From Alkalihalobacillus sp. CinArs1 (GTDB taxonomy: Bacteria; Bacillota; Bacilli; Bacillales; Guptibacillaceae): DNA of 64,000 nucleotides. Under the pieces are notes generated by a model. It saw only the letters and a list, made by a program, of their open reading frames with translations. It was not told the DNA's origin and searched no databases. The stretch spans positions 1,054,001-1,118,000 of the forward strand of contig NZ_CANDOB010000002.1 in the NCBI RefSeq assembly GCF_947387515.1. The letters run 5' to 3'. Positions 1-64,000 of the stretch are shown piece after piece; position 1 is the stretch's first letter, and every line of letters begins with the position of its first letter. Both the position numbers and the translations under genes were made by a program.

Positions 1-507
1 CTTGAGAAAGTAGCGAAAGAAAACGGTCATCCTATGGTGTTTCTAGACCATGAAGCCATGATGAGTAATCACGACAAGCATCCTCATATTATGAAGAGTA
101 TGGATGATCTAAAAATGCACTACCCGGGCTTTAATCCTACGTATTACCACGATCGTGATATCTATCAAGCTCTCCTTTTCTGTCAAAGTGAAGAAGAAGC
201 GAACTACCGCGAAACATACGGTAACTTTGATTTTATTCGTTGGCACGACTTTTCGATGGACGTTATTCCTCCAGGAGGTTCAAAAGCAAGAGGAATCGAA
301 GCGATGATTTCACACTTAGGGTTTAAGCGTGAAAACACATTTGCCTTCGGTGATGCTTTGAATGATATCGAAATGCTCAAATACGCAGGAACTGGTATTG
401 CGATGGGTAATGGTTATCAAGAAGCGAAAGAAGCTGCTGACTTCGTGACGGATCCAGTCGATGAAGATGGAATCCGAAATGGATTGATAAAAGCAGGACT
501 GTTGTAA
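1..507 (+). CDS. ykrA: HAD-superfamily (Cof-type) phosphatase, 5' truncated
   Basis: The reading frame is open from base 1, so the N-terminus, with the catalytic DxD motif, lies outside the window. The visible 169 residues are the C-terminal part of a Cof/YkrA-type HAD hydrolase, a family of cytoplasmic phosphatases acting on small phosphorylated metabolites. The signature is HAD motif IV, FGDALNDIEML, followed by GIAMGNG, which is typical of Cof members; a lysine in the PGGSKARGIE stretch fits motif III. The gene precedes a convergent peptide deformylase and ends in a shared terminator. The same order (ykrA, def, ykyA, pdhA) is found in B. subtilis, which supports the symbol. Substrate unknown. 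Confidence 0.85.
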   Translation, partial: LEKVAKENGHPMVFLDHEAMMSNHDKHPHIMKSMDDLKMHYPGFNPTYYHDRDIYQALLFCQSEEEANYRETYGNFDFIRWHDFSMDVIPPGGSKARGIEAMISHLGFKRENTFAFGDALNDIEMLKYAGTGIAMGNGYQEAKEAADFVTDPVDEDGIRNGLIKAGLL

Positions 508-517
508 CGATGAAATA

Positions 518-549
518 AAAAGGAATCGCGCACTTGCGCGATTCCTTTT
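518..549. terminator. Bidirectional terminator, ykrA/def
   Basis: A GC-rich hairpin built on AAGGAATCGCGCA and its complement, with A and T runs on either side, lies between the two convergent stop codons and can serve both genes. Confidence 0.85.
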
Positions 550-552
550 TTA

Positions 553-1098
553 TTACCGAAGAGGTGACAGCTCCTGTGCTTCTTCTTCATTTATTCTATC
601 GTAAAACATGATACCATCCAGGTGATCGATTTCGTGTTGCGCGACAATGGCTGGGAGCCCCTTAAGTCTTAATTTAAGTGGGTTGCCATCTGTATCAATT
701 CCTTTTAGGGTTATTCTCGTATACCGAGGTACAGCTCCCGGAATATCTCGATCAACAGAAAGGCATCCTTCACCGCCTTCTAAATAAGTTTTTTCTACAG
801 AATGACTGATGATCTTAGGATTCATAATTCCATAGCTGTATAACGTTCCTCTATGATCTGTAACATGGATGGCGAACATCCTTTTGCTAATGCCGATTTG
901 AGGGGCGGCAATCCCGATACCTGATCGAAGCTCATATTCTAAAGCTGTTTCTGGATCCTGGCTATTGATTAAAAATTGAAGCATATCTTGAAGCGTTTGT
1001 TTTTCTGCTTCAGTGGCGGGGAGTTCGATTTCTTCTGCTACTTGTGTAAGGATCGGATCTCCCTCTCTACGTACGTCTTTCATTGTTAACATAAACAT
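553..1098 (-). CDS. def: Peptide deformylase
   Basis: Removes the formyl group from the N-terminal methionine of new proteins; a metal-dependent cytoplasmic enzyme. All three family motifs are present: GIGIAAPQ (motif 1), EGCLS (motif 2, metal-binding Cys) and QHEIDH (motif 3, HExxH with two metal-binding His and the catalytic Glu). At 181 residues it matches type 2 deformylases of Bacillus such as YkrB/DefB, about 184 residues, including the short insertion after motif 1. I chose the ATG at 1098, five bases after AGGAG; ATG codons at 1092 and 1083 are alternatives, and a longer form from 1116 lacks a ribosome binding site. Convergent with ykrA. Confidence 0.93.
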
Positions 1099-1354
1099 TT
1101 TCACTCCTATCTTCACGGACTCTCACGTTATAAGTATATTGAAGACACTTACTTATGGGTACCTAGATCATCTAACTATCAGTTTAGCACACCACTCAAC
1201 GCGATAAAATAAATCGTAACGTTTACGGAATGACCAATAATCTCTTCAGCTTAAATTTGTGATAAAACGACTGTTCTATTGCCTGATAGAATATGGTATA
1301 GTAATCAAAGATATGAAATCATTGGTATTAATTGGAGATGTGGGGGGACTATTG

Positions 1355-2017
1355 TTGTCAAGAGTGAACCGAGTAGGAATCATTTCTCTTTTTTTCTGTT
1401 TTCTCATCCTTGTTGGATGTCAGTTCGGTGAGAGTACAGAGGAAAAGATGTATAACCATTTAGAAGAAGCAGTAGCGTTAGAAGATCAATTTAGAGAACA
1501 GCAAGAACCATTAGCTAAGGCCGAGAAGAAAGAGCAAGGGCTTTATGATGAAATCGTTGCACTTAGCATGGATGAGTTCGATAAGATCAAATCTCTTTCA
1601 GAAGAAGCGGAAGCGCTAACGGAAAAGAGACTAGAATACTTAAACAACGAGAAAGAAAGTATCGATAAGGCTTATGAAGAATTCGAGAATACGAAAGAAT
1701 TAAGTGAAGACTTAGAAGGTGAAGTTCAAAAAAGCGCAAACACGCTCATCGAAAAGATGGATAAGCGCTATGAAGCGTACCAAACGCTTTATAAAGAATA
1801 CAAAGCAGCGATCGAATTAGACAAAAAGCTTTATAGTATGCTGCAAGATAAAGAACTTACGCTAGAGCAACTTCAAGAGCAAATCAAAAGCGTGAACGAT
1901 CAATATACGAAAGTCTCTGAACAGAAAGAAAAGTTTAATACGTACACAACTGAGTTTAATGAAGCAAAAAAAGCTTTCTATAAAGCTGCAGAATTAAATG
2001 TTAACTATGGAGAATAA
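1355..2017 (+). CDS. ykyA: YkyA-type cell-wall binding lipoprotein
   Basis: A secreted lipoprotein of about 220 residues. A short basic N-terminus, a hydrophobic stretch and the lipobox LVGC give a type II signal peptide with the lipid-bearing Cys near residue 22. The mature part is highly charged and predicted almost entirely helical and coiled-coil, rich in E and K, as in the YkyA family of Bacillus, which sits at this same place upstream of pdhA. Function is unknown. I chose the TTG at 1355 because a G-run (1342-1347) lies about seven bases upstream and it gives a clean signal peptide; the frame is open further upstream to 1259, but that extension has no ribosome binding site and would bury the signal peptide. 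Confidence 0.75.
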   Translation: MSRVNRVGIISLFFCFLILVGCQFGESTEEKMYNHLEEAVALEDQFREQQEPLAKAEKKEQGLYDEIVALSMDEFDKIKSLSEEAEALTEKRLEYLNNEKESIDKAYEEFENTKELSEDLEGEVQKSANTLIEKMDKRYEAYQTLYKEYKAAIELDKKLYSMLQDKELTLEQLQEQIKSVNDQYTKVSEQKEKFNTYTTEFNEAKKAFYKAAELNVNYGE

Positions 2018-2021
2018 TACT

Positions 2022-2050
2022 AAACCGCTCAAATAATTGAGCGGTTTTTT
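2022..2050 (+). terminator. Terminator after ykyA
   Basis: Perfect hairpin AAACCGCTCAA / TTGAGCGGTTT with a four-base loop, followed by a T run, directly after the ykyA stop codon. Confidence 0.9.
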
Positions 2051-2158
2051 ATTTGATTGTATTAGGAAACAAAATCCCTTTGTATTGATACAGTTTCATA
2101 TTCATAGTTATAACAGGTTTTCATATAGGAGAGAAAGCTTATTTTTGAAACCTAATAA

Positions 2159-2187
2159 TTGACTATATAGACACTGTATTGTAAACT
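2159..2187 (+). promoter_or_regulatory. Probable sigma-A promoter of the pdh operon
   Basis: TTGACT, 17 bp spacer, TAAACT. The -35 box matches 5 of 6 and the -10 box 4 of 6 consensus bases. It is the best-spaced pair upstream of pdhA and would start transcription near 2194. Confidence 0.5.
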
Positions 2188-2406
2188 GAAAAACGAACTT
2201 ACTCATGAAGAGAAACACTCCCTTATTTTTACTGATACAGTTCACAAAACGCAGTAGTACATAGTACTAGGGATTATTTCTCCAGAAATAAGGGTATGAA
2301 ATTGAGTGTTGTCTTTAGTGGCACAAATTTTATCGAGACAAACTGTCATTTAATAAAGGCTAAATGGACATGCTAGATATGTCTGAAAACTGAACGACCC
2401 ACTCAC

Positions 2407-2422
2407 AATTGCATTTGCAATT
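2407..2422 (+). promoter_or_regulatory. Perfect 7-bp palindrome upstream of pdhA
   Basis: AATTGCA, two bases, TGCAATT, ending about 30 bp before the pdhA ribosome binding site. It could be an operator or a small RNA hairpin in the leader. It does not match the cre or Rex consensus; the AATT ends recall CodY boxes, but the core does not fit. Confidence 0.4.
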
Positions 2423-2447
2423 AAATAATTTATCTCTTTATGAATGA

Positions 2448-3548
<1,101 letters not shown>

Positions 3549-3551
3549 GCT

Positions 3552-4529
3552 ATGGCGCAAATGACAATGATTCAAGCAATCACTGATGCGATGCGTATCG
3601 AATTAAAGAATGACGAGAACGTACTCGTATTTGGTGAAGACGTAGGTCAAAACGGCGGCGTATTCCGTGCGACAGAAGGACTTCAAAAAGAATTTGGTGA
3701 GGATCGTGTATTCGATACTCCACTAGCAGAATCAGGTATTGGCGGTATGTCGATCGGACTTGCACTTACTGGTTTCAGACCTGTACCAGAAATTCAATTC
3801 TTCGGTTTCGTTTACGAAGTAATGGATGCAATTTCTGGACAAATGGCTCGTCTACGCTACCGTTCTGGAGGTTCATTCCATGCTCCAATCACCGTTCGTT
3901 CTCCATTTGGTGGCGGAGTTAAAACACCTGAACTTCACGCAGATAGCCTTGAAGGACTAATGGCTCAACAGCCTGGTCTTAAAGTTGTTATCCCTTCAAA
4001 CCCTTACGATGCAAAAGGACTTCTAATTTCTGCGATCCGTGATAACGATCCGGTTATTTTCCTTGAGCATATGAAATTGTATCGTTCTTTCCGTCAAGAA
4101 GTACCTGAGGAAGAATATACAATTGAAATTGGTAAGGCTGATGTGAAACGTGAAGGTTCTGATATCACGATCGTAACGTACGGTGCGATGGTACAGGCTT
4201 CTCTTAAAGCTGCAGAAGAGCTTGAAAAAGAAGGCATCAACGCTGAAGTAATCGATCTTCGTACAGTTAGCCCGCTAGACATCGACACGATTATCGCATC
4301 TGTAGAGAAAACAAACCGTGCGATCGTCGTACAAGAAGCACAAAAACAAGCTGGTATCGCTGCAAATGTCGTGGCTGAAATTAACGACCGCGCGATCCTT
4401 AGCCTAGAGGCTCCTGTACTTCGTGTTGCAGCACCTGATACAGTGTTTGCGTTCTCTGCTGCAGAGGATGTATGGCTTCCAGATCATTCAGATATCATTG
4501 AAAAAGCAAAACAAGTCGTTAACTTCTAA
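3552..4529 (+). CDS. pdhB: Pyruvate dehydrogenase E1 component, beta subunit
   Basis: Second half of the E1 heterotetramer; contributes the transketolase pyrimidine-binding domain and the C-terminal domain. 325 residues, the usual length. The family pattern is clear: FGEDVG near residue 27, [11 protein letters not shown] with the conserved active-site Glu, a FLEHMKLYR stretch, and the C-terminal VAAPDT. AAGGAG at 3534-3539 inside the end of pdhA serves the ATG at 3552, so translation is probably coupled to pdhA. An inverted repeat straddles its stop codon and a longer hairpin follows before pdhC, which may set the ratio of E1 to E2 and E3 messages. Confidence 0.97.
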
Positions 4530-4540
4530 TTTAAGTTAAC
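4518..4540 (+). repeat. Inverted repeat across the pdhB stop codon
   Basis: GTTAACTT (4518-4525) and AAGTTAAC (4533-4540) form a perfect 8-bp AT-rich inverted repeat with a 7-base loop. No T tract follows, so it is not an ordinary terminator. Confidence 0.5.
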
Positions 4541-4555
4541 TTTGATAGAAAATAA

Positions 4556-4585
4556 TGAAGTGAAGTGCATCCGCACTTCGCTTCA
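4556..4585 (+). repeat. pdhB-pdhC intergenic hairpin (attenuator or processing site)
   Basis: TGAAGTGAAGTGC (4556-4568) pairs with GCACTTCGCTTCA (4573-4585), 13 bp with one T-G pair and an ATCC loop. There is no T run after it, so partial termination, RNA processing or protection of mRNA ends is more likely than full termination. It sits inside the operon, 45 bp before the pdhC start. Confidence 0.65.
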
Positions 4586-4629
4586 CACCTTATATAAGCA
4601 AATTTTTTACAAATAGGAGGCGAAGTCCT

Positions 4630-5949
4630 GTGGCATATGAATTCAAAATGCCGGATATCGGTGAAGGTATCCATGAAGGTGAGATCGTAAAGTGGTTCGT
4701 TAAAAAAGGTGACGAAGTAAAAGAAGACGATATCCTTGCAGAAGTACAAAATGACAAGGCTGTTGTTGAAATTCCTTCTCCTGTAGACGGAACTGTTAAA
4801 GACGTTCACGCTGAAGAAGGAGCAACAGTAGTCGTTGGAGATGTAGTCATCACATTCGATGCAGAAGGCTATGAGGATGATTCCGAAGAAGAAGCTGCTG
4901 AAGAGCCTAAAGCTGAAGAAAAAGAAGAGCCTAAAGAAGAAGCTCCGAAAAATGAAAGTTCTGAAGCGAAATCAACACCTTCTGAAGATACAGAAGAAGA
5001 CGCTGACCCTACTAAGCGTGTGATCGCAATGCCAGCTGTACGTAAGTATGCTCGCGAAAACGGTGTGAAGATTTCTAAGGTATCTGGTTCTGGTAAGAAC
5101 GGCCGAGTTCTTAAAGAAGATATCGATAACCACTTAAGTGGCGGCGGTCAAGAAGCTGCAGCTCCAGAAGCGAAAGAAGAAACAACAGAAGCGAAGGGTC
5201 AAGAGCAAGAGGCAGCAGCAACAACTTCTGCACCTGCAGCATCAGCTCAGCCTGAAACTCGTGAGAAGATGAAAGGTATGCGTAAAGCGATCGCTAAAGC
5301 GATGGTAAACTCTAAGCACACTGCTCCTCACGTAACGCATATGGACGAAGTCGTTGTTAGCGATCTTGTAGCTCACCGTAAGAAGTTTAAGCAGTACGCT
5401 GCAGACAAAGATGTTAAGTTGACGTATCTTCCATACGTTGTAAAAGCACTTGTTTCAGCTCTTCGTGAGTTCCCAATGCTAAATGCTTCAATTGATGATT
5501 CCACTGATGAAATCGTACACAAGCATTACTACAACATCGGAATCGCTGCAAACACAGACGCTGGACTCGTTGTTCCTGTCGTGAAAGATGCAGATCGTAA
5601 ACCACTCCTTAATGTTTCTGCGGAAATTAATGAGTTGGCTAAAAAAGCTCGTGATGGTAAACTATCAGGGGACGATATGAAAGGTAGCACGTGCACAATT
5701 TCTAACTTGGGTTCTGCTGGTGGACAATGGTTCACGCCAATTATCAACAACCCTGACGCTGCTATTCTTGGAATCGGTCGTATTGAAGAGAAACCAGTTG
5801 TTATCGATGGTGAAATCGTTGCAGCTCCAGTACTTGCTCTATCAATCAGTTACGACCACAGATTGATCGATGGTGTTACTGCTCAATTGGCACTTAACCA
5901 CATCAAACGTCTGTTGAACGATCCACAACTCTTAATGATGGAGGCGTAA
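4630..5949 (+). CDS. pdhC: Dihydrolipoamide acetyltransferase (E2)
   Basis: Core of the pyruvate dehydrogenase complex: carries acetyl on lipoyl-lysine and transfers it to CoA. 439 residues. Domains in order: one lipoyl domain (residues 1-77, lipoylated Lys43 in NDKAVVEIP); an acidic E/A/K-rich linker; a peripheral subunit-binding domain near 135-170 ([12 protein letters not shown] and [13 protein letters not shown]); an Ala/Pro linker; and the acetyltransferase domain from about 210 with catalytic SYDHRLIDG near the end. GTG start at 4630, seven bases after AGGAGGCGA. Single lipoyl domain as in B. subtilis. Confidence 0.97.
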
Positions 5950-5953
5950 AATT

Positions 5954-7363
5954 ATGGTAGTAGGAGATTTTCCAATCGAACTAGACACACTTGTAGTAGG
6001 AGCCGGACCTGGAGGCTATGTTGCAGCAATTCGTGCTGCACAGCTTGGTCAAAAAGTTGCAATCGCAGACAAGGGTACTCTTGGTGGCGTTTGCCTAAAC
6101 GTTGGATGTATTCCTTCAAAAGCGCTAATCAATGCTTCACACAAATACGAAGATGCTAAGCATTCCGAAGATATCGGAATCACTTCTGAAAACGTAAAAG
6201 TAGACATGAAGAAAGTACAAGAGTGGAAAACTTCAGTTGTTAACAAGCTTACTGGTGGCGTTGAAGGCTTGATGAAAGCGAACAAAGTAGACGTAATCAG
6301 TGGAGAAGTTTACTTCGTAGATAAGAACACTGTTCGTATTATGGATGATAAGAACTCTCAAACATACACGTTCAACAACTGTATTATTGCTACAGGTTCT
6401 CGTCCGATCGAACTTCCAAGCTTCAAATGGAGCAAACGCGTCATTTCATCAACTGGTGCTCTAGCACTTGATGAAGTACCTAAGAAGATGGTAGTGATCG
6501 GTGGAGGTTATATCGGAATCGAACTTGGTTCTGTGTATGCGAACTTCGGTACAGAAGTAACGATCCTTGAAGGTTCTAAGCAAATCCTTCCTACATTCGA
6601 AAAGCAGATGAGCACACTTGTTTCTCGTCGCCTTAAGAAGAAAGGTAATGTAGACATCATTACTGAAGCAATGGCTCAAGGCGTTGAAGAAACGGATGAA
6701 GGTGTTACAGTTACAGCAGAAATCAAAGGCGAAACGAAGACCTTCGATGCTGACTACGTTCTTGTAACTGTTGGGCGTAAGCCGAACACTGAAGAAATTG
6801 GTCTTGAAGAGCTCGGAATCGAAATGACTGAAAAAGGTCTTGTTAAGATCGACAAGCAGTGCCGTACAAACTTCGATAATATCTACGCAATCGGTGATAT
6901 TGTTGAAGGTCCAGCACTTGCACACAAAGCTTCTTACGAAGGTAAAGTTGCTGCTGAAGCAATTAGTGGCGAAGCTGCTGAAATCGACTACCTTGCAATT
7001 CCTGAAGTTGTATTCTGTGAACCAGAACTAGCTTCAGTTGGTTACAAAGAGCAAGAAGCAAAAGATGAAGGCTTCGATGTGAAAGCATCTAAGTTCCCAT
7101 TCGGCGCTAACGGCCGTGCACTATCTCTAAACGATAGTGAAGGCTTTATGAAGCTTATCACTCGTAAAGAAGATGGTCTTGTAATCGGTGCACAAATTGC
7201 TGGTCCTAATGCTTCTGACATGATCGCAGAGCTTGGCCTTGCAATCGAAGCTGGAATGACAGCTGAAGATATCGCTCTTACAATCCATGCTCACCCAACT
7301 CTTGGTGAAATTACTATGGAAGCTGCTGAGGTAGCGATTGGTACACCAATTCACATCGCATAA
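5954..7363 (+). CDS. pdhD: Dihydrolipoamide dehydrogenase (E3)
   Basis: FAD-dependent oxidation of dihydrolipoyl-E2 with NAD+, probably shared with the 2-oxoglutarate and branched-chain dehydrogenase complexes. 469 residues. FAD-binding [17 protein letters not shown] at the N-terminus, redox-active disulfide in CLNVGC, NAD-binding [10 protein letters not shown] near residue 180, the second FAD motif around YAIGDI, and the catalytic HAHPTLGE at the C-terminus. It starts five bases after pdhC; GGAGG at 5940 lies in the pdhC coding end. Last gene of the operon, closed by a strong terminator. Confidence 0.97.
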
Positions 7364-7375
7364 TAGATAGAACAT

Positions 7376-7403
7376 AAACCCTGGTGAGTTCACCAGGGTT
7401 TTT
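7376..7403 (+). terminator. Terminator of the pdh operon
   Basis: Perfect 12-bp stem AAACCCTGGTGA / TCACCAGGGTTT with a two-base GT loop and following T run, just after the pdhD stop. Confidence 0.93.
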
Positions 7404-7502
7404 AATTCGTTTCAAATTGATTTATCCTTAAAATAAGCATCCTGGAACGGAAATCTCACTGTTCCATTAGTAGATAGTTATAAACGCTTTCTTGATTATT
7501 TC

Positions 7503-7533
7503 AAAAGCCCTAGTGAATTCGCAGGGCTTTTTT
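7503..7533 (+). terminator. Second terminator without an obvious gene
   Basis: AAAAGCCCT / AGGGCTTTT stem followed by T residues, 100 bp after the pdh terminator. Nothing coding lies between the two. It may back up the first terminator or end a small RNA; TGGAAC/GTTCCA at 7443/7461 is the only structure between them. Confidence 0.75.
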
Positions 7534-7615
7534 GTAGTAAATATAAGAGTACTGCGTGTACTATAAGAATACCGCTTGTACGAAGGGCATATAGCTAAAG
7601 TGGAGGTGAGTGGAC

Positions 7616-7855
7616 TTGGGAAGAATGTTGTTTGTGCTATTATTTCACGTAGCTTCTTGGAGTGCTTTAGTCGTCATTCTGCACCTATCATCCCAAGATC
7701 GACTTTTCTTTAAAGGGATCATGGTCCTCATGTTTTTATATTTTATCATTACATATACAGTTAGAATGATTCCCGAAGTGAAAACGGTAGCTCTCATCAC
7801 GCTCGCCTCAACATTGTTGTTTGCCATTATGGAAATGGTTTATCACACCGTCTAG
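7616..7855 (+). CDS. Small integral membrane protein, function unknown
   Basis: 79 residues and almost entirely hydrophobic, with three probable membrane segments: near the N-terminus (around MLFVLLFHVASWSALVVIL), in the middle, and at the C-terminus. A charged loop (SSQDR) separates the first two. I do not recognise the family and recall nothing at this position in B. subtilis, where slp lies nearby. The GTG at 7610 directly touches the ribosome binding site GGAGGTGA (7602-7609), so I chose the TTG at 7616, six bases downstream. Monocistronic, between the double pdh terminator and a convergent transporter gene. Confidence 0.65.
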   Translation: MGRMLFVLLFHVASWSALVVILHLSSQDRLFFKGIMVLMFLYFIITYTVRMIPEVKTVALITLASTLLFAIMEMVYHTV

Positions 7856-7931
7856 TTTTTTCAATCCTAGCATGATAATGATTGGAGAATCTCTAAATCA
7901 TACTATCTCTAAACATCGTTTTTAGTATAAA

Positions 7932-7968
7932 AAAAGAGTACGGATCCTTCTAGGATCCGTACTCTTTT
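7932..7968. terminator. Bidirectional terminator
   Basis: Very strong 17-bp stem AAAAGAGTACGGATCCT and its complement with a three-base loop, between the small membrane protein and the BCCT transporter, which converge. Confidence 0.93.
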
Positions 7969-7984
7969 AAGTTTTTAGATGATG

Positions 7985-9490
7985 TTATTCATCTTTTTTT
8001 GGTGCGCGAGCTGGAAGTTTTTCTTCCTTAAATGCTTTCAATAGTGATATGATCATCCCGATAATGATGATAGCAAATGGGAATGCAGCAATGATGGATG
8101 CTGTTTGAAGAGCACCTAGTCCACCTGACCACAGCAATACTGCCGCAGCGGACGACTGGATGACACCCCATGTAAGCTTAACACCAGTTGAAGGGTTCAA
8201 GCTGCCGTTTGTTGTTTGCATACCAAGAACGAACGTAGCAGAGTCTGCAGATGTAATGAAGAACGTACTGATAAGCAAAATAGCGATGATCGACATAAAT
8301 GTACCGAGTGGGAACTGCTCAAGTACAGCGAATAATGCAACTTCCATACCCTGATCACTAATAATGTCGTAAACGCCTGTTCCTGCCATATCCAGTGAGA
8401 TGGCAGAACCGCCGAATACTGAGAACCAAAGGCCACCGAAAATCGTCGGTACAAGAAGTACACCTAATACAAATTCACGAATGGTTCTACCTTTGGAAAC
8501 ACGTGCAATAAACGTACCAACAAATGGAGCCCATGCAATCCACCATGCCCAATAGAAGATCGTCCAGCTTTGAATCCAAGAAGATCCTTCAAATGGACGC
8601 ATGCGCAAGCTCATACTTGGTAGGTTTTGAATATAGGAACCTAACGTTGAAGTGAACAAGTCCATAATAAAGTTTGTTGGTCCTGCAAATAGCAAAAAGA
8701 ACATTAGCAGTATGGCAAGGACAATGTTCGTATTACTCAAATATTTAATGCCTCGAGATATACCAGTTGTTGCCGAAATCATATAAAGCACTGTGACGAT
8801 TAGAATAATCATCAATTGCGTCATAAATGAGTTCTCAATGTCGGTTAAATACGAAATTCCTCCGCCAATTTGAGATGCCCCGAAACCTAATGACGTCGCT
8901 ACACCAAATACTGTAGCGAAAACTGCGATTACATCGATTAGCTTTCCAAGCGGACCGTATACACGGTCACCGAGTAATGGATGGAATACAGCACTTACAA
9001 CCCCTGGTGCTCCTCTTCTGAACTTAAAGTAGGCAAGAGCAAGAGCAACTACTGTGTAAATCCCCCATGGGTGTAAGCCCCAGTGGAAGAAGCTATACTG
9101 GAATGCAAGTCTTGCTGCTTCATCAGACTCAGGTGATGCGCCAGCTGGCGGTGTATAGTAGTGAAACATTGGTTCAGCTACACCCCAGAATACTAGACCG
9201 ATACCCATTCCTGCAGAGAACAACATGGCGAACCATGTAATCGTACTGTACTCTGGTCGGTCAGTATCTTTACCTAGACGAATTCTACCGAATTTAGAAA
9301 AGATAAGATAGATCGCAAAGATAAGAAATGCAGAAGCTGCTAGTAGATAGAACCATCCAAACTTCACCTGTAGAAAGGTTTGAAGTGAGGATGTAGAAGA
9401 ATCGAGAGACTCTGGAGCGAACGTACCCCATATAATGAAGATAAGGGTCAAAGCTGCAGAGATCATAAATACTCTCGTAAGCTTACTCAT
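7985..9490 (-). CDS. BCCT-family transporter (glycine betaine/choline type)
   Basis: Sodium- or proton-coupled uptake of a quaternary ammonium compound, most likely glycine betaine, for osmoprotection. 501 residues with twelve predicted membrane helices. The family signature is in the WWIAWAPFVGTFIAR region (helix 8), with a Trp/aromatic cluster for the trimethylammonium group, and GMGIGLVFWGVAEP near the N-terminus. It resembles OpuD of B. subtilis, but I cannot separate betaine from choline or carnitine specificity by eye, so no symbol is given. ATG at 9490 is preceded by AAAGGTGTGA. The upstream region is 364 bp, divergent from a deacetylase gene. The acidic, charged C-terminal tail could be regulatory, as in other BCCT carriers. 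Confidence 0.9.
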   Translation of the reverse strand: MSKLTRVFMISAALTLIFIIWGTFAPESLDSSTSSLQTFLQVKFGWFYLLAASAFLIFAIYLIFSKFGRIRLGKDTDRPEYSTITWFAMLFSAGMGIGLVFWGVAEPMFHYYTPPAGASPESDEAARLAFQYSFFHWGLHPWGIYTVVALALAYFKFRRGAPGVVSAVFHPLLGDRVYGPLGKLIDVIAVFATVFGVATSLGFGASQIGGGISYLTDIENSFMTQLMIILIVTVLYMISATTGISRGIKYLSNTNIVLAILLMFFLLFAGPTNFIMDLFTSTLGSYIQNLPSMSLRMRPFEGSSWIQSWTIFYWAWWIAWAPFVGTFIARVSKGRTIREFVLGVLLVPTIFGGLWFSVFGGSAISLDMAGTGVYDIISDQGMEVALFAVLEQFPLGTFMSIIAILLISTFFITSADSATFVLGMQTTNGSLNPSTGVKLTWGVIQSSAAAVLLWSGGLGALQTASIIAAFPFAIIIIGMIISLLKAFKEEKLPARAPKKDE

Positions 9491-9854
9491 TGTAAATCAC
9501 ACCTTTCAATCAACACTTTTAAATTGTTATTCAAACATGGAAATCTACCGGGTAATGTAAAAGAAAATAAAAACTATGTGTACTAAATGTTGCCCCCGGG
9601 ATGAAAAAAATATTCGAACGTTAGCCACGACACCTGATTTTGCCTCGCCAATTTACCGTACAGAAAAAGGCACGTTCTCTAGTATATGGGTTGATTTTTT
9701 GCTTGTAAAGTATTTTGGCATGGCAGAAAATTAGTCAGAATAATGATTGAATTAGCAAAAAGGAACGATTGGTTAAATGTGACATTCTTCTCTTTCTACT
9801 TCCTATACATTCGTTTATGATAGATAAAGACTAGGTGAAGGGGAGAGGGAGAGA
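9491..9854. other. 364-bp divergent intergenic region
   Basis: Separates the BCCT transporter from the deacetylase gene. It should hold promoters for both. I see only a -10-like TATGAT (9816-9821) for the right-hand gene with no good -35 box, and no clear promoter for the transporter. No hairpin, tandem repeat or small ORF with a ribosome binding site stood out. Confidence 0.5.
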
Positions 9855-10715
9855 ATGAGGAAAGCTATTCAAATCTTATCGGTTCTTGTGTTGGTTCTTC
9901 TTGCTGCATGTTCCACCGATGCAAATTCTAATGCTGAGGAGACTGCAGAAAATAAAGACAAAGAAGTTGCAACCGAGGAAGATGCAAAACAAACAGAAGG
10001 AAATGAAGTAGAAGAAGATAAAGACGAAAAAAATGAAGAAGCAAAAGAAGATGAGCCCGTTGTAGAGGAGGAAGTTGTAAAGAAGTATAAATTAAACACA
10101 GCTTTCTGGGGCTTTGAACCAATTAATGATGCGCCATCAGAAGCTGTTCTTCTAACGATCGACGATGCACCTGACAAGCATGCACTCGACATGGCAAAGA
10201 CGTTGAAGGAACTCGAGGCACCTGCTATCTTTTTTGTGAATGGTCATTTTATGGATACTGAAGAAGAAAAGGCGATTGTAAAAGAAATTCATGAAATGGG
10301 ATTTGAAATTGGAAATCACACGATGAGTCATGCAGATTTAAAGTCATTATCAGAAGAAAAACAGCGTGAGGAAATCGTGAAACTTAGTGATATGATCGAA
10401 GAAGTAATCGGAGAGCGTCCAACGTTTTTCAGAGCACCATTCGGTTCCAACACGGACTTTTCAAAAGCATTAGTGAAGGAAGAGGGAATGCTCTTGATGA
10501 ACTGGACATATGGATATGATTGGAATAAAGAATATCAAAATAAAGAAGGTATTACAGATATCATGGTAAATACGCCTCTTCTTCAAGACGGCGCTAACCT
10601 GTTGATGCACGATCGTGAGTGGACTGCTGCAGGTCTAGCTGATATCGTAAAAGGATTAAGAGACAAAGGGTATAGCATGATCGATCCAGAAACCATCGAT
10701 ATTGAACTAAACTAA
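9855..10715 (+). CDS. Polysaccharide deacetylase-like lipoprotein
   Basis: Membrane-anchored extracellular protein of 286 residues with a NodB-type deacetylase domain, probably acting on peptidoglycan or another cell-surface sugar polymer. Lipobox LLAAC puts the lipid on about Cys20. A very acidic Glu/Lys-rich spacer (about residues 24-75) follows, then the catalytic domain with metal-site motifs TIDDAPD (motif 1, a variant of TFDDGP that keeps both Asp), GNHTMSH (motif 2), RAPFG (motif 3) and LLMHD (motif 5). Motif 1 is unusual, so activity should not be assumed. Start ATG follows GGGGAGAGGGAGAG. Confidence 0.85.
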   Translation: MRKAIQILSVLVLVLLAACSTDANSNAEETAENKDKEVATEEDAKQTEGNEVEEDKDEKNEEAKEDEPVVEEEVVKKYKLNTAFWGFEPINDAPSEAVLLTIDDAPDKHALDMAKTLKELEAPAIFFVNGHFMDTEEEKAIVKEIHEMGFEIGNHTMSHADLKSLSEEKQREEIVKLSDMIEEVIGERPTFFRAPFGSNTDFSKALVKEEGMLLMNWTYGYDWNKEYQNKEGITDIMVNTPLLQDGANLLMHDREWTAAGLADIVKGLRDKGYSMIDPETIDIELN

Positions 10716-10726
10716 ATAGAGCATAA

Positions 10727-10760
10727 AAAATAACCAGCCACTCCGGCTGGTTATTTTTTT
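10727..10760. terminator. Bidirectional terminator
   Basis: AAAATAACCAGCC / GGCTGGTTATTTT, 13-bp stem with a five-base loop and T run, between the convergent deacetylase and DUF1885-like genes; it overlaps the end of the latter. Confidence 0.9.
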
Positions 10761-11125
10761 GTGGTATACATCGTCCTGCCATTAAATAACGTCAGGTCAC
10801 CGTTCATTTTTTTTGCGAGGAATTTACATAGTTCGTTTGCTTTAGCTTTATCTCCATGTGTCGCATAGTCTGGTAGAACGATCTGAAGGGCGTCTTCTGT
10901 TAAACCGATAACGATTCCACGGTATTCTTCCGATGTACCTTTTAAATAAAACCAATTCTCATCATGACCCATTATGTTATACGGAAATGCGGAAGTTCCA
11001 TAATCCCAAGAAAGCTGTTTCCCTGTTTTTTCGGTGATCTCCTTATAATAGATTAGAAACGATTTCACTACATTTAAGTCAAGATCCTCCTTAGATTTAG
11101 GAGCAACATAGGCACTTTGCGGCAA
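10751..11125 (-). CDS. DUF1885-like conserved protein
   Basis: 124-residue cytoplasmic protein of unknown function. The pattern matches what I recall of the DUF1885 family of Bacillus and Geobacillus: MPQSAYV start, ITEKTGKQLSWDY, WFYLKGT, and ATHGDKAKANELCKFLAKK. Several family members have a solved structure but no known role. Start is TTG at 11125, seven bases after AGGAGG; there is no better ATG. Located between the deacetylase and the SR1 locus. Confidence 0.65.
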   Translation of the reverse strand: MPQSAYVAPKSKEDLDLNVVKSFLIYYKEITEKTGKQLSWDYGTSAFPYNIMGHDENWFYLKGTSEEYRGIVIGLTEDALQIVLPDYATHGDKAKANELCKFLAKKMNGDLTLFNGRTMYTTKK

Positions 11126-11251
11126 ACGTAATTCCTCCTCTCATATAAATATAGTGTACCTGCCAAATCGTTTTCTGACAATTATTACATAGCTAACATA
11201 TGTAAATTGTATGCGCCTAATATCACTAAAAATTGGAACAAACTTTCTTAA

Positions 11252-11262
11252 TGTGATATACA
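11252..11262 (+). promoter_or_regulatory. CcpN-type operator, distal site
   Basis: TGTGATATACA fits the CcpN consensus as I recall it (TRTGHYATAYW) at all 11 positions. It ends 9 bp before the -35 box of the SR1 promoter. CcpN represses SR1, gapB and pckA under glycolytic conditions in B. subtilis. Confidence 0.6.
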
Positions 11263-11270
11263 ATATAGTA

Positions 11271-11299
11271 TTGACAAAACAATTGTGACACACTATTAT
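11271..11299 (+). promoter_or_regulatory. Sigma-A promoter of SR1
   Basis: TTGACA, 17 bp, TATTAT: a consensus -35 and a 5-of-6 -10. Predicted start near 11306. Confidence 0.85.
11284..11294 (+). promoter_or_regulatory. CcpN-type operator, promoter-overlapping site
   Basis: TGTGACACACT matches 10 of 11 positions of the remembered CcpN consensus and lies in the spacer of the SR1 promoter, 32 bp (three helical turns) from the distal site. That geometry suits cooperative repression. Confidence 0.5.
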
Positions 11300-11313
11300 G
11301 GAGATAAGCAAAA

Positions 11314-11327
11314 CGGAAGCGTTTTCA
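11314..11327 (+). promoter_or_regulatory. cre-like site (CcpA) at the SR1 start
   Basis: CGGAAGCGTTTTCA matches 12 of 14 bases of the classic TGAAAGCGTTTTCA. It lies about +9 to +22 from the predicted start, where CcpA binding would block transcription during growth on glucose. Confidence 0.65.
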
Positions 11328-11352
11328 AAACTTACTTTGAGGGGTGTTAGAT

Positions 11353-11466
11353 ATGGGAATTATCATATGCCAAACGTGTGAAAAAACAATCGATCATGTA
11401 ATTGAAGATAAAGTGAGTACTTTGTATAGCAGATGTCCAGAATGCAATAAGAAAGACCGCAAATAA
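11353..11466 (+). CDS. sr1P: SR1P, GapA-binding peptide
   Basis: 37-residue peptide beginning MGIIICQTCEKTI, with two cysteine pairs (CQTC and CPEC) that look like a tiny zinc-ribbon. This is the pattern of SR1P, the peptide encoded by SR1 in Bacillaceae, which binds glyceraldehyde-3-phosphate dehydrogenase GapA and promotes its association with RNase J1. A clear ribosome binding site, GAGGGGTG (11338-11345), precedes the ATG by seven bases. It fills the middle of the SR1 transcript, and the terminator starts two bases after its stop codon. Confidence 0.85.
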   Translation: MGIIICQTCEKTIDHVIEDKVSTLYSRCPECNKKDRK

Positions 11467-11467
11467 G

Positions 11468-11509
11468 AAATAAAAGAAGAGGTGGCATTCGCCACCTCTT
11501 CTTTTATTT
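11468..11509. terminator. Bidirectional terminator, SR1/speA
   Basis: Perfect 19-bp stem (AAATAAAAGAAGAGGTGGC and its complement) with an ATTC loop. It ends SR1 on the plus strand and speA on the minus strand and overlaps the speA stop. Confidence 0.93.
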
Positions 11510-12979
11510 GATTGCTTTGTATTCTTTTATCACTCGTAATGTTTTTAATTCATCATCTTCAGGGCCTTGAACTGGTAAGCCAGCTTCAATATTTTCTTCT
11601 ATATACGTTAGGTTTTCTTCAGTAATAATTTCCCCCGGAATGTAGATTGGAATACCAGGGGGATACACCATAATAAATTCAGCGATGACCCTGCCTGCTG
11701 ATTCTTTGATCGGGACGACCTCTGTGTCAGCGTAGAACGCATCACGAGGGGATACGGCTAATACTGGTATATCAGGAACATGAACGGCAACTACCTCAGG
11801 ATTAGAGCCTATTGCTTCTTGAAATGCTTCCACCATATCTTTTAAAGCATAAACAAGTGCAGAAGTTGTTTCTTCGTTGTCTCCTGGGGTAACGATACAC
11901 AGTATGTTGTATAAATCAGAGAGTTCTACTTCAAGGTTCGCTTCTTTTCGTAACCAGATTTCAGCTTCGTACCCAGTGATTCCAAGGTCATGGACAGAGA
12001 TGATCAGCTTAGTCGGGTCGTAATCATACGTTGCATTCGTCCCGATGATCTCTTTTCCAACACAGTAAAGCGGTGTGATTTCATTGATCTGCTTACGCGT
12101 TTTTTCAGCCAGTTCAATTGCTTGATCGATGAGCTCATACCCATCAGTAACTAATCGCTTACGTGCAACGTCGAGTGATGCGAGTAAGAGGTAAGATGTT
12201 GAAGTAGTCGTAAGCATGCTGATGATCGTCTGCACACGCTTAGCTGATACTAATCCCTCTTTTACGTTTAACACAGAGCTTTGCGTCATAGATCCGCCTA
12301 ACTTATGGACACTAGTGGCTGCCATGTCTGCACCAGCTTGCATTGCAGATAAAGGCAGGCGATCATGGAAGTGAATGTGTACCCCGTGCGCTTCATCCAC
12401 AAGGACAGGTACGTCATAGCTGTGTGCGATCGAAACGATCTCCTCAAGGTTCGCAGAAATACCAAAGTAGGTAGGATTTATAACCAGCACACCTTTTGCA
12501 TCCGGATGCTGAGCCAATGCTTTCTTTACAGCGTCAGGAGTAATGCCATGGGAGATCCCTAACTTAGGATCGATTTCCGGATGGATAAACACTGGTGTAG
12601 CTCCAGAAAAAATAATTGCTGACATAACGGATTTATGCACGTTTCTTGGGACGATAATTTTCTCACCTGGTGAACAAACAGACATGACCATCGTCATGAT
12701 TGCGCCGCTCGTTCCTTGAACAGAAAAGAATGTAGCGTCCGCACCGAATGCTTCAGCAGCAAGCTCTTGAGCTTCTTTAATCATACCGTGCGGGTGATGG
12801 AGGTCATCTAAAGGACCGATGTTGATCAAATCGATCGAAAGCGCGTTATCGCCAATAAACGATCTGAATTCAGGATCCATTCCGGTTCCTTTTTTATGAC
12901 CGGGTATGTGAAATTGAATCGGGTTTTTTTGGGCGTGTTTTAATAAACCAGTAAATAATGGTGTTTCGTTTTGTTGCAA
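11504..12979 (-). CDS. speA: Arginine decarboxylase (Orn/Lys/Arg decarboxylase family)
   Basis: PLP enzyme that decarboxylates arginine to agmatine, the first step of polyamine synthesis in Bacillus. 491 residues, close to B. subtilis SpeA (490), and nearly collinear with it. PLP-site features are SVHKLGGSMTQ, with the Schiff-base Lys, and the upstream LVDEAHGVH; FHIPGHKKG is the N-terminal family motif. I chose the TTG at 12979: AGAGGTG lies six bases upstream and the N-terminus then aligns with SpeA (..ETPL.TGL). A GTG at 12988 lies inside the ribosome binding site. Convergent with SR1. Confidence 0.93.
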   Translation of the reverse strand: MQQNETPLFTGLLKHAQKNPIQFHIPGHKKGTGMDPEFRSFIGDNALSIDLINIGPLDDLHHPHGMIKEAQELAAEAFGADATFFSVQGTSGAIMTMVMSVCSPGEKIIVPRNVHKSVMSAIIFSGATPVFIHPEIDPKLGISHGITPDAVKKALAQHPDAKGVLVINPTYFGISANLEEIVSIAHSYDVPVLVDEAHGVHIHFHDRLPLSAMQAGADMAATSVHKLGGSMTQSSVLNVKEGLVSAKRVQTIISMLTTTSTSYLLLASLDVARKRLVTDGYELIDQAIELAEKTRKQINEITPLYCVGKEIIGTNATYDYDPTKLIISVHDLGITGYEAEIWLRKEANLEVELSDLYNILCIVTPGDNEETTSALVYALKDMVEAFQEAIGSNPEVVAVHVPDIPVLAVSPRDAFYADTEVVPIKESAGRVIAEFIMVYPPGIPIYIPGEIITEENLTYIEENIEAGLPVQGPEDDELKTLRVIKEYKAIK

Positions 12980-13011
12980 AGCAAGCACCTCTTTATCTAT
13001 ACTCTATAAGG

Positions 13012-13038
13012 AATCCTTGAGAAAAACAGACAAGGATT
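13012..13038 (-). repeat. Hairpin upstream of speA
   Basis: AATCCTTG (13012-13019) and CAAGGATT (13031-13038), 8 bp perfect with an 11-base loop, in the region expected to be the speA 5' leader. No T run; role unknown. Confidence 0.4.
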
Positions 13039-13089
13039 TCTAACTAATAATGCCATAAACAAACTGAGTATAATCACATCACTCGATAT

Positions 13090-13118
13090 TTGCAAGTTTT
13101 ATTTTAAGTAGGTATCCT
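13090..13118 (+). promoter_or_regulatory. Possible promoter of the nitronate-monooxygenase-like gene
   Basis: TTGCAA, 17 bp, TATCCT. Each box matches 4 of 6 bases; spacing is ideal. Confidence 0.35.
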
Positions 13119-13184
13119 CCCCCTCTAGTAATTAAAGGGTTTTAAGCTACATTCTAGAACAAAGTAGAAAAGGAGGAGATCATC

Positions 13185-14162
13185 ATGAAGTGGAATACTC
13201 GTATAACGAATTTACTAGGAATCGAAAGACCGATCGTTCAGGGAGGTCTTGCGTATTTAGCGTATCATGAACTTGCTTCAGCAGTAAGTAATGCGGGTGG
13301 TCTTGGACAGCTTACCGCGATGTCCATGGATACTCCGGAACTATTAAGGAAGGAAATCAACCTCACGAAACGAAAAACCTCAAAGCCTTTCGGCGTTAAT
13401 TTTGCGATCGGACAGCATGGTAGACCGTTTGAACATATGGTTGAGGCTGCACTTGATGAAGGTGTCGATATCATTTCAGTTACGGGAGGGAATCCTAAAC
13501 CAGTGTTCGATATGGTCAGAGGAACGAATACGAAGGTCCTCGTATTGACAGCTGGTAAAAGGCAAGCTGTAAAAGCTGAAGAATTGGGTGCAGATGCTGT
13601 TATGGTAGTTGGACAAGAAGGTGGAGGTCATCTAGGAAAAGACGATACCAGCACGATGGTTCTTGTTCCTCAGGTTGTAGAGGCTTTAACGATTCCCGTG
13701 ATTGCTTCAGGAGGAATTGGAGATGGAAGGGGACTGATGGCCGCGCTGTCTTTAGGTGCAGAAGGCATCGAGATGGGAACGAGATTTATTGCAACAAAAG
13801 AATGTACACATGCGCATAAAGCATATAAGGATAGAATCATATCGAGTAAAGAAACAGATACTGTTATTATTAAGAGAAGCCTCGGTGCGCCTGCAAGAGT
13901 GATTAGGAATCAATTTGCAGATCGAATCCAAGAAATCGAGACAAGGCAAGAAGGCTATGAAAGTTTGAAAGATTACATAAGCGGTGAAGCGAATAAGCGT
14001 TTTATTTATGAAGGTAAAGACGAAGATGGATTTGCCTGGGCAGGGCAAGTAATCGGATCGATTCACGATGTGCCGACAGTTGCTGAGCTATTTGATCGAT
14101 TTGACGAAGAGGCGAGTAAAGTGGTTGAAAAATGGAGTGAACAGAAAGGGGTCATCACATGA
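13185..14162 (+). CDS. Nitronate monooxygenase / FMN oxidoreductase family
   Basis: 325-residue TIM-barrel flavoprotein of the nitronate monooxygenase and FabK group. Features: GIERPIVQGGLAYLA at the N-terminus, NFAIGQ, VMVVGQEGGGHLG (the conserved GxEAGGH-like FMN region), and IASGGIGDGRG, the phosphate-binding loop, followed by GAEGIEMGTRF. Members oxidise nitronates such as 3-nitropropionate, but FabK enoyl-ACP reductases share the fold, and substrate cannot be set from sequence. AAGGAGGAGA precedes the ATG. The stop overlaps the yktA start (ATGA), so the two are translationally coupled. Confidence 0.85.
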   Translation: MKWNTRITNLLGIERPIVQGGLAYLAYHELASAVSNAGGLGQLTAMSMDTPELLRKEINLTKRKTSKPFGVNFAIGQHGRPFEHMVEAALDEGVDIISVTGGNPKPVFDMVRGTNTKVLVLTAGKRQAVKAEELGADAVMVVGQEGGGHLGKDDTSTMVLVPQVVEALTIPVIASGGIGDGRGLMAALSLGAEGIEMGTRFIATKECTHAHKAYKDRIISSKETDTVIIKRSLGAPARVIRNQFADRIQEIETRQEGYESLKDYISGEANKRFIYEGKDEDGFAWAGQVIGSIHDVPTVAELFDRFDEEASKVVEKWSEQKGVIT

Positions 14163-14431
14163 ACGTAGAATATCCGATTTCAATCGATTGGAGTAAAGAG
14201 GAAGTCATCAAGGTCGTACAATTTTTTCAAACCATTGAGAAAGCATACGAGAGGGGGGTTAGTAAAGGAGAGGTACTCAGTACCTATTCAGATTTTAAGG
14301 AAGTTGTTCCTTCTAAATCTGAAGAGAAGCAGATGTTTAAGCAGTTTGATAAGGATACAGGTTATTCAACATACCATACCGTTAAGGAAGCAAGAGAAAC
14401 TGAGCGGGAGAAGGTCATGATGAATAAGTAA
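14159..14431 (+). CDS. yktA: UPF0223 family protein YktA
   Basis: 90-residue soluble helical protein. Family features: YPISIDWSKEEVIKVVQFF, IEKAYERGV, FKEVVPSKSEEK and the GYSTYHTVKEA segment, as in YktA of B. subtilis, which also lies just upstream of convergent yktB. Function unknown. It overlaps the preceding oxidoreductase gene by four bases. Confidence 0.85.
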   Translation: MNVEYPISIDWSKEEVIKVVQFFQTIEKAYERGVSKGEVLSTYSDFKEVVPSKSEEKQMFKQFDKDTGYSTYHTVKEARETEREKVMMNK

Positions 14432-14454
14432 AGGAGGGGGATCACCCCTCCTTT
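14430..14454. terminator. Bidirectional terminator, yktA/yktB
   Basis: AAAGGAGGGG / CCCCTCCTTT, 10-bp stem with a five-base loop, between convergent stop codons. Confidence 0.8.
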
Positions 14455-15083
14455 GTTATTTCTTCTTTCATCGAAAGGTGGTAGATCGGCACGAGTGTCT
14501 CGAACGTGTTTTTAACGGTCTCAATGAACGTTTCACCATCTTGTAGAAGGGGATCATCACTCTTAAAGTGTCTTCCTACTAAGAATTCACCTTTCTTCAC
14601 GTCTCTAAATCGAGTTAGCACCTCTTCAAGGTCTACTTCTTGAATAGACTTGCTAGCGGATTTCTTCGTATGATCCGTCGATACCATATAAGAAGATGGA
14701 ATCGTCTCTTTCAATCGGTCAATGTTCGAAAGCATCATAGATGCCATGTCTTTTTTGCCAGGAAGCTCATAAATATAAGCTAACCACACAAATACATGGT
14801 CGTCGAAAAGGCCGATTTGAAAGTGTGGGTGTTTCTTATAGCCACGGTTGTTATGAGCGAAAGCCATCCAAGTGTCAGCCGGTGGATTTTTTGTTCTTCT
14901 TAAGTGTCTGGCAATATGCAGATACATTTCATTTCCTACAAGTGCTTCAAGGTCACGTTTCACTTCTTTACTAATTTCCTCGAATTTAGGCTGAATGCGT
15001 TGTTGGATCGCTTCCATCCGAGGTTCGAGACCTTCGATATCAAACGTTTTAAAATCAGTTGATGTAAAACCGTTAAATGACAT
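14442..15083 (-). CDS. yktB: UPF0637 family protein YktB
   Basis: 213-residue cytoplasmic protein of unknown function. Strong resemblance to YktB of B. subtilis: FNGFTSTDFKTFDIEGLE at the start, HIARHLRRTKNPPADTWMAF, and GYKKHPHFQIGLFDDHVFVW. The ATG at 15083 has GGAGG five bases upstream; the frame extends to 15095, but that ATG is part of the ribosome binding site. Convergent with yktA. Confidence 0.88.
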   Translation of the reverse strand: MSFNGFTSTDFKTFDIEGLEPRMEAIQQRIQPKFEEISKEVKRDLEALVGNEMYLHIARHLRRTKNPPADTWMAFAHNNRGYKKHPHFQIGLFDDHVFVWLAYIYELPGKKDMASMMLSNIDRLKETIPSSYMVSTDHTKKSASKSIQEVDLEEVLTRFRDVKKGEFLVGRHFKSDDPLLQDGETFIETVKNTFETLVPIYHLSMKEEITKEG

Positions 15084-15219
15084 AATTTCCTCCAATAAGT
15101 CAATTTTTTATGAAAATAGTGTACCATAAAACGACAAAGTGTATGAAGTTTGACGAACGATGCGCACTTAAAGGTTTGAAAGATAGGTGAAAGAGGAAAA
15201 ATACTAGTAAATAAAGAGG

Positions 15220-15248
15220 TTGCATACTTAGCCTTCGAGGCATAAGAT
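15220..15248 (+). promoter_or_regulatory. Sigma-A promoter of ykzI
   Basis: TTGCAT, 17 bp, TAAGAT; a well-spaced pair about 100 bp upstream of the ykzI start. Confidence 0.55.
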
Positions 15249-15349
15249 AAAGTAAGCTGAAAGCAGAAAAGTCAGAATATTCAGTCTTGTACCCTTGAGA
15301 GCCACAGACTACTGCTTTGATGAAAACTATGAGAGGGGTGTAGGTTACC

Positions 15350-15538
15350 ATGAAACAAGTGATTCAGTCTTTGCAGAGAAACGAGGCAGAGAAGCGCATT
15401 CCGGTTTTGAAAATGGAAATTGATTATGAGTTGGCAACACTACACGATGCGATGATTGCAAGTGACAAGGACGGAATTCTCAAGTGCAAAGTAAAGCTAG
15501 AAGAATTGAGGAAAGAAATGATTCGACTCGAAGCATAA
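15350..15538 (+). CDS. ykzI: Small helical protein, YkzI-like
   Basis: 62 residues, charged, predicted as two long helices forming a coiled coil (RNEAEKRIPVLKMEIDYEL, then KVKLEELRKEMIRLEA). Size, start (K.VIQSLQ.NEA) and position between yktB and suhB match my memory of YkzI in B. subtilis. Function unknown. GAGAGGGGTG precedes the ATG, and a terminator follows at once, so it is monocistronic. Confidence 0.7.
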   Translation: MKQVIQSLQRNEAEKRIPVLKMEIDYELATLHDAMIASDKDGILKCKVKLEELRKEMIRLEA

Positions 15539-15543
15539 GGAGG

Positions 15544-15570
15544 CGAACCTTGCAAAAAGGTTCGTTTTTT
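15544..15570 (+). terminator. Terminator after ykzI
   Basis: CGAACCTT / AAGGTTCG stem with a five-base loop and a long T run. Confidence 0.9.
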
Positions 15571-15622
15571 CTTTTTTTCCTGTCATAATAAGAAGTAGAC
15601 AAAGCTAAAAGGAGTTCGAGTC

Positions 15623-16462
15623 ATGACAAAGCAGACTAACATGGAGAACATTTATCAAGATGCAAAGAAATGGATTCGTGAAGCTGGTCGAGAAATTGTT
15701 GCTTCTTTTAAGACTTCCTTCAACATTCATACAAAAAGCAACCCGAACGACCTGGTTACGGATATCGATAAACAAACAGAAAAATTTTTTATAGAAAAAA
15801 TCAACAACCACTATCCTAATCATCGCATTATGGGAGAAGAAGGCTTTGGGGATGAGATTGAAGATGTAAAAGGAGTGATATGGTTCCTTGATCCCATCGA
15901 CGGTACGATGAATTTCGTTCACCAACAAACCAACTTTGCAATATCGATTGGAATTTATGAGGACGGAATAGGAAAGGTAGCATTAATATACGATGTGACG
16001 AAGGACGAGCTCTATCATTGTAAAAAAGGAGAAGGGTTGTTTATTAATGACCAGAAGCAAAGTCCCCTTAAGCCAGTGAACTTATCTGAGTCTCTTCTCG
16101 CAATTAATGCAACATGGGTGACTGAGAACCATCGAATCGATCCGAGAACGTTCTCACCTCTCTTAAAGAAGATCAGAGGAACGAGATCGTATGGAAGCGC
16201 AGCGATCGAAATGGCTTATGTAGCGGCAGGCAGATTGGATGGGTATGTTTCATTAAGGCTGGCTCCTTGGGATTTTGCTGCAGGAAAAATCCTTATTGAA
16301 GAAGTTGGTGGCATCTGCACGACAGTCGATAACCAACCGATCGATATCCTTAAGAAAACCACGCTTTTCGTCGGGAACGAATCATTTCATCGACAGGTTC
16401 AAGAACACTATATTCAGCCTGCGATCGATCAAAACTATTATTTAAAGAAACCTTCAACATAA
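15623..16462 (+). CDS. suhB: Inositol-1-monophosphatase family phosphatase
   Basis: Magnesium-dependent, lithium-sensitive sugar phosphatase of the IMPase/SuhB family (YktC in B. subtilis). 279 residues. Metal-binding motifs are in order: GEEG near residue 71, WFLDPIDGTMNF near 92, and WDFAAGKILIEEVGG near 215. Likely acts on inositol monophosphate, or on NADP and fructose bisphosphate as some relatives do. AAGGAG precedes the ATG. The downstream acetyltransferase ATG overlaps its stop by one base (TAATG), indicating an operon. Confidence 0.92.
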   Translation: MTKQTNMENIYQDAKKWIREAGREIVASFKTSFNIHTKSNPNDLVTDIDKQTEKFFIEKINNHYPNHRIMGEEGFGDEIEDVKGVIWFLDPIDGTMNFVHQQTNFAISIGIYEDGIGKVALIYDVTKDELYHCKKGEGLFINDQKQSPLKPVNLSESLLAINATWVTENHRIDPRTFSPLLKKIRGTRSYGSAAIEMAYVAAGRLDGYVSLRLAPWDFAAGKILIEEVGGICTTVDNQPIDILKKTTLFVGNESFHRQVQEHYIQPAIDQNYYLKKPST

Positions 16463-16917
16463 TGTTGACGAAGCAAGCATTTGACGATGGACAGGCAGCG
16501 CTGCTTCATCATTGGACAAAGGATGATACGTCATGGTTGGTAACTGAAATAGGGAGGCAACCTACAAAGGAAGAGTTAGTTTCTTACATTCAAACATATG
16601 TAGGTATCGGCTGTGAATGGACGAAATGGATGCACAACGATGAGCCTGTAGCGATAAGCTGTGTACACCCGAGTGCTAGTTCAAACATGAAACCTTGGAT
16701 TGGAACGATTGTGGTTAAGCCAGGCTGCAGAAAACAAGGGTTTGGAAGAGCGGTAATCGAAGCCCATAGGAAAACGATGCAAAACGTAATCTTTGCTGGT
16801 CTTCCATATGAGCACATCGAATGGAGTCTCTTTCTTTCAAAATGCGGATTTGAACAATATGGGATAGAAGAAGAGGACGGAAAGAAGTACTTGATTATGG
16901 TTATTCCTGATTCATAG
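16462..16917 (+). CDS. GNAT-like acetyltransferase
   Basis: 151 residues with a C-terminal GNAT fold: a beta4-like segment (WIGTIVV), the acetyl-CoA pyrophosphate loop in VKPGCRKQGFGRAVIEA (QGFGRA corresponds to R/Q-x-x-G-x-G/A), and FLSKCGFEQYG, the usual C-terminal strand. Substrate unknown. Translationally coupled to suhB through TAATG. The N-terminal third is unlike typical GNATs and may be a lineage-specific extension. I do not recognise a named orthologue. Confidence 0.7.
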   Translation: MLTKQAFDDGQAALLHHWTKDDTSWLVTEIGRQPTKEELVSYIQTYVGIGCEWTKWMHNDEPVAISCVHPSASSNMKPWIGTIVVKPGCRKQGFGRAVIEAHRKTMQNVIFAGLPYEHIEWSLFLSKCGFEQYGIEEEDGKKYLIMVIPDS

Positions 16918-16940
16918 GAAAAAGAAATGTAACTGGGCGT

Positions 16941-16985
16941 TCGAAGCTCGGGCATTCGTCCGCAGGAAAGCTAGAGGGATTCAAA
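16941..16985. repeat. Degenerate copy of a GC-rich Bacillaceae repeat
   Basis: Contains CTCGGGC (16947-16953) and TTCGTCCGC-A-GGAAAGC (16955-16971), matching the right arm of the fuller element at 46457-46530 except for one inserted A. The left arm is missing. Lies between the acetyltransferase stop and the terminator shared with ylaF. Confidence 0.6.
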
Positions 16986-17031
16986 CTTCTGAGGCATAGG
17001 GATCACGATAGGTTTGTTTTTTCACCAAACT

Positions 17032-17062
17032 AAAAGAGTTGTCGAAGTGACAACTCTTTTTT
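17032..17062. terminator. Bidirectional terminator, suhB operon/ylaF
   Basis: AAAAGAGTTGTC / GACAACTCTTTT with a five-base loop and T runs; abuts the ylaF stop. Confidence 0.9.
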
Positions 17063-17236
17063 CTATTGCTCCGCTTTTCGTTTGATACGGAAGCCCATTC
17101 CCATAAAAAATCCTACACCTACAAAAGACAGCAGTATTCCGATCACGCTTTGTTCTGCTATTGAAACGCCAATTGCGCACATGCTAATCACGGCTAAAAT
17201 GGCCATTAATAGTAATAGAAAGTTATGCTTATTCAT
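17063..17236 (-). CDS. ylaF: YlaF-like small membrane protein (DUF5325)
   Basis: 57-residue membrane protein starting MNKHNFLLLLMAIL, with two membrane helices joined by a short SIAEQS loop and a basic tail (RIKRKAEQ). Sequence pattern and position immediately upstream of divergent typA match YlaF of B. subtilis. Function unknown. AAGGAGGCG lies six bases before the ATG. Short enough to be missed by default gene length cut-offs. Confidence 0.8.
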   Translation of the reverse strand: MNKHNFLLLLMAILAVISMCAIGVSIAEQSVIGILLSFVGVGFFMGMGFRIKRKAEQ

Positions 17237-17318
17237 TCGGACGCCTCCTTAATACTTATAGTGTACAATAAAGAGTAGATTCCTGAAAGGACATAAATTT
17301 CTCCTAACGCCATTACTG

Positions 17319-17327
17319 TGTTATAAT
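17319..17327 (+). promoter_or_regulatory. Extended -10 promoter of typA
   Basis: TGTTATAAT: consensus -10 box with the TG extension. No good -35 box; start expected near 17334, giving a leader of about 50 nt. Confidence 0.55.
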
Positions 17328-17384
17328 GGACTAGTTATTGAGATTATCGTCATGGATAGGACGAGAATACGAGGAGAGAGTTTA

Positions 17385-19220
17385 ATGCAAATTAGAGAAG
17401 ATATTCGTAACATCGCGATTATCGCTCACGTTGACCACGGTAAAACGACACTAGTTGATCAAATGTTACATCAATCTGGTACATTTCGTGACAATGAGCA
17501 AGTAAATGAGCGTGCGATGGACTCGAATGACCTTGAAAGAGAACGCGGGATTACAATCCTAGCTAAAAATACTGCAATCAATTATGAAGATAAGCGAATC
17601 AACATCATGGATACTCCTGGACACGCAGACTTCGGTGGTGAAGTAGAGCGTATCATGAAGATGGTAGATGGTGTTCTACTCGTTGTTGATGCTTATGAAG
17701 GCTGTATGCCTCAAACACGTTTCGTGCTTAAGAAAGCACTCGAGCAAAAACTTACGCCAATCGTTGTGTTGAACAAGATCGACCGCCCAGCTGCTAGACC
17801 AGAAGAGGTTGTTGATGAAGTGATCGACCTATTTATCGATCTTGGCGCAGATGAAGATCAGCTTGATTTCCCTGTTGTATATGCTTCTGCAATCAACGGA
17901 ACAGCAAGTTTAGATGCTGATAAGCAAGATGACAACATGAAAGTTCTAATGGATACAATCATTGATAACATCCCAGGACCTGTCGACAATAGTGACGAAC
18001 CTCTTCAGTTCCAAATCACTTTGCTTGATTACAACGACTACCTTGGTCGTATTGGTATCGGTCGTATCTTCAGAGGAACGATGAAAGTTGGACAGCAGGT
18101 CGCATTGATGAAAATCGATGGAACTGTGAAACAATTCCGTGTAACCAAGCTATTTGGTTTCATTGGACTGAAGCGAGTAGAAATTGAAGAAGCAAAAGCT
18201 GGAGACCTTGTGGCGGTTTCAGGAATGGAAGAGATCAACGTAGGTGAAACGGTTTGTCCATATGACCACCAAGATCAACTTCCTATTCTTCGTATTGACG
18301 AGCCTACTCTTCAAATGACGTTCCTTGTAAACAACAGTCCTTTCGCTGGTAAAGAAGGTAAGTATATTACAAGTCGTAAAATCGAAGAGCGTCTGAGAGC
18401 ACAGCTAGAAACAGACGTAAGTCTTCGTGTTGAAAATACAGATTCTCCAGATGAGTGGATCGTGTCAGGGCGCGGTGAGCTTCACCTTTCGATTTTGATT
18501 GAAAACATGCGTCGTGAAGGGTACGAGCTACAGGTTTCTAAGCCAGAAGTAATTGTTCGTGAAGTCGATGGTGTTCCAAGTGAGCCAGTTGAACGCGTTC
18601 AAATCGACGTTCCTGAGGACTACACTGGAGCTGTCATGGAGTCTCTTGGTGAGCGTAAAGGTGAAATGGTTAACATGGTGAACAACGGAGCAGGCCAAGT
18701 CCGTCTAGAATTCATGGTACCTGCTCGTGGACTGATCGGTTATACAACTGAATTCCTTACGCAAACTCGCGGTTATGGGATTTTGAACCACACGTTTGAA
18801 TCTTATATGCCTCTTATTAGCGGCCGTGTTGGTGGACGCCGTCAGGGTGTTCTCGTATCGATGGAAAAAGGAAAAGCTTCTGAATACGGAATTATGGGTG
18901 TAGAAGATCGTGGTACGATTTTCGTTGAACCTGGTACTGAAGTTTATGAAGGTATGATTGTTGGTGAGCACACTCGTGAGAACGACATCACTGTAAACAT
19001 CGTAAAGGTAAAACAGATGACAAACATGCGTTCAGCAAACAAAGACCAAACGGTTTCAATGAAGAAGCCTCGTGTATTGACTCTTGAAGAAGCTCTTGAG
19101 TATCTAAATGAGGATGAGTATTGCGAGATCACACCAGATTCTATCCGTCTTCGTAAAAAGATCCTTGATAAGAATGAACGCGAAAGAGTAGCTAAAAAGA
19201 AAAAATTAGCCCAACAATAA
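17385..19220 (+). CDS. typA: Translational GTPase TypA/BipA
   Basis: Ribosome-binding GTPase related to EF-G, needed for ribosome assembly and growth under stress, especially cold. 611 residues. G1 is AHVDHGKTT (residues 14-22), G2 is RERGITI, G3 DTPGH, G4 NKID; then EF-Tu-like domain 2, EF-G domain III and V, and the BipA-specific C-terminal domain ending in a lysine-rich tail. I chose the ATG at 17385: GAGGAGAG precedes it and the N-terminus then aligns with other TypA proteins. The frame is open to 17352, adding 11 residues without a ribosome binding site. Divergent from ylaF and followed by ylaH. Confidence 0.96.
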
Positions 19221-19232
19221 GGGTGTCTAGTG

Positions 19233-19269
19233 CGATTCAAAAGGGGCATCCCTTTTGAATCGTTTTTTT
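19233..19269 (+). terminator. Terminator after typA
   Basis: CGATTCAAAAGGG / CCCTTTTGAATCG, 13-bp stem with a GCAT loop and T7. Confidence 0.92.
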
Positions 19270-19293
19270 ATGGAGATGTTGGAGGTGTAAAAT

Positions 19294-19620
19294 GTGAACA
19301 ATGAAGTGGTTCCATCAGGTGATTTATCATTCTTCGCAAAGTTAGTGGGAATAGAAGAGAACATGACATTAGGTTTTTATTTGCTGTATGCGATCATTGT
19401 TATTCTTTCGATCGTTGTATATCGACTAGGATTCGCGAAGAAATTACCCATACTTAAGAATGCTGTTATTTACATTCTGCTAATTGTCGGTTGTTTCCCT
19501 CTTACCTTTTTTGGAATTGGGCTTCCTGTAGCGGAAGGATTAGTAGCTGCTGCTGTCGTATTAATCATATATAAGGTTCGTCTCAATCAATCGAAGAAAA
19601 ACGAAAACGAGGCGGGCTAA
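19294..19620 (+). CDS. ylaH: YlaH-like membrane protein
   Basis: 108 residues with three membrane segments: near residues 27-45, 53-72 and 78-92. LGFAKKLPILKNA after the first helix and FFGIGLPVAEGLV are the recognisable YlaH features. Function unknown. GTG start at 19294 with GGAGGTG six bases upstream; the overlapping ATG at 19292 runs into a stop. Probably co-transcribed with the next small gene. Confidence 0.85.
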   Translation: MNNEVVPSGDLSFFAKLVGIEENMTLGFYLLYAIIVILSIVVYRLGFAKKLPILKNAVIYILLIVGCFPLTFFGIGLPVAEGLVAAAVVLIIYKVRLNQSKKNENEAG

Positions 19621-19644
19621 CGTCAGAACAAGCGGGGGGAAGCA

Positions 19645-19917
19645 GTGAACCTTCAGGATGCAATGTATAATTGGCTAAGCATAAAAAAAGTAGCCGATGA
19701 GAGAGAAAGCGATCATGCTGCCCAGGATACAAGAGCTTTTTTTGAGGAAATATTGATAGAGGATCACGGTGTATCGGAATTGGATATTGAAATTGAAGAA
19801 CCCTATTATATCGTTCATTTTGTAAAAGAAAATGACAATAGGAATATGAGATTTCCAATTGAATTGATCGATGCGTTGTTACGTTCAATTCAAAATGAAC
19901 CTAAATATAACCAATAA
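19645..19917 (+). CDS. Conserved small acidic protein, function unknown
   Basis: 90-residue soluble acidic protein, no signal peptide or membrane helix. The middle reads EIEEPYYIVHFVKEND, with alternating hydrophobic residues suggesting a beta hairpin between helices. I do not recognise the family. GTG start at 19645, preceded by a G-run (19634-19639). It lies 24 bp after ylaH on the same strand with no terminator between, so they are likely an operon. Confidence 0.65.
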   Translation: MNLQDAMYNWLSIKKVADERESDHAAQDTRAFFEEILIEDHGVSELDIEIEEPYYIVHFVKENDNRNMRFPIELIDALLRSIQNEPKYNQ

Positions 19918-19920
19918 ACA

Positions 19921-19945
19921 AAAGACGTGCTCAGAGCACGTCTTT
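19921..19945. terminator. Bidirectional terminator
   Basis: AAAGACGTGCT / AGCACGTCTTT with a three-base loop, between convergent genes. Confidence 0.85.
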
Positions 19946-19955
19946 CTTACAACGA

Positions 19956-20396
19956 TCATTTTTCGTTAAACCGATAAGCAGCGAAAAGCACGGCCGCATA
20001 CACAGCATGTCCCAAGGTCCAATACGATATCGCTTCAATATCATTCAAAGGAGGAGTTGGCTTCTCAGCTAAATAGGTCAAAGGAAAGTATAGGAATACA
20101 GTTGGAAGCGTGAGAAGGTAGGAAAAGAGTAATTGCGCTACCTTACGTTTATAGAAGTATCGATAGCTTCCGATTGTGTATACGATACCGATGATTAGTG
20201 AGATGATCAGGTGGAAAATAAATTCAATCATTTCAGGCCACTGAATATCTCCTATTACCGGTATGAAGTCGATATTTAGTAGTAGGGTATACACAAGGAC
20301 ACCCGTTTTGTACTGAATTGCTTTCAGTAATAATCCTAGTATGATGCCAGATAGTGTACCTGCGATCAGTCCTTCTTTTACTTTACCACTCATCAT
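19956..20396 (-). CDS. Polytopic membrane protein, function unknown
   Basis: About 146 residues with four predicted membrane helices: the first, GLIAGTLSGIILGLLL, close to the N-terminus, then near residues 60-80, 90-110 and 125-142. I do not recognise the family. Start is either of two adjacent ATGs (20396, 20393), which overlap the ylaI stop codon region; the nearby ribosome binding site is weak, so translation is probably coupled to ylaI. The frame continues upstream inside ylaI, but that extension has no support. Confidence 0.6.
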   Translation of the reverse strand: MMSGKVKEGLIAGTLSGIILGLLLKAIQYKTGVLVYTLLLNIDFIPVIGDIQWPEMIEFIFHLIISLIIGIVYTIGSYRYFYKRKVAQLLFSYLLTLPTVFLYFPLTYLAEKPTPPLNDIEAISYWTLGHAVYAAVLFAAYRFNEK

Positions 20397-20583
20397 CAGT
20401 TTCTTCTTTGTGGTAAAGTTTAAAATCGCCGCTTTCTTTCCTCTCTTTTGTGCGGCTTTCGATCCGATCATAGCACGGGTCGCACATATAAGTGTGAATA
20501 GGTCTGTTGCGAAGTTTTTTGGCGAGTGGACTGCCGCTATCAATAGATTCGATCTTATCACATAGAACACATTTTACACGCAC
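20383..20583 (-). CDS. ylaI: YlaI-like zinc-ribbon protein (DUF2197)
   Basis: 66 residues beginning MRVKCVLCDKIES, with two cysteine pairs (CVLC and CDPC) about 27 residues apart, a typical zinc ribbon. RLRNRPIHTYMC-type sequence is the family hallmark. Function unknown. GTG start at 20583 with GAGAGGTG six bases upstream; a GTG at 20592 lies inside that ribosome binding site. Its stop overlaps the next membrane protein gene. Confidence 0.85.
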   Translation of the reverse strand: MRVKCVLCDKIESIDSGSPLAKKLRNRPIHTYMCDPCYDRIESRTKERKESGDFKLYHKEETDDEW

Positions 20584-20678
20584 GTTTAACACCTCTCATT
20601 CATGTAGTTAGTATAGCATGAAAGAGGAGAGGTTTTGCAGTACAATGCAGTTAGAACTTTATTTATGGAGGGATGAGA

Positions 20679-21143
20679 ATGCCAAATAAGGTAGAGAATA
20701 CCCTTTCAGGTGAACTACTCACATTACTCAAGAAGGAACAATACGTTCTCCTATCGACCATTGATCATGAGACGAAAGGTCCGAATGTGAGCGCAATTTC
20801 GTGGCTTTACGCTGTAGACAATAGCACTGTTGTCTTTGCGGTGGATTTAAAATCGAGAATCGTTAAGAATCTTAGGGAGAATAACCAAGTTTCCATCACG
20901 TTGATTGGAAATGAAAGTACCTATTCCATTTCAGGGACTGCTACCATTGATGAAGAACCAATGAATTCAGTACCACTGAAGCTTGCAAAGGTAACGCTAT
21001 CGATCAAAGAAGTGCGGGATATCATGTTTTATGGTGCGAAAATGTCTGTTGAACCTGCTTATGAGAAAACATACGATCCTGAAGCGGCTGCAAAACTAGA
21101 CCGTTCTGTTATGGCTGAATTGAAGAAAACAGGTGTAACGTGA
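20679..21143 (+). CDS. Pyridoxamine 5'-phosphate oxidase-like FMN-binding protein
   Basis: 154 residues with the split-barrel fold of PNPOx-like proteins: LLKKEQYVLLSTID, GPNVSAISWLYAVD and VFAVDLKSRIVKNLRENNQVSI match the usual early strands and the KxxNL flavin region. Probably a flavin-dependent reductase or general stress protein; substrate unknown. Start at the second ATG (20679), seven bases after GGAGG; the ATG at 20673 is too close. Flanked by a divergent ylaI unit and convergent ylaJ. Confidence 0.75.
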   Translation: MPNKVENTLSGELLTLLKKEQYVLLSTIDHETKGPNVSAISWLYAVDNSTVVFAVDLKSRIVKNLRENNQVSITLIGNESTYSISGTATIDEEPMNSVPLKLAKVTLSIKEVRDIMFYGAKMSVEPAYEKTYDPEAAAKLDRSVMAELKKTGVT

Positions 21144-21144
21144 T

Positions 21145-21167
21145 AAAACCGGCTGAAAGCCGGTTTT
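21145..21167. terminator. Bidirectional terminator
   Basis: AAAACCGGCT / AGCCGGTTTT, 10-bp stem with a GAA loop, between the convergent PNPOx-like gene and ylaJ. Confidence 0.88.
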
Positions 21168-21747
21168 ACTTGTCTAAATCTTGTTTTTCTTGCTGTTCTT
21201 TCAGCAGCTGCTTCTCATTAGCAGGAAGCTGTTTATCGTTCGCTCTAGTTGGTTCACGCTCAGATTTATTAATGTCACCTGGAACTTCAGGGACAAGTCG
21301 ACCGACGATATCAGCTAGCTCTTCCATGATTCCACCTACCGGGTGTCCTCTTCTAATTTCGGATGCCATTCTCCTTAAACGATAGGTCGTATCGGCATCG
21401 GCGGTGACGATGGCATTTGCACCAAAAGGATCTTTTTGTAGAGCTTCAGCCACCGTATATTTGATCGAGCTTACGCGAGATCTGTCAAGCTTTTCATTCA
21501 CATCGATTCCAACGACCGCGTATTTTCCAGTTACAACTGCCGTAGCATCCTCAACATCCGGAACTTGTTTTGCGATCGTCACAAGGTGTTTTGCAATTTC
21601 CGTTGCAGATCGCTCTTCGTTCTCAGGCGTCCGGACAGACTGCTTCACATATTCAACTTTTTCTTGCTTTTCAGCGACTGGTTCATCATTTGACTGACAT
21701 GCTGCAAGAAGGATGAACCCTACCATTAACCATTTGCTACTTCTCAT
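21166..21747 (-). CDS. ylaJ: YhcN/YlaJ family sporulation lipoprotein
   Basis: 193-residue lipoprotein; lipobox LLAAC near residue 16. After a charged linker comes the YhcN/YlaJ domain: ATEIAKHLVTIAKQVPDVEDATAV, KYAVVGIDV, and DADTTYRLRRMASEIRRG. In B. subtilis these forespore-produced lipoproteins sit in the inner spore membrane and influence germination. ATG at 21747 has GGAGGA seven bases upstream; an upstream extension of 13 codons has no ribosome binding site and would hide the signal peptide. C-terminus is rich in E, K and Q. Confidence 0.88.
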   Translation of the reverse strand: MRSSKWLMVGFILLAACQSNDEPVAEKQEKVEYVKQSVRTPENEERSATEIAKHLVTIAKQVPDVEDATAVVTGKYAVVGIDVNEKLDRSRVSSIKYTVAEALQKDPFGANAIVTADADTTYRLRRMASEIRRGHPVGGIMEELADIVGRLVPEVPGDINKSEREPTRANDKQLPANEKQLLKEQQEKQDLDK

Positions 21748-21918
21748 AATAATTCCTCCGAGTATGTGATCGATTCTTTCATTCACTTCTTTTGCTAATT
21801 ATTTTCTGAATAACCGTCTAACTTTATTCACCGGGTCATAGATTATACAAAACGTAGATAGTCCAAACTGTCATTTGCTACCAGTCACACCAACTATAAT
21901 CACTCGGGAGGCGAAACG

Positions 21919-23247
21919 TTGGATAAGGTTTACGTCCTGGATACCAATGTCTTATTACAGGATCCAAATGCCATCTATTCATTTGAAACGAATGAAATTG
22001 TAATTCCAGCGGTTGTTTTGGAGGAAGTCGATTCAAAAAAACGGTATATGGATGAAATAGGAAGGAATGCAAGACACATCTCACGCATGATCGATGGATT
22101 CAGAGAGAGAGGGAAGCTCCACTCATCTATTCCTTTAGAAAATGGAGGGACTCTCAGAATTGAACTCAATCATCGGTCGTTTCAATATTTTCAAGATAAA
22201 TTTGTTGAAAAAACGAATGATAACCGAATTTTGGCGGTGGCACTCAATCTGTTTTTGGAAGAAGGCAAACAGAAATCTGGCCGATCCGTCATACTTGTAA
22301 GTAAAGATGCACTTGTCAGGGTTAAGGCAGATGCGCTAGGCATTCAAGCAGAAGATTTTTTGAGTGATCGCGTAGTCGAATTTAACCAAATCTACACAGG
22401 CTATGAAGAACGATATATAGAGAGTGAACTCTTGAACAGTTTCTTTGAGAGACACTATATCGATATGAAATCTTTAAAAGGAAGACACCTGTATCCAAAT
22501 CAATATGTCATTCTGAAAGATCCTGCTAACCCCTCATCTTCTGGAATCGGTAAAGTCGATAAGAAAGGGAAGCGGATTGAGAAAACAGCTATGGAAACAG
22601 AGTATATGTGGGGAATTGGACCAAGGAATGTTCAGCAAAGGATGGCACTTGACTTACTTGTTAGAAAGGACATCCCTCTTGTGACGCTAGTAGGAAAGGC
22701 CGGTACAGGTAAAACCCTCCTTACGATTGCAGCTGGGTTAATGCAGACAGAGGATTTAAATCAATACAAAAAGCTGTTTATCGCGAGACCGATCGTTCCA
22801 GTCGGCAAAGATATCGGGTTTCTCCCTGGTGAAAAAGATGAAAAACTGAAGCCATGGATGCAACCGATCTATGATAATCTAGAGTATTTATTTAATGTTA
22901 AGAAAACCGGTGAATTGGAGAAGATCCTGGCAGGTATCGGATCTATACAAGTAGAGGCGCTCACGTATATACGTGGTAGGAGTTTACCAGATCAATACAT
23001 TATTATCGATGAAGCGCAAAATCTTACGAAGCATGAAGTGAAAACGATCTTAACAAGGGTAGGGGAAGGGAGTAAGATTGTACTCCTTGGAGATCCTCAG
23101 CAAATCGATCATCCGTATTTAGATGAGTATACGAACGGGCTGACTTACGTTGTAGAGAAATTTAAAGACCAGCCGCTAAGTGGACACGTGAAGCTTGAGA
23201 AAGGTGAACGTTCTCAGTTAGCCCAGCTTGCGGCCGATCTACTTTAA
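21919..23247 (+). CDS. ylaK: PIN-PhoH protein (PhoH2)
   Basis: RNA-cleaving and unwinding protein with an N-terminal PIN ribonuclease domain and a C-terminal PhoH ATPase. 442 residues. PIN acidic residues are in VYVLDTNVLLQD (residue 6 on) and the DNRILAVA segment; the ATPase has Walker A GKAGTGKT and Walker B YIIIDEAQN. The same fusion is B. subtilis YlaK. TTG start at 21919 after GGGAGGCGA. Its last four bases overlap the end of the convergent ylaL. Confidence 0.93.
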   Translation: MDKVYVLDTNVLLQDPNAIYSFETNEIVIPAVVLEEVDSKKRYMDEIGRNARHISRMIDGFRERGKLHSSIPLENGGTLRIELNHRSFQYFQDKFVEKTNDNRILAVALNLFLEEGKQKSGRSVILVSKDALVRVKADALGIQAEDFLSDRVVEFNQIYTGYEERYIESELLNSFFERHYIDMKSLKGRHLYPNQYVILKDPANPSSSGIGKVDKKGKRIEKTAMETEYMWGIGPRNVQQRMALDLLVRKDIPLVTLVGKAGTGKTLLTIAAGLMQTEDLNQYKKLFIARPIVPVGKDIGFLPGEKDEKLKPWMQPIYDNLEYLFNVKKTGELEKILAGIGSIQVEALTYIRGRSLPDQYIIIDEAQNLTKHEVKTILTRVGEGSKIVLLGDPQQIDHPYLDEYTNGLTYVVEKFKDQPLSGHVKLEKGERSQLAQLAADLL

Positions 23248-23738
23248 ATAATCGTAATGGCGCAAATGTTTTTGAATGGTTCTGCGGCGTTTGCACCGTC
23301 ACCATGATAAAAGTGAACCGGACCATCGTCTTTGAGCGGCTTTCCATTTATTGCAAATCCAAGAAAGCCGTTCAATGCTTCATCTATAGATAGGACGATG
23401 TGTTCGTCATCAGTCGTTTCTAGCTGAACGTGATTTCCTTCCGTTAATGGCTCAGCGTTAGAAAGAAACGGCTCTAGGGGAATCACATAGCTCCCATTCA
23501 ATATTTTTTCCTTCTCAAAGCGTTTAATGCTTTGATTGATAGGTGGTTTAATACCTGTGCGTTCTTGTTCCCATCGCTCAGATTGAGCTTTGATGTAATC
23601 GTTCTCATTTTCATCAGAACTGCTGTTGAATTTCAAAAATTCTTCGAGTTCGATCTTTCTGTCATCAAAAATCCACACGCTTGCATCAAGCGTGATCGGA
23701 TAAGTGACCTTCCCTTTGATTGGAATAATCGTTTCCAT
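23244..23738 (-). CDS. ylaL: YlaL-like conserved protein
   Basis: 164-residue soluble protein starting METIIPIKGKVTYPITLD, then VWIFDDRKIELEEF, a charged middle and VHFYHGDGANAAEPF near the C-terminus. Named by position between ylaK and the glutaminase gene, as in B. subtilis; some databases label relatives peptidyl-prolyl isomerases, but I see no isomerase signature. ATG at 23738 follows GGGGTG by six bases; the GTG at 23747 lies in that ribosome binding site. It converges on ylaK and overlaps it by four bases, with no hairpin between. Confidence 0.65.
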   Translation of the reverse strand: METIIPIKGKVTYPITLDASVWIFDDRKIELEEFLKFNSSSDENENDYIKAQSERWEQERTGIKPPINQSIKRFEKEKILNGSYVIPLEPFLSNAEPLTEGNHVQLETTDDEHIVLSIDEALNGFLGFAINGKPLKDDGPVHFYHGDGANAAEPFKNICAITII

Positions 23739-23858
23739 ATCCTGCACCCCGCAATCTATATCTTTTGCAAAACAAGTATACCGGTTATGCTTGCTTTTGT
23801 CACATTTGGGGAATAGTATGGTGACATAATTTATTCTTCAAAGCGGGGTGGCGGAAAA

Positions 23859-24788
23859 ATGAAATGTACTACAGAACAAGAACTAGTCGAACTCGTCAGG
23901 CGCAGTAAGCCTTTTACTAAAGATGGGAAGGTAGCTGATTATATACCTGCCCTTGAAAAAGCAGATCCCGATAAACTGTCGATCGCTGTCTTCTCCAAAG
24001 AAGATGGTTGTTTATCAGCTGGAGACGTTGGCGAAGCGTTCACCCTCCAGAGTATCTCGAAAATTCTTACGTTAGCTCTTGCAATCATGGATGCTGGAGA
24101 ACATAACGTTTTCTCACGTGTCGGTAAAGAACCGACTGGAGACCCTTTCAATTCGATTGCAAAGCTTGAGTCACAGGTTCCTTCAAAGCCTTTAAACCCA
24201 ATGATCAATGCGGGTGCCCTCGTAGTAACAGATTTAATCCACGGTGAGACTTCGCATGAGAAGGTAGGGCGCATCCTGCAACTCATACATGACATGACAA
24301 ACAATTCTAGTATCGGTATCAACTATGAAGTGGCCGATTCAGAGTTTGAATCGGCCCACCTTAACAGAGCTCTATGTTACTTTATGAAGCAGCATGGCTT
24401 GATCGATAATGATGTGGAAATGCTTCTCGAAGCATATACAAAGCAATGTGCCATCGAAGTAAATTGTAAAGACCTCGCAAGAATCGGAATGGTCCTTGCA
24501 AATGAAGGGCGCGATCCGGAAACAGAACGTAAGATCATCCCGAAGTATATCGCACGTATCGTAAAAACGTTTATGGTCACATGCGGGATGTATAATGCTT
24601 CTGGTGAATTTGCGATTAACGTTGCTATACCTGCAAAGAGTGGCGTGTCGGGTGGGATTCTAAGTCTAGTACCTAATCAGATGGGAATCGGCGTGTATAG
24701 CCCTCCGTTAGACGCGAAAGGAAATAGTATCGCTGGAATAAAGCTGCTTGAAAACTTTTCATCTCAATATGAATTGAGCATTTTCTAG
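23859..24788 (+). CDS. glsA: Glutaminase
   Basis: Hydrolyses glutamine to glutamate and ammonia. 309 residues, typical for the serine-dependent beta-lactamase-like glutaminase family. The catalytic Ser-x-x-Lys lies in FTLQSISKILT; GDPFNSI, NPMINAGAL and the Tyr-containing NYEVADSE and KSGVSGGI segments are the other active-site parts. Corresponds to YlaM/GlsA2 of B. subtilis by position. GGGGTGGCGG precedes the ATG. No convincing terminator between it and ylaN. Confidence 0.95.
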   Translation: MKCTTEQELVELVRRSKPFTKDGKVADYIPALEKADPDKLSIAVFSKEDGCLSAGDVGEAFTLQSISKILTLALAIMDAGEHNVFSRVGKEPTGDPFNSIAKLESQVPSKPLNPMINAGALVVTDLIHGETSHEKVGRILQLIHDMTNNSSIGINYEVADSEFESAHLNRALCYFMKQHGLIDNDVEMLLEAYTKQCAIEVNCKDLARIGMVLANEGRDPETERKIIPKYIARIVKTFMVTCGMYNASGEFAINVAIPAKSGVSGGILSLVPNQMGIGVYSPPLDAKGNSIAGIKLLENFSSQYELSIF

Positions 24789-24875
24789 GACACAATATAC
24801 TGGTTTTTCTTGCAATTTACCGTGTAAGCTTTTATGATTATAAGAGGAATGGGAAAGGGAACGGAGGGATCAGTT

Positions 24876-25154
24876 TTGTCAACTGGGATGGCAACAGGAC
24901 ATCGTGAAAAAGCATACGAGCTGTTGAAGGCCGATGCGCACAAGATCCTAAAACTCATTGAAGTTCAGATGGAAAATTTAACAATGCCTCAATGTCCTCT
25001 TTATGAAGAGGTTCTTGATACTCAAATGTTTGGTTTATCACGTGAAATAGACTTCGCTGTTCGACTAGGGCTAGTGAACGAAGACGATGGCAAAGAATTG
25101 CTTGAGTCTCTCGAACGTCAGCTCTCAGCTCTTCACGAAGCTAGCATTAAGTAA
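24876..25154 (+). CDS. ylaN: UPF0358 family protein YlaN
   Basis: 92-residue helical protein highly like B. subtilis YlaN (91 residues): [19 protein letters not shown], then [17 protein letters not shown] and [17 protein letters not shown]. YlaN is linked to iron homeostasis and reported to interact with Fur. I chose the TTG at 24876, eight bases after GGAGG; the frame extends to 24834 but without a ribosome binding site. Ends in a strong terminator. Confidence 0.92.
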
Positions 25155-25159
25155 TAGCC

Positions 25160-25197
25160 AAAAGCTCAAACTATACTTCTTATAGTTTGAGCTTTTT
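25160..25197 (+). terminator. Terminator after ylaN
   Basis: AAAAGCTCAAACTATA / TATAGTTTGAGCTTTT, 16-bp perfect stem with a five-base loop and T run. Confidence 0.93.
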
Positions 25198-25276
25198 CTT
25201 TTGCTTTAAGAACGTATGATAAAAATATGATAGAATACGAGTGTAAGGCTAGATTAGACAATAGGAGTAGATAAGA

Positions 25277-25712
25277 ATGTATGATTTGCTCATGGTGATT
25301 CTAGTTATTTCCCCCTCTTAGTTTACTCGTTCATGAGGCAGGTCATACCCTTGCAGCAAACGTATTAACGTCTTCGAGTGTAAAGCTTCACCTTGGCGTT
25401 GGACCAAGATTATTTACCTGGAAACATGCAAGAGGAGAATTAGCTGTTAACGCCTTCTATTTTGCTGGAGGTATGACGATTAGTAGTCAGCCTGACCATG
25501 CGCGCGGAAAAGTCATCATCGCTCTAAGTGGGCCGCTATTCAATTTGTGTGCGGCGCTCCTCACACTGGCTCTTCCATTGCCCCTTCACATCCTAGCCTG
25601 GACACTATTTTTCAATCTTTGGCTCTGTTTTACTAACTTGATTCCTTTTAAGTTGTTTGGAAAAGAGTCGGATGGATGGACGATCTTAAAAGTACTTCGA
25701 GAAAAGCCTTAA
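25277..25712 (+). pseudogene. M50-type membrane metalloprotease, frameshifted
   Basis: ATG at 25277, with AGGAG upstream, opens a hydrophobic N-terminus (MYDLLMVILVIS) that hits TAG at 25319. The neighbouring frame then encodes SLLVHEAGH (zinc motif HExxH at 25332-25346), two hydrophobic segments with a GPLFNL turn, and NLIPFKLFGKESDGW, like the second metal-site region of site-2-protease relatives. The frames join cleanly if one C is removed from the C5 run at 25311-25315. The zinc-site frame has no start codon before HEAGH, so the intact product cannot be made as written. Either a decayed gene, a recent slip in the homopolymer, a sequencing error or, less likely, a programmed +1 shift at TCT-TAG. 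Nothing corresponds here in B. subtilis. Confidence 0.75.
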
Positions 25713-25842
25713 TTTCTTTCGGACAGGCAGGTTTCGCTGAAAACTCATCGAATGCTATACATACTTCAATCGCATTGCAGTCAGCTGTTTCAATTTGTGC
25801 GGTTCTTCAATCCAGAGTAAATAAATAGGTAGGATGACGTCT

Positions 25843-26997
25843 ATGATTAAAAAACTATTTAAGCATTACGATTATTCTCTCATCATCAGTGTGCTTCTAT
25901 TATGTGGCTTCGGCCTTGTAATGGTGTACAGCGCAAGCATGGTCTGGGCTGTGATGAGACATGAAACCAACAGCGCTTATTTCTTTAACAGACAAATCAT
26001 CTGGTTAGCAGTGTCATTTTTTGTGTTATTAGGAACGATGCTGTTCCCTTACAAAGCTTATCGAAAGTTCATTATTCCAATATTGGGAGGATCTGTACTC
26101 GGGTTACTGCTTGTTAAAATAATAGGCTCGACGACTAACAATGCGCAGAGTTGGATCTATATAGGACCAATCGGATTCCAACCTTCTGAATTTGTTAAGT
26201 TGGGATTGATTATTTATCTAGCTGCTATTTACTCGAAAAAACAAGCCTATATTTCAAACTTCTTACGTGGAGCTTTACCTCCCATCATGGTTATCGGCGT
26301 GATCTTCGCGCTAGTAGCTTCGCAGCCAGATCTCGGTACTGCGATGATCATCGCGTTAACTTCAGGAATCGTAATCGTATGTTCTGGAATGAAGTGGCAA
26401 CATTTATTTAGTTTAATAGCAGTAGGCGTAGTCCTTTTTGCAGGAGCTTGGCTGACTCTATCAGAAGAGCAGTTATCCAGATTCACTGGAGCATATAACC
26501 CATTTTCGGATCCAACCGATAGTGGATTTCATTTGATCAACTCTTATATCGCGATTGCTTCTGGTGGAATCACTGGTCAAGGATTTGGACAAAGTATCCA
26601 GAAATATGGATTCTTGCCAGAACCTCATACAGACTTCATTATGGCGATCGTTGCAGAAGAATTAGGTCTCTTTGGCGTTGTATTCGTCATCGGACTCCTT
26701 GGGTATATCGTATTTAAAGGGTTCGTCATAGGCATACGATGCAAGGATACGTTCGGAAGCTTATTAGCGATAGGTATAGCAGGTATGATCGGTGTACAAA
26801 CCGCGGTGAACCTTGGAGCCATTACAGGTTGGCTCCCAGTAACAGGTGTCCCTCTACCATTTATTAGTTATGGAGGCTCATCATTGATTTTATTAATGAT
26901 GTCAGTTGGTATCTTGATCAATGTATCAGCCTTCGTTAATATCCGTAAATCAAAGAAAACAGACTTTTATCGAAATGATAAATCCGTTTCAATGTAA
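25843..26997 (+). CDS. ftsW: Peptidoglycan glycosyltransferase FtsW
   Basis: SEDS-family septal peptidoglycan polymerase, membrane-embedded, working with a class B PBP. 384 residues, ten predicted helices. Signatures: MIKKLFKHYDYSLI start as in Bacillus FtsW, VMVYSAS in helix 1, QPDLGTAM, and the C-terminal GVPLPFISYGGSSL. ATG at 25843, nine bases after AGGTAGG; an ATG at 25834 touches that site. It is 22 bp upstream of pycA on the same strand, with no terminator, so some read-through is expected. Confidence 0.94.
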   Translation: MIKKLFKHYDYSLIISVLLLCGFGLVMVYSASMVWAVMRHETNSAYFFNRQIIWLAVSFFVLLGTMLFPYKAYRKFIIPILGGSVLGLLLVKIIGSTTNNAQSWIYIGPIGFQPSEFVKLGLIIYLAAIYSKKQAYISNFLRGALPPIMVIGVIFALVASQPDLGTAMIIALTSGIVIVCSGMKWQHLFSLIAVGVVLFAGAWLTLSEEQLSRFTGAYNPFSDPTDSGFHLINSYIAIASGGITGQGFGQSIQKYGFLPEPHTDFIMAIVAEELGLFGVVFVIGLLGYIVFKGFVIGIRCKDTFGSLLAIGIAGMIGVQTAVNLGAITGWLPVTGVPLPFISYGGSSLILLMMSVGILINVSAFVNIRKSKKTDFYRNDKSVSM

Positions 26998-27019
26998 TTA
27001 AGCCGGAGGAGGAACGAAC

Positions 27020-30000
27020 TTGAAAGCAATCAATAAAATACTCGTCGCAAACAGAGGCGAAATTGCAATTCGTATTTTTCGTGCATGTACAGAACTAGAT
27101 ATTCGTACTGTCGCGATTTATTCCAAAGAAGATAGTGGTGCGTATCATCGATACAAAGCTGATGAAGCGTACCTTGTAGGCGAGGATAAGAAGCCGATCG
27201 ATGCGTACCTCGATATTGAAGGCATTATCGAAATTGCGAAAACAAATCACATCGATGCAATACACCCAGGGTATGGCTTTTTATCTGAGAACACTCATTT
27301 CGCAGAACGTTGTCAGGAAGAAGGCATCATCTTTATCGGGCCTGAACTTGAGCATCTTGGAATGTTTGGAGACAAAGTAGAAGCTAGGAAGCAAGCTGTG
27401 TTAGCCGATCTTCCAGTTATCCCTGGGTCTGATGGTCCTGTTGAAGGCTTGGATGAAGTGAGGCAATTTGCAGAAGAACACGGGTATCCATTGATGATCA
27501 AAGCTGCTCTTGGCGGTGGTGGACGAGGAATGAGGATCGTCCGCACTGAACAAGCTCTTGCTGATTCTTACGAAAGAGCCAAATCAGAAGCTAAAGCTGC
27601 TTTTGGACGTGATGAAATATACGTAGAAAAGTTTGTTGAGAATCCGAAACATATCGAAGTTCAAATATTGAGTGACAAACATGGGAACACGGTTCATCTC
27701 TATGAACGAGATTGCTCTGTGCAAAGGCGTCATCAGAAAGTCGTCGAAGTAGCACCAAGTGTTTCACTCGATGAGAAAACCCGTACTGACATTTGTGAAG
27801 CAGCTGTTCGATTGATGGAAAACGTCAAGTATGTGAATGCAGGAACTGTAGAGTTTCTAGTCGATCAACAGGGTAACTTTTACTTTATCGAGGTAAACCC
27901 TAGAGTACAGGTTGAACATACGATTACTGAGATGATCACAGGCATCGATATCGTTCAATCCCAAATCATGATTGCTCAAGGGGAAGAGCTTCACGGAAGC
28001 CGTCTCGGTATTCCACTTCAAAACGAAATCGACTGTCACGGTGTGGCGATTCAATGCCGCGTAACGACTGAAGATCCTGAGAATAACTTCATGCCTGATA
28101 CAGGGAAGCTGATGGCTTATCGCTCAGGTGGTGGCTTTGGAGTTCGACTCGATGCAGGAAACGCATATCAGGGAGCAGTCATAACACCTTACTACGACTC
28201 TTTACTCGTAAAGCTTTCTACGTGGGCATTAAGCTTCGAACATGCATCCGCCAAGATGGTTAGGAATTTAAAAGAGTTCCGTATAAGAGGAATAAAAACA
28301 AACATCGCATTTCTTGAAAATGTGATCAAGCACGAGAATTTCAAGTCTGGGGTTTATGATACGTCATTTATCGATACGACTCCTGAACTTTTTGTTTTTC
28401 CTAAGCGTAAAGACAGAGGAACAAAAATGCTTTCGTATATCGGTACGATCACGGTTAACGGCTTTCCTGGTCTTGATAAAAAGAAGAAGCCAGCTTATCC
28501 CAAACGTAGAGTTCCTCACTTAACCTATAGTGAAGAGACGTTGAAAGGGACGAAACAAATTCTGGATGAACATGGACCAGAAGGCGTTGTAAACTGGGTG
28601 AAGGATCAGAAAAAACCATTACTTACAGATACGACGTTCAGGGACGGTCATCAATCGCTGCTTGCAACTCGAGTGCGTACTTCTGACCTATTACATATTG
28701 CTGAACCGACTTCAAGAATGCTACCAGAACTTTTTTCGATGGAGATGTGGGGCGGAGCTACGTTTGACGTATCTCTACGATTCTTAAAAGAAGATCCATG
28801 GGATCGATTGATCAAACTTAGAGAAAAAGTTCCAAACGTCATGTTTCAGATGTTGCTTAGAGCGTCTAATGCCGTTGGATATAAGAACTACCCAGATAAC
28901 TTGATCAATGAGTTTGTAGAGAAGTCTGCAGACGCAGGAATCGATGTGTTTCGAATCTTTGATAGCTTGAACTGGGTCGAAGGTATGACAAAAGCAATCG
29001 AAGCCGTTCGAAAAACAAACAAAATCGCTGAAGCTGCGATCTGCTATACAGGAGACATTCTTGATCCAACGAAAACCAAATACGACTTAGCCTATTACAA
29101 GCAATTAGCGAAAGAGCTTGAAGATGCTGGTGCCCATATTCTAGGTATCAAAGACATGGCAGGTCTATTAAAACCTCAAGCGGCTTATGAGCTAATTACG
29201 AGCTTGAAAGAAACAGTATCCATTCCCATCCACCTTCATACGCACGATACGAGTGGGAACGGCGTCTATACGTATGCCAAGGCAATTGAAGCCGGCGTAG
29301 ATATTGTAGACGTTGCGGTCAGCTCAATGGCAGGTCTGACTTCACAGCCTAGTGCGAACTCTCTCTACTACGCGATGGAAGGGTCAGATCGTCAGCCTGA
29401 CATCAATATCAACGCGTTAGAAGAGCTATCACACTATTGGGAAGATACAAGAAAGTACTACAGCGGATTTGAAAGTGGGATGTCTGCTCCGCATACTGAG
29501 GTCTATCAGCATGAAATGCCAGGCGGTCAGTATAGTAATCTTCAGCAACAGGCTAAAGGAGTAGGTCTTGGAGAACGCTGGGACGAAGTTAAGGAAATGT
29601 ATAGTAGAGTTAACAAACTGTTTGGTGACATAGTAAAAGTAACCCCATCATCAAAAGTTGTAGGCGATATGGCTCTTTATATGGTCCAGAACGATTTGAA
29701 TGAAGATGATATATATGAAAAAGGAGAGTCCCTTGATTTTCCAGATTCAGTAGTCGAATTGTTCCAAGGCTATCTCGGCCAACCGTATCAAGGCTTCCCG
29801 AAAGAACTTCAGCAAATCATCCTGAAGGGAAGAGAACCAGTTACGGCACGACCAGGTGGGCTATTAGAACCAGTAAACTTTACAGATCTCAAAGAAACGC
29901 TCTATCACAAATTAAATAGACAAGTCACTAGTCATGATTTAATTTCGTATGCCCTTTATCCTAAAGTATTTCTTGAATATGAGGATGTGAAGGACATGTT

Positions 30001-30457
30001 CGGGGATGTATCAGTTTTGGATACACCGACATTCCTTTATGGCATGAGATTAGGAGAGTCCATCGAAGTTGAGATCGAACAAGGGAAAACACTCATCGTT
30101 AAACTCGTGTCGATTGGCGAGGCAAACCTCGAAGGGAAGCGAACGATTTATTTCGAACTGAACGGTCAACCTCGTGAAGTGGTAATTAAAGATGAAAACA
30201 TCAAAACTTCGATTGCCGCAAAACCGAAAGTAGATAAGGACAACCCTGAACATATCGGTGCAACGATGCCAGGGACAGTAATAAAGGTCCTTGTAGAAAA
30301 TGGGGAAAAGGTCAACAAAGGGGACCACCTCATGATTACTGAAGCGATGAAAATGGAGACTACTGTACAAGCTCCAAGAAGTGGTGTAGTTAAACACATT
30401 CACGTTTCAAACGGTGAAGGAATCGAATCAGGGGATCTGTTGATCGAATTACAATAA
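27020..30457 (+). CDS. pycA: Pyruvate carboxylase
   Basis: ATP-dependent carboxylation of pyruvate to oxaloacetate, the main anaplerotic step. 1145 residues as one chain. Order: biotin carboxylase and ATP-grasp (about 1-450, GGGGRGM at 165), carboxyltransferase TIM barrel (about 530-800, LLTDTTFRDGHQSL), conserved PYC domain, and a C-terminal biotin carrier with EAMKM, biotinyl Lys1111. TTG start at 27020 with GGAGGAGG upstream. Directly follows ftsW. Confidence 0.97.
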   Translation: MKAINKILVANRGEIAIRIFRACTELDIRTVAIYSKEDSGAYHRYKADEAYLVGEDKKPIDAYLDIEGIIEIAKTNHIDAIHPGYGFLSENTHFAERCQEEGIIFIGPELEHLGMFGDKVEARKQAVLADLPVIPGSDGPVEGLDEVRQFAEEHGYPLMIKAALGGGGRGMRIVRTEQALADSYERAKSEAKAAFGRDEIYVEKFVENPKHIEVQILSDKHGNTVHLYERDCSVQRRHQKVVEVAPSVSLDEKTRTDICEAAVRLMENVKYVNAGTVEFLVDQQGNFYFIEVNPRVQVEHTITEMITGIDIVQSQIMIAQGEELHGSRLGIPLQNEIDCHGVAIQCRVTTEDPENNFMPDTGKLMAYRSGGGFGVRLDAGNAYQGAVITPYYDSLLVKLSTWALSFEHASAKMVRNLKEFRIRGIKTNIAFLENVIKHENFKSGVYDTSFIDTTPELFVFPKRKDRGTKMLSYIGTITVNGFPGLDKKKKPAYPKRRVPHLTYSEETLKGTKQILDEHGPEGVVNWVKDQKKPLLTDTTFRDGHQSLLATRVRTSDLLHIAEPTSRMLPELFSMEMWGGATFDVSLRFLKEDPWDRLIKLREKVPNVMFQMLLRASNAVGYKNYPDNLINEFVEKSADAGIDVFRIFDSLNWVEGMTKAIEAVRKTNKIAEAAICYTGDILDPTKTKYDLAYYKQLAKELEDAGAHILGIKDMAGLLKPQAAYELITSLKETVSIPIHLHTHDTSGNGVYTYAKAIEAGVDIVDVAVSSMAGLTSQPSANSLYYAMEGSDRQPDININALEELSHYWEDTRKYYSGFESGMSAPHTEVYQHEMPGGQYSNLQQQAKGVGLGERWDEVKEMYSRVNKLFGDIVKVTPSSKVVGDMALYMVQNDLNEDDIYEKGESLDFPDSVVELFQGYLGQPYQGFPKELQQIILKGREPVTARPGGLLEPVNFTDLKETLYHKLNRQVTSHDLISYALYPKVFLEYEDVKDMFGDVSVLDTPTFLYGMRLGESIEVEIEQGKTLIVKLVSIGEANLEGKRTIYFELNGQPREVVIKDENIKTSIAAKPKVDKDNPEHIGATMPGTVIKVLVENGEKVNKGDHLMITEAMKMETTVQAPRSGVVKHIHVSNGEGIESGDLLIELQ

Positions 30458-30460
30458 ACT

Positions 30461-30489
30461 AAAAAGCTGCGCGATATGCGCAGCTTTTT
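30461..30489. terminator. Bidirectional terminator, pycA/ctaA
   Basis: AAAAAGCTGCGC / GCGCAGCTTTTT, 12-bp stem with a five-base loop, between convergent genes. Confidence 0.92.
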
Positions 30490-31379
30490 TAATTTCTAGC
30501 CCCTCTGAGCGAGAGCATAACGAGATAGAGGAGAACCGTAAACAATCCTGATATGAATAACCCGTGGAACAAAGCGAGGAAAAGATTAAGCTTTGTGACA
30601 ACCACAAGGATACCACTTAGTGCCTGTAAGCAAACAAAGACGAATGAGAGGATAAGGCCTCTCCTCATCGTTTTTTCATTCTTCATTTCTTTTAATCCGA
30701 TGATCATAATGTAAAGAATCCAAACAAAGATCAACATCGCAGCAGTACGGTGTAACATCTGAATGCCAGGTTGTCCTGAAAAAGCAAGGAGTTGACCGTC
30801 ATTACAGAAAGGTACGTTTGCGCATGCCATACTCGATCCCGTGTGGCGTACTAGAGCTCCCGTATACACCACGATGTAAGAATAGATCGTAACTGCATAG
30901 AGATGAATTCGGATCTTCTTTGGAACAACAGGAACTTTTGTTGAACCTGCTTCGAAAACGAGCAGAGTGAGAAGGACGACACTCGCAAAGCTTGCAAGTG
31001 AAAAACCGAAGTGAGAAGCAAGGACGATATCAGATTGTCCCCACACAACTGCAGCAGCTCCTAGTAGACCTTGAAAAACAATGAGGAACACGGAAGCGAT
31101 CGCAAGAACCTTTGTTTCTTTCATATAGCCGATCTTTCGCCAGCACCATACAGCAAGTATGATAACGAGTAGTCCTAAAATAGCTGAAACAAATCGATGG
31201 CTTAATTCTATGATCGTTTCGAGTTCTGGTGCTTCAGGTAATACTTTTCCATAGCACAGTGGCCATGAATTTCCGCAACCATCCCCAGAACCTGTTTTGG
31301 TAACGACAGCCCCCATCAAAAGGACGAGCAGCATACCAAGTGACGTGATGATCCCGAACAATTTCAACAATTTATTCAC
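30489..31379 (-). CDS. ctaA: Heme A synthase
   Basis: Membrane enzyme that converts heme O to heme A for the caa3 and aa3 oxidases. 296 residues with eight predicted helices in two similar halves. ELSHRF holds the essential Glu and heme-ligand His of the first half; HRTAAM and ALFHGLF give ligands in the second. The paired Cys in GCGNSWPLCYG are the extracellular disulfide typical of Bacillus CtaA. I chose the GTG at 31379, five bases after AAGGTGG; the GTG at 31388 lies in that site. Divergent from ctaB, as in B. subtilis. Confidence 0.93.
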   Translation of the reverse strand: MNKLLKLFGIITSLGMLLVLLMGAVVTKTGSGDGCGNSWPLCYGKVLPEAPELETIIELSHRFVSAILGLLVIILAVWCWRKIGYMKETKVLAIASVFLIVFQGLLGAAAVVWGQSDIVLASHFGFSLASFASVVLLTLLVFEAGSTKVPVVPKKIRIHLYAVTIYSYIVVYTGALVRHTGSSMACANVPFCNDGQLLAFSGQPGIQMLHRTAAMLIFVWILYIMIIGLKEMKNEKTMRRGLILSFVFVCLQALSGILVVVTKLNLFLALFHGLFISGLFTVLLYLVMLSLRGARN

Positions 31380-31493
31380 AAATACCACCTTCTTATCAAA
31401 TTGGCTCTAAAACATAGTACAATGAATGTGAGAAGAGCAGCGGGCACTTATCTACCTACAAAATAAAGCATTTTTAACTAATTTTAAACAACG

Positions 31494-31522
31494 TATACAA
31501 AACAAGTAGATTCGTTTATAAT
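31494..31522 (+). promoter_or_regulatory. Sigma-A promoter of ctaB
   Basis: TATACA, 17 bp, TATAAT. Consensus -10 and 4 of 6 in -35. Start near 31529, leaving about 130 nt before the leader ORF. Confidence 0.6.
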
Positions 31523-31656
31523 GGATAAGGATTGCGGGTACTGCTTCCTCTCACAAAACCAACATTATCTTACCATAGCTGTTGAAGTGTTATCATAATA
31601 ACTTGTGAAAATTGCTTAACACTTTTTGAACAGCAGGTAATTCTGGGGGAGTAGAC

Positions 31657-31767
31657 GTGAAGACTAACAACACAATGAGATTATACGATCTCAATTTGGG
31701 ATTGTTTAACATTAATGATGCACAGGCTGTTATGGCCGAACGTAAAGGAGGTGTATCGTATGAGTAA
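31657..31767 (+). CDS. 36-codon leader ORF overlapping the ctaB start
   Basis: GTG at 31657 with GGGGGAG five bases upstream opens a 36-residue ORF beginning [12 protein letters not shown] that ends in TATGAGTAA, so its stop overlaps the ctaB start codon region (ATGAGTAA). The ctaB ribosome binding site AAAGGAGGTG lies inside the ORF. This layout suits a leader peptide coupled to ctaB translation. The peptide resembles nothing I recognise, so it may also be a chance frame. Confidence 0.5.
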
Positions 31768-32701
31768 GACTAGAACTGCTTACGAGGCATCAAGCCGAGT
31801 GATGGAGCCAGGTCCTCTTTCTGAGGCTAATCCTTCTGGAACATGGAAAGACTTCTTAACACTTACAAAGCTTGGAATTGTTTTTGATAATTTAATTACA
31901 GCATTTACAGGGTTGTGGGTTGCTTCTGTGGCTACAGGTTTTGACCTGTTCGCAAACCCAATGGTATTGATTTTAACGATGTTAGGTACAGCGTTTGTTG
32001 TAGCCGGGGGAACATCTTTAAATAACTATATTGACCGTGATATCGACCAAGTAATGGCAAGAACGAATACGCGTCCATCCGTAACAGGGAAGATTCCTGC
32101 GAATCAGGTTCTATTTGTAGGACTTGGACTATCGATCGTAGGTTCGATCATGCTTCTCATCATAGAACCGATGGCGGCTCTACTAGGGCTTCTCGGACTC
32201 GTTATCTATGTTGTCCTTTATACAATGTGGACAAAGAGAACAACTTCTCTAAATACGGTTGTAGGATCGTTCTCAGGTGCTTTACCACCTCTTATCGGTT
32301 GGGCAGCAGTCGATCCTAACTTAAGCCCTATAGCATGGGGAATGTTCCTAATCATGTTTATTTGGCAGCCACCGCACTTCTTAGCACTAGCTATGAAACG
32401 TGTTGACGATTATCGTGATGCTGGAATTCCAATGCTTCCTGTTGTTGCAGGATTCAAAATGACAAAGCGTCAAATCGTCCTGTACACTGCTGCACTTGTA
32501 CCGGTATCGCTATTACTATATAGCTTCGGTCCGGTTTACATCACAGTAGCATCGATCCTTGGATTTGGATGGTTCGCTATTGGAGTAGCAGGCTTTTTCA
32601 TGAAAGATGATATCAAATGGGCACGAATCATGTTTGTATACTCACTAAATTATATTACGATTCTGTTTATCGTAATGATTGCAGTGAATATTAACAAATA
32701 A
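31760..32701 (+). CDS. ctaB: Protoheme IX farnesyltransferase (heme O synthase)
   Basis: Integral membrane prenyltransferase that adds farnesyl to heme B, the step before CtaA. 313 residues, UbiA superfamily, about nine helices. The Asp-rich prenyl-diphosphate site is [19 protein letters not shown] near residue 90; the second conserved region is the [11 protein letters not shown] loop. ATG at 31760, seven bases after AAAGGAGGTG. First gene of the cta run; a hairpin but no clear terminator separates it from ctaC. Confidence 0.95.
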
Positions 32702-32722
32702 GGTACTGATTTAAGTATGGTC

Positions 32723-32756
32723 AGGCGAAGCGAGAAAGTAGTTTCTCGCCTCGCCT
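32723..32756 (+). repeat. ctaB-ctaC intergenic hairpin
   Basis: AGGCGA-A-GCGAGAAA and TTTCTCGC-C-TCGCCT form a stem of 14 pairs with one mismatch and a GTAG loop. No T run, so it may process or attenuate the cta transcript rather than end it. Confidence 0.6.
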
Positions 32757-32804
32757 TCCTATAATTCAATTTGAGTAAAAGCTATTAAGAAAGTGAGGTT
32801 TAAG

Positions 32805-33836
32805 GTGCAAATGAAACGTTGGAAAAATGTTTGGCGTTTTTTACCACTCTTATCGGTAATTGCGTTAACGCTTACTGGTTGCGGTAATGAGCAACTAACT
32901 GCTTTGCTTCCTAAAGGGGAAGGGGCGGAAATGCAATTTAATCTCATGATGTTGAGTCTTTACATCATGATTGGGGTTTTCGTTGTAGTAGCACTTATTT
33001 ATACGATTGTGCTTTTACGCTTCAGAAGACGTGGTGAAGATGACAATGAGATTCCAGAGCAAACAGAAGGTAATGTAGTTCTTGAAATTTTATGGACAAC
33101 TGTCCCAATTATTTTACTTTTAATCCTTGCTGTTCCAACAGTTATGGCTACGTTTGCATTAGATGAAGGAACGGATAACCCTCCTGAAGATGCACTTGTC
33201 ATCAAAGTTACAGCACACCAATACTGGTGGGAATTCGAGTATCCTGATCTTGAAATCAAAACATCACAAGATCTATACATGCCTACTGGTGAAAGAGTCT
33301 ATTTTGAACTCGCTTCCAAAGACGTTCTCCATTCGTTCTGGGTACCGACACTCGGAGGTAAAATGGATACGAACACAGCTACTGTGAACAAAATGTGGCT
33401 CAATGCTAACGAACCAGGTACATATTATGGAAAGTGTGCTGAGCTATGTGGACCATCACATGCGTTGATGGACTTTAAAGTTATCGCTCAAGAAAGAGAA
33501 GACTTTGATGCTTGGGCAGAGAAAATGCAGAACGCTTCATCTCAAGCTGCTACTGATCAAGCTCAACAAGGTGAAGAACTATTTGCAAATAGCTGTATCG
33601 GCTGTCACGCAGTCGGTGGTGAAGGTGGTAACACTGGACCAAGCTTAACAAACTTTGGCGATCGCGAAATGGTCGCGGGTATTCTTGAACATACAGACGA
33701 GAACATCAAGGCGTGGATTGCTGAACCTGGCGAGTACAAGCCTGGTAACAATATGCCAGCATTTGGCGATCAGCTGAATGATGAAGAACTCGACGCACTT
33801 GTTGCATATCTCAATGGTTTAAAGGTTGAAGAATAG
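32805..33836 (+). CDS. ctaC: Cytochrome caa3 oxidase subunit II
   Basis: Carries the CuA centre and a fused cytochrome c domain that accepts electrons directly. About 343 residues. Lipobox LTGC near residue 25, two membrane helices, then the cupredoxin domain with the CuA ligands in HSFWVPTLGGKMDT and CAELCGPSHALM (Cys211, Cys215, His219, Met222), and a C-terminal cytochrome c with CIGCH (264-268). The heme fusion marks a caa3-type enzyme. GTG at 32805 is six bases after GTGAGG; ATG at 32811 is nearly as good. Confidence 0.95.
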   Translation: MQMKRWKNVWRFLPLLSVIALTLTGCGNEQLTALLPKGEGAEMQFNLMMLSLYIMIGVFVVVALIYTIVLLRFRRRGEDDNEIPEQTEGNVVLEILWTTVPIILLLILAVPTVMATFALDEGTDNPPEDALVIKVTAHQYWWEFEYPDLEIKTSQDLYMPTGERVYFELASKDVLHSFWVPTLGGKMDTNTATVNKMWLNANEPGTYYGKCAELCGPSHALMDFKVIAQEREDFDAWAEKMQNASSQAATDQAQQGEELFANSCIGCHAVGGEGGNTGPSLTNFGDREMVAGILEHTDENIKAWIAEPGEYKPGNNMPAFGDQLNDEELDALVAYLNGLKVEE

Positions 33837-33862
33837 TCAACGGAAATAAGGAGGTTTAATTC

Positions 33863-35701
33863 GTGTCAGCACATGCTTATAAAAAGAAAAATCCTATTTG
33901 GGATTGGCTTACTACCGTTGACCACAAAAAAATCGGGATTCTCTATCTCGTTTCCGGGGCATTCTTCTTTCTCCTCGGTGGTCTAGAAGCAATCCTATTA
34001 AGGGTGCAGTTGCTTTATCCTGAATTTGACTTCGTAGGCGCTGCAACATTTAATCAGCTTCTTACGATGCACGGTACAACAATGATTTTCTTGGCGGCCA
34101 TGCCGCTGATCTTCGGGTTTATGAATGCGATCATTCCACTCCAAATCGGGGCGAGGGATGTTGCGTTTCCATTCGTAAACTCACTTGGTTTTTGGCTGTT
34201 TTCTGCCGGAGGAATTCTACTTAACCTTGGTTGGTTTATGGGTGGCGCTCCTGACGCGGGTTGGACAGGATATGCCCCATTGTCAACAACGAGTCCTGGT
34301 AATGGAGTAGACTTCTATGTATTAGGACTACAGATTTCTGGTATCGGTACATTGATCGGTGGTATCAACTTCCTTGTAACCATCATCAACATGCGTGCGC
34401 CAGGAATGACATTTATGCGTATGCCGCTATTTACATGGTCAAGCTTTATTACTTCTGGTCTTATTCTATTTGCTTTCCCTGCACTTACAATCGGTCTTGC
34501 TCTTCTTATGTTCGATCGTTTGTTTGGTACTCAGTTCTTCGCGGCTGAAGCAGGCGGTAACCCGATTATTTATGAACATCTTTTCTGGATCTTCGGACAC
34601 CCAGAAGTTTATATTCTAGTACTACCGGTATTCGGTATGTTCTCTGAAATTATTGCTACTTTTGCTCGTAAACGTCTTTTCGGTTATTCCGCGATGGTAT
34701 TTGCGACAGCATTGATCGGTTTCTTAGGATTCATGGTTTGGGTTCACCACATGTTCACGGTAGGACTTGGGCCGATCGCTAACTCAATCTTTGCGGTTGC
34801 TACGATGTTAATCGCAGTTCCAACCGGTGTTAAGATCTTTAACTGGTTGTTCACGATGTGGGGAGGAAAAGTAAGCTTCCCAACAGCAAACCTATTCGCA
34901 GTTGGATTTATTCCTTCATTCGTACTCGGTGGTATGACAGGGGTAATGTTGAGTGTTCCACCTGCTGACTACCAGTATCATGATAGCTACTTTGTAGTTG
35001 CTCACTTCCACTACGTAATCGTAGGGGGCGTAGTCTTTGGTCTATTTGCTGGATTCTACTACTGGTGGCCGAAGATCTTCGGAACAATGTTGAATGAATT
35101 CCTAGGAAAGCTTCATTTCTGGTTATTCTTTATCGGATTCCATTTAACATTCTTCCCAATGCACTTCTTAGGTCTAATGGGTATGCCACGTCGTGTTTAC
35201 ACATACTTATCAGGACAAAGTCTTGATGAAGCAAACTTCGCGGCGTCCATCGGAGCATTTTTGATGGGTATTGCAACGATTATAATGGTTTGGAATATCA
35301 TCCAAACTGCTATTAAAGGTAAAAAAGCAGGAAACGATCCATGGGATGGAAGAACGCTAGAGTGGGCTATTTCTTCTCCAGCTCCTGAATACAACTTTGC
35401 TCAAACACCATTGATTCGCGGTCTTGACGCTTGGTGGCTTGAAAAGCGTGCTGGAAATAAAGGAATGGTTCCTGCAGAACCACTAGATGATATTCATATG
35501 CCTGATGCATCGATACTTCCATTCATCATGTCACTTGGATTGTTCATCGCAGGTTTAGCTGCAATCTATTCCATGTGGGTGATTGCGATCGGTGGACTTG
35601 TACTTACGGTTGTTGGTATGGTTATACGTTCCGTCATCGATTACCATGGATATCATATTCACAAAGAAGATCTGCCTGCTGAAGGGGGGAAAGGCAAATG
35701 A
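33863..35701 (+). CDS. ctaD: Cytochrome caa3 oxidase subunit I
   Basis: Catalytic heme-copper subunit that reduces oxygen and pumps protons. 612 residues, at least 12 helices, longer than a bare core because of C-terminal helices as in Bacillus. Heme a ligand in LTMHGTTM; CuB and Tyr motif GHPEVYI; WVHHM for the CuB His pair; HFHYV with the heme a3 and heme a ligands. GTG start with AAGGAGG upstream. Its stop overlaps ctaE (ATGA). Confidence 0.97.
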   Translation: MSAHAYKKKNPIWDWLTTVDHKKIGILYLVSGAFFFLLGGLEAILLRVQLLYPEFDFVGAATFNQLLTMHGTTMIFLAAMPLIFGFMNAIIPLQIGARDVAFPFVNSLGFWLFSAGGILLNLGWFMGGAPDAGWTGYAPLSTTSPGNGVDFYVLGLQISGIGTLIGGINFLVTIINMRAPGMTFMRMPLFTWSSFITSGLILFAFPALTIGLALLMFDRLFGTQFFAAEAGGNPIIYEHLFWIFGHPEVYILVLPVFGMFSEIIATFARKRLFGYSAMVFATALIGFLGFMVWVHHMFTVGLGPIANSIFAVATMLIAVPTGVKIFNWLFTMWGGKVSFPTANLFAVGFIPSFVLGGMTGVMLSVPPADYQYHDSYFVVAHFHYVIVGGVVFGLFAGFYYWWPKIFGTMLNEFLGKLHFWLFFIGFHLTFFPMHFLGLMGMPRRVYTYLSGQSLDEANFAASIGAFLMGIATIIMVWNIIQTAIKGKKAGNDPWDGRTLEWAISSPAPEYNFAQTPLIRGLDAWWLEKRAGNKGMVPAEPLDDIHMPDASILPFIMSLGLFIAGLAAIYSMWVIAIGGLVLTVVGMVIRSVIDYHGYHIHKEDLPAEGGKGK

Positions 35702-36312
35702 GAGCTGAAGAAATGAGCAAATTGCCTGCCAATCCAGAACGGGCGACACTTGATGGTAAAAACAAATTTCTTGGCTTCTGGTTTTTCCTTGGAGGCGAAA
35801 CTGTGCTTTTCGCCTCGCTTTTTGGGGTATACTTAGGACTAAGGAATGCAACAAACGGTGGAGTAACATCAAATGAACTATTTGAACTTCCGCTCGTTTT
35901 TATTGCCACAATGCTACTTCTAACGAGTAGTTTAACGTCCGTATTTGCTACGATGGCATTGAAAACAAATCATTTTAAGCGTATGATTGGTTGGTTTGTC
36001 GTAACTGCTTTACTTGGCTTAGCGTTCCTAGGTCTTGAAATTTATGAATTTAACCACTATGTACACGAGTATGGGCACACTATGCAAAGTAGTGCTTGGG
36101 GATCTGCGTTCTATACATTAGTAGGAACTCACGGAGCCCACGTTACTGCTGGTATCATATGGATTGCTCTTTTGATCTTCCGTAATATGCGTCGTGGAAT
36201 GGACCTATACACTGCACCTAAGTTTTATCTCTTCGCATTGTATTGGCACTTTATCGACGTTGTGTGGATCTTTATCTTTACAGTCGTTTACTTAATGGGA
36301 AAGGTGGGTTAA
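35698..36312 (+). CDS. ctaE: Cytochrome caa3 oxidase subunit III
   Basis: 204-residue five-helix subunit III of the Bacillus type. KNKFLGFWFFLGGETVLFASLF opens the first helix; the conserved GTHGAHVTAG and YWHFIDVVWIFIF give the family fingerprint. Overlaps ctaD by four bases and is followed four bases later by ctaF. Confidence 0.96.
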   Translation: MRAEEMSKLPANPERATLDGKNKFLGFWFFLGGETVLFASLFGVYLGLRNATNGGVTSNELFELPLVFIATMLLLTSSLTSVFATMALKTNHFKRMIGWFVVTALLGLAFLGLEIYEFNHYVHEYGHTMQSSAWGSAFYTLVGTHGAHVTAGIIWIALLIFRNMRRGMDLYTAPKFYLFALYWHFIDVVWIFIFTVVYLMGKVG

Positions 36313-36316
36313 CTCA

Positions 36317-36661
36317 ATGAGTACTCATGAGAGCACTGAACACGTTTCAGAACACGATCAGAGTCACCTTGATATTCACCATAAGATTGCACATGAAAAG
36401 GAATTTAAACAGCAAATCGTCTCTTTCATCATGATGATTTTCATCACGATGCTTGCATTTGTTGCAGTTGCAAGTGATGCGATTTCAGATTCATTTACGG
36501 TTATCTTTATCATGATCCTTGCAGGAATCCAATTGGTATTCCAGCTGTATATGTTCATGCACTTAAGCCACAAAGGGCACCAATACCCAGCATGGGGAAT
36601 ATTCTTTGGAGTATTCGTTGCAGGTACGTGTGTTGTAGCGCTTATGGGAATGATCTGGTAA
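36317..36661 (+). CDS. ctaF: Cytochrome caa3 oxidase subunit IV
   Basis: 114 residues with three membrane helices after a His- and Glu-rich N-terminal tail; QLYMFMHLSHKGHQYP is the typical subunit IV (CyoD-like) segment. Helps assembly of the CuB site in related oxidases. AAGGTGG precedes the ATG. The last cta gene here: in B. subtilis ctaG follows, but here an unrelated permease on the other strand does. Confidence 0.94.
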   Translation: MSTHESTEHVSEHDQSHLDIHHKIAHEKEFKQQIVSFIMMIFITMLAFVAVASDAISDSFTVIFIMILAGIQLVFQLYMFMHLSHKGHQYPAWGIFFGVFVAGTCVVALMGMIW

Positions 36662-36671
36662 ATGTAATACT

Positions 36672-36706
36672 AAGAAGCTGCTCATTTAATGAGCAGCTTC
36701 TTTTTA
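36672..36706 (+). terminator. Terminator of the cta operon
   Basis: AAGAAGCTGCTCAT / ATGAGCAGCTTCTT, 14-bp stem with a TTA loop and T run after ctaF. Confidence 0.92.
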
Positions 36707-36711
36707 TACAA

Positions 36712-36739
36712 AAAAAGAAACGCGAACGAAGCGCGTTTC
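36712..36739 (-). terminator. Terminator of the AI-2E permease gene
   Basis: On the minus strand GAAACGCG / CGCGTTTC is followed by seven T residues; it sits back to back with the cta terminator. Confidence 0.8.
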
Positions 36740-37797
36740 TATAATTTAAAATTGATTTTTATCAAGCCAGCTTCTCTTGCTGAATTAAATGCGATGAGAA
36801 TGATCGGCCCGATTATAAAGCCCATGATTCCTAAAAGTTTAAGCCCGATATACATCGAAATTAAAGTGGATAATGGAGACAAGCCGATGTGTTGTCCCAT
36901 TACTTTAGGTTCCACTGTACGTCTTATTACGAGGAGAACGATGGCGAGAATTGCTAATTGACTACCCATCGTAATATCGCCTGATATAAAGTAGTACAGT
37001 GCCCAAGGACCAAGAATAACGATCGATCCGATTATTGGAATGAAATCGATCACCCAAATGATGAATGCCATCAACAGAGCTACCTTTGGCGCGATCATCA
37101 ATAGACCGATTAAACTGACCACAAAAATGATTATACTTACTAAAAATTGAGCTTTGAAAAAGCCAAAGATGACATATGACAAACGACCCGTCATAAATTG
37201 AACCTTTTCAGCTGTCTGCTCGGAAAGGTATGAATAAGCTTGTTTTTTTAATTTAGGTAGTTCCATTAAGAATAAAAATAGCGCGATAAGATAAACAAGA
37301 ATACTGACTAGGTAATTAGGGATGCCAGTTACAAACACTGTAATGATTTTAAGGTAATCGATACTACTAATTTTCACTTTTAAATTTTCAAGAAATTGTT
37401 CGATTTGAAAAGTGAATTCCTGAACAAATTCAGGCGGAAAATTCTTAGATACGCTATACATATTTGCTTCTACGCTCTCCCACATTTGAGTAATGTTTTG
37501 TATGTACATGGGAGAATTTTCAACAATATCAATGCCTTCAGTAACGACTTTGGTCACTAAAAAGTAACTGATTAGTGAAATCATTATTACGAAGAGAGTA
37601 AATACGATCGTAACAGGGAGGGCCCTTTTTAATTTGGTTCGTTTCTTAAGTAAACGAACGGCTGGATCTAAAGCAAGTGCTGTAATGAATGCTAGTATTA
37701 AGGGAATCGATACTGGCAAGATCCAGAATGTAATCAATGCAAGGATTACGATAAATAATACGATTAATAAGAAGCGTTTTGAGAGGAACTTTGGCAA
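36739..37797 (-). CDS. AI-2E family transporter (YtvI-like)
   Basis: 352 residues, about eight membrane helices, of the AI-2E transporter (UPF0118) family. A long soluble loop (roughly residues 80-135) after helix 3 and the C-terminal block IVLLVIRRTVEPKVMGQHIGLSPL followed by LGIMGFIIGPI are the family signs. Closest in feel to the Bacillus sporulation membrane protein YtvI, but related Na/H antiporter-like and autoinducer exporters cannot be excluded. TTG start at 37797 with AAAGGAG seven bases upstream; an ATG at 37824 has only a weak site. Takes the place of ctaG in this layout. Confidence 0.8.
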   Translation of the reverse strand: MPKFLSKRFLLIVLFIVILALITFWILPVSIPLILAFITALALDPAVRLLKKRTKLKRALPVTIVFTLFVIMISLISYFLVTKVVTEGIDIVENSPMYIQNITQMWESVEANMYSVSKNFPPEFVQEFTFQIEQFLENLKVKISSIDYLKIITVFVTGIPNYLVSILVYLIALFLFLMELPKLKKQAYSYLSEQTAEKVQFMTGRLSYVIFGFFKAQFLVSIIIFVVSLIGLLMIAPKVALLMAFIIWVIDFIPIIGSIVILGPWALYYFISGDITMGSQLAILAIVLLVIRRTVEPKVMGQHIGLSPLSTLISMYIGLKLLGIMGFIIGPIILIAFNSAREAGLIKINFKL

Positions 37798-37951
37798 TCT
37801 TGTTCTCCTTTCTAGACCTACCATCTTCTTTTATTATAGTACGGAAGGGGATCGTTTACCAGTAAGAGAGATGAATTTTCATAGAGCATAATTTGTTTTA
37901 TCACCCACATATAATTAAGAAGAGACTTACGAAAAGGGGGAAGTTTTCATC

Positions 37952-38308
37952 ATGAAGAAACCTGGAGTATACGGAACCCTGTCTATTTCTGAAACGGTTA
38001 TCGATGTTATCATCGGTGTAGTTGTAGCTGAGACAGATGGTGTTGAGCAAATTCAGTCTAATGTAAAGCGAACGTTGAGGCGAATCGTAGGAAAGCGTAA
38101 GTCGTATTCAGACGAGACGACGGATGAAAATGAAGGACTTTCGCTAAGTGTTGAAATAGGGATAAAGTTTGGTGAGTGCATACCTCTAGTTTGTTTTTCG
38201 CTTCAAGAAAGGATTAAACAAGAAGTAGAACAGATGACAGGTTTTCAAGTCAATGACATCAACATCGTCGTGTCATCATTAATTATGGAAGATGATAAAG
38301 AAATATAA
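37952..38308 (+). CDS. Asp23/Gls24 family protein
   Basis: 118-residue soluble protein with the Asp23 pattern: GTLSISETVIDVIIGVVVAETDGVEQI at the start and a C-terminal IKQEVEQMTGFQVNDINIVV. A basic central insertion (KRTLRRIVGKRK) separates the halves. Relatives are YqhY and YloU, linked to cell envelope and fatty acid synthesis; no specific orthologue claimed. GGGGGAAG precedes the ATG. Confidence 0.85.
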   Translation: MKKPGVYGTLSISETVIDVIIGVVVAETDGVEQIQSNVKRTLRRIVGKRKSYSDETTDENEGLSLSVEIGIKFGECIPLVCFSLQERIKQEVEQMTGFQVNDINIVVSSLIMEDDKEI

Positions 38309-38363
38309 AAAAGCCCCTCACAAATACTGAGCATTGATGCTAGTATCTGATGAGGGGGTTTTG
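38308..38363. terminator. Long two-tier terminator
   Basis: Outer stem AAGCCCCTCA with TGAGGGGGTT, inner stem ATACT-g-AGCAT with ATGCT-AGTAT, T-rich on the plus strand and A-rich upstream. Separates convergent Asp23 and LysM-CAP genes. Confidence 0.8.
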
Positions 38364-38369
38364 TTTTAT

Positions 38370-39005
38370 TTATTTCGAGATAAACATTTGTGTCCAATAG
38401 TGACCGTAAGATCCGCCGGACACATAACCTACTCCGATGTGAGTATAACCCTTGTTCAAAATGTTTTTACGGTGCCCTTCACTATTCATCCAGGCTGTTA
38501 CAACTTCTTGTGGTGTGGATTGACCAGCGGCGATATTTTCACCAGCACTACGATAAGAAACACCGAAATTTTTCAACATTTGAAAAGGTGATCCATAAGT
38601 CGGAGATGTATGAGAAAAATAATTCTTGTCTCTCATATCCGCAGACTTATACCTCGCTACACGTGCAACTTCCCAGTCCCACTTAAGTGGAGCTAATCCG
38701 TATTTGGAGCGCTCCTGGTTCGTTAAATCCATGACCTGTTGTCCTACGTCCTTTGATTCATTGATCGAAGGGTTACCTGTAGGGATGTTTACTCTGTCTC
38801 CAGGGTAAATCAAATCCGGGTTTTCAAATTGAGGATTCGCGCTGATGATTTCACTTAGTCCGATTCGATAACGTACAGAAATCTTCCAAAGCGTATCTCC
38901 GGATTTTACAGTGTATGTAGTTTGACCAAAGGCTGTATCCGGGGTGAAGATTCCAGCAGTTAAGAAGAGTGCGAGGAACATCGCAACTGATAAATATCTC
39001 TTCAT
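38370..39005 (-). CDS. Secreted LysM and CAP-domain protein
   Basis: 211 residues. A Sec signal peptide (ending near AFG), a LysM peptidoglycan-binding repeat (YTVKSGDTLWKISVRYRIG.., about residues 28-72) and a CAP/SCP domain (MDLTNQERSKYGL, FSHTSP, AGENIAAG, GHRKNILN, THIGVG). Extracellular, wall-bound; CAP function in Bacillus is unknown. Similar to YkwD-type proteins. ATG at 39005 eight bases after AAGGAG. Another CAP protein is encoded 1 kb away. Confidence 0.9.
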   Translation of the reverse strand: MKRYLSVAMFLALFLTAGIFTPDTAFGQTTYTVKSGDTLWKISVRYRIGLSEIISANPQFENPDLIYPGDRVNIPTGNPSINESKDVGQQVMDLTNQERSKYGLAPLKWDWEVARVARYKSADMRDKNYFSHTSPTYGSPFQMLKNFGVSYRSAGENIAAGQSTPQEVVTAWMNSEGHRKNILNKGYTHIGVGYVSGGSYGHYWTQMFISK

Positions 39006-39125
39006 CGTTTCATCTCCTTTCAATAGGTAGTGTGACCAGAAAGGTGAAAAATACCACGATTTTCTATCAAATTTTTGAAAAAAGTATTAAATGTTTAAAT
39101 AGTGTGGAGAGACTAATAAATAATC

Positions 39126-39134
39126 TGGTATAAT
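39126..39134 (+). promoter_or_regulatory. Extended -10 promoter of the YugN-CBS gene
   Basis: TGGTATAAT, consensus -10 with TG extension; start near 39141. The leader contains GCAACC and GGTTGC in inverted orientation. Confidence 0.55.
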
Positions 39135-39226
39135 GCTTAGAGCTAAGTAAACGTTGCAACCACGCAGTCCGTTATACTATTATTAAGTGTGGAAGGGTTG
39201 CGAACTATTAAAGGAGGCAAACATTA

Positions 39227-39946
39227 ATGAAATTTGATAAGACAGGACTTGAGTCCACAATTGTTCAATTTTCTATATTGGACCACATCATGCATGAAAA
39301 CGATTTAGTACTAGCAGGACAGTGGGATTATGAGCGAGTTACATATGATTATAAATTTGAAGATATGACAAATGGTGATGTTTACTATCTAAGAGTACCT
39401 GGCGTTGCGATCGAGGGCGAAGTAGAGTCTGCACATGCTGTCATTAAGCTTGGTAAGCCTTATCTTGGAAAGCATTACTATCCACATGGTGTTGAGTACG
39501 ACGAAGAGTTCCCTAAAAACATTTTGAACACGTGCTATAAGAAGCTCGATATGCTTCGAGATGAGCTTGGAGCTGCTTTACAGAAAAGCATGGTCTCAGT
39601 TGCAGAGGTTGCAAAAAACGTTACACCTTGTAAGAAAGAAGATAGCACGAGTAACGCAGCTAAAATTATGAAAGACGAGCACGTTACGATGGTACCTGTC
39701 GTCGATGAGAGCAGTCGTTTAGTTGGAATCGTGACTGATCGTGCGATCGCAGTGAGTGGAGAGCCTGGATCTAAGGTTGAAGATGTGATGGAGAATCCTC
39801 CGATGACACTATCTCCTAATATGAAGCCGGAAGAAGCAGCTAGAATTATGAACGAACATCGTCTAACTGAACTTCCAATCGTAGAAGAAGAAAAGTTTGT
39901 CGGACTAGTATCATACTTTAATCTGAAAGAACATATAAACGCATAA
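39227..39946 (+). CDS. Fusion of YugN-like domain and two CBS domains
   Basis: 239 residues. The N-terminal 115 (GLESTIVQFSILDHIM, AGQWDYERVTYDYKFE, YYLRVPG, LGKHYYPHGVEYDEEFP) match the YugN-like family. From about 120 follow two CBS domains (NVTPCKKEDSTSNAAKIM, VPVVDESSRLVGIVTDR; PPMTLSPNMKPEEAARIM, LPIVEEEKFVGLVSYF), which usually bind adenine nucleotides. In B. subtilis ylbA and the CBS gene ylbB are separate neighbours before ylbC; here one frame spans both, with no internal ribosome binding site before the CBS part. AAAGGAGG precedes the ATG. Confidence 0.8.
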   Translation: MKFDKTGLESTIVQFSILDHIMHENDLVLAGQWDYERVTYDYKFEDMTNGDVYYLRVPGVAIEGEVESAHAVIKLGKPYLGKHYYPHGVEYDEEFPKNILNTCYKKLDMLRDELGAALQKSMVSVAEVAKNVTPCKKEDSTSNAAKIMKDEHVTMVPVVDESSRLVGIVTDRAIAVSGEPGSKVEDVMENPPMTLSPNMKPEEAARIMNEHRLTELPIVEEEKFVGLVSYFNLKEHINA

Positions 39947-39949
39947 CAT

Positions 39950-39978
39950 AAGAAGAGCCTAAATGGCTCTTCTTTTAT
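39950..39978 (+). terminator. Terminator after the YugN-CBS gene
   Basis: AAGAAGAGCC / GGCTCTTCTT with a five-base loop and short T run. Confidence 0.85.
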
Positions 39979-40061
39979 ATTTCAGACGACCACAAATCAA
40001 TAAGATTGCGGAAGAGGTACCGTTTGAGGCATAATGATTACAATAAATTGGAGGCGGTACG

Positions 40062-41126
40062 ATGATAAAAAATGGTGTTCGCATCGTATTATTGATCGTT
40101 TTAGTTGTGGTCACGATTGATGCTTACAATAAGATTGAATGGGATCGTGTTCTTCCAAAAGTTGATCAATTTATTACCGAAGAAAAATTTGTTTTAGAAG
40201 AAACAGTGCCTGATAAACCTGTAAACGAAGAGCCCATCGAGCTTAAAGGGGTCGAAACGTGGATGGGTGAAGGTGTGTCCTCCCTTAAACAAGAGCTTGG
40301 AGAGCCGGATCGAATTGACCCTAGCTCTTATGGATATGATTGGTGGATTTATGAACAATCGAATGCAGCTTACCTTCAAGTAGGTATACAAGAAGAGAAG
40401 GTCGTAACGGTCTTTTTTATGGGAGATATTCAAGCAGGAGAACATTATCCAATGGGTGAGCAGAAAGAGACGGTATTTACAGACCGTTCTCCTACAGAGG
40501 AAGTTTCAATGAACGTAAAGGGAAGCGTCTATCGCTTTCAATTAACGAGTGAAGAACAATCATTAAAACCCCTAATAAAAATCAACGATGAGCTGTACGC
40601 TCAATATTATTTTGATAAGTTTAATGGAAAACTTGTAGCTGTAAGACTCGCGAACCCACAAGTGTTAGCTGTTCAAAGGCCGTACGCTGTATCTTATAGA
40701 GGGCAGCTGTTAGAAGCTGCTGATCTATCAGAAGAACAGTGGGTACAAGTACAGGATGCGAGAGAAAAGCAAGTGTATGCTATGACCAACGTCATTCGTC
40801 ATCAGTTCGAGGTAGCATCACTCGCATACAATGATGATGTTTCGACAGTCGCATTAGGTCATAGTAAGGACATGCATGACAACGGTTATTTTTCTCACAC
40901 ATCACCTTCGAAAGGTGAATTATCAGATCGACTCAAAAAAGGAGATGTTCTCTATAGCTATGCAGGAGAAAATATCGCTGCTCGCTATCCTGACGCAGGT
41001 GCAGCGATGATCGGATGGTTAAATAGTAAGGGGCACCGAGAAGCCCTGTTAAATAAAGAGTTCACAGAAATAGGTGTCGGCGTATTCAGGGAGTACTATA
41101 CCCAAAACTTCATCAAGCCTTTTTAG
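40062..41126 (+). CDS. ylbC: YlbC-like CAP-domain protein
   Basis: 354 residues. N-terminal membrane anchor or signal (IVLLIVLVVVTIDAY), a CAP-associated domain (about 65-200: GEPDRIDPSSYGYDWWIYE, VVTVFFMGD), and a C-terminal CAP/SCP domain (VIRHQFEVASLAYNDDVSTVALGHSKDM, YFSHTSP, AGENIAARYP, NSKGHREALLNKEFTEIGVG). Position upstream of ylbD to ylbG fits YlbC. ATG after GGAGGCGG. The 3' end overlaps a convergent thioesterase gene by 14 bases. Confidence 0.88.
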   Translation: MIKNGVRIVLLIVLVVVTIDAYNKIEWDRVLPKVDQFITEEKFVLEETVPDKPVNEEPIELKGVETWMGEGVSSLKQELGEPDRIDPSSYGYDWWIYEQSNAAYLQVGIQEEKVVTVFFMGDIQAGEHYPMGEQKETVFTDRSPTEEVSMNVKGSVYRFQLTSEEQSLKPLIKINDELYAQYYFDKFNGKLVAVRLANPQVLAVQRPYAVSYRGQLLEAADLSEEQWVQVQDAREKQVYAMTNVIRHQFEVASLAYNDDVSTVALGHSKDMHDNGYFSHTSPSKGELSDRLKKGDVLYSYAGENIAARYPDAGAAMIGWLNSKGHREALLNKEFTEIGVGVFREYYTQNFIKPF

Positions 41127-41613
41127 AGACGATGATGAAAGTACCGGTGGCCATCGCAACGATCTTTTGGTCGCCTTTATAAACATTCGCCTTCACTACC
41201 CACCTCGTATCACTTTTGAAAATAGCATGTGCTTGGCATCTGAGTTCATTTCCTGTTCCACTAGACAGGAAATGAATTTTCATCTCTGATGTTACTGCTG
41301 CTTGTTCTGGTGGCAGAGATTGATGCACTAAAGACCCCATAGCAATATCCATAAGAGAAGCCGTTATTCCTCCATGTGTAATGTTGAGCGGATTATGAAC
41401 GAGTTTTCGGTTAGGAATGATGCTTTCATATGTATCCTCATCGATCAATCGACTGCTGATTCCCATAAAAGCAGCCAAATATGTTTTGTATCGACCTTCA
41501 TGCTTTCGTTGAACATCTTCTAATAAAGAGAGCAAAGCTTCTTTTGATTCTTTATCAGAATGCTGAATCATCGCATTTATTTGTGATTGAAGTTGTTGAT
41601 CTAATTTGTCCAT
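41113..41613 (-). CDS. PaaI-like hotdog thioesterase
   Basis: 166 residues. The C-terminal 110 form a 4HBT-type hotdog domain: NPLNITHGGITASLMDIAMGSL holds the conserved HGG and following helix, and ..AAVTSEMKIHFL is the typical beta strand. A helical N-terminal extension of about 45 residues precedes it. Probably hydrolyses an acyl-CoA; substrate unknown. Convergent with and overlapping ylbC by 14 bases, with no terminator. I recall no equivalent between ylbC and ylbD in B. subtilis. Confidence 0.82.
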   Translation of the reverse strand: MDKLDQQLQSQINAMIQHSDKESKEALLSLLEDVQRKHEGRYKTYLAAFMGISSRLIDEDTYESIIPNRKLVHNPLNITHGGITASLMDIAMGSLVHQSLPPEQAAVTSEMKIHFLSSGTGNELRCQAHAIFKSDTRWVVKANVYKGDQKIVAMATGTFIIVSKKA

Positions 41614-41753
41614 TCGGCATCCCTTCCTATTTTGATATGAAGTACTTATTTATCTTATCAATAATAGAGCAACTGACCAATAAAATAGGCGCACATTTAT
41701 GAAAAGTCTAATTATGATGTAGTAAGGTCGTGTAAGAAAGGGAGGGGACGAAT

Positions 41754-42155
41754 ATGCCTGAAGCAAAAAAGCTGCCAAACCCAAAAGTTCAGGAATTTAA
41801 ATCGTTCGTCAAAACGCATCCTCACGTCATTAAAAAGGTTAAAAGTGGTGAGAAAACATTACAGGATCTTTTTGAGGAATGGGCATTATTTGGTGAAGAC
41901 GACGAGATGTGGCTAGATACAGAAAGCGATGAAAAAACCGTGTCTGAGGAAAAGGCTACATCAAAAACTGAAGGTACGATTGGAAATGTTCTCAATATGA
42001 TCAAAGGGCTGAAATTTGATGAGGTACAGAGGAATATCGAGCAATTTAGCGGTGCTGTCTATTCGATACAGGAAGTCCTTTCTCAATTTCAATCAAAGCC
42101 TAAGCCACCGCCGTACATTCATCACCAATCTCCGTTTCCATTCCGCCATGATTAG
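41754..42155 (+). CDS. ylbD: YlbD-like spore coat protein
   Basis: 133 residues: LPNPKVQEFKSFVKTHPHVIKKVKSG, DLFEEWALFGEDDEMW, an acidic variable middle, and a C-terminal Pro- and His-rich tail. Matches the YlbD family, a coat-associated protein in B. subtilis. GGGAGGGG precedes the ATG. ylbE starts 11 bases after its stop, so they form an operon. Confidence 0.85.
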   Translation: MPEAKKLPNPKVQEFKSFVKTHPHVIKKVKSGEKTLQDLFEEWALFGEDDEMWLDTESDEKTVSEEKATSKTEGTIGNVLNMIKGLKFDEVQRNIEQFSGAVYSIQEVLSQFQSKPKPPPYIHHQSPFPFRHD

Positions 42156-42166
42156 GAGGAGCGTAC

Positions 42167-42400
42167 ATGCGTGAAGAAGTGCAAGCATATCTGTCGACAA
42201 GACCCGATCTGCTTTTTTTCATCCGCAATCAGCCAGTTTGGTATCGCAGACTTAGTAGAGAACCGTATGCGTTAAAAGAATGTGAGGTTGCTTCAAAACA
42301 ATTTTTTGGTCAAACGTTTCCACAAAAAGTAGATCGGTTTCAAAACCAATTAAATATGGTTAACACGATGTTAGCCTTAATGACCCAGCAAAATCAGTAG
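42167..42400 (+). CDS. ylbE: YlbE-like protein
   Basis: 77 residues: V.AYLSTRPDLLFFIRNQPVWYRRLSR is diagnostic of the YlbE family. C-terminal amphipathic helix. Function unknown. AGGAGGAG precedes the ATG; co-transcribed with ylbD and closed by a weak terminator overlapping the stop. Confidence 0.85.
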   Translation: MREEVQAYLSTRPDLLFFIRNQPVWYRRLSREPYALKECEVASKQFFGQTFPQKVDRFQNQLNMVNTMLALMTQQNQ

Positions 42401-42412
42401 GGTCGTTTTTTT
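42382..42412 (+). terminator. Weak terminator after ylbE
   Basis: GACCC (42382-42386) and GGGTC (42400-42404) followed by G and eight T residues; the stem begins inside the ylbE coding end. Confidence 0.6.
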
Positions 42413-42468
42413 TATTATCATGAAAAGCCTAAACTTGGGCACACTCTAAACAAAGGAGTGTGTTTCGA

Positions 42469-42864
42469 TTGAATTTTGTTGTGCACTATGGGAAACATGG
42501 ACTTTTTATAGTACTAATGGTACTTTGCTGTATACCAGTCGTTGGTTTCGGTCAGTCGTATCAACAACCTTCTCAAAACCACCAAGAGTCGGAAACGGTT
42601 GTGGTGCATCATAAAGTGAAAGGTTCAAATGTATTTGTAGAATGCTTGATCCCTAATTTTACGTTTGATGATCGGAAAGAGACTAGTGAGCATAAAGGTT
42701 ATATTGACGTGTATTTGAACGGAAAGAAATATCAAACGGAACATAAAGCAGCATTTATCGTACAGGGCTTACCAGAAGGGAAACACATGCTGAGATTAGA
42801 CATCATGAGACCTGATGGAGGGCGTTACTTGTCTTTGAAAGAACTGAAAGTAACAATAAAATAA
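42469..42864 (+). CDS. Secreted protein of unknown function
   Basis: 131 residues with a Sec signal peptide (HGLFIVLMVLCCIPVVGFG, cleavage near residue 28). The mature part looks all-beta, ending in GYIDVYLNGKKYQ, FIVQGLPEGKHMLRLDI and LKELKVTIK, an immunoglobulin-like pattern. I do not recognise the family. TTG start at 42469, ten bases after AAGGAG; a GTG at 42460 overlaps the ribosome binding site. Not seen at this place in B. subtilis. Confidence 0.65.
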   Translation: MNFVVHYGKHGLFIVLMVLCCIPVVGFGQSYQQPSQNHQESETVVVHHKVKGSNVFVECLIPNFTFDDRKETSEHKGYIDVYLNGKKYQTEHKAAFIVQGLPEGKHMLRLDIMRPDGGRYLSLKELKVTIK

Positions 42865-42884
42865 GCCTCGTAAAGAGGCTTATG
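42860..42884. terminator. Bidirectional terminator
   Basis: ATAAGCCTC / GAGGCTTAT with a five-base loop. The T-rich side faces the minus-strand ATP-grasp gene; on the plus strand the T tract is poor. Confidence 0.7.
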
Positions 42885-42888
42885 ATTG

Positions 42889-43728
42889 TTAAGATATTTG
42901 TTTGAACGGGTTTGTTGGTGGGACAACCGGATTGAATTGACTCTTCACATAATCATAAATAAAGTTCTCTACTCGAATCCCCTGCTGGTTGAGTGCATGG
43001 TTTCCAAATAAACAGTTGAATTCTAAGAAATAAAACTTACCATTCGCCTGAACTAAGTCGAATCCAGCATGATTGATTCCTAGCGCTTTAGCTGTTTTCT
43101 CTACAAGTTCGATCGCTTCAGATGGGATGCTATGGAAAGAAAGTTTTCCTCCTTGAGCAACATTATTATGAAATGAATTATCCCCTATCCGCCAATAAGC
43201 GGATATGACTGAATCTCCTACATAAACCACTCTTAAGTCTTTTTCGATCGGTAAATATTCCTGAACATATAATACTTCATTTTTTTCACAGTAAGTGAGA
43301 AAGTCTTTTTCATTTTGTATTAAAAATACACCTTTCCCCATCGAGCTACGAGCTTCTTTCGCAACGAATGGAAAAGGAAACGTATCTAATATGAGTTGTA
43401 TCGATTCCTTAGAACGACCTCTGATTTCTGTATATGGTGTAAGGTCTTGTGAAAGTGACCAAAAAGCTCTAGTCATTTCTATTTTATCAAAGCCTAGTTG
43501 GATGGATTGAATGGAAGGGAAAATGTTCTTTTGTAATCCATAGACGAGAGAGTTGACTTGCCAGTTTTCAGGAAAAAGCAAAACATCTGAAGCCCTGATG
43601 TCTTGAATTCTTTTAAACATATGATCTGGTTTAATATAAGAAACTCCTGGGATCCCTAACGTGCGGAAAGGGTTAAATGTAAGAAGGTTCACTTGTTCTT
43701 TATCTTCCTTTCTAAGATGAAAAAACAT
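42889..43728 (-). CDS. RimK-like ATP-grasp ligase
   Basis: 279 residues. ATP-grasp signatures: FPFVAKEARSSMGKGVFLI (nucleotide-binding Lys and Gly-rich loop), YVQEYLPIEKDLRVVYVGD, NNVAQGGK, and FDLVQANGKFYFLEFN with the metal-binding Glu/Asn. Likely ligates an amino acid to a carboxylate substrate, unidentified; no partner genes adjoin. ATG at 43728 has no ribosome binding site, and the promoter places the mRNA start about 5 bases upstream, so the mRNA may be leaderless. A GTG at 43692 with AAAGGAAG 11-13 bases upstream is the alternative start. Confidence 0.82.
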   Translation of the reverse strand: MFFHLRKEDKEQVNLLTFNPFRTLGIPGVSYIKPDHMFKRIQDIRASDVLLFPENWQVNSLVYGLQKNIFPSIQSIQLGFDKIEMTRAFWSLSQDLTPYTEIRGRSKESIQLILDTFPFPFVAKEARSSMGKGVFLIQNEKDFLTYCEKNEVLYVQEYLPIEKDLRVVYVGDSVISAYWRIGDNSFHNNVAQGGKLSFHSIPSEAIELVEKTAKALGINHAGFDLVQANGKFYFLEFNCLFGNHALNQQGIRVENFIYDYVKSQFNPVVPPTNPFKQIS

Positions 43729-43739
43729 AAATCTAGAAA

Positions 43740-43768
43740 ATTATAGATTTTAATACAGGTTAAGTCAA
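43740..43768 (-). promoter_or_regulatory. Strong sigma-A promoter of the ATP-grasp gene
   Basis: On the minus strand TTGACT (43768-43763), 17 bp, TATAAT (43745-43740). Expected start near 43733, only five bases from the ATG at 43728. Confidence 0.75.
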
Positions 43769-43859
43769 TACCTAATTTTAGGAAAATTTGAAGGGATTTG
43801 TATGACAACACTGGTCATGTGCTTCACATAGGTGGTAGAATGAAAGCGGAGGTGTAATG

Positions 43860-44300
43860 ATGATTGCTACTCTTGATAGTGTAATGATTTTAGACAAGGC
43901 AGAAGACCTTGGCTTATCGATAAAAGATTCAGAAGTTGCTCATGAGTATAATGAAGCTCGTAGAGCACTTCAAAAAGATAGAGAGGCACAGCGCTTGATC
44001 AAGCATTTTTCTGAGATGAAGGAACTTTACGACGAAGTTCAGCGTTTCGGTAGATATCATCCAGATTATATGACGATTACTGTGAAGGTTAGAGAAGCAA
44101 AGCGGGACATGGATCTTCATGATACGGTTGCTGAGTTTAAGAAAGCAGAAACAAACCTTGAGAACTTACTCGTCGAAGTGTGTACGCTACTAGCTGGTGA
44201 GGTGTCTCCTTCCATTAAAGTACCATCAGGGAATCCTTTCTTCGATAATCAATCATGTGGCGGCGGCTGCGGTTCAGGCGGTAGCTGCGGTTGCGGCTGA
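43860..44300 (+). CDS. ylbF: YlbF/RicF, Y-complex regulator of RNase Y
   Basis: 146 residues, helical, with YDEVQRFGRYHPDY and KVREAKRDMDLHD typical of YlbF. The C-terminal tail is a cysteine motif, SCGGGCGSGGSCGCG. YlbF forms a complex with YmcA and YaaT that binds 4Fe-4S clusters, steers RNase Y cleavage of operon mRNAs, and is needed for sporulation, competence and biofilm. ATG at 43860, five bases after GGAGGTG, aligns with B. subtilis; the ATG at 43857 is too close. Confidence 0.93.
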   Translation: MIATLDSVMILDKAEDLGLSIKDSEVAHEYNEARRALQKDREAQRLIKHFSEMKELYDEVQRFGRYHPDYMTITVKVREAKRDMDLHDTVAEFKKAETNLENLLVEVCTLLAGEVSPSIKVPSGNPFFDNQSCGGGCGSGGSCGCG

Positions 44301-44324
44301 CCAGAGCATTTGCTCTGGTTTTTC
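44300..44324 (+). terminator. Terminator after ylbF
   Basis: ACCAGAGCA / TGCTCTGGT with a two-base loop and T run; overlaps the ylbF stop. Confidence 0.9.
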
Positions 44325-44643
44325 AATTTCTAAATCGAATACAGTCAGGGCACAAGTTCCCACAGCAAAACATCTTTTCTTGAGGAACGAGAAAGCGAAC
44401 CCGATAGACGAGTAAGGTGTCATCACTACGTACGAACGAATATTCCATCTGAAGTCGTTTACCACGCATAACCTTTGCAGCTAATAGTTTGATCGATTCT
44501 TCAATCGTACCTTTGCTCACAGAATGGTTTGTTGTAATATAAAGGAAAGGTATGCCTGTGATGGTTGCTTTATAAACGTACGTGATACTTTCTTCATTCG
44601 ATAAGAGATCTAAAAATGAATTCCATGTTTCATTAAGGTTCAC
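44323..44643 (-). CDS. Small conserved protein with C-terminal cysteines
   Basis: 106 residues, no signal peptide. A mixed alpha/beta pattern (FLYITTNHSV, TIEESIKLLAAKVM, EYSFVRSDDTLLVYRVRF) ends in MFCCGNLCPDCIRF, four cysteines that could bind a metal. I do not recognise the family. GTG start at 44643, with AAAGGATG about nine bases upstream. Lies between ylbF and ylbG, which adjoin in B. subtilis. Confidence 0.6.
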   Translation of the reverse strand: MNLNETWNSFLDLLSNEESITYVYKATITGIPFLYITTNHSVSKGTIEESIKLLAAKVMRGKRLQMEYSFVRSDDTLLVYRVRFLVPQEKMFCCGNLCPDCIRFRN

Positions 44644-44766
44644 ATGATCGCATCCTTTCTATAGTGATAGAGTATCCAACCTAGCATCAAAATGTCCAAT
44701 CTTGCGGATGGAACTCATCCATGCTAGATTTATAACAAGAATTTATAAGCAAAGGGGAAGCACGTT

Positions 44767-45042
44767 ATGTTTGTAGAACGAGTTGGCTTAGCAGTGTATA
44801 TTCAATCGCTAAAGCACGCGAAGCAGTTAAGAAGGTTTGGAAATGTTCACTACGTTTCTTCAAAACAGAAGTATGTCGTGCTATACATAAACTACGATCA
44901 GCTCGAAAGCACGAAGGAGCGGTTGCAATCTCTTCACTTCGTCAAGCGTGTTGAACCTTCTAAACGACCTGAAGTACGCACCGAATATCAAAATGCAAAG
45001 CCTGATAAGGCAAAACAATACGATTATAAAATGGGTCTGTAG
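44767..45042 (+). CDS. ylbG: UPF0298 family protein YlbG
   Basis: 91 residues: RVGLAVYIQSLKHAKQLRRFGNVHYVSSKQKYVVLYIN is characteristic of YlbG. Small alpha/beta protein of unknown function, often near ylbF. AAAGGGGAAG precedes the ATG. Confidence 0.9.
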   Translation: MFVERVGLAVYIQSLKHAKQLRRFGNVHYVSSKQKYVVLYINYDQLESTKERLQSLHFVKRVEPSKRPEVRTEYQNAKPDKAKQYDYKMGL

Positions 45043-45068
45043 AAAGTCATCCTCTGGGTGACTTTTTT
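45043..45068 (+). terminator. Terminator after ylbG
   Basis: AAAGTCATCC / GGGTGACTTT with one T-G pair, TCT loop and T6. Confidence 0.88.
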
Positions 45069-45090
45069 ATTTTGAAAAAATGCAGATGTA

Positions 45091-45120
45091 TTGATTGTTT
45101 CGGGTGTCGAAGTTTATAAT
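45091..45120 (+). promoter_or_regulatory. Sigma-A promoter of the MFS gene
   Basis: TTGATT, 18 bp, TATAAT; start near 45127, 18 bases before the ATG. Confidence 0.65.
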
Positions 45121-45144
45121 GGTCAAGTCAAAGGATGTGTAACC

Positions 45145-46374
45145 ATGAATAACTGGAAACGAAACGTTTGGATATTGTTCATTTGTCAATTCCTAGTCCT
45201 TGGCGCTATGACGATGATTATGCCTTTTCTTCCTCTTTATCTCCAAGAACTTGGAGTTGAAGGTGAGAAGCAAATTAGCATATGGTCAGGTGTCATCTTC
45301 GGTGCTAACTTTTTAACTGCTTTTTTATTTTCCCCATTCTGGGGACGTGTGGCAGATCGACACGGACGAAAGCTTATGGTGCTTCGTTCAGGATTCGGTA
45401 TGGCTGTCGTCATTATTTTGACCGGGTTTGCCACAGGTCCCTTTGAATTGCTTGGATTACGATTACTAAATGGTGTTGTTTCAGGATTTATTCCTGCATC
45501 GATCGCGTTAGTCGCTACGAACACACCAAAACAACACGTTGGTTATGCTCTTGGTACACTTAATTCAGGTGCAGTTGCAGGTGCAATATGCGGCCCGCTT
45601 TTTGGTGGACTTATGGCAGAAGCGTTTGGGTTCAGAATGATCTTTAACTTAACAGGAATATGTATCCTACTTGCCGCTGTAGTTGTATTGTTCCTTGTTA
45701 AGGAAGAGACCAAACCAGATCCTGAAGCGAAAGTTGAAAGAAGTAATGCGATAAAAGATTTTAAGAGAGTTACGATTCACTCTCCGATGCTCTCATTATT
45801 CATCGTAGGGTTTCTCGTGCAATTTGCTCTACTCGGCATGAATCCGTTGATTCCATTGTTTGTTCAAAAGCTCGCTTCAGGTGAGAACGTTGCTTTGTTT
45901 GCTGGGATCGCAACATCTGTCATGGGTATCGCAAACATGGTAGCTTCTCCAAAGCTTGGAAAGATCGGAGATAAGAAAGGATCGCAATATGTACTTTATT
46001 ATTCGCTCATCGGTGCAGCGATCTTCTCGATTCCACAGGCATTCGTGCAAGAACTATGGCAATTGATCGCGTTGAGATTCCTTTTAGGTCTTTGCATTGG
46101 AGGGCTATTGCCATCGGTCAACTCTCTTGTAAAACGGTTATCACCTGCTGGGATGGAGAGCCGAACGTACAGCTTTTCAAATAGTGCCATTTATCTTGGT
46201 AACCTTCTTGGTCCGATTACAGGTGGGTGGATCGTTGCTGGTTTTGGTACGAGAGGGCTCTTTATATTTGCTGGGATCATATTATTAATAAGCGTGGTCT
46301 ATGTGAAGCGTAGAGTACTACCGATCTTAAACCGAAAGCAAACCGTCTATCAAACGAATGAAGTTCCTTCATAA
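45145..46374 (+). CDS. MFS multidrug efflux transporter
   Basis: 409 residues with 12 predicted helices. MFS motif A is GRVADRHGRKLMV in loop 2-3; a motif C-like GTLNSGAVAGAICGPLFGG in helix 5 marks drug/H+ antiporters. Similar to Bacillus multidrug pumps of the Bmr/YfmO kind; substrate not predictable. ATG at 45145, with AAAGGATG upstream and promoter close by; longer in-frame extensions cover the promoter and are unlikely. Has its own terminator. I recall no such gene between ylbG and ylbH in B. subtilis. Confidence 0.88.
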   Translation: MNNWKRNVWILFICQFLVLGAMTMIMPFLPLYLQELGVEGEKQISIWSGVIFGANFLTAFLFSPFWGRVADRHGRKLMVLRSGFGMAVVIILTGFATGPFELLGLRLLNGVVSGFIPASIALVATNTPKQHVGYALGTLNSGAVAGAICGPLFGGLMAEAFGFRMIFNLTGICILLAAVVVLFLVKEETKPDPEAKVERSNAIKDFKRVTIHSPMLSLFIVGFLVQFALLGMNPLIPLFVQKLASGENVALFAGIATSVMGIANMVASPKLGKIGDKKGSQYVLYYSLIGAAIFSIPQAFVQELWQLIALRFLLGLCIGGLLPSVNSLVKRLSPAGMESRTYSFSNSAIYLGNLLGPITGGWIVAGFGTRGLFIFAGIILLISVVYVKRRVLPILNRKQTVYQTNEVPS

Positions 46375-46407
46375 AAAGCAGAAACCTTTTATGGTTTCTG
46401 CTTTTTT
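46374..46407 (+). terminator. Terminator after the MFS gene
   Basis: AAAAGCAGAAACC / GGTTTCTGCTTTT with a six-base loop and T run. Confidence 0.92.
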
Positions 46408-46456
46408 AATAACTACATTCACTTTTTAAAGTGGGGATTTCCGCTCCAGGATGCTC

Positions 46457-46530
46457 GCTTTCCGCGGGGCGGGCGGCCGAGACCGGGGTGTGGTTTTCAC
46501 CTCGGGCTTGGACGTTCGTCCGCGGAAAGC
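46457..46530. repeat. GC-rich imperfect palindromic repeat element
   Basis: GCTTTCCGCGG (46457-46467) and CCGCGGAAAGC (46520-46530) are perfect 11-bp outer arms around a GC-rich core with inner complementarity (GGGGTG/CACCTC). Its composition contrasts sharply with the AT-rich flanks. I recognise it as a palindromic element common in intergenic regions of many Bacillaceae; a degenerate right arm recurs near 16955. No ORF inside. Confidence 0.75.
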
Positions 46531-46595
46531 ATGCGATCGTCATAGACTACTGTATCGGGAGCACCGAATAATAAAATAGGTTCCTCGACATGCTG

Positions 46596-46627
46596 AGCAG
46601 AAACCTCTTCAGGTTTCTGCTTTTTTA
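46596..46627. terminator. Second terminator with the same stem sequence
   Basis: AGCAGAAACCT / AGGTTTCTGCT with a CTTC loop. The core GCAGAAACC repeats that of the terminator at 46374-46407, so the GC-rich element lies between duplicated terminators. Serves the minus-strand gene ending at 46625. Confidence 0.85.
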
Positions 46628-47011
46628 CTGCATAGGAGGAATGAGATTGTTCATGCGAAGAATTCCGATAATGTGATTATAGTAGATCTCCACTTCGTTA
46701 AACTCATCCGATGGCTTCACCTCAAGAGGGACGATCGGGAGTGAGAGTTCTTCGCTAAGTTCTTCAAACATCTTAAGGCGTTGAACAGAGGGCTCTTTGG
46801 CAGGTATGCCTTCACGACATATATAAAGAGGCTGTAGATTTCCTTCTCCTGCAGACTTTAATACGACGACGGGAGAGACGACCTTTCGCTCATGTTTCGT
46901 TGTATGTAGTAACAAAAGACGGTGAACTCTGTGGGAATTTGTTCTTGCAAGTTCAACTAACTCATAAATATCAGAATAACCTTCTCCAAGTTCTATGAAA
47001 CGTTGTATCAT
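46625..47011 (-). CDS. Conserved protein (DUF7147-like)
   Basis: 128 residues: MIQRFIELGEGYSDIYELVELARTN at the start, RVHRLLLLHT, LQPLYICREGIP, and YYNHIIGILRMNNLIPPMQ at the end. I recall relatives near ylbG and rsmD in other Bacillaceae, annotated only as a DUF. ATG at 47011, nine bases after AAAGGAG. The frame is open far upstream (to 47227) but lacks a start signal there and overlaps another gene. Confidence 0.75.
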   Translation of the reverse strand: MIQRFIELGEGYSDIYELVELARTNSHRVHRLLLLHTTKHERKVVSPVVVLKSAGEGNLQPLYICREGIPAKEPSVQRLKMFEELSEELSLPIVPLEVKPSDEFNEVEIYYNHIIGILRMNNLIPPMQ

Positions 47012-47122
47012 GTTTGTTGCTCCTTTCCATGTCTTAGAAATCCTCTCATAATGTAGCATGAAATTTAAATGATGGAAAGGATGAAGCGTTTCCATTAAAA
47101 TGAGAAGAAAGGAGGTTTTTCC

Positions 47123-47443
47123 ATGGGATCGATTCTGCTCTTTGCGACTGTAATAGGGATACTGCTCTATTTGTACTGGAAAGGTAGAAACGCTAAAGAA
47201 GAAACCATCGATAAAAACCTCATCCAAGGAATCATCATTGCTGATATTTTAGCAGCTCTGGTCATTCATGGTGTGATAACGAGTGCAGAAGCTGACTTTT
47301 TATCAAACTCGTCGTTATCAGAAGTAGAAGAGTATGTGATTCAAAATACGAATTTAACAAAAGATGAGTTTGGTGAATGGATTCATCACGATTGGGATGG
47401 GATCCAAGCGATCGATTTACCGCTAGATTTAGATCCGGGGTGA
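47123..47443 (+). CDS. Membrane-anchored small protein, function unknown
   Basis: 106 residues. One N-terminal membrane helix (ILLFATVIGILLYLYW), then a charged cytoplasmic-type domain that is mostly helical and ends in acidic residues. I do not recognise the family. AAAGGAGG precedes the ATG by seven bases. Its stop codon meets the 3' end of the minus-strand small RNA. Confidence 0.6.
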   Translation: MGSILLFATVIGILLYLYWKGRNAKEETIDKNLIQGIIIADILAALVIHGVITSAEADFLSNSSLSEVEEYVIQNTNLTKDEFGEWIHHDWDGIQAIDLPLDLDPG

Positions 47444-47445
47444 CA

Positions 47446-47592
47446 CAAAAATACCCGCAGGAAATCATTCCTGCGGGTGCCTTAAACCTAATGGTTAAGG
47501 CAAATGGGAGAGGAGAAACCGGAGGAAGAACTTATGGGGAAACGTAAGTCTTCTCCGCGGTTGACAGCATCATTAACCTGGTAAGATGCTGC
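47446..47592 (-). ncRNA. csfG: Structured small RNA, CsfG / ylbH-leader region homologue
   Basis: A minus-strand transcript of about 146 nt is predicted from a forespore-type promoter (47599-47627) to a strong terminator (47453-47478). Its order: a stem CAGCATC/GATGCTG; a hairpin whose loop reads CGTTTCCCCA; a C-rich single-stranded stretch with TTCTCCTCTCCC; a hairpin GCCTTAACC/GGTTTAAGGC; the terminator. Exposed C-rich segments suit pairing with ribosome binding sites. The intergenic region before ylbH (rsmD) is where I recall both the Rfam ylbH leader and the sporulation RNA CsfG in B. subtilis. Identity by position, structure and promoter, not by alignment. Confidence 0.6.
47453..47478 (-). 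terminator. Terminator of the minus-strand small RNA
   Basis: ACCCGCAGGAA / TTCCTGCGGGT, 11-bp stem with a four-base loop. The T-rich tail (ATTTTTG) exists only on the minus strand; on the plus strand the hairpin is followed by GCC, so it does not suit the upstream plus-strand gene. Confidence 0.8.
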
Positions 47593-47598
47593 TATAGT

Positions 47599-47627
47599 TA
47601 GTATCGCCATCCACTATGCGTTTATAC
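47599..47627 (-). promoter_or_regulatory. Forespore-type (sigma-F/sigma-G) promoter
   Basis: On the minus strand GTATA (47627-47623), 14 bp, GGCGATACTA (47608-47599). The -10 matches the sigma-F pattern GGnnAnAnTA at every fixed position, and GTATA is a standard -35; the spacer is one base shorter than I recall as usual. Confidence 0.55.
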
Positions 47628-47698
47628 ATTAATTTTAGCTTTCACTTTTTTTATGGTAGGATAGGTAGGAATATGGAAACGATAAGGTTGTGAACGAG

Positions 47699-48786
<1,088 letters not shown>

Positions 48787-48802
48787 CTACTGAAGGAGTA
48801 TA

Positions 48803-50020
48803 TTACTGTATTTGAATTCTCATACGGCGAATGGATAAGATGACAAAGGTAATGAGAGCAAACAATGTGAGCCATGAACCCGTTCGTTCGAAAAAAACGT
48901 ATAGTATATCGATGATTGAGCTTGAGTTTTCTGTGTGAAAAACCGGCAATGTTTTAGTGCCTTCTGATAACCAGTCTATGTAGATTGGCTTCCAGAGTAA
49001 AAGGGTCAGCCCCATCGCAAATACGCCGTGCAGTAACCTAGCAAAGAAAAACGGTTTGAAGCGAATGTCAGTATCTGCAAGAATACTAGCGACCTGGGCT
49101 TGAACAGAGAAGCCATTGAAGGCAAGAACAAAACTCGCGACCATCGTTTGCTGCATTAAGTGAGCATTACTTTCGCTAATCAACCTACTGCCAAGCGTTA
49201 TCTCAAATAAACCTGATAAAAGCGGAGTAGCAAGGGTTGGAGATATGTGTAGGGTTATCAGAATAACGTTCACAATGCTTGCAACCAATGAAGTAAATCC
49301 GATGACGCTTAGCAGTTCATTGATCACAGAAAATAATATGATGAACCCACCTACCATCAATAATGTTTTGATCGATGAATGAACGGCGTCTCCCATCATT
49401 TTTCCAAATGGTCTGTCGTCGTATAAGCGAGTTTCATGTAACGCTTTAAATGCTCTCGGGAGCCTTCCTAAAGGGGAACGTTCATAGCTTTTCGTGAATC
49501 GATCCTCTGATCTATGGAAACGCATGACGAGTCCGACAAGGATATTTCCGATGTAATGTGCAGCTGCTAGTAGAATTCCGAGCGATGGATTATGGAAGAA
49601 ACCAACAGCTACAGCTGCAAAGATAAACAATGGGTTCGAACAATTCGTAAACGAAACGAGTCTTTCTCCTTCGATCGCTGTAATGTCATTATTGTGTCTA
49701 AGGTGGGCTGTATATTTCGCTCCGGCCGGAAATCCTGAAGCAATCCCCATTGCCCACACAAAAGCACCTGAACCTGGGACGCGAAAGAGAGGACGCATCA
49801 ATGGCTCTAATAATACGCCGATAAACCGTACGACTCCGATCCCTATCAGTAGTTCAGATATGATGAAAAAGGGTAATAATGAAGGAAAGACAATGTTCCA
49901 CCACATGGAAAGACCGCTTTTCGAAGCGTTGAGCGTATGTTCCGGCAGGAGGATGATCGAAAGTGCAATGATGGTCATCGAAGAAGCGAGAACTATTGTT
50001 TTAAGCACTTGTGTGTTCAC
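48803..50020 (-). CDS. ylbJ: Sporulation integral membrane protein YlbJ
   Basis: 405 residues, about eight to ten helices with nucleoside-transporter gate-like features (MGIASGFPAGAKYT, FTNCSNPLFIFAAVAVGFF). YlbJ is a mother-cell sporulation membrane protein required for heat-resistant spores in B. subtilis. GTG at 50020 after a G-run (GGGGGG). A sigma-E-like -10 box lies upstream. Divergent from ylbK. Confidence 0.92.
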   Translation of the reverse strand: MNTQVLKTIVLASSMTIIALSIILLPEHTLNASKSGLSMWWNIVFPSLLPFFIISELLIGIGVVRFIGVLLEPLMRPLFRVPGSGAFVWAMGIASGFPAGAKYTAHLRHNNDITAIEGERLVSFTNCSNPLFIFAAVAVGFFHNPSLGILLAAAHYIGNILVGLVMRFHRSEDRFTKSYERSPLGRLPRAFKALHETRLYDDRPFGKMMGDAVHSSIKTLLMVGGFIILFSVINELLSVIGFTSLVASIVNVILITLHISPTLATPLLSGLFEITLGSRLISESNAHLMQQTMVASFVLAFNGFSVQAQVASILADTDIRFKPFFFARLLHGVFAMGLTLLLWKPIYIDWLSEGTKTLPVFHTENSSSIIDILYVFFERTGSWLTLFALITFVILSIRRMRIQIQ

Positions 50021-50055
50021 TAAAGCATCCCCCCAGTACTGGCCATCGAGACAGT

Positions 50056-50063
50056 ATTGTATG
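50056..50063 (-). promoter_or_regulatory. Sigma-E-type -10 box of ylbJ
   Basis: CATACAAT on the minus strand is a perfect match to the sigma-E -10 consensus (CATAYAnT). No clear ATA-type -35 box at the expected distance, so the call rests on the -10 and on known sigma-E control of ylbJ. Confidence 0.45.
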
Positions 50064-50162
50064 TATGAATGTGTAAGAAAACATGTCCGCTAGTTAAAAT
50101 ATACGTATTTGTGGAACAATTAGACCATATGATTAAGCAGGTATAGACGGGAGGATCTCATG

Positions 50163-50951
50163 ATGGACCGTCCTAAGGTTGGGTTAGCTCTAGGCTCAGG
50201 AGGAGCAAGAGGCTTTGCACATTTAGGTGTTATAAAAGTACTTGTTGAACAAGGTGTTCCAATTGACTATATCGCAGGAAGCAGTATGGGATCACTCGTT
50301 GGGGCTATCTATGGATCTGGCCATAAGGTAGAGACGATGGTGAAGATGGCATCCCTTTTCAAACGCAAATACTATCTCGATTTTACCGTGCCAAAAATGG
50401 GATTTATTACTGGGAACAAAGTGAAGAATTTAATTCGAACACTTACGCATGGTAAACAGCTTGAAGATCTAGATCCTCCTCTCGCTGTCGTAACAACGGA
50501 CTTAATTAAAGGGGAGAAGGTTGTCTATCGGACTGGATCAATTGCTGATGCCGTTCGTGCAAGTATCGCGATCCCAGGAATTTTCACACCTGAAAAAATT
50601 GGAGATCGATTGCTTGTTGATGGTGGTGTCATTGACCGTGTTCCTGTTTCAGTGGCAAGAGAGATGGGAGCAGATCTCGTTATTGCAGTAGACGTTTCCG
50701 ATGTGAAAAAGGAATCGGACGTCACCTCGATCTTTGATGTGATCATGCAGAGCATCGACATCATGCAAAACGAAATGGTACGACTTCACGAGATCAACGC
50801 GGATGTGATGATTAAACCACGACTTGAATCGTTTCATTCACGGTCGTTCACGAATTTACAGGACATCATAAAAATTGGAGAGGAAGAAGCTTTTCGCCAC
50901 CTCGATGCTTATCATGCCGCGGTGGAAGAGTGGAAGGAGAAAAATAAATGA
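50163..50951 (+). CDS. ylbK: Patatin-like phospholipase family protein YlbK
   Basis: 262 residues. Patatin signatures: GLALGSGGARG (oxyanion hole), AGSSMG (nucleophile Ser in GxSxG), and VDGGVIDRVPV (catalytic Asp in DGG). Probably a lipid acyl hydrolase related to RssA; natural substrate unknown. I chose the second of two adjacent ATGs because the N-terminus then matches B. subtilis YlbK; GGGAGG lies upstream. ylbL overlaps its end (ATGA). Confidence 0.92.
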   Translation: MDRPKVGLALGSGGARGFAHLGVIKVLVEQGVPIDYIAGSSMGSLVGAIYGSGHKVETMVKMASLFKRKYYLDFTVPKMGFITGNKVKNLIRTLTHGKQLEDLDPPLAVVTTDLIKGEKVVYRTGSIADAVRASIAIPGIFTPEKIGDRLLVDGGVIDRVPVSVAREMGADLVIAVDVSDVKKESDVTSIFDVIMQSIDIMQNEMVRLHEINADVMIKPRLESFHSRSFTNLQDIIKIGEEEAFRHLDAYHAAVEEWKEKNK

Positions 50952-51976
50952 ACCGGACTACCAAGAGATTTAGCATCGTATGGGCTGTGATCATCATTTT
51001 GGTCGCAGCGTTTACGTTTATTGATTTGCCGTACTATGTCACTACACCTGGGGAAGCAAGAGAGCTCGATGACGTGATCAAAGTGGACGGAGGCTCTGCT
51101 GATGAAGGGGAGTTTATGCTCACGACTGTACGGGTTGGAGAAGCCAATATCATTCAGTACATCTGGGCACAGTTCAACCAGTATCATGAATTGATCTCTG
51201 AAGATATGATCAAGCGTGAAGGCGAGTCAGATGAGGAATATCATGAACGTCAGCTTGAAGTGATGGCTGGTTCTCAAACGAACGCAACGATCGTAGCGTA
51301 TCAAGCAGCGGATCGTTCAATCACGATCAACAATCAAGGTGTTCTCGTAACAGGTGTCGTTGAAGGGATGCCGGCTGATGGAAAGCTAGAGCCTGGAGAC
51401 CTCATTACAGGTGTAGATGGTGAGAAGATAGAAAAGACGAAACAACTTTTAGATATGCTTTCGGAATACAGCGAATCTGATACCGTCGTCATCACATTCA
51501 AACGTGATGAAGAAGAGCGTGATGTCGAAGTAGGGTTTGATACATTTCCTGAACGATTTAATACCGAGGATGGAAAAGTGGGGATAGGAATCACAGGCCC
51601 CGTCACAGCGAAAACGATTAAAACGGACCCAACGATCGACATTAACACAGATCAAATTGGAGGTCCATCTGCTGGACTGATGTTCTCGCTTGAAATCTAT
51701 AACCAACTTACAGAAACAGATTGGACAAAAGGACATAAAATCGCTGGAACAGGGACGATTACAGAAGATGGAGAAGTAGGCCCGATCGGGGGCATAAAGC
51801 AAAAGGTGGTTGCGGCTGATGGTTCAGGAGCCGATATATTCTTCGCACCTGTGGCACATTCAAATTATGAAGATGCGTTAGAAGCAGCAGAGGATATTAA
51901 AACAAAGATGAAGATCGTACCTGTTGAAACATTTAAGGATGCTTCTGATTATTTAAAACAACTAGAAAAGAAGTAA
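50948..51976 (+). CDS. ylbL: PDZ and Lon-type membrane protease YlbL
   Basis: 342 residues. One N-terminal membrane helix, a PDZ domain (about 115-200: GVLVTGVVEGMPADGKLEPGD), and a C-terminal Lon-like S16 protease domain. Catalytic Ser in GGPSAGLMF and Lys in GGIKQK form the Ser-Lys dyad. In B. subtilis YlbL helps remove the SOS division inhibitor YneA. Overlaps ylbK by four bases; closed by a strong terminator. Confidence 0.94.
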   Translation: MNRTTKRFSIVWAVIIILVAAFTFIDLPYYVTTPGEARELDDVIKVDGGSADEGEFMLTTVRVGEANIIQYIWAQFNQYHELISEDMIKREGESDEEYHERQLEVMAGSQTNATIVAYQAADRSITINNQGVLVTGVVEGMPADGKLEPGDLITGVDGEKIEKTKQLLDMLSEYSESDTVVITFKRDEEERDVEVGFDTFPERFNTEDGKVGIGITGPVTAKTIKTDPTIDINTDQIGGPSAGLMFSLEIYNQLTETDWTKGHKIAGTGTITEDGEVGPIGGIKQKVVAADGSGADIFFAPVAHSNYEDALEAAEDIKTKMKIVPVETFKDASDYLKQLEKK

Positions 51977-51990
51977 TTTTGAAATCGTAT

Positions 51991-52029
51991 AAAAACCTGT
52001 CGAGAAAAGGAAATTCTCGACAGGTTTTT
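51991..52029. terminator. Bidirectional terminator, ylbL/tmcAL
   Basis: AAAAACCTGTCGAGAA / TTCTCGACAGGTTTTT, 16-bp stem with a seven-base loop. Confidence 0.93.
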
Positions 52030-52051
52030 TTGCTTCTTATGTGAGCGTGAT

Positions 52052-53266
52052 CTAGATCATTATAGGTGATGAGGTAAATTCTTTTTTTAGGAACGCTTCT
52101 TGATCACTTCCATCGAAACCTAGCGCGTACACTTCGCTCACCTTTTTTTCAATATCTAAAAAAGGATGATTGAATTGGTTGATGTTTGCAACTAACGGAA
52201 TCGTTAGTGATGACTTCACTTTATTTAAATACATGCGACCAGCACTAGACATCCCGAGCAACCTAAGGTAGGGTGCATCTGTGTGCAGAGCAGGCTTCAT
52301 GTCGTCCTTAACGGTATTCGTTAAAATATGTAGTGCAAATCGCTGTAGTCGAGTCCACGTGTAGCGTTTTGTTTTAACGGCTTCCATGAACGACATAAAA
52401 TCTGCAGATGCCTTCGCTGCAGAAACAAGGCGGTTCTCAAGGCCTTCCTCAGCTTCGTAAATCTTCTTAAGGTCTTTCTGTGAGCTCGTTAAGAGTTTGT
52501 ATCGAAGAAATGGATAAAGTCGGTGCCAGCCATGATACTTGTTATGCGATCGATAGAACCGATTCAGTTCATGATATGTAGGTTCAGGGACAAAAGCTTT
52601 AACATTTTGGGGTCCCAGATCTTCAGATAGTAGCTCTTTTCGTATAGCAGTAGCACTCGCGATCTTTTTATCTGTAAACGACTCTTCATGGTAACCTGCT
52701 TTTGTTCGTAAGATGGTCTGAGCTTGTATATGCGACTTTTGCTCGTCGATCGCTTTCACGTATTGATAGCCAAGGATATTATTTGGTAATGATAAGTCTA
52801 GAACTGTCTCATGGTCTTTTAATGATTGAAAAGCAAGCGAAGCTGCTTTTGGGTAGCTATTTCCTTCGCTCATGAACAGCTGGATTTTTTCATTGTAGTC
52901 TTTGTCGTTTTCTTTTATGAAGGACATCGTTTTCTCAAAGTCTTGAATAAGCCCAGCTTCGCTTCCAAAGCATAGTTCATCTACTCCGATTGCGGTTAAC
53001 AGAGAAACGGCACCTTTTGCGAAAACTTCCGCTTTTTGGGTAGAGTATACATAGGGAAGTTCGATCACAAGATCGATTCCGTTCTCTAGTGCCATCTTCG
53101 TTCTACTCCATTTATCAACTAGTGCAGGTTCACCTCTTTGAAGAAACGACCCACTCATCACTGCAATGACGATGTCGGCACCCGTTGTTTTCTTCGTTTC
53201 TTCCAAATGGTAGAGGTGGCCATTATGGAAGGGATTGTACTCAACAATAACGCCAGCTGTTTTCAT
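52052..53266 (-). CDS. tmcAL: tRNA(Met) cytidine acetate ligase (YlbM)
   Basis: Acetylates C34 of elongator tRNA(Met) using acetate and ATP. 404 residues. The N-terminal HIGH-type nucleotidyltransferase motif is YNPFHNGHLYHL; MSGSFLQRGEPALVDKWSRTKMAL, LVIELPY and FGSEAG follow as in YlbM. KRYTWTRLQR in the C-terminal half is another family mark. ATG at 53266 (second of two), seven bases after AGGAG. Divergent from ylbN. Confidence 0.93.
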   Translation of the reverse strand: MKTAGVIVEYNPFHNGHLYHLEETKKTTGADIVIAVMSGSFLQRGEPALVDKWSRTKMALENGIDLVIELPYVYSTQKAEVFAKGAVSLLTAIGVDELCFGSEAGLIQDFEKTMSFIKENDKDYNEKIQLFMSEGNSYPKAASLAFQSLKDHETVLDLSLPNNILGYQYVKAIDEQKSHIQAQTILRTKAGYHEESFTDKKIASATAIRKELLSEDLGPQNVKAFVPEPTYHELNRFYRSHNKYHGWHRLYPFLRYKLLTSSQKDLKKIYEAEEGLENRLVSAAKASADFMSFMEAVKTKRYTWTRLQRFALHILTNTVKDDMKPALHTDAPYLRLLGMSSAGRMYLNKVKSSLTIPLVANINQFNHPFLDIEKKVSEVYALGFDGSDQEAFLKKEFTSSPIMI

Positions 53267-53334
53267 CATAAAGCTCCTTTCATCTATTAGTGGAAAGGCG
53301 GTCCATATGTAAGAGTTGAACTCAAGGTTTTTTC

Positions 53335-53360
53335 TCTGGTATGATAAACATTATACCAGA
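53335..53360. repeat. Palindrome between tmcAL and ylbN
   Basis: TCTGGTATGAT and ATTATACCAGA, 11 bp with one mismatch and a four-base AAAC loop, in the divergent promoter region. No T run, so an operator is likelier than a terminator; it ends 35 bp before the ylbN -35 box. Confidence 0.5.
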
Positions 53361-53395
53361 TTTGGATTCTCACAAAGTGGTGTAAAGAAAAAATA

Positions 53396-53424
53396 TTGAC
53401 ATTTGCTTATTTTGTAGCTATAAT
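53396..53424 (+). promoter_or_regulatory. Consensus sigma-A promoter of ylbN-rpmF
   Basis: TTGACA, 17 bp, TATAAT: perfect in both boxes and spacing, the strongest promoter seen in the window. Start near 53431. Confidence 0.93.
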
Positions 53425-53452
53425 ACTTTTGTTGCCTTGAGGTGATAGACAG

Positions 53453-53986
53453 ATGAAATGGTCAGTAGATCAGTTGAAGTCCTTCAAACAGAAAGGACTT
53501 ACAATTGACGAGTTAGTTAATGTAGAGGAACTTAAGAATGAAGAAACACAGATTCGAGAAATTACGCCCGTGCACGTTACCGGCGAGACTTCGTTTCACG
53601 GTAATAAAGTTACCTTTCATCTTACCCTAAAAGGCAAGATGGTACTACCATGTGCGAATACGCTCGAAGATGTTGATTTCCCTTTCGTACTTCATCCATT
53701 AGAAACGTTCGTGCTCGAACCGAACACATCTGGGATGGATTACGAAGAAGATGATGAAGAAATTCATCAAGTTTCGGGAAATACGGTTGACTTAGTTCCG
53801 TATATTAAGGAAAATATACTTTTGGAGATTCCTATTCGTGTTGTAAAACATAGTTCGGAATCCGATGAAATGCAAAACAAATCCGGCAAAGGATGGGAAG
53901 TTGTAACACACGAGGAAACGGAAGAGAAGATCGATCCTCGTTTGGCCGGTTTAGCTGATCTCTTTAATGAAAAGAACGATAAATAG
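53453..53986 (+). CDS. ylbN: YlbN, DUF177/YceD family
   Basis: 177 residues, the YceD-type protein found upstream of rpmF in most bacteria and thought to act in large rRNA or ribosome metabolism. MVLPCANTLEDVDFPF contains the conserved Cys region; the C-terminus has DPRLAGLADLF, the family hallmark. GAGGTGATAG precedes the ATG. Co-transcribed with rpmF. Confidence 0.92.
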   Translation: MKWSVDQLKSFKQKGLTIDELVNVEELKNEETQIREITPVHVTGETSFHGNKVTFHLTLKGKMVLPCANTLEDVDFPFVLHPLETFVLEPNTSGMDYEEDDEEIHQVSGNTVDLVPYIKENILLEIPIRVVKHSSESDEMQNKSGKGWEVVTHEETEEKIDPRLAGLADLFNEKNDK

Positions 53987-54035
53987 ACCGGACAACTTTC
54001 AAGAGATTATTTAACTTTTTAAGGAGGTGGAAACG

Positions 54036-54209
54036 ATGGCAGTACCAGCTAGAAGAACTTCTAAAACACGTAAAAACAAGCGTCGTACTCATTATAAACT
54101 TGAAGTACCAGGAATGGTGAAATGCCCTAACTGTGGCGAATTCAAACTTTCTCACCGTGTATGTAAAGAGTGTGGAAATTACAAAGGTGAAAACGTTGTG
54201 AGCAAGTAA
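54036..54209 (+). CDS. rpmF: Ribosomal protein L32
   Basis: 57 residues starting [21 protein letters not shown], the invariant L32 N-terminus, with a zinc ribbon: CPNC and CKEC. All four cysteines are present, so it is the zinc-binding form. AAGGAGGTGG, close to a perfect ribosome binding site, lies six bases upstream of the ATG. Confidence 0.97.
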
Positions 54210-54225
54210 GCTTATAACACGTTTG

Positions 54226-54256
54226 AAACAGAGAGAGAAATCTCTCTGTTTTTTTT
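54226..54256 (+). terminator. Terminator after rpmF
   Basis: AAACAGAGAGA / TCTCTCTGTTT with a GAAA loop and T run. Confidence 0.93.
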
Positions 54257-54286
54257 ATACCTTATTTTAGAAGTAGGGGTGACACT

Positions 54287-55045
54287 TTGAGTCTATTAGT
54301 TGAAAAAGTTAACCGTGCAGCCGTTCTAACGATCAATCGACCGAATCAACGAAATGCAATCAATTATCAAGTCATGGACGAGTTAAGAGATGCGATTCGT
54401 GATGCTGAATCGGACCAATCGGTTTCATATATTGTCATTACAGGTACAGGAGATCGAGCATTTTGTGGTGGAGGAGATGTCGCTTCATTTGTCTCCCTTC
54501 GTACGAAAGAAGATGCGTACCCAATGCTGCGAAAGATGGGGGACGTTCTTGAAGCGTTGTTTTTCTGTAAGAAGCCAACTGTTGCACTGTTGAATGGTCA
54601 TGCAGTAGGTGGAGGGTGTGAACTAGCGGTTGCGTGTGATTATCGCATTGCTCGTAGCGGTGTCACGATTGGGTTTATACAAGGATCGATCGGAATAACG
54701 ACTGGCTGGGGTGGATCCGTATATGCGATGGAAAGATTGAATTCAACTGTCGCTATGGAAATGTTGATGAGTGGAAAACGGTACTCACCTGAAGAAGCCA
54801 AGGAGCTAGGTTTTCTAACTTACATACTGAAAGAAGAGAATTGGAAAGTGGAAGCTCAAGGAGTGATTGAAAATCTCTTACCTCATTCCTCGCAAATATT
54901 GGAAACGTATAAACAGCATTGGTTAAACTCATTGGATCGAAACTCTATCACAAGCCGGATCGAAAAGGAAATTCTTGCATGCGCCACTCTATGGGAGTCT
55001 GAAGAACATCACCTCGCAGTAGAAAAATTTCTAAATAAAAGATAG
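54287..55045 (+). CDS. Enoyl-CoA hydratase/isomerase family protein
   Basis: 252-residue crotonase-fold protein. CoA-binding and oxyanion segments: GTGDRAFCGGGDVASF and HAVGGGCELAVACDYRIA. One of the usual catalytic Glu positions appears as GSIGITTGWGG, unlike classical hydratases, so dehydration is not assured; it could be a 3-hydroxyisobutyryl-CoA hydrolase-like or isomerase variant. TTG start at 54287 after AGGGGTGAC. Inserted between rpmF and gerR relative to B. subtilis; may work with the acyl-CoA carboxylase genes 1.4 kb downstream. Confidence 0.82.
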   Translation: MSLLVEKVNRAAVLTINRPNQRNAINYQVMDELRDAIRDAESDQSVSYIVITGTGDRAFCGGGDVASFVSLRTKEDAYPMLRKMGDVLEALFFCKKPTVALLNGHAVGGGCELAVACDYRIARSGVTIGFIQGSIGITTGWGGSVYAMERLNSTVAMEMLMSGKRYSPEEAKELGFLTYILKEENWKVEAQGVIENLLPHSSQILETYKQHWLNSLDRNSITSRIEKEILACATLWESEEHHLAVEKFLNKR

Positions 55046-55146
55046 CGCTTTCTAAGAAATCTGAAAAATTATAGCTTCTAAAATTCTACTACTTCTATCA
55101 GACGCATAAGATGACTGTAAAAAGTTTATTTTAGGGGGGATTGCGT

Positions 55147-55722
55147 TTGGTACCCATTCGTCAGGATGCTTGGTCAAAGGATGAAGATGTATTACTAGCT
55201 GAAGTCGTCTTAAGGCATATCCGAGAAGCGAGTACACAGCTTGCTGCGTTTGAGGAAGTAGGGAAGAAACTATCAAGGACGCCTGCAGCTTGTGGTTTCA
55301 GGTGGAATTCGCTTATTCGGAAACAATATGAATCTGCTATCGTTCTTGCCAAAAAGCATCGTAAGGAACAGAAAAGAAGTGGTCTTTACAACGAGCCAAA
55401 AAAAGAATCAGAAGGGAATCATGATCAAGATAGCATTGCTATGATTGATGAAGCGATTAGAATCCTTGTCCAAACAAAGTCTTGCATTACTAGTGTGAGC
55501 GGGTTAGAAGAATCTTATAAAGAGATATTAATGGAAAATGAACAGCTAAAACAACAGCTCTTACAAATCGAAAAAGAATATGTCATAGTTCAAGAGGACT
55601 ATCAATCTTTATTGGAGATTATGGAGAGAGCAAGGAAAATGGTTGTTTTTAAAGATGAGGATCAGGGGAACATACGGTTTCAAATGGATTCTAATGGCAA
55701 TCTAGAGAAAGTAAAGAAATAG
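55147..55722 (+). CDS. gerR: RsfA/GerR-type sporulation transcription regulator
   Basis: 191 residues. An N-terminal Myb/SANT-like DNA-binding domain ([50 protein letters not shown] is spread over residues 6-55) and a C-terminal coiled coil ([16 protein letters not shown]). RsfA family; the position matches ylbO, called gerR, a sigma-E-controlled mother-cell regulator in B. subtilis. TTG at 55147 six bases after GGGGGGA; the TTG at 55141 touches that site. Confidence 0.88.
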
Positions 55723-55756
55723 GAACAGCCCACGATGGGCTGTTCCTATTTTTTAT
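55717..55756. terminator. Bidirectional terminator, gerR/ylbP
   Basis: AAATAGGAACAGCCCA / TGGGCTGTTCCTATTT, 16-bp stem with a CGA loop. Confidence 0.93.
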
Positions 55757-56232
55757 ACATCCTGCTCTGTAACACCTTCAGGATACCAAACATACGGGTT
55801 CTCTCCGCGGTCACGTTCTGGATTGTACGTAACGGCTTCAAAGCCCATCTTCTCCCAAAACTGACTAGAACCTTGTCTTGCGTTTGTTTTTACTGGTAGG
55901 TTAAATGTTTTTGCGAAATTTACGAGTGTTGATCCATAATCCCGATCATGGTATTGAGGGAGTACCTCTAGCTTCCAGAGCTCCAAGTAATCTTGAGGTG
56001 GATCGAAGTATCTGTCATACTTCGCATCGATTCGATATAAGCTCATTCTAGCAACTAGCTTGTCGCCAAAATAGATGCCGTAGAACGGTGATTCACTATC
56101 ATTTTCGATGATGTTGTCTTGTAAGTCTTCCATCATCGATAGTTCTTGGATTCCATACTCTTTAAATTTCTTGAACTCTTCTAGAGTTTTGTAATTGATC
56201 ACAAGTGGTCTTACTGTTAAATCTACCATCAT
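55753..56232 (-). CDS. ylbP: GNAT N-acetyltransferase YlbP
   Basis: 159 residues: INYKTLEEFKKFKEYGIQELSMMEDLQDNIIE is nearly invariant in YlbP proteins. The GNAT core is LELWKLEVLPQYHDRDYGSTLV (acetyl-CoA loop YHDRDYG) followed by FWEKMGFE. Substrate unknown. GGAGGGGG precedes the first of two ATGs. Convergent with gerR. Confidence 0.88.
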   Translation of the reverse strand: MMVDLTVRPLVINYKTLEEFKKFKEYGIQELSMMEDLQDNIIENDSESPFYGIYFGDKLVARMSLYRIDAKYDRYFDPPQDYLELWKLEVLPQYHDRDYGSTLVNFAKTFNLPVKTNARQGSSQFWEKMGFEAVTYNPERDRGENPYVWYPEGVTEQDV

Positions 56233-56448
56233 GGTGCCCCCTCCGTCGTAGTTACAAATTCCTCTCTTTTTCTAAAAGAAAAGGTTCTTTCCTCAATTAT
56301 AACCGAAAACACGAAACTTTTCTTCATTTCGAAAAACAAAATATAAAAGGAATTATTTGAATATTTGTTGAAACGTGACGGTGAATTAATGATATGATTA
56401 ATGTAAGGGTTTTCAACCTGTATATTGTGCTGGGAAGGGAGAGGTATT

Positions 56449-57789
56449 GTGAAAAAGATATTAATAGCAAATCGCGGTGAAATTGCAGATCGCATTATTC
56501 GAACATGCAGCAGGCTAGGAATCGAAACGGTCGCTGTGTACTCTAGTGCTGATAAGGATATGCCATATGTAAGAAATGCGACACATGCGCATGAAATAGG
56601 AGATCCTCCAGCTGTAAAGTCATATTTAAATCAAGATGAAATTATTCGAGTTGCTGAAGAAGAGAAAGTAGATGCCATTCACCCAGGGTATGGATTTTTA
56701 TCCGAAAATGCCTCATTCGCAAGAAGAATAGAGGAAAAAGGAATCACGTTCATTGGACCATCAGCTGACGTTGTGGAAGCGATGGGTGACAAGATCACGG
56801 CAAGGAAAACGATGATCGATGCAGGTGTACCAGTTGTACCTGGGAGCACGGAAATCGAAGACGCAGAAAAGGCAATCGCTTATGCGAATGAAGTAGGCTA
56901 TCCCGTCATGCTTAAGGCTGCCGCTGGCGGCGGTGGAATCGGGATGCAGCGGTGTGAGAATGACGGTGACTTAGAAAAAGCATTCTCCTCGAGTCAGAAT
57001 CGTGCCAAGGCTTATTTCGGCAACGGTGCGATGTTTGTAGAGAAGTTTATCGATGAAGCACGTCACATCGAAGTCCAAATCGTTGGTGATCACCACGGAA
57101 ACATCGTACATCTTTATGAAAGAGATTGCTCGATTCAAAGAAGGAACCAAAAAGTTGTTGAGGAAACGCCTTCTCCATTTATATCACCTGAAACGCGTAA
57201 TAAGATCGGAGAAGCGGCGGTCAATGCGGCTAAACAAGTTAACTATACGAATGCGGGTACAGTCGAGTTTGTCATGGACGGAGAAGAGAACTTCTATTTC
57301 CTTGAGATGAATACGAGATTACAAGTTGAACATCCGATAACGGAAGAAACAAACGGCGTCGATCTTGTTGAATGGCAGCTATTGATCGCTGAAGGTAGAG
57401 CTTTACCTCTAGCACAAGAAGAGATTTCTCCAAGCGGTCATAGTATCGAGTTCCGTTTATATGCTGAAGATCCGAACACGTTCATGCCTTCACCAGGTAA
57501 GATCGAGTCGCTCGAATTTCCGGAAGTAGATGGAATCAGAATTGACAGTGGCTACGAAAGTGGATCGACGGTATCACCTTTTTATGATCCGATGATCGCA
57601 AAGATCATTGCGAGCGGCGAGAATCGTAAGGAAGCTTTGGAGATTGCTAGAACATTTTTTAGCAAATTCCAACTTAAAGGGATTAAGCATAATGGACCTT
57701 TGTTTGAGAATCTACTGCAAGAATCTGATTTTCAAAATGGTCACTACACAACATCATACTTATCTAAAAAACTAGCTCACAAAAAATAA
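56449..57789 (+). CDS. yngH: Acyl-CoA carboxylase, biotin carboxylase subunit
   Basis: 446-residue biotin carboxylase that carboxylates biotin on its small carrier with bicarbonate and ATP. KKILIANRGEIA start, HPGYGFLSEN, ATP-grasp glycine loop KAAAGGGGIGM, HIEVQ, and FLEMNTRLQVEHP. Followed by a separate biotin carrier and a carboxyltransferase, as in yngH-yngHB-yngE of B. subtilis (leucine or acyl-CoA catabolism in the mother cell); the housekeeping accC is expected elsewhere. GTG at 56449 after GGGAGAGG. A frame extension of eight codons upstream is unsupported. Confidence 0.88.
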   Translation: MKKILIANRGEIADRIIRTCSRLGIETVAVYSSADKDMPYVRNATHAHEIGDPPAVKSYLNQDEIIRVAEEEKVDAIHPGYGFLSENASFARRIEEKGITFIGPSADVVEAMGDKITARKTMIDAGVPVVPGSTEIEDAEKAIAYANEVGYPVMLKAAAGGGGIGMQRCENDGDLEKAFSSSQNRAKAYFGNGAMFVEKFIDEARHIEVQIVGDHHGNIVHLYERDCSIQRRNQKVVEETPSPFISPETRNKIGEAAVNAAKQVNYTNAGTVEFVMDGEENFYFLEMNTRLQVEHPITEETNGVDLVEWQLLIAEGRALPLAQEEISPSGHSIEFRLYAEDPNTFMPSPGKIESLEFPEVDGIRIDSGYESGSTVSPFYDPMIAKIIASGENRKEALEIARTFFSKFQLKGIKHNGPLFENLLQESDFQNGHYTTSYLSKKLAHKK

Positions 57790-57812
57790 CTAACAAAAGG
57801 GGTATGACAACA

Positions 57813-58025
57813 ATGAACGAAATTAAATCATCAATGGCAGGTACAGTTTTAAACGTAATGGTATCTGAGGGAGACTCTGTTACGTCTGGACAAGAACTTG
57901 TAATGTTGGAGTCCATGAAGATGGAGATTCCTGTTGAAGGTACTGAAGATGGAACTGTGGCAGAAGTAAAAGTAACGATCGGTGATTTTGTAAACGAAGG
58001 CGATGTACTCGTTACAATTAAGTAG
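57813..58025 (+). CDS. yngHB: Biotin attachment protein (BCCP-like)
   Basis: 70 residues consisting only of a biotinyl domain: SSMAGTVLNVMVSEGDSV, LVMLESMKMEIPVE (biotinyl Lys in SMKM) and GDFVNEGDVLVTI. Stand-alone carrier between the biotin carboxylase and carboxyltransferase genes. ATG at 57813, ten bases after AAAAGGGG; an ATG at 57804 is too close to it. Confidence 0.92.
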   Translation: MNEIKSSMAGTVLNVMVSEGDSVTSGQELVMLESMKMEIPVEGTEDGTVAEVKVTIGDFVNEGDVLVTIK

Positions 58026-58075
58026 GTCAAATTGCTGAACGAGCGCTCAATCTAATGAAATGAAGGAGGTTCATC

Positions 58076-59608
58076 ATGAATCATCTTGAAGAGTTTCTAG
58101 AAAATAAATCGAAAGAAATAGAATCTGGTGGTGCAGAGAAGTACCACCAGAAACTGAAAGAAACGAACAAAATGTTCGTACGTGACAGGTTGAATTTACT
58201 GTTCGATAATGGTCAATACACGGAAGACGGTAAATTTGCAAACAATCTTGCGAGCGACCTTCCTGCAGACGGCGTCGTGACCGCGATCGGGAAAGTAAAC
58301 GGTGAAAAAGTATGTGTGATGGCGAACGACTCTACCGTTAAAGCAGGGTCCTGGGGAGCGAGAACAGTAGAAAAGATCATTCGCATTCAAGAAACAGCGA
58401 TGAATCTCAAAGTGCCGATCTTGTATCTTGTTGATTCAGCCGGTGCAAGAATTACTGATCAGCTAGAAATGTTTCCTAACCGAAGAGGAGCAGGCAGAAT
58501 TTTTCACAATCAAGTGAAGATGTCTGGCATGGTTCCGCAAATCTGCTTGTTGTTTGGACCGTCAGCTGCTGGTGGGGCTTACATACCTGCTTTTTGTGAC
58601 ATCGTGGTGATGGTAGATAAAAATGCGTCTATGTATCTTGGCTCACCACGTATGGCTGAAAAGGTAATCGGTGAAAAAGTATCGCTCGAAGAAATGGGTG
58701 GTGCGAAAATGCACTGCAGCAAGAGCGGATGTGGAGATGTTCTCGCAGATAATGAAGAGCATGCGATCCAACTTGGTCGTCAGTACTTAAGCTACTTTCC
58801 GGGCAACTTTCATAAAAGAACGCCTGAACTGGAAGGGAAGCTGCCTTCATTAGAAAAATCGATTACAGATATCGTTCCAGAAAACCAAAATGCACCTTTT
58901 AATATGTATGATTTGATCGATGCACTAGTAGATGGCGATAGTTTCTTCGAAATGAAGAAATTGTTCGCTCCTGAGTTGATCACTGGTTTCGCGCGAATCG
59001 ATGGAAAGGTTGTTGGTCTCATCGCGAATCAGCCAAAAGTAAAGGGCGGGGTTTTGTTCGTAGATTCAGCTGATAAAGGCGCTAAGTTTATTCAGCTCTG
59101 CGATGCGTACCATATTCCGCTCGTTTTCCTTGCAGATGTACCAGGATTTATGATCGGTACAAAAGTAGAGAGTGCTGGTATCATAAGGCATGGTGCAAAA
59201 CTAATCGCCGCAATGAGTTCTGCAACGGTACCGAAAATTTCTGTTGTGGTTCGAAAAGCATACGGAGCAGGACTTTATGCGATGGCAGGACCTGCTTTCG
59301 AGCCGGACTGCTGTATCGCATTGCCGACTGCTCAAATTGCAGTGATGGGACCTGAAGCAGCTGTGAACGCGGTTTATGCTAATAAAATAAATGCGATTGA
59401 AGATCCAAAAGAACGTATCGAATATGTGAAAGAAAAGCATCAGGAATATAAGGAACACATTGATATTTACCGGCTTGCGTCTGAATTGATCGTTGACGAT
59501 ATCGTTCCTGGTAATGAACTAAGAGAAGTGCTCGTCGATCGATTATCTTACTACGAGTCAAAAGAGATGAGTGCGCCTGATAAGAAACACCCTGTTTATC
59601 CAGTGTAA
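58076..59608 (+). CDS. yngE: Acyl-CoA carboxylase, carboxyltransferase subunit
   Basis: 510 residues with the fused N- and C-terminal carboxyltransferase (crotonase) halves of the PccB/MccB/YngE group. LVDSAGARITDQ and FGPSAAGGAYIPAF in the first half; ADVPGFMIGT and YGAGLYAMAGPAF in the second bind the acyl-CoA and biotin. FPNRRGAGRIFHNQVKMSG favours the propionyl/methylcrotonyl type, but the substrate cannot be settled by eye. AAGGAGG precedes the ATG. Last gene of the cassette. Confidence 0.9.
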   Translation: MNHLEEFLENKSKEIESGGAEKYHQKLKETNKMFVRDRLNLLFDNGQYTEDGKFANNLASDLPADGVVTAIGKVNGEKVCVMANDSTVKAGSWGARTVEKIIRIQETAMNLKVPILYLVDSAGARITDQLEMFPNRRGAGRIFHNQVKMSGMVPQICLLFGPSAAGGAYIPAFCDIVVMVDKNASMYLGSPRMAEKVIGEKVSLEEMGGAKMHCSKSGCGDVLADNEEHAIQLGRQYLSYFPGNFHKRTPELEGKLPSLEKSITDIVPENQNAPFNMYDLIDALVDGDSFFEMKKLFAPELITGFARIDGKVVGLIANQPKVKGGVLFVDSADKGAKFIQLCDAYHIPLVFLADVPGFMIGTKVESAGIIRHGAKLIAAMSSATVPKISVVVRKAYGAGLYAMAGPAFEPDCCIALPTAQIAVMGPEAAVNAVYANKINAIEDPKERIEYVKEKHQEYKEHIDIYRLASELIVDDIVPGNELREVLVDRLSYYESKEMSAPDKKHPVYPV

Positions 59609-59620
59609 TAGAAGAAAAAG

Positions 59621-59650
59621 ATCCCTTAACGTTTCCGTTAAGGGATTTTC
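59621..59650 (+). terminator. Terminator after the acyl-CoA carboxylase cassette
   Basis: ATCCCTTAACG / CGTTAAGGGAT with a TTTC loop and short T run. Confidence 0.85.
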
Positions 59651-59693
59651 AGATGTAGAACGCTCTTGGTATTTAGAGCAGTAAGCGGTACAC

Positions 59694-60224
59694 TTATTCA
59701 TCTAATGTTGTCCGGATATCTTCTATATTGAGGTAGTGGATACTCGTGATCTTACCGTCTTCATTTGTATGAGCTGTACCTTCAACACTTAATGGTTTAC
59801 TTTCGGAATTAGTAGCCGTAGTTACGTTTACTGTAAAATCAAAAGCGTCTTTATCTTCATTTTCTTTAATCGTTAATTCTCTAACTTTCAGTACATGATT
59901 AGGATGCGCCATGCGTAAGAACATCAATGAGCCGTTGTTTTTCACTATATAATTTTCATAATATCGTTCACTCATATAGGGCTTGAAATGTTCTTTATTG
60001 TATTCGGACAGTATAGTGGCGTACGTTTCTAAATCTCCATCGTAGGAGGTTATAAGCTTTTCCTGTTCTTCATCAGGTCCATTAAACTGCTTTTGTAACA
60101 CGGTTCGAACGTTTTGCTCACTAGCGTTTTCTTTTAAGTTGTCTCCTCCAATAGTGGAGCACCCTATAGTGAACACTAAGACTGCTATCAAGAAAAACAC
60201 AAAACACTTCCTAATGGATCGCAA
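59694..60224 (-). CDS. Lipoprotein of unknown function
   Basis: 176 residues. Basic start, hydrophobic core and lipobox TIGC give a lipid-anchored protein (Cys near residue 22). The rest alternates helices and strands and ends in a beta-rich domain (VRELTIKENEDKDAFDFTVNV), suggesting an NTF2- or DUF-type fold, unidentified. TTG at 60224, seven bases after GGGGTGG. Monocistronic between yngE and panE. Confidence 0.75.
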   Translation of the reverse strand: MRSIRKCFVFFLIAVLVFTIGCSTIGGDNLKENASEQNVRTVLQKQFNGPDEEQEKLITSYDGDLETYATILSEYNKEHFKPYMSERYYENYIVKNNGSLMFLRMAHPNHVLKVRELTIKENEDKDAFDFTVNVTTATNSESKPLSVEGTAHTNEDGKITSIHYLNIEDIRTTLDE

Positions 60225-60377
60225 TCATTTTCCACCCCTTCAACAGTTTCTTACCAATACATACGAAATACCCCACTTGGCTGAACAGCACATCGTTTTT
60301 TTGATTAAAAAGGATGGAAAACTATGCTAAACTAGCCGTAGTGCATTCGGCCTATTAGAATGGAGAGGTGTATCCAA

Positions 60378-61268
60378 TTGAACATCACGATTATCGGAGC
60401 TGGGGCAGTTGGTCTTCTTGTTGGTGCTTCATTTTCCTTGTCTGGGCATATGGTAACGATGGTCACACGACGAGAAGAGCAAGCTGATCTGCTCCGTGAA
60501 AAAGGGATTTGTTATAGAAGTGAAGGTGTAGAAGCAGTTTATCAGGTGCGAGCTTCAACTTCTTTACCTGATAATCCAGATATTGTCGTCGTTGCTGTAA
60601 AGTCTTATCAAGTTGAAGAAGTGATCAACATGATCAATCATACATATCAAAAAGGTGCAAAGCCTGAACTCTTATTCATTCAAAATGGAATGGGGCACGT
60701 TCGCTTTCTTGAAACACTACACAATAACGTTGCTTTAGGTACGCTTGACCATGGATCGAAAAAAATTGATGACATTTCAGTTATCCATACAGGTAAAGGC
60801 AGTTTGAAAATCTGCAGCTATTCTGGAGAATGGTCATTTTTAAGCACGTTGTGCGATGAAACGCTATCGATTCAGCATGTAGAGAACTGGTACAAGTTAT
60901 TATCTGAGAAGCTTGTCATAAACTGTGGAATTAATCCGCTGACAGCCATCTTCAAAATTTTAAACGGTGAATTGATGACAAACCCTAGGTATTTTGCGAT
61001 CTTGAGAGAATTAATAAAAGAGTCCAGTACCGTTTTGAATCTTGAATTTGAAGAATCTTTGAACAGAGTGCAAGGTGTGTGTCAACTTACAGCAGCCAAT
61101 ACTTCCTCGATGCTGGCAGATCTTAAAGCTGGACGAAGAACAGAGATCGATGCAATTTCAGGGTTTGTGTTAAGAGAAGCTTCATTAAAAGGGATCGATG
61201 TTCCGTACACAAGGTTTGTGTTTGATGCGGTCAAAGGGATGGAATTGAAATTGGGGGAGAGGTTGTAA
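60378..61268 (+). CDS. panE: 2-dehydropantoate 2-reductase
   Basis: NADPH-dependent reduction of ketopantoate to pantoate for pantothenate and CoA. 296 residues. N-terminal Rossmann motif ITIIGAGAVGLLVG (GxGxxG), VVVAVKSYQ, the substrate region KLVINCGINPLTAI with the catalytic Lys, and a C-terminal helical domain with LADLKAGRRTEIDAISG. Matches YlbQ by position. TTG at 60378, seven bases after GGAGAGGTG. The next gene overlaps its stop (TAATG). Confidence 0.92.
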   Translation: MNITIIGAGAVGLLVGASFSLSGHMVTMVTRREEQADLLREKGICYRSEGVEAVYQVRASTSLPDNPDIVVVAVKSYQVEEVINMINHTYQKGAKPELLFIQNGMGHVRFLETLHNNVALGTLDHGSKKIDDISVIHTGKGSLKICSYSGEWSFLSTLCDETLSIQHVENWYKLLSEKLVINCGINPLTAIFKILNGELMTNPRYFAILRELIKESSTVLNLEFEESLNRVQGVCQLTAANTSSMLADLKAGRRTEIDAISGFVLREASLKGIDVPYTRFVFDAVKGMELKLGERL

Positions 61269-61651
61269 TGGGAGATGTTCTGATTGGCATCGTTGCAACT
61301 GCTGTGACGGTACCGCTTCTAGCCTGGTACATCGTCTATATTTTTACTGTAAAAGTAACAAAGAAGAAGAAACATTCAATCCGGCTCGCAACAGATCTAT
61401 CCACGTTGTTTTTTATTCTAAGCGTCCATTTCATATGCGTAGAGCTCTTTCAACGCTCTTTTTTATGGGTAATCTTTATTCTTATGATTATGATTGCAGT
61501 TGGTTTCACTGTTCTTCATTGGAAAACAAAGGAAGATATCAGTATTAAAAGAGTGATGAAAGGAGCATGGCGCTTCAATTTTCTCGTATTTTCAACTGGA
61601 TATGTTCTACTATTGCTTATTGGGTTAGCACACCGTATTGCTACGGTGTAA
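61268..61651 (+). CDS. DUF3397 family membrane protein
   Basis: 127 residues with four membrane helices; VTKKKKHSIRLATDLSTLFFILSVHFICVELF and a C-terminal MKGAWRFNFLVFSTGYVLLLLIGL are typical of DUF3397 proteins between panE and bshC. Function unknown. Its ATG overlaps the panE stop by one base, so it is coupled to panE. Confidence 0.8.
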   Translation: MGDVLIGIVATAVTVPLLAWYIVYIFTVKVTKKKKHSIRLATDLSTLFFILSVHFICVELFQRSFLWVIFILMIMIAVGFTVLHWKTKEDISIKRVMKGAWRFNFLVFSTGYVLLLLIGLAHRIATV

Positions 61652-61669
61652 CTCATAAGCTTTTTTTTT
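61630..61669 (+). terminator. Terminator after panE operon
   Basis: ACACCGTA / TACGGTGT with a TTGC loop starts inside the DUF3397 coding end; a run of nine T follows 11 bases later, so efficiency is uncertain. Confidence 0.6.
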
Positions 61670-61697
61670 GGTAGCAGTGGGGTCAGTTTGATATACT
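61668..61697 (+). promoter_or_regulatory. Possible promoter of bshC
   Basis: TTGGTA, 18 bp, TATACT; start near 61704 and a leader of about 50 nt. Confidence 0.45.
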
Positions 61698-61754
61698 AAC
61701 TAAGGATTATGCAGGCGGAATACCGTATTTGTGTCGAGAAAGGAAGAAATAGCA

Positions 61755-63374
61755 ATGAAACTCACCGAAAATTTCCTTCCGGGAACAAATGTAATTGCTA
61801 CCGATTACATCGCGAGGAACAAAAGCATCTCAGCTTTTTTTGACTATACATATCAAACGAATGAGTCTTATGAAGAGCGCTACCAGGAACTGATGGAGCG
61901 TGATTTTGAACGTGCAGCTTTATCAGACCACCTCGAGGCGTTTAATCGAGTTTATCATCCAGATGAGAAGGCATTGAAAAACATCGAGAGATTGAAAAGA
62001 AAAGATGCTGTGACCGTAGTTGGCGGTCAACAGGCTGGTGTACTGACCGGTCCGCTTTACACGATTAACAAGGCAATATCCGTAATTAAACTTGCTGAAG
62101 AAAAAGAAAAACAACTTGGCGTTCCAGTTATCCCGGTATTTTGGATAGCAGGTGAGGATCATGATTTTCATGAAGTAAACCACGTGTATACGTTCAGTGA
62201 GAAAGAAACGAAAGTAGCGGTCCCTCAAAAGCAATATCGAAAACAGGCGCTTTCAGATATTGAGCTCGATCAAGCAGCGATCAAAGAATGGACGGACCAC
62301 GTTCTTCATGAGTTTGGTGAAACGGATTACACGAACGACATTCTAAACTGGTTAGAAAACATCACAGATCGTTCTGCTACGTTCGTCGATCACTTTTGTC
62401 ATATGATCACAGCCCTTTTCTCGAAGTACGGTCTTGTCTTGGTCGACTCAGGGAATGAGGCATTTCGGAGTCTTCAATCAAGTGTGTTTAAAACCATAAT
62501 TAAAGACAATGAACGCATTAATAAGAGCGTCCTTGACCAAGCTGCCTCACTACATGAGTGTAACTACCCGGTAGAAGTTGATCTTGATGAAAATCAGGCG
62601 AACTTATTTGTGAAAGTGAAAGGTGAACGTGTTTTACTCGAACGAGAAGGGTCGCTGTTCAGAGGGAAAGCTGGAGAAGTAGAATACACAGAAGAAGAAT
62701 TACTTCAGCTAGCAGAGGAAAAGCCGGATAAGCTGAGTAATAATGTCGTGACGAGGCCGATTATGCAAGATGCGATGTTTCCTGTTCTCGCCTTCGTTGG
62801 TGGACCTGGGGAACTTGCATATTGGGCATTATTGAAGTCGGCATTTCGGGTGTTTGATTATAAAATGCCGGTTATTGTTCCGAGAATGACGTTTACGTTT
62901 GTAGAACGACATATTCAAAAATATGCATCAGAGCTCTCACTATCAATAGATGACATCGTAAAAGAGGGTGTCATGTCTTACCGAAATCGCTATATTGAAA
63001 ACCTCGATCACTATGGATTAGAAGAAACGTTCTCGAGTGCCGGGGAGAAGATAGAAGCTATCCATGACGATCTGAGGCAGTTAACGACTAATGTCGATAA
63101 AGGTTTAGAGCGATATTCCAACAAAAATGGGGAATTTATTCAAAGGCAGCTAGATCTTCTTAAAGAAAAACTGCAGGCAACGATTTTAGAGCGACACGAA
63201 CATACGCTTATAAAATATGATGAGATCGGACTTGCATTAAAACCGAATGGTGCTCCACAGGAAAGAAAATGGAACATTGTATATTACTTGAACTGGCATG
63301 GTCCTGATTTTATCGAACGTCTCATGAACTTAGAGCTGTCACTAAACGAAAAACACAAAGTTGTGTATTTGTAA
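61755..63374 (+). CDS. bshC: Bacillithiol biosynthesis cysteine-adding enzyme
   Basis: Adds cysteine to glucosaminyl-malate, the last step of bacillithiol synthesis. 539 residues, equal to B. subtilis BshC (YllA). The nucleotidyltransferase-like core has VTVVGGQQAGVLTGPLYT and VFWIAGEDHDFHEVNH (catalytic region); GGPGELAYWALLK and a coiled-coil C-terminal part follow. ATG at 61755, eight bases after AGGAAG; eight upstream codons in frame lack a ribosome binding site. Confidence 0.94.
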   Translation: MKLTENFLPGTNVIATDYIARNKSISAFFDYTYQTNESYEERYQELMERDFERAALSDHLEAFNRVYHPDEKALKNIERLKRKDAVTVVGGQQAGVLTGPLYTINKAISVIKLAEEKEKQLGVPVIPVFWIAGEDHDFHEVNHVYTFSEKETKVAVPQKQYRKQALSDIELDQAAIKEWTDHVLHEFGETDYTNDILNWLENITDRSATFVDHFCHMITALFSKYGLVLVDSGNEAFRSLQSSVFKTIIKDNERINKSVLDQAASLHECNYPVEVDLDENQANLFVKVKGERVLLEREGSLFRGKAGEVEYTEEELLQLAEEKPDKLSNNVVTRPIMQDAMFPVLAFVGGPGELAYWALLKSAFRVFDYKMPVIVPRMTFTFVERHIQKYASELSLSIDDIVKEGVMSYRNRYIENLDHYGLEETFSSAGEKIEAIHDDLRQLTTNVDKGLERYSNKNGEFIQRQLDLLKEKLQATILERHEHTLIKYDEIGLALKPNGAPQERKWNIVYYLNWHGPDFIERLMNLELSLNEKHKVVYL

Positions 63375-63395
63375 AAAAACAATGAAGTTTTCTTA

Positions 63396-63430
63396 AAAAA
63401 TCCTGCTGATCACAGCAGGATTTTTATTTT
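63396..63430 (+). terminator. Terminator after bshC
   Basis: AAAAATCCTGCTG / CAGCAGGATTTTT, 13-bp stem with an ATCA loop. Confidence 0.92.
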
Positions 63431-63451
63431 GGTGCACGAATACATTTTCTA

Positions 63452-63507
63452 GTGGTGAAAAGTGGGGAGTTGTGGTAACTTAAAGGTAGAAAGTGGGGAA
63501 GGTGGGG
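63452..63507 (+). promoter_or_regulatory. MraZ-box repeats upstream of mraZ
   Basis: GTGG cores at 63452 (GTGGTG), 63462 (GTGGGG) and 63472 (GTGGTA) repeat exactly every 10 bp; two more GTGGGG lie at 63493 and 63502. MraZ binds tandem TGGG-like repeats with 10-bp period upstream of its own gene in E. coli and mycoplasmas, so these are likely autoregulatory sites; the last two also touch the ribosome binding site. Confidence 0.7.
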
Positions 63508-63514
63508 AAAGCCA

Positions 63515-63946
63515 ATGTTCATGGGGGAATATCAGCACACTGTTGATGAAAAAGGCAGAATGATCATTCCCGCAAAGTTCCGTGATGAACTTGGTGACAC
63601 ATTTGTCCTCACTCGTGGGCTTGATAAATGTATTTTTGGTTATCCTATGAAAGAATGGGAAGCCCTTGAAGAAAAAATGAAAACACTCCCTTTTACAAAG
63701 AAAGATGCTCGTGCTTTCACCAGATTCTTTTTCTCAGGTGCGACGGAATGTCAATTGGACAAGCAAGGCAGAGTAAACATTGCTGGGACGCTTAGACAAT
63801 ATGCTGAACTAGAGAAGGAATGCGTTGTGATTGGAGTTTCAAACAGGTTAGAGATTTGGAGTAAACCGGTTTGGGAAGACTACTTCAATGCCTCAGAAGA
63901 ATCTTTTTCTGAGATTGCAGAAAGCATGATGGATTTTGATATGTAA
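63515..63946 (+). CDS. mraZ: Transcriptional regulator MraZ
   Basis: 143 residues with two AbrB-like half-domains, each with a DxxGR motif: [14 protein letters not shown] and [23 protein letters not shown] is the standard start. Represses or tunes the division and cell wall (dcw) cluster that follows. GGTGGGG precedes the ATG. rsmH begins 34 bases downstream. Confidence 0.95.
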
Positions 63947-63980
63947 AAGGTTAATATGCAGTGAAGGTTAAGGTGTAAAC

Positions 63981-64000
63981 ATGTTTGAACATATTACAGT
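63981..64000 (+). CDS. rsmH: 16S rRNA (cytosine1402-N4)-methyltransferase, 5' end only
   Basis: Only six full codons are in the window (MFEHIT). They match the start of RsmH/MraW, and rsmH always follows mraZ in Firmicutes. AAGGTG lies five bases before the ATG. Product continues beyond base 64000. Confidence 0.8.

Follow-up and report, generated by a model that had tools for sequence, protein, structure and literature searches.

Minus-strand reading of the rsmD-adjacent element of Alkalihalobacillus sp. CinArs1 as the forespore-type small RNA CsfG

The short interval upstream of rsmD in Alkalihalobacillus sp. CinArs1 carries a structured element that can be claimed for either strand: Rfam files it as a leader of rsmD on the plus strand, and the minus strand reads as a small RNA gene with a promoter and a terminator of its own. 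Which strand holds the RNA, how far does that RNA extend among spore formers, and which part of it is conserved? We examined the element within a window of 64,000 nucleotides (the whole stretch of DNA analysed, to which all coordinates refer) and across related loci. A search with the Rfam model RF00516 matched the plus strand of the window at 87.9 bits (E = 4.2e-17, gathering threshold 50) over model positions 1-122 of 122, confirming the proposal of a sequence-only reading that this is the locus of the Rfam ylbH leader. The family is typed in Rfam release 15 as a cis-regulatory leader, on the strand opposite to CsfG.

In the available text of PMC3574147, northern blotting of the ylbH orphan element in B. 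subtilis shows no leader and a strong reverse-strand signal, which is CsfG; CsfG is tabulated there as a 136-nt peak between ylbG and ylbH, and its conserved stretches, rich in C and U, sit in loops or link helices. CsfG is under sigma-F/sigma-G control and is strongly expressed in sporulation, and no target or role is reported for it in the available text of PMC8216469 (2021) and PMC9147052 (2022). A B. licheniformis RNA-seq list also includes CsfG (PMC3871023). Labels conflict in this literature: S547 denotes CsfG in one of PMC8216469 and PMC9147052, and the homolog of Bvs196 (hinT-ecsA) in the other. Bvs196 of Bacillus velezensis is, like CsfG, a forespore sRNA under sigma-F and sigma-G, but it lies between hinT and ecsA, measures 294 nt and is a different gene (PMC9147052).

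The features of the locus are as follows.

47623-47627, minus strand: -35 element GTATA, part of a forespore-type promoter (sequence)
14 nt, minus strand: spacer between GTATA and the -10 element (sequence)
47599-47608, minus strand: -10 element GGCGATACTA (sequence)
47446-47592, minus strand: CsfG small RNA, about 147 nt, with ends predicted from the -10 element (5') and the T-run (3')
About 47564-47592, minus strand: hairpin 1, variable in sequence (fold)
47525-47553, minus strand: core hairpin with the stem GAAGACUUA / UAAG(U)UCUUC and a loop rich in C, UUUCCCC (fold and helix counts)
47539-47536, minus strand: CCCC in the core hairpin (sequence)
47522-47506, minus strand: C-rich linker CCGGTTTCTCCTCTCCC, with the most conserved segment CCGGUUUCUCCUCUCCC (17 nt; sequence and comparison)
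About 47502-47479, minus strand: short hairpin 5' of the terminator (fold)
47447-47478, minus strand: intrinsic terminator, 11-pair stem at 47478-47453 and T-run at 47451-47447 (terminator scan)
47443-47560, plus strand: Rfam RF00516 'ylbH leader' match, 87.9 bits, antisense to the csfG transcript
47123-47443, plus strand: gene for a small membrane-type protein, convergent with csfG (ORF)
47690-48277, plus strand: rsmD, starting at GTG 47690 or ATG 47699, divergent from csfG (ORF; name carried over from the earlier reading)
47654-47662, plus strand: putative extended -10 of rsmD, TGGTAGGAT, beyond the csfG promoter (inferred from sequence)

Every element that the sequence-only reading had named, from GTATA-N14-GGCGATACTA through the hairpins and C-rich segments to the terminator with its T-tract, was found in its place with exact coordinates. 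By sequence, this promoter matches the sigma-F/sigma-G consensus. A terminator scan of 46900-47900 returned two sites, the minus-strand terminator and a plus-strand site at 47790-47807, outside the element. Over the same interval a sigma-70 scan gave four promoter-like sites on the plus strand and none on the minus strand, sporulation sigma factors being outside its scope. Folding energy cannot pick the strand, because the two strands are alike in stability (z = -5.62 for the minus strand and -5.63 for the plus strand, with equal stability in 0 of 200 shuffles for each). In the predicted fold the CCCC loop and the CUCUCCC linker are unpaired, and CUUCCUCC is partly paired.

Like CsfG of B. subtilis, the window copy lies beside rsmD (ylbH) on the reverse strand, has a CU-rich loop and CU-rich inter-helix segments, a forespore-type promoter and its own terminator, and belongs to a spore-forming host. 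Nothing in the features compared separates the two apart from the placement of ylbG, which unlike in B. subtilis is not the direct neighbour in the window: an MFS-type gene, a minus-strand ORF and the small membrane-type gene intervene. The Rfam ylbH leader is the same DNA as the window csfG and differs in strand and in its filing as a cis leader. We consider it very likely that the window element is a CsfG ortholog and an independent small RNA gene of the minus strand; it is an ordinary ortholog, and the strand correction has already been published.

The comparison of strands began from 189 anchor occurrences (loci L002-L188 and the window, among the matches listed), of which 12 were dropped for short flanks, leaving 177, and 174 rows once 3 duplicates were removed. 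These 174 rows are not all from Bacilli, as the named scan also contributed non-Bacilli MAGs and one isolate (Fuchsiella), and because the rows are kin by descent, p-values for strand are indicative only. Among the matches listed, 153/177 loci have a broad forespore-type promoter on the sRNA strand, 40-145 nt upstream of the anchor. The other strand of this interval has one in 16/177, two upstream control intervals in 8 and 2, and shuffles in 12.4 on average; 24 of the 177 loci have no match on the sRNA strand. The strict GTATA form, again among the matches listed, occurs in 116/177 loci, against 0/177 on the other strand, 0/177 in each upstream interval and 2.45 in shuffles. On the 174 unique rows the broad form gives 150 versus 16, 8 and 2 (among the matches listed). 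The promoter GTATA-N14-GGCGATACTA therefore appears, from its conservation in 153/177 of the matches listed, to be of the forespore type that the sequence-only reading had assigned; its loss in relatives, which that reading had named as grounds for giving the claim up, was looked for and is not what these loci show.

The other counts lean the same way. A terminator-like site lies 3' of the anchor in 162/174 rows on the sRNA strand versus 54/174 on the other strand, and hairpin 1 is stabler on the sRNA strand in 101/137 and on the other strand in 35/137 (both among the matches listed). A strand-neutral search found the core helix in 172 of 251 rows among the matches listed, a set that holds six rows twice because 6 of the 78 non-Bacilli loci described below are also in the 174-row set. 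Within those 172, still among the matches listed, G.U pairing on the sRNA strand is seen in 40 rows, and A.C, equivalent to G.U on the opposite strand, in 6. The 3' hairpin leans likewise, with 105 rows versus 37 (again among the matches listed). As judged by promoter conservation, terminators and the G.U versus A.C counts, the minus strand is the csfG strand, and the promoter, terminator and G.U comparison uphold the earlier claim of an independent minus-strand gene with its own terminator.

How the element stands towards rsmD was followed by tblastn with the window rsmD. Among the matches listed, RsmD was found in 167/173 loci, and tblastn over the locus DNA found none in 6/173; csfG is divergent from rsmD in 161/173 and runs towards it in 6 (L010, L011, L012, L068, L072 and L146, the last at 2.3 kb from rsmD). 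All six inverted loci keep the promoter match, and one further inverted csfG, L318, occurs among the 78 non-Bacilli loci. On the rsmD side, in the 90 nt beyond the csfG promoter, TGNTANNNT is present in 113/150 rows versus 25/150 on the opposite strand (among the matches listed), and in the window the inferred rsmD -10 sits 27 nt from the csfG -35. From these sequences we infer that rsmD has a separate promoter outside csfG. The element would then not lie within the 5' part of an rsmD transcript on the same strand, as a cis leader should, and the earlier claim that it is no cis leader of rsmD is sustained by the inferred rsmD -10 outside the element and by the inversion of csfG in six loci. 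The seven inverted loci, L318 included, offer a natural test of the independence of csfG from rsmD.

Three other accounts of the locus can be weighed on this evidence. Rfam takes the RF00516 element for a cis-acting plus-strand leader of rsmD; its typing, the plus strand being folded as stably as the minus strand, and the position beside rsmD in 167/173 loci among the matches listed all suit that account, but the forespore promoter is on the minus strand, the putative rsmD promoter lies beyond the element, csfG points at rsmD in six loci and in L318, the G.U asymmetry favours the sRNA strand, and the available text of PMC3574147 reports no plus-strand RNA by northern blot in B. subtilis. We regard a plus-strand leader as highly improbable, and the public entry RF00516 continues to place an rsmD leader on the opposite strand. 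The adjacency of csfG and rsmD might itself be functional, with forespore polymerase at csfG masking the rsmD promoter or competing with it, and the role of the RNA a separate matter; the firing of csfG would then turn rsmD off in the forespore. Such competition between promoters would fit the divergent arrangement with RsmD in 161/173 (among the matches listed) and 70/78 loci and the 27 nt between the inferred rsmD -10 and the csfG -35 of the window, yet we think it unlikely: six loci are inverted, RsmD was not found in six others nor in 7/78, and the linkage may be inherited because the rsmD-coaD order is itself old. Finally, a small protein could be encoded on the plus strand (GGAGG-N8-ATG GGG AAA), since a sequence resembling a ribosome-binding site with an ATG is present in 167/174 rows among the matches listed. 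This candidate was rejected, as its frames run from 3 to 129 codons with no preferred end and no conserved peptide, and northern blotting in B. subtilis gives no plus-strand signal (PMC3574147, available text); its probability is close to nil. The divergent pairing of csfG with rsmD is long-lived.

We compared csfG (by the Rfam model) and SpoIVA (by TIGR02836) in a sample of 398 genomes of the class Bacilli, setting the two groups side by side by eye. RF00516 matched 229/398 genomes and SpoIVA 268/398; a csfG match was present in 228/268 genomes with SpoIVA versus 1/130 without it (G322; Fisher p = 3.6e-67). The host of the window (G000) is SpoIVA-positive (E = 1.9e-262) and an endospore former by gene content. 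Forty genomes of this sample have SpoIVA and no csfG match, 26 of them in a single family (f19, which we guess to be Planococcaceae) that seems to be without csfG. At least six of the remaining exceptions (G242, G330, G206, G304, G384 and G176) carry csfG-like elements with an altered core that the model search missed, the model failing on some Bacilli copies that keep only part of the core. A near match in f19, GAGAGGAGAAAACGA (5 of 11 genomes searched, L243-L247), was rejected as csfG: it has neither promoter nor core and precedes an ORF, presumably rpmE.

To follow the element beyond Bacilli, an exact CCGGUUUCUCCUCUCCC was sought in a phylum sample of 398 genomes, 382 of them outside Bacilli, with the reversed pattern as control. 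It occurs in 151/398 genomes and 139/382 outside Bacilli, and the control in 0. SpoIVA is present in 336/398 genomes of this sample and in 148 of the 151 with the motif (Fisher p = 1.5e-10); the three with motif and no SpoIVA are G521, G678 and G699, of 80, 61 and 90% completeness. The exact motif is absent from 188/336 SpoIVA genomes of the phylum sample, so that the RNA, widespread as it is, does not extend to every spore former. A one-mismatch search of 80 of these 188 gave hits in 12 genomes, csfG-like only in family f86, where CCAGTTTCTCCTCTCCC occurs in all 4 genomes sampled (5 loci, with an RsmD match in 2/5 and a promoter-pattern match in 4/5); the remaining hits were rejected as csfG, having no promoter and no core.

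We took 78 loci from among the 139 non-Bacilli genomes that carry the motif, 18 as returned and 60 picked to spread over families. Flanks were long enough in 76 of them; of these, 68 carry the broad promoter, versus 4 on the other strand and 3 and 2 upstream, and 41 carry the strict form, versus 0, 0 and 0. RsmD adjoins 71/78 loci, divergently in 70, and is absent in 7/78. The isolate Fuchsiella alkaliacetigena (L157) is a named non-Bacilli example. Two proteobacterial names also occur in the named scan, an Acetobacteraceae MAG (L151) and a Desulfovibrio MAG (L152), both presumably misbinned contigs. No statement on CsfG outside Bacilli was found in the available parts of the literature, and Marchais et al. 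2011, said to be the description of CsfG, with the title phrase 'highly conserved in endospore formers', may have described such spread before.

The most conserved part of the RNA is the 17-nt segment. Its identity in the scan rows is partly due to selection, because the named scan required the 17-mer; the 70 loci picked with the Rfam model escape this selection, and CCGGUUUCUCCUCUCCC is exact in all of them and in the window, with a core that is near-identical across these 71 rows. The core helix reaches at least 9 of 10 pairs in 147/174 rows (among the matches listed) versus 8 after shuffling of the upstream part, and in only 29/77 non-Bacilli rows. Bacilli rows have the helix GAAGACUUA/UAAG(Y)UCUUC with a bulged pyrimidine, and many other rows have GAAGAGCUUA/UGAGCUCUUC, with the bulge position paired. 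Because L311, L314 and L315 have no 5' stem partner and keep CCCCAUAAGCUCUUCCUCCGGUUUCUCCUCUCCC, and L238 and L240 retain only UUCCGGUUUCUCCUCUCCC, the invariant part is a linear stretch and not the stem, which is dispensable in some lineages; the question of what CsfG does is narrowed by this comparison to a segment of 17-34 nt. Some genomes hold two csfG-like elements: L391 and L401 (G508), L341 and L342 (G451, both at contig ends and possibly one place counted twice), and L130, with copies at 3413 and 6260, the first without a promoter match.

Across these lineages the 17-nt segment, promoter, terminator and divergent rsmD recur; the first hairpin, the stem of the core and the sequence of the terminator all vary. 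We hold it an even call that CsfG is an ancestral forespore RNA of endospore-forming Bacillota, working through an unpaired stretch of about 17-34 nt that has a single fixed partner in the forespore, and lost from some spore-forming lineages; RF00516 would on this account describe the wrong strand and the Bacilli form only.

How might such an RNA work? Forespore RNA polymerase with sigma-F or sigma-G would transcribe csfG from the minus strand, and the RNA would end at its own terminator. It could then act in trans through its single-stranded C-rich segments, the UUUCCCC loop, CUUCCUCC and the UUUCUCCUCUCCC linker, which would pair with G-rich sequence such as the ribosome-binding sites of forespore mRNAs and so block translation, in the manner of RoxS and FsrA. 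C-rich regions are common to CsfG, RoxS and FsrA (PMC8216469, PMC4409812), and those C-rich sRNAs whose function is known work through pairing (PMC4409812). RoxS/RsaE and FsrA resemble CsfG in having unpaired C-rich regions able to pair with ribosome-binding sites (PMC4409812, PMC8216469), but differ from it in sequence, promoter and locus and have known targets; the CsfG segment is also far more invariant than theirs, as judged from the CsfG alignment. By this analogy the pairing of C-rich segments with G-rich mRNA is plausible, falling slightly short of an even call.

We compared the three C-rich segments (CRR1, CRR2 and CRR3) against 51 start regions of the window and 60 shuffles of the same composition; anti-SD pairing had served to choose the start codons, a choice that favours a positive result. 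CRR2, at -9.27, beats all 60 shuffles (best, -9.18) and is the only one of the three to do so. CRR1 (-8.05 versus -7.53 in shuffles, s.d. 0.28) and CRR3 (-11.64 versus -11.27, s.d. 0.30) do not beat all 60. Start-region pairing is thus mostly explained by base composition, and the earlier description of the RNA as probably anti-Shine-Dalgarno is weakly supported, by one segment of the three.

Because the 17-nt segment is near-invariant across the phylum, one fixed partner suggests itself in addition to, or instead of, such pairing: a protein or a single RNA that CsfG would titrate or guide in the forespore. The 17-mer is letter-identical from Bacilli to other classes and is kept where the partner of the core stem is missing (as in L311, L314 and L315), and CsfG co-immunoprecipitates with Hfq (PMC3574147). 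CRR3, the most invariant segment, gains nothing over its base composition in pairing with start regions, and for that reason we allow a fixed ligand tentative credence, although we still lean against it; set against the idea are the unconvincing candidates 16S and 23S rRNA and the fact that C-rich sRNAs with known function pair with RNA (PMC4409812). The two proposals are compatible and not exclusive. A search of 4 genomes for a second site of the 17-mer, allowing as many as 3 mismatches, found no near-perfect conserved one: besides csfG there were one 2-mismatch hit and otherwise 3-mismatch hits. Hits about equal the reversed control in G190 and G080 and exceed it in G000 (12 vs 1) and G159 (24 vs 6). 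The sole 2-mismatch site is in G159 (L206). The 17-mer may have a dedicated mRNA target.

Ribosomal RNA was considered as a partner as well. CsfG could be antisense to 16S rRNA (CUUCCUCCGGUUU against AAACCGGAGGAAG), blocking assembly or function of the 30S subunit: a 13-nt exact complement, spotted first and tested afterwards, is present in the host's own 16S, a length that 3/1000 shuffles reach, and it is kept in 6 of the 11 genomes in which both sequences were read. It is, however, broken in the other 5, by change in csfG with 16S unchanged in G073, G153 and G137, by change in 16S with csfG unchanged in G732, and by change in both in G719. The 13-mer is present in 130/174 rows among the matches listed, and the duplex energy is ordinary, with 25/200 shuffles as low. 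The 16S of G691 and G439 also is without the 13-nt complement site, and that of G458 falls outside the comparison, having no match to the search string. These points argue against 16S rRNA as a shared partner, and we rate the antisense proposal very improbable. In 23S the best complement is 11 nt, and the 17-mer alone finds at most 8 nt in 16S and 23S.

Other features of the window were noted in passing. On the plus strand, 11303-11505 matches the Rfam SR1 sRNA at 59.9 bits (gathering threshold 45) and contains a 40-aa ORF at 11344-11466 (MLDMGIIICQTCEKTIDHV...), convergent with a 494-aa decarboxylase-like ORF of the minus strand; we take the 40-aa ORF to resemble the SR1P peptide. A G+C-rich stretch at 46433-46580 (plus strand), single-copy in the window, has 11-nt inverted arms GCTTTCCGCGG/CCGCGGAAAGC 52 nt apart and has the look of an intergenic repeat or mobile element. 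Beyond it, at 46596-46621 on the plus strand, the inverted repeat AGCAGAAACCT/AGGTTTCTGCT is followed by TTTTTT and is a likely terminator; it repeats the hairpin sequence of about 46380-46408, and the two flank the G+C-rich element.
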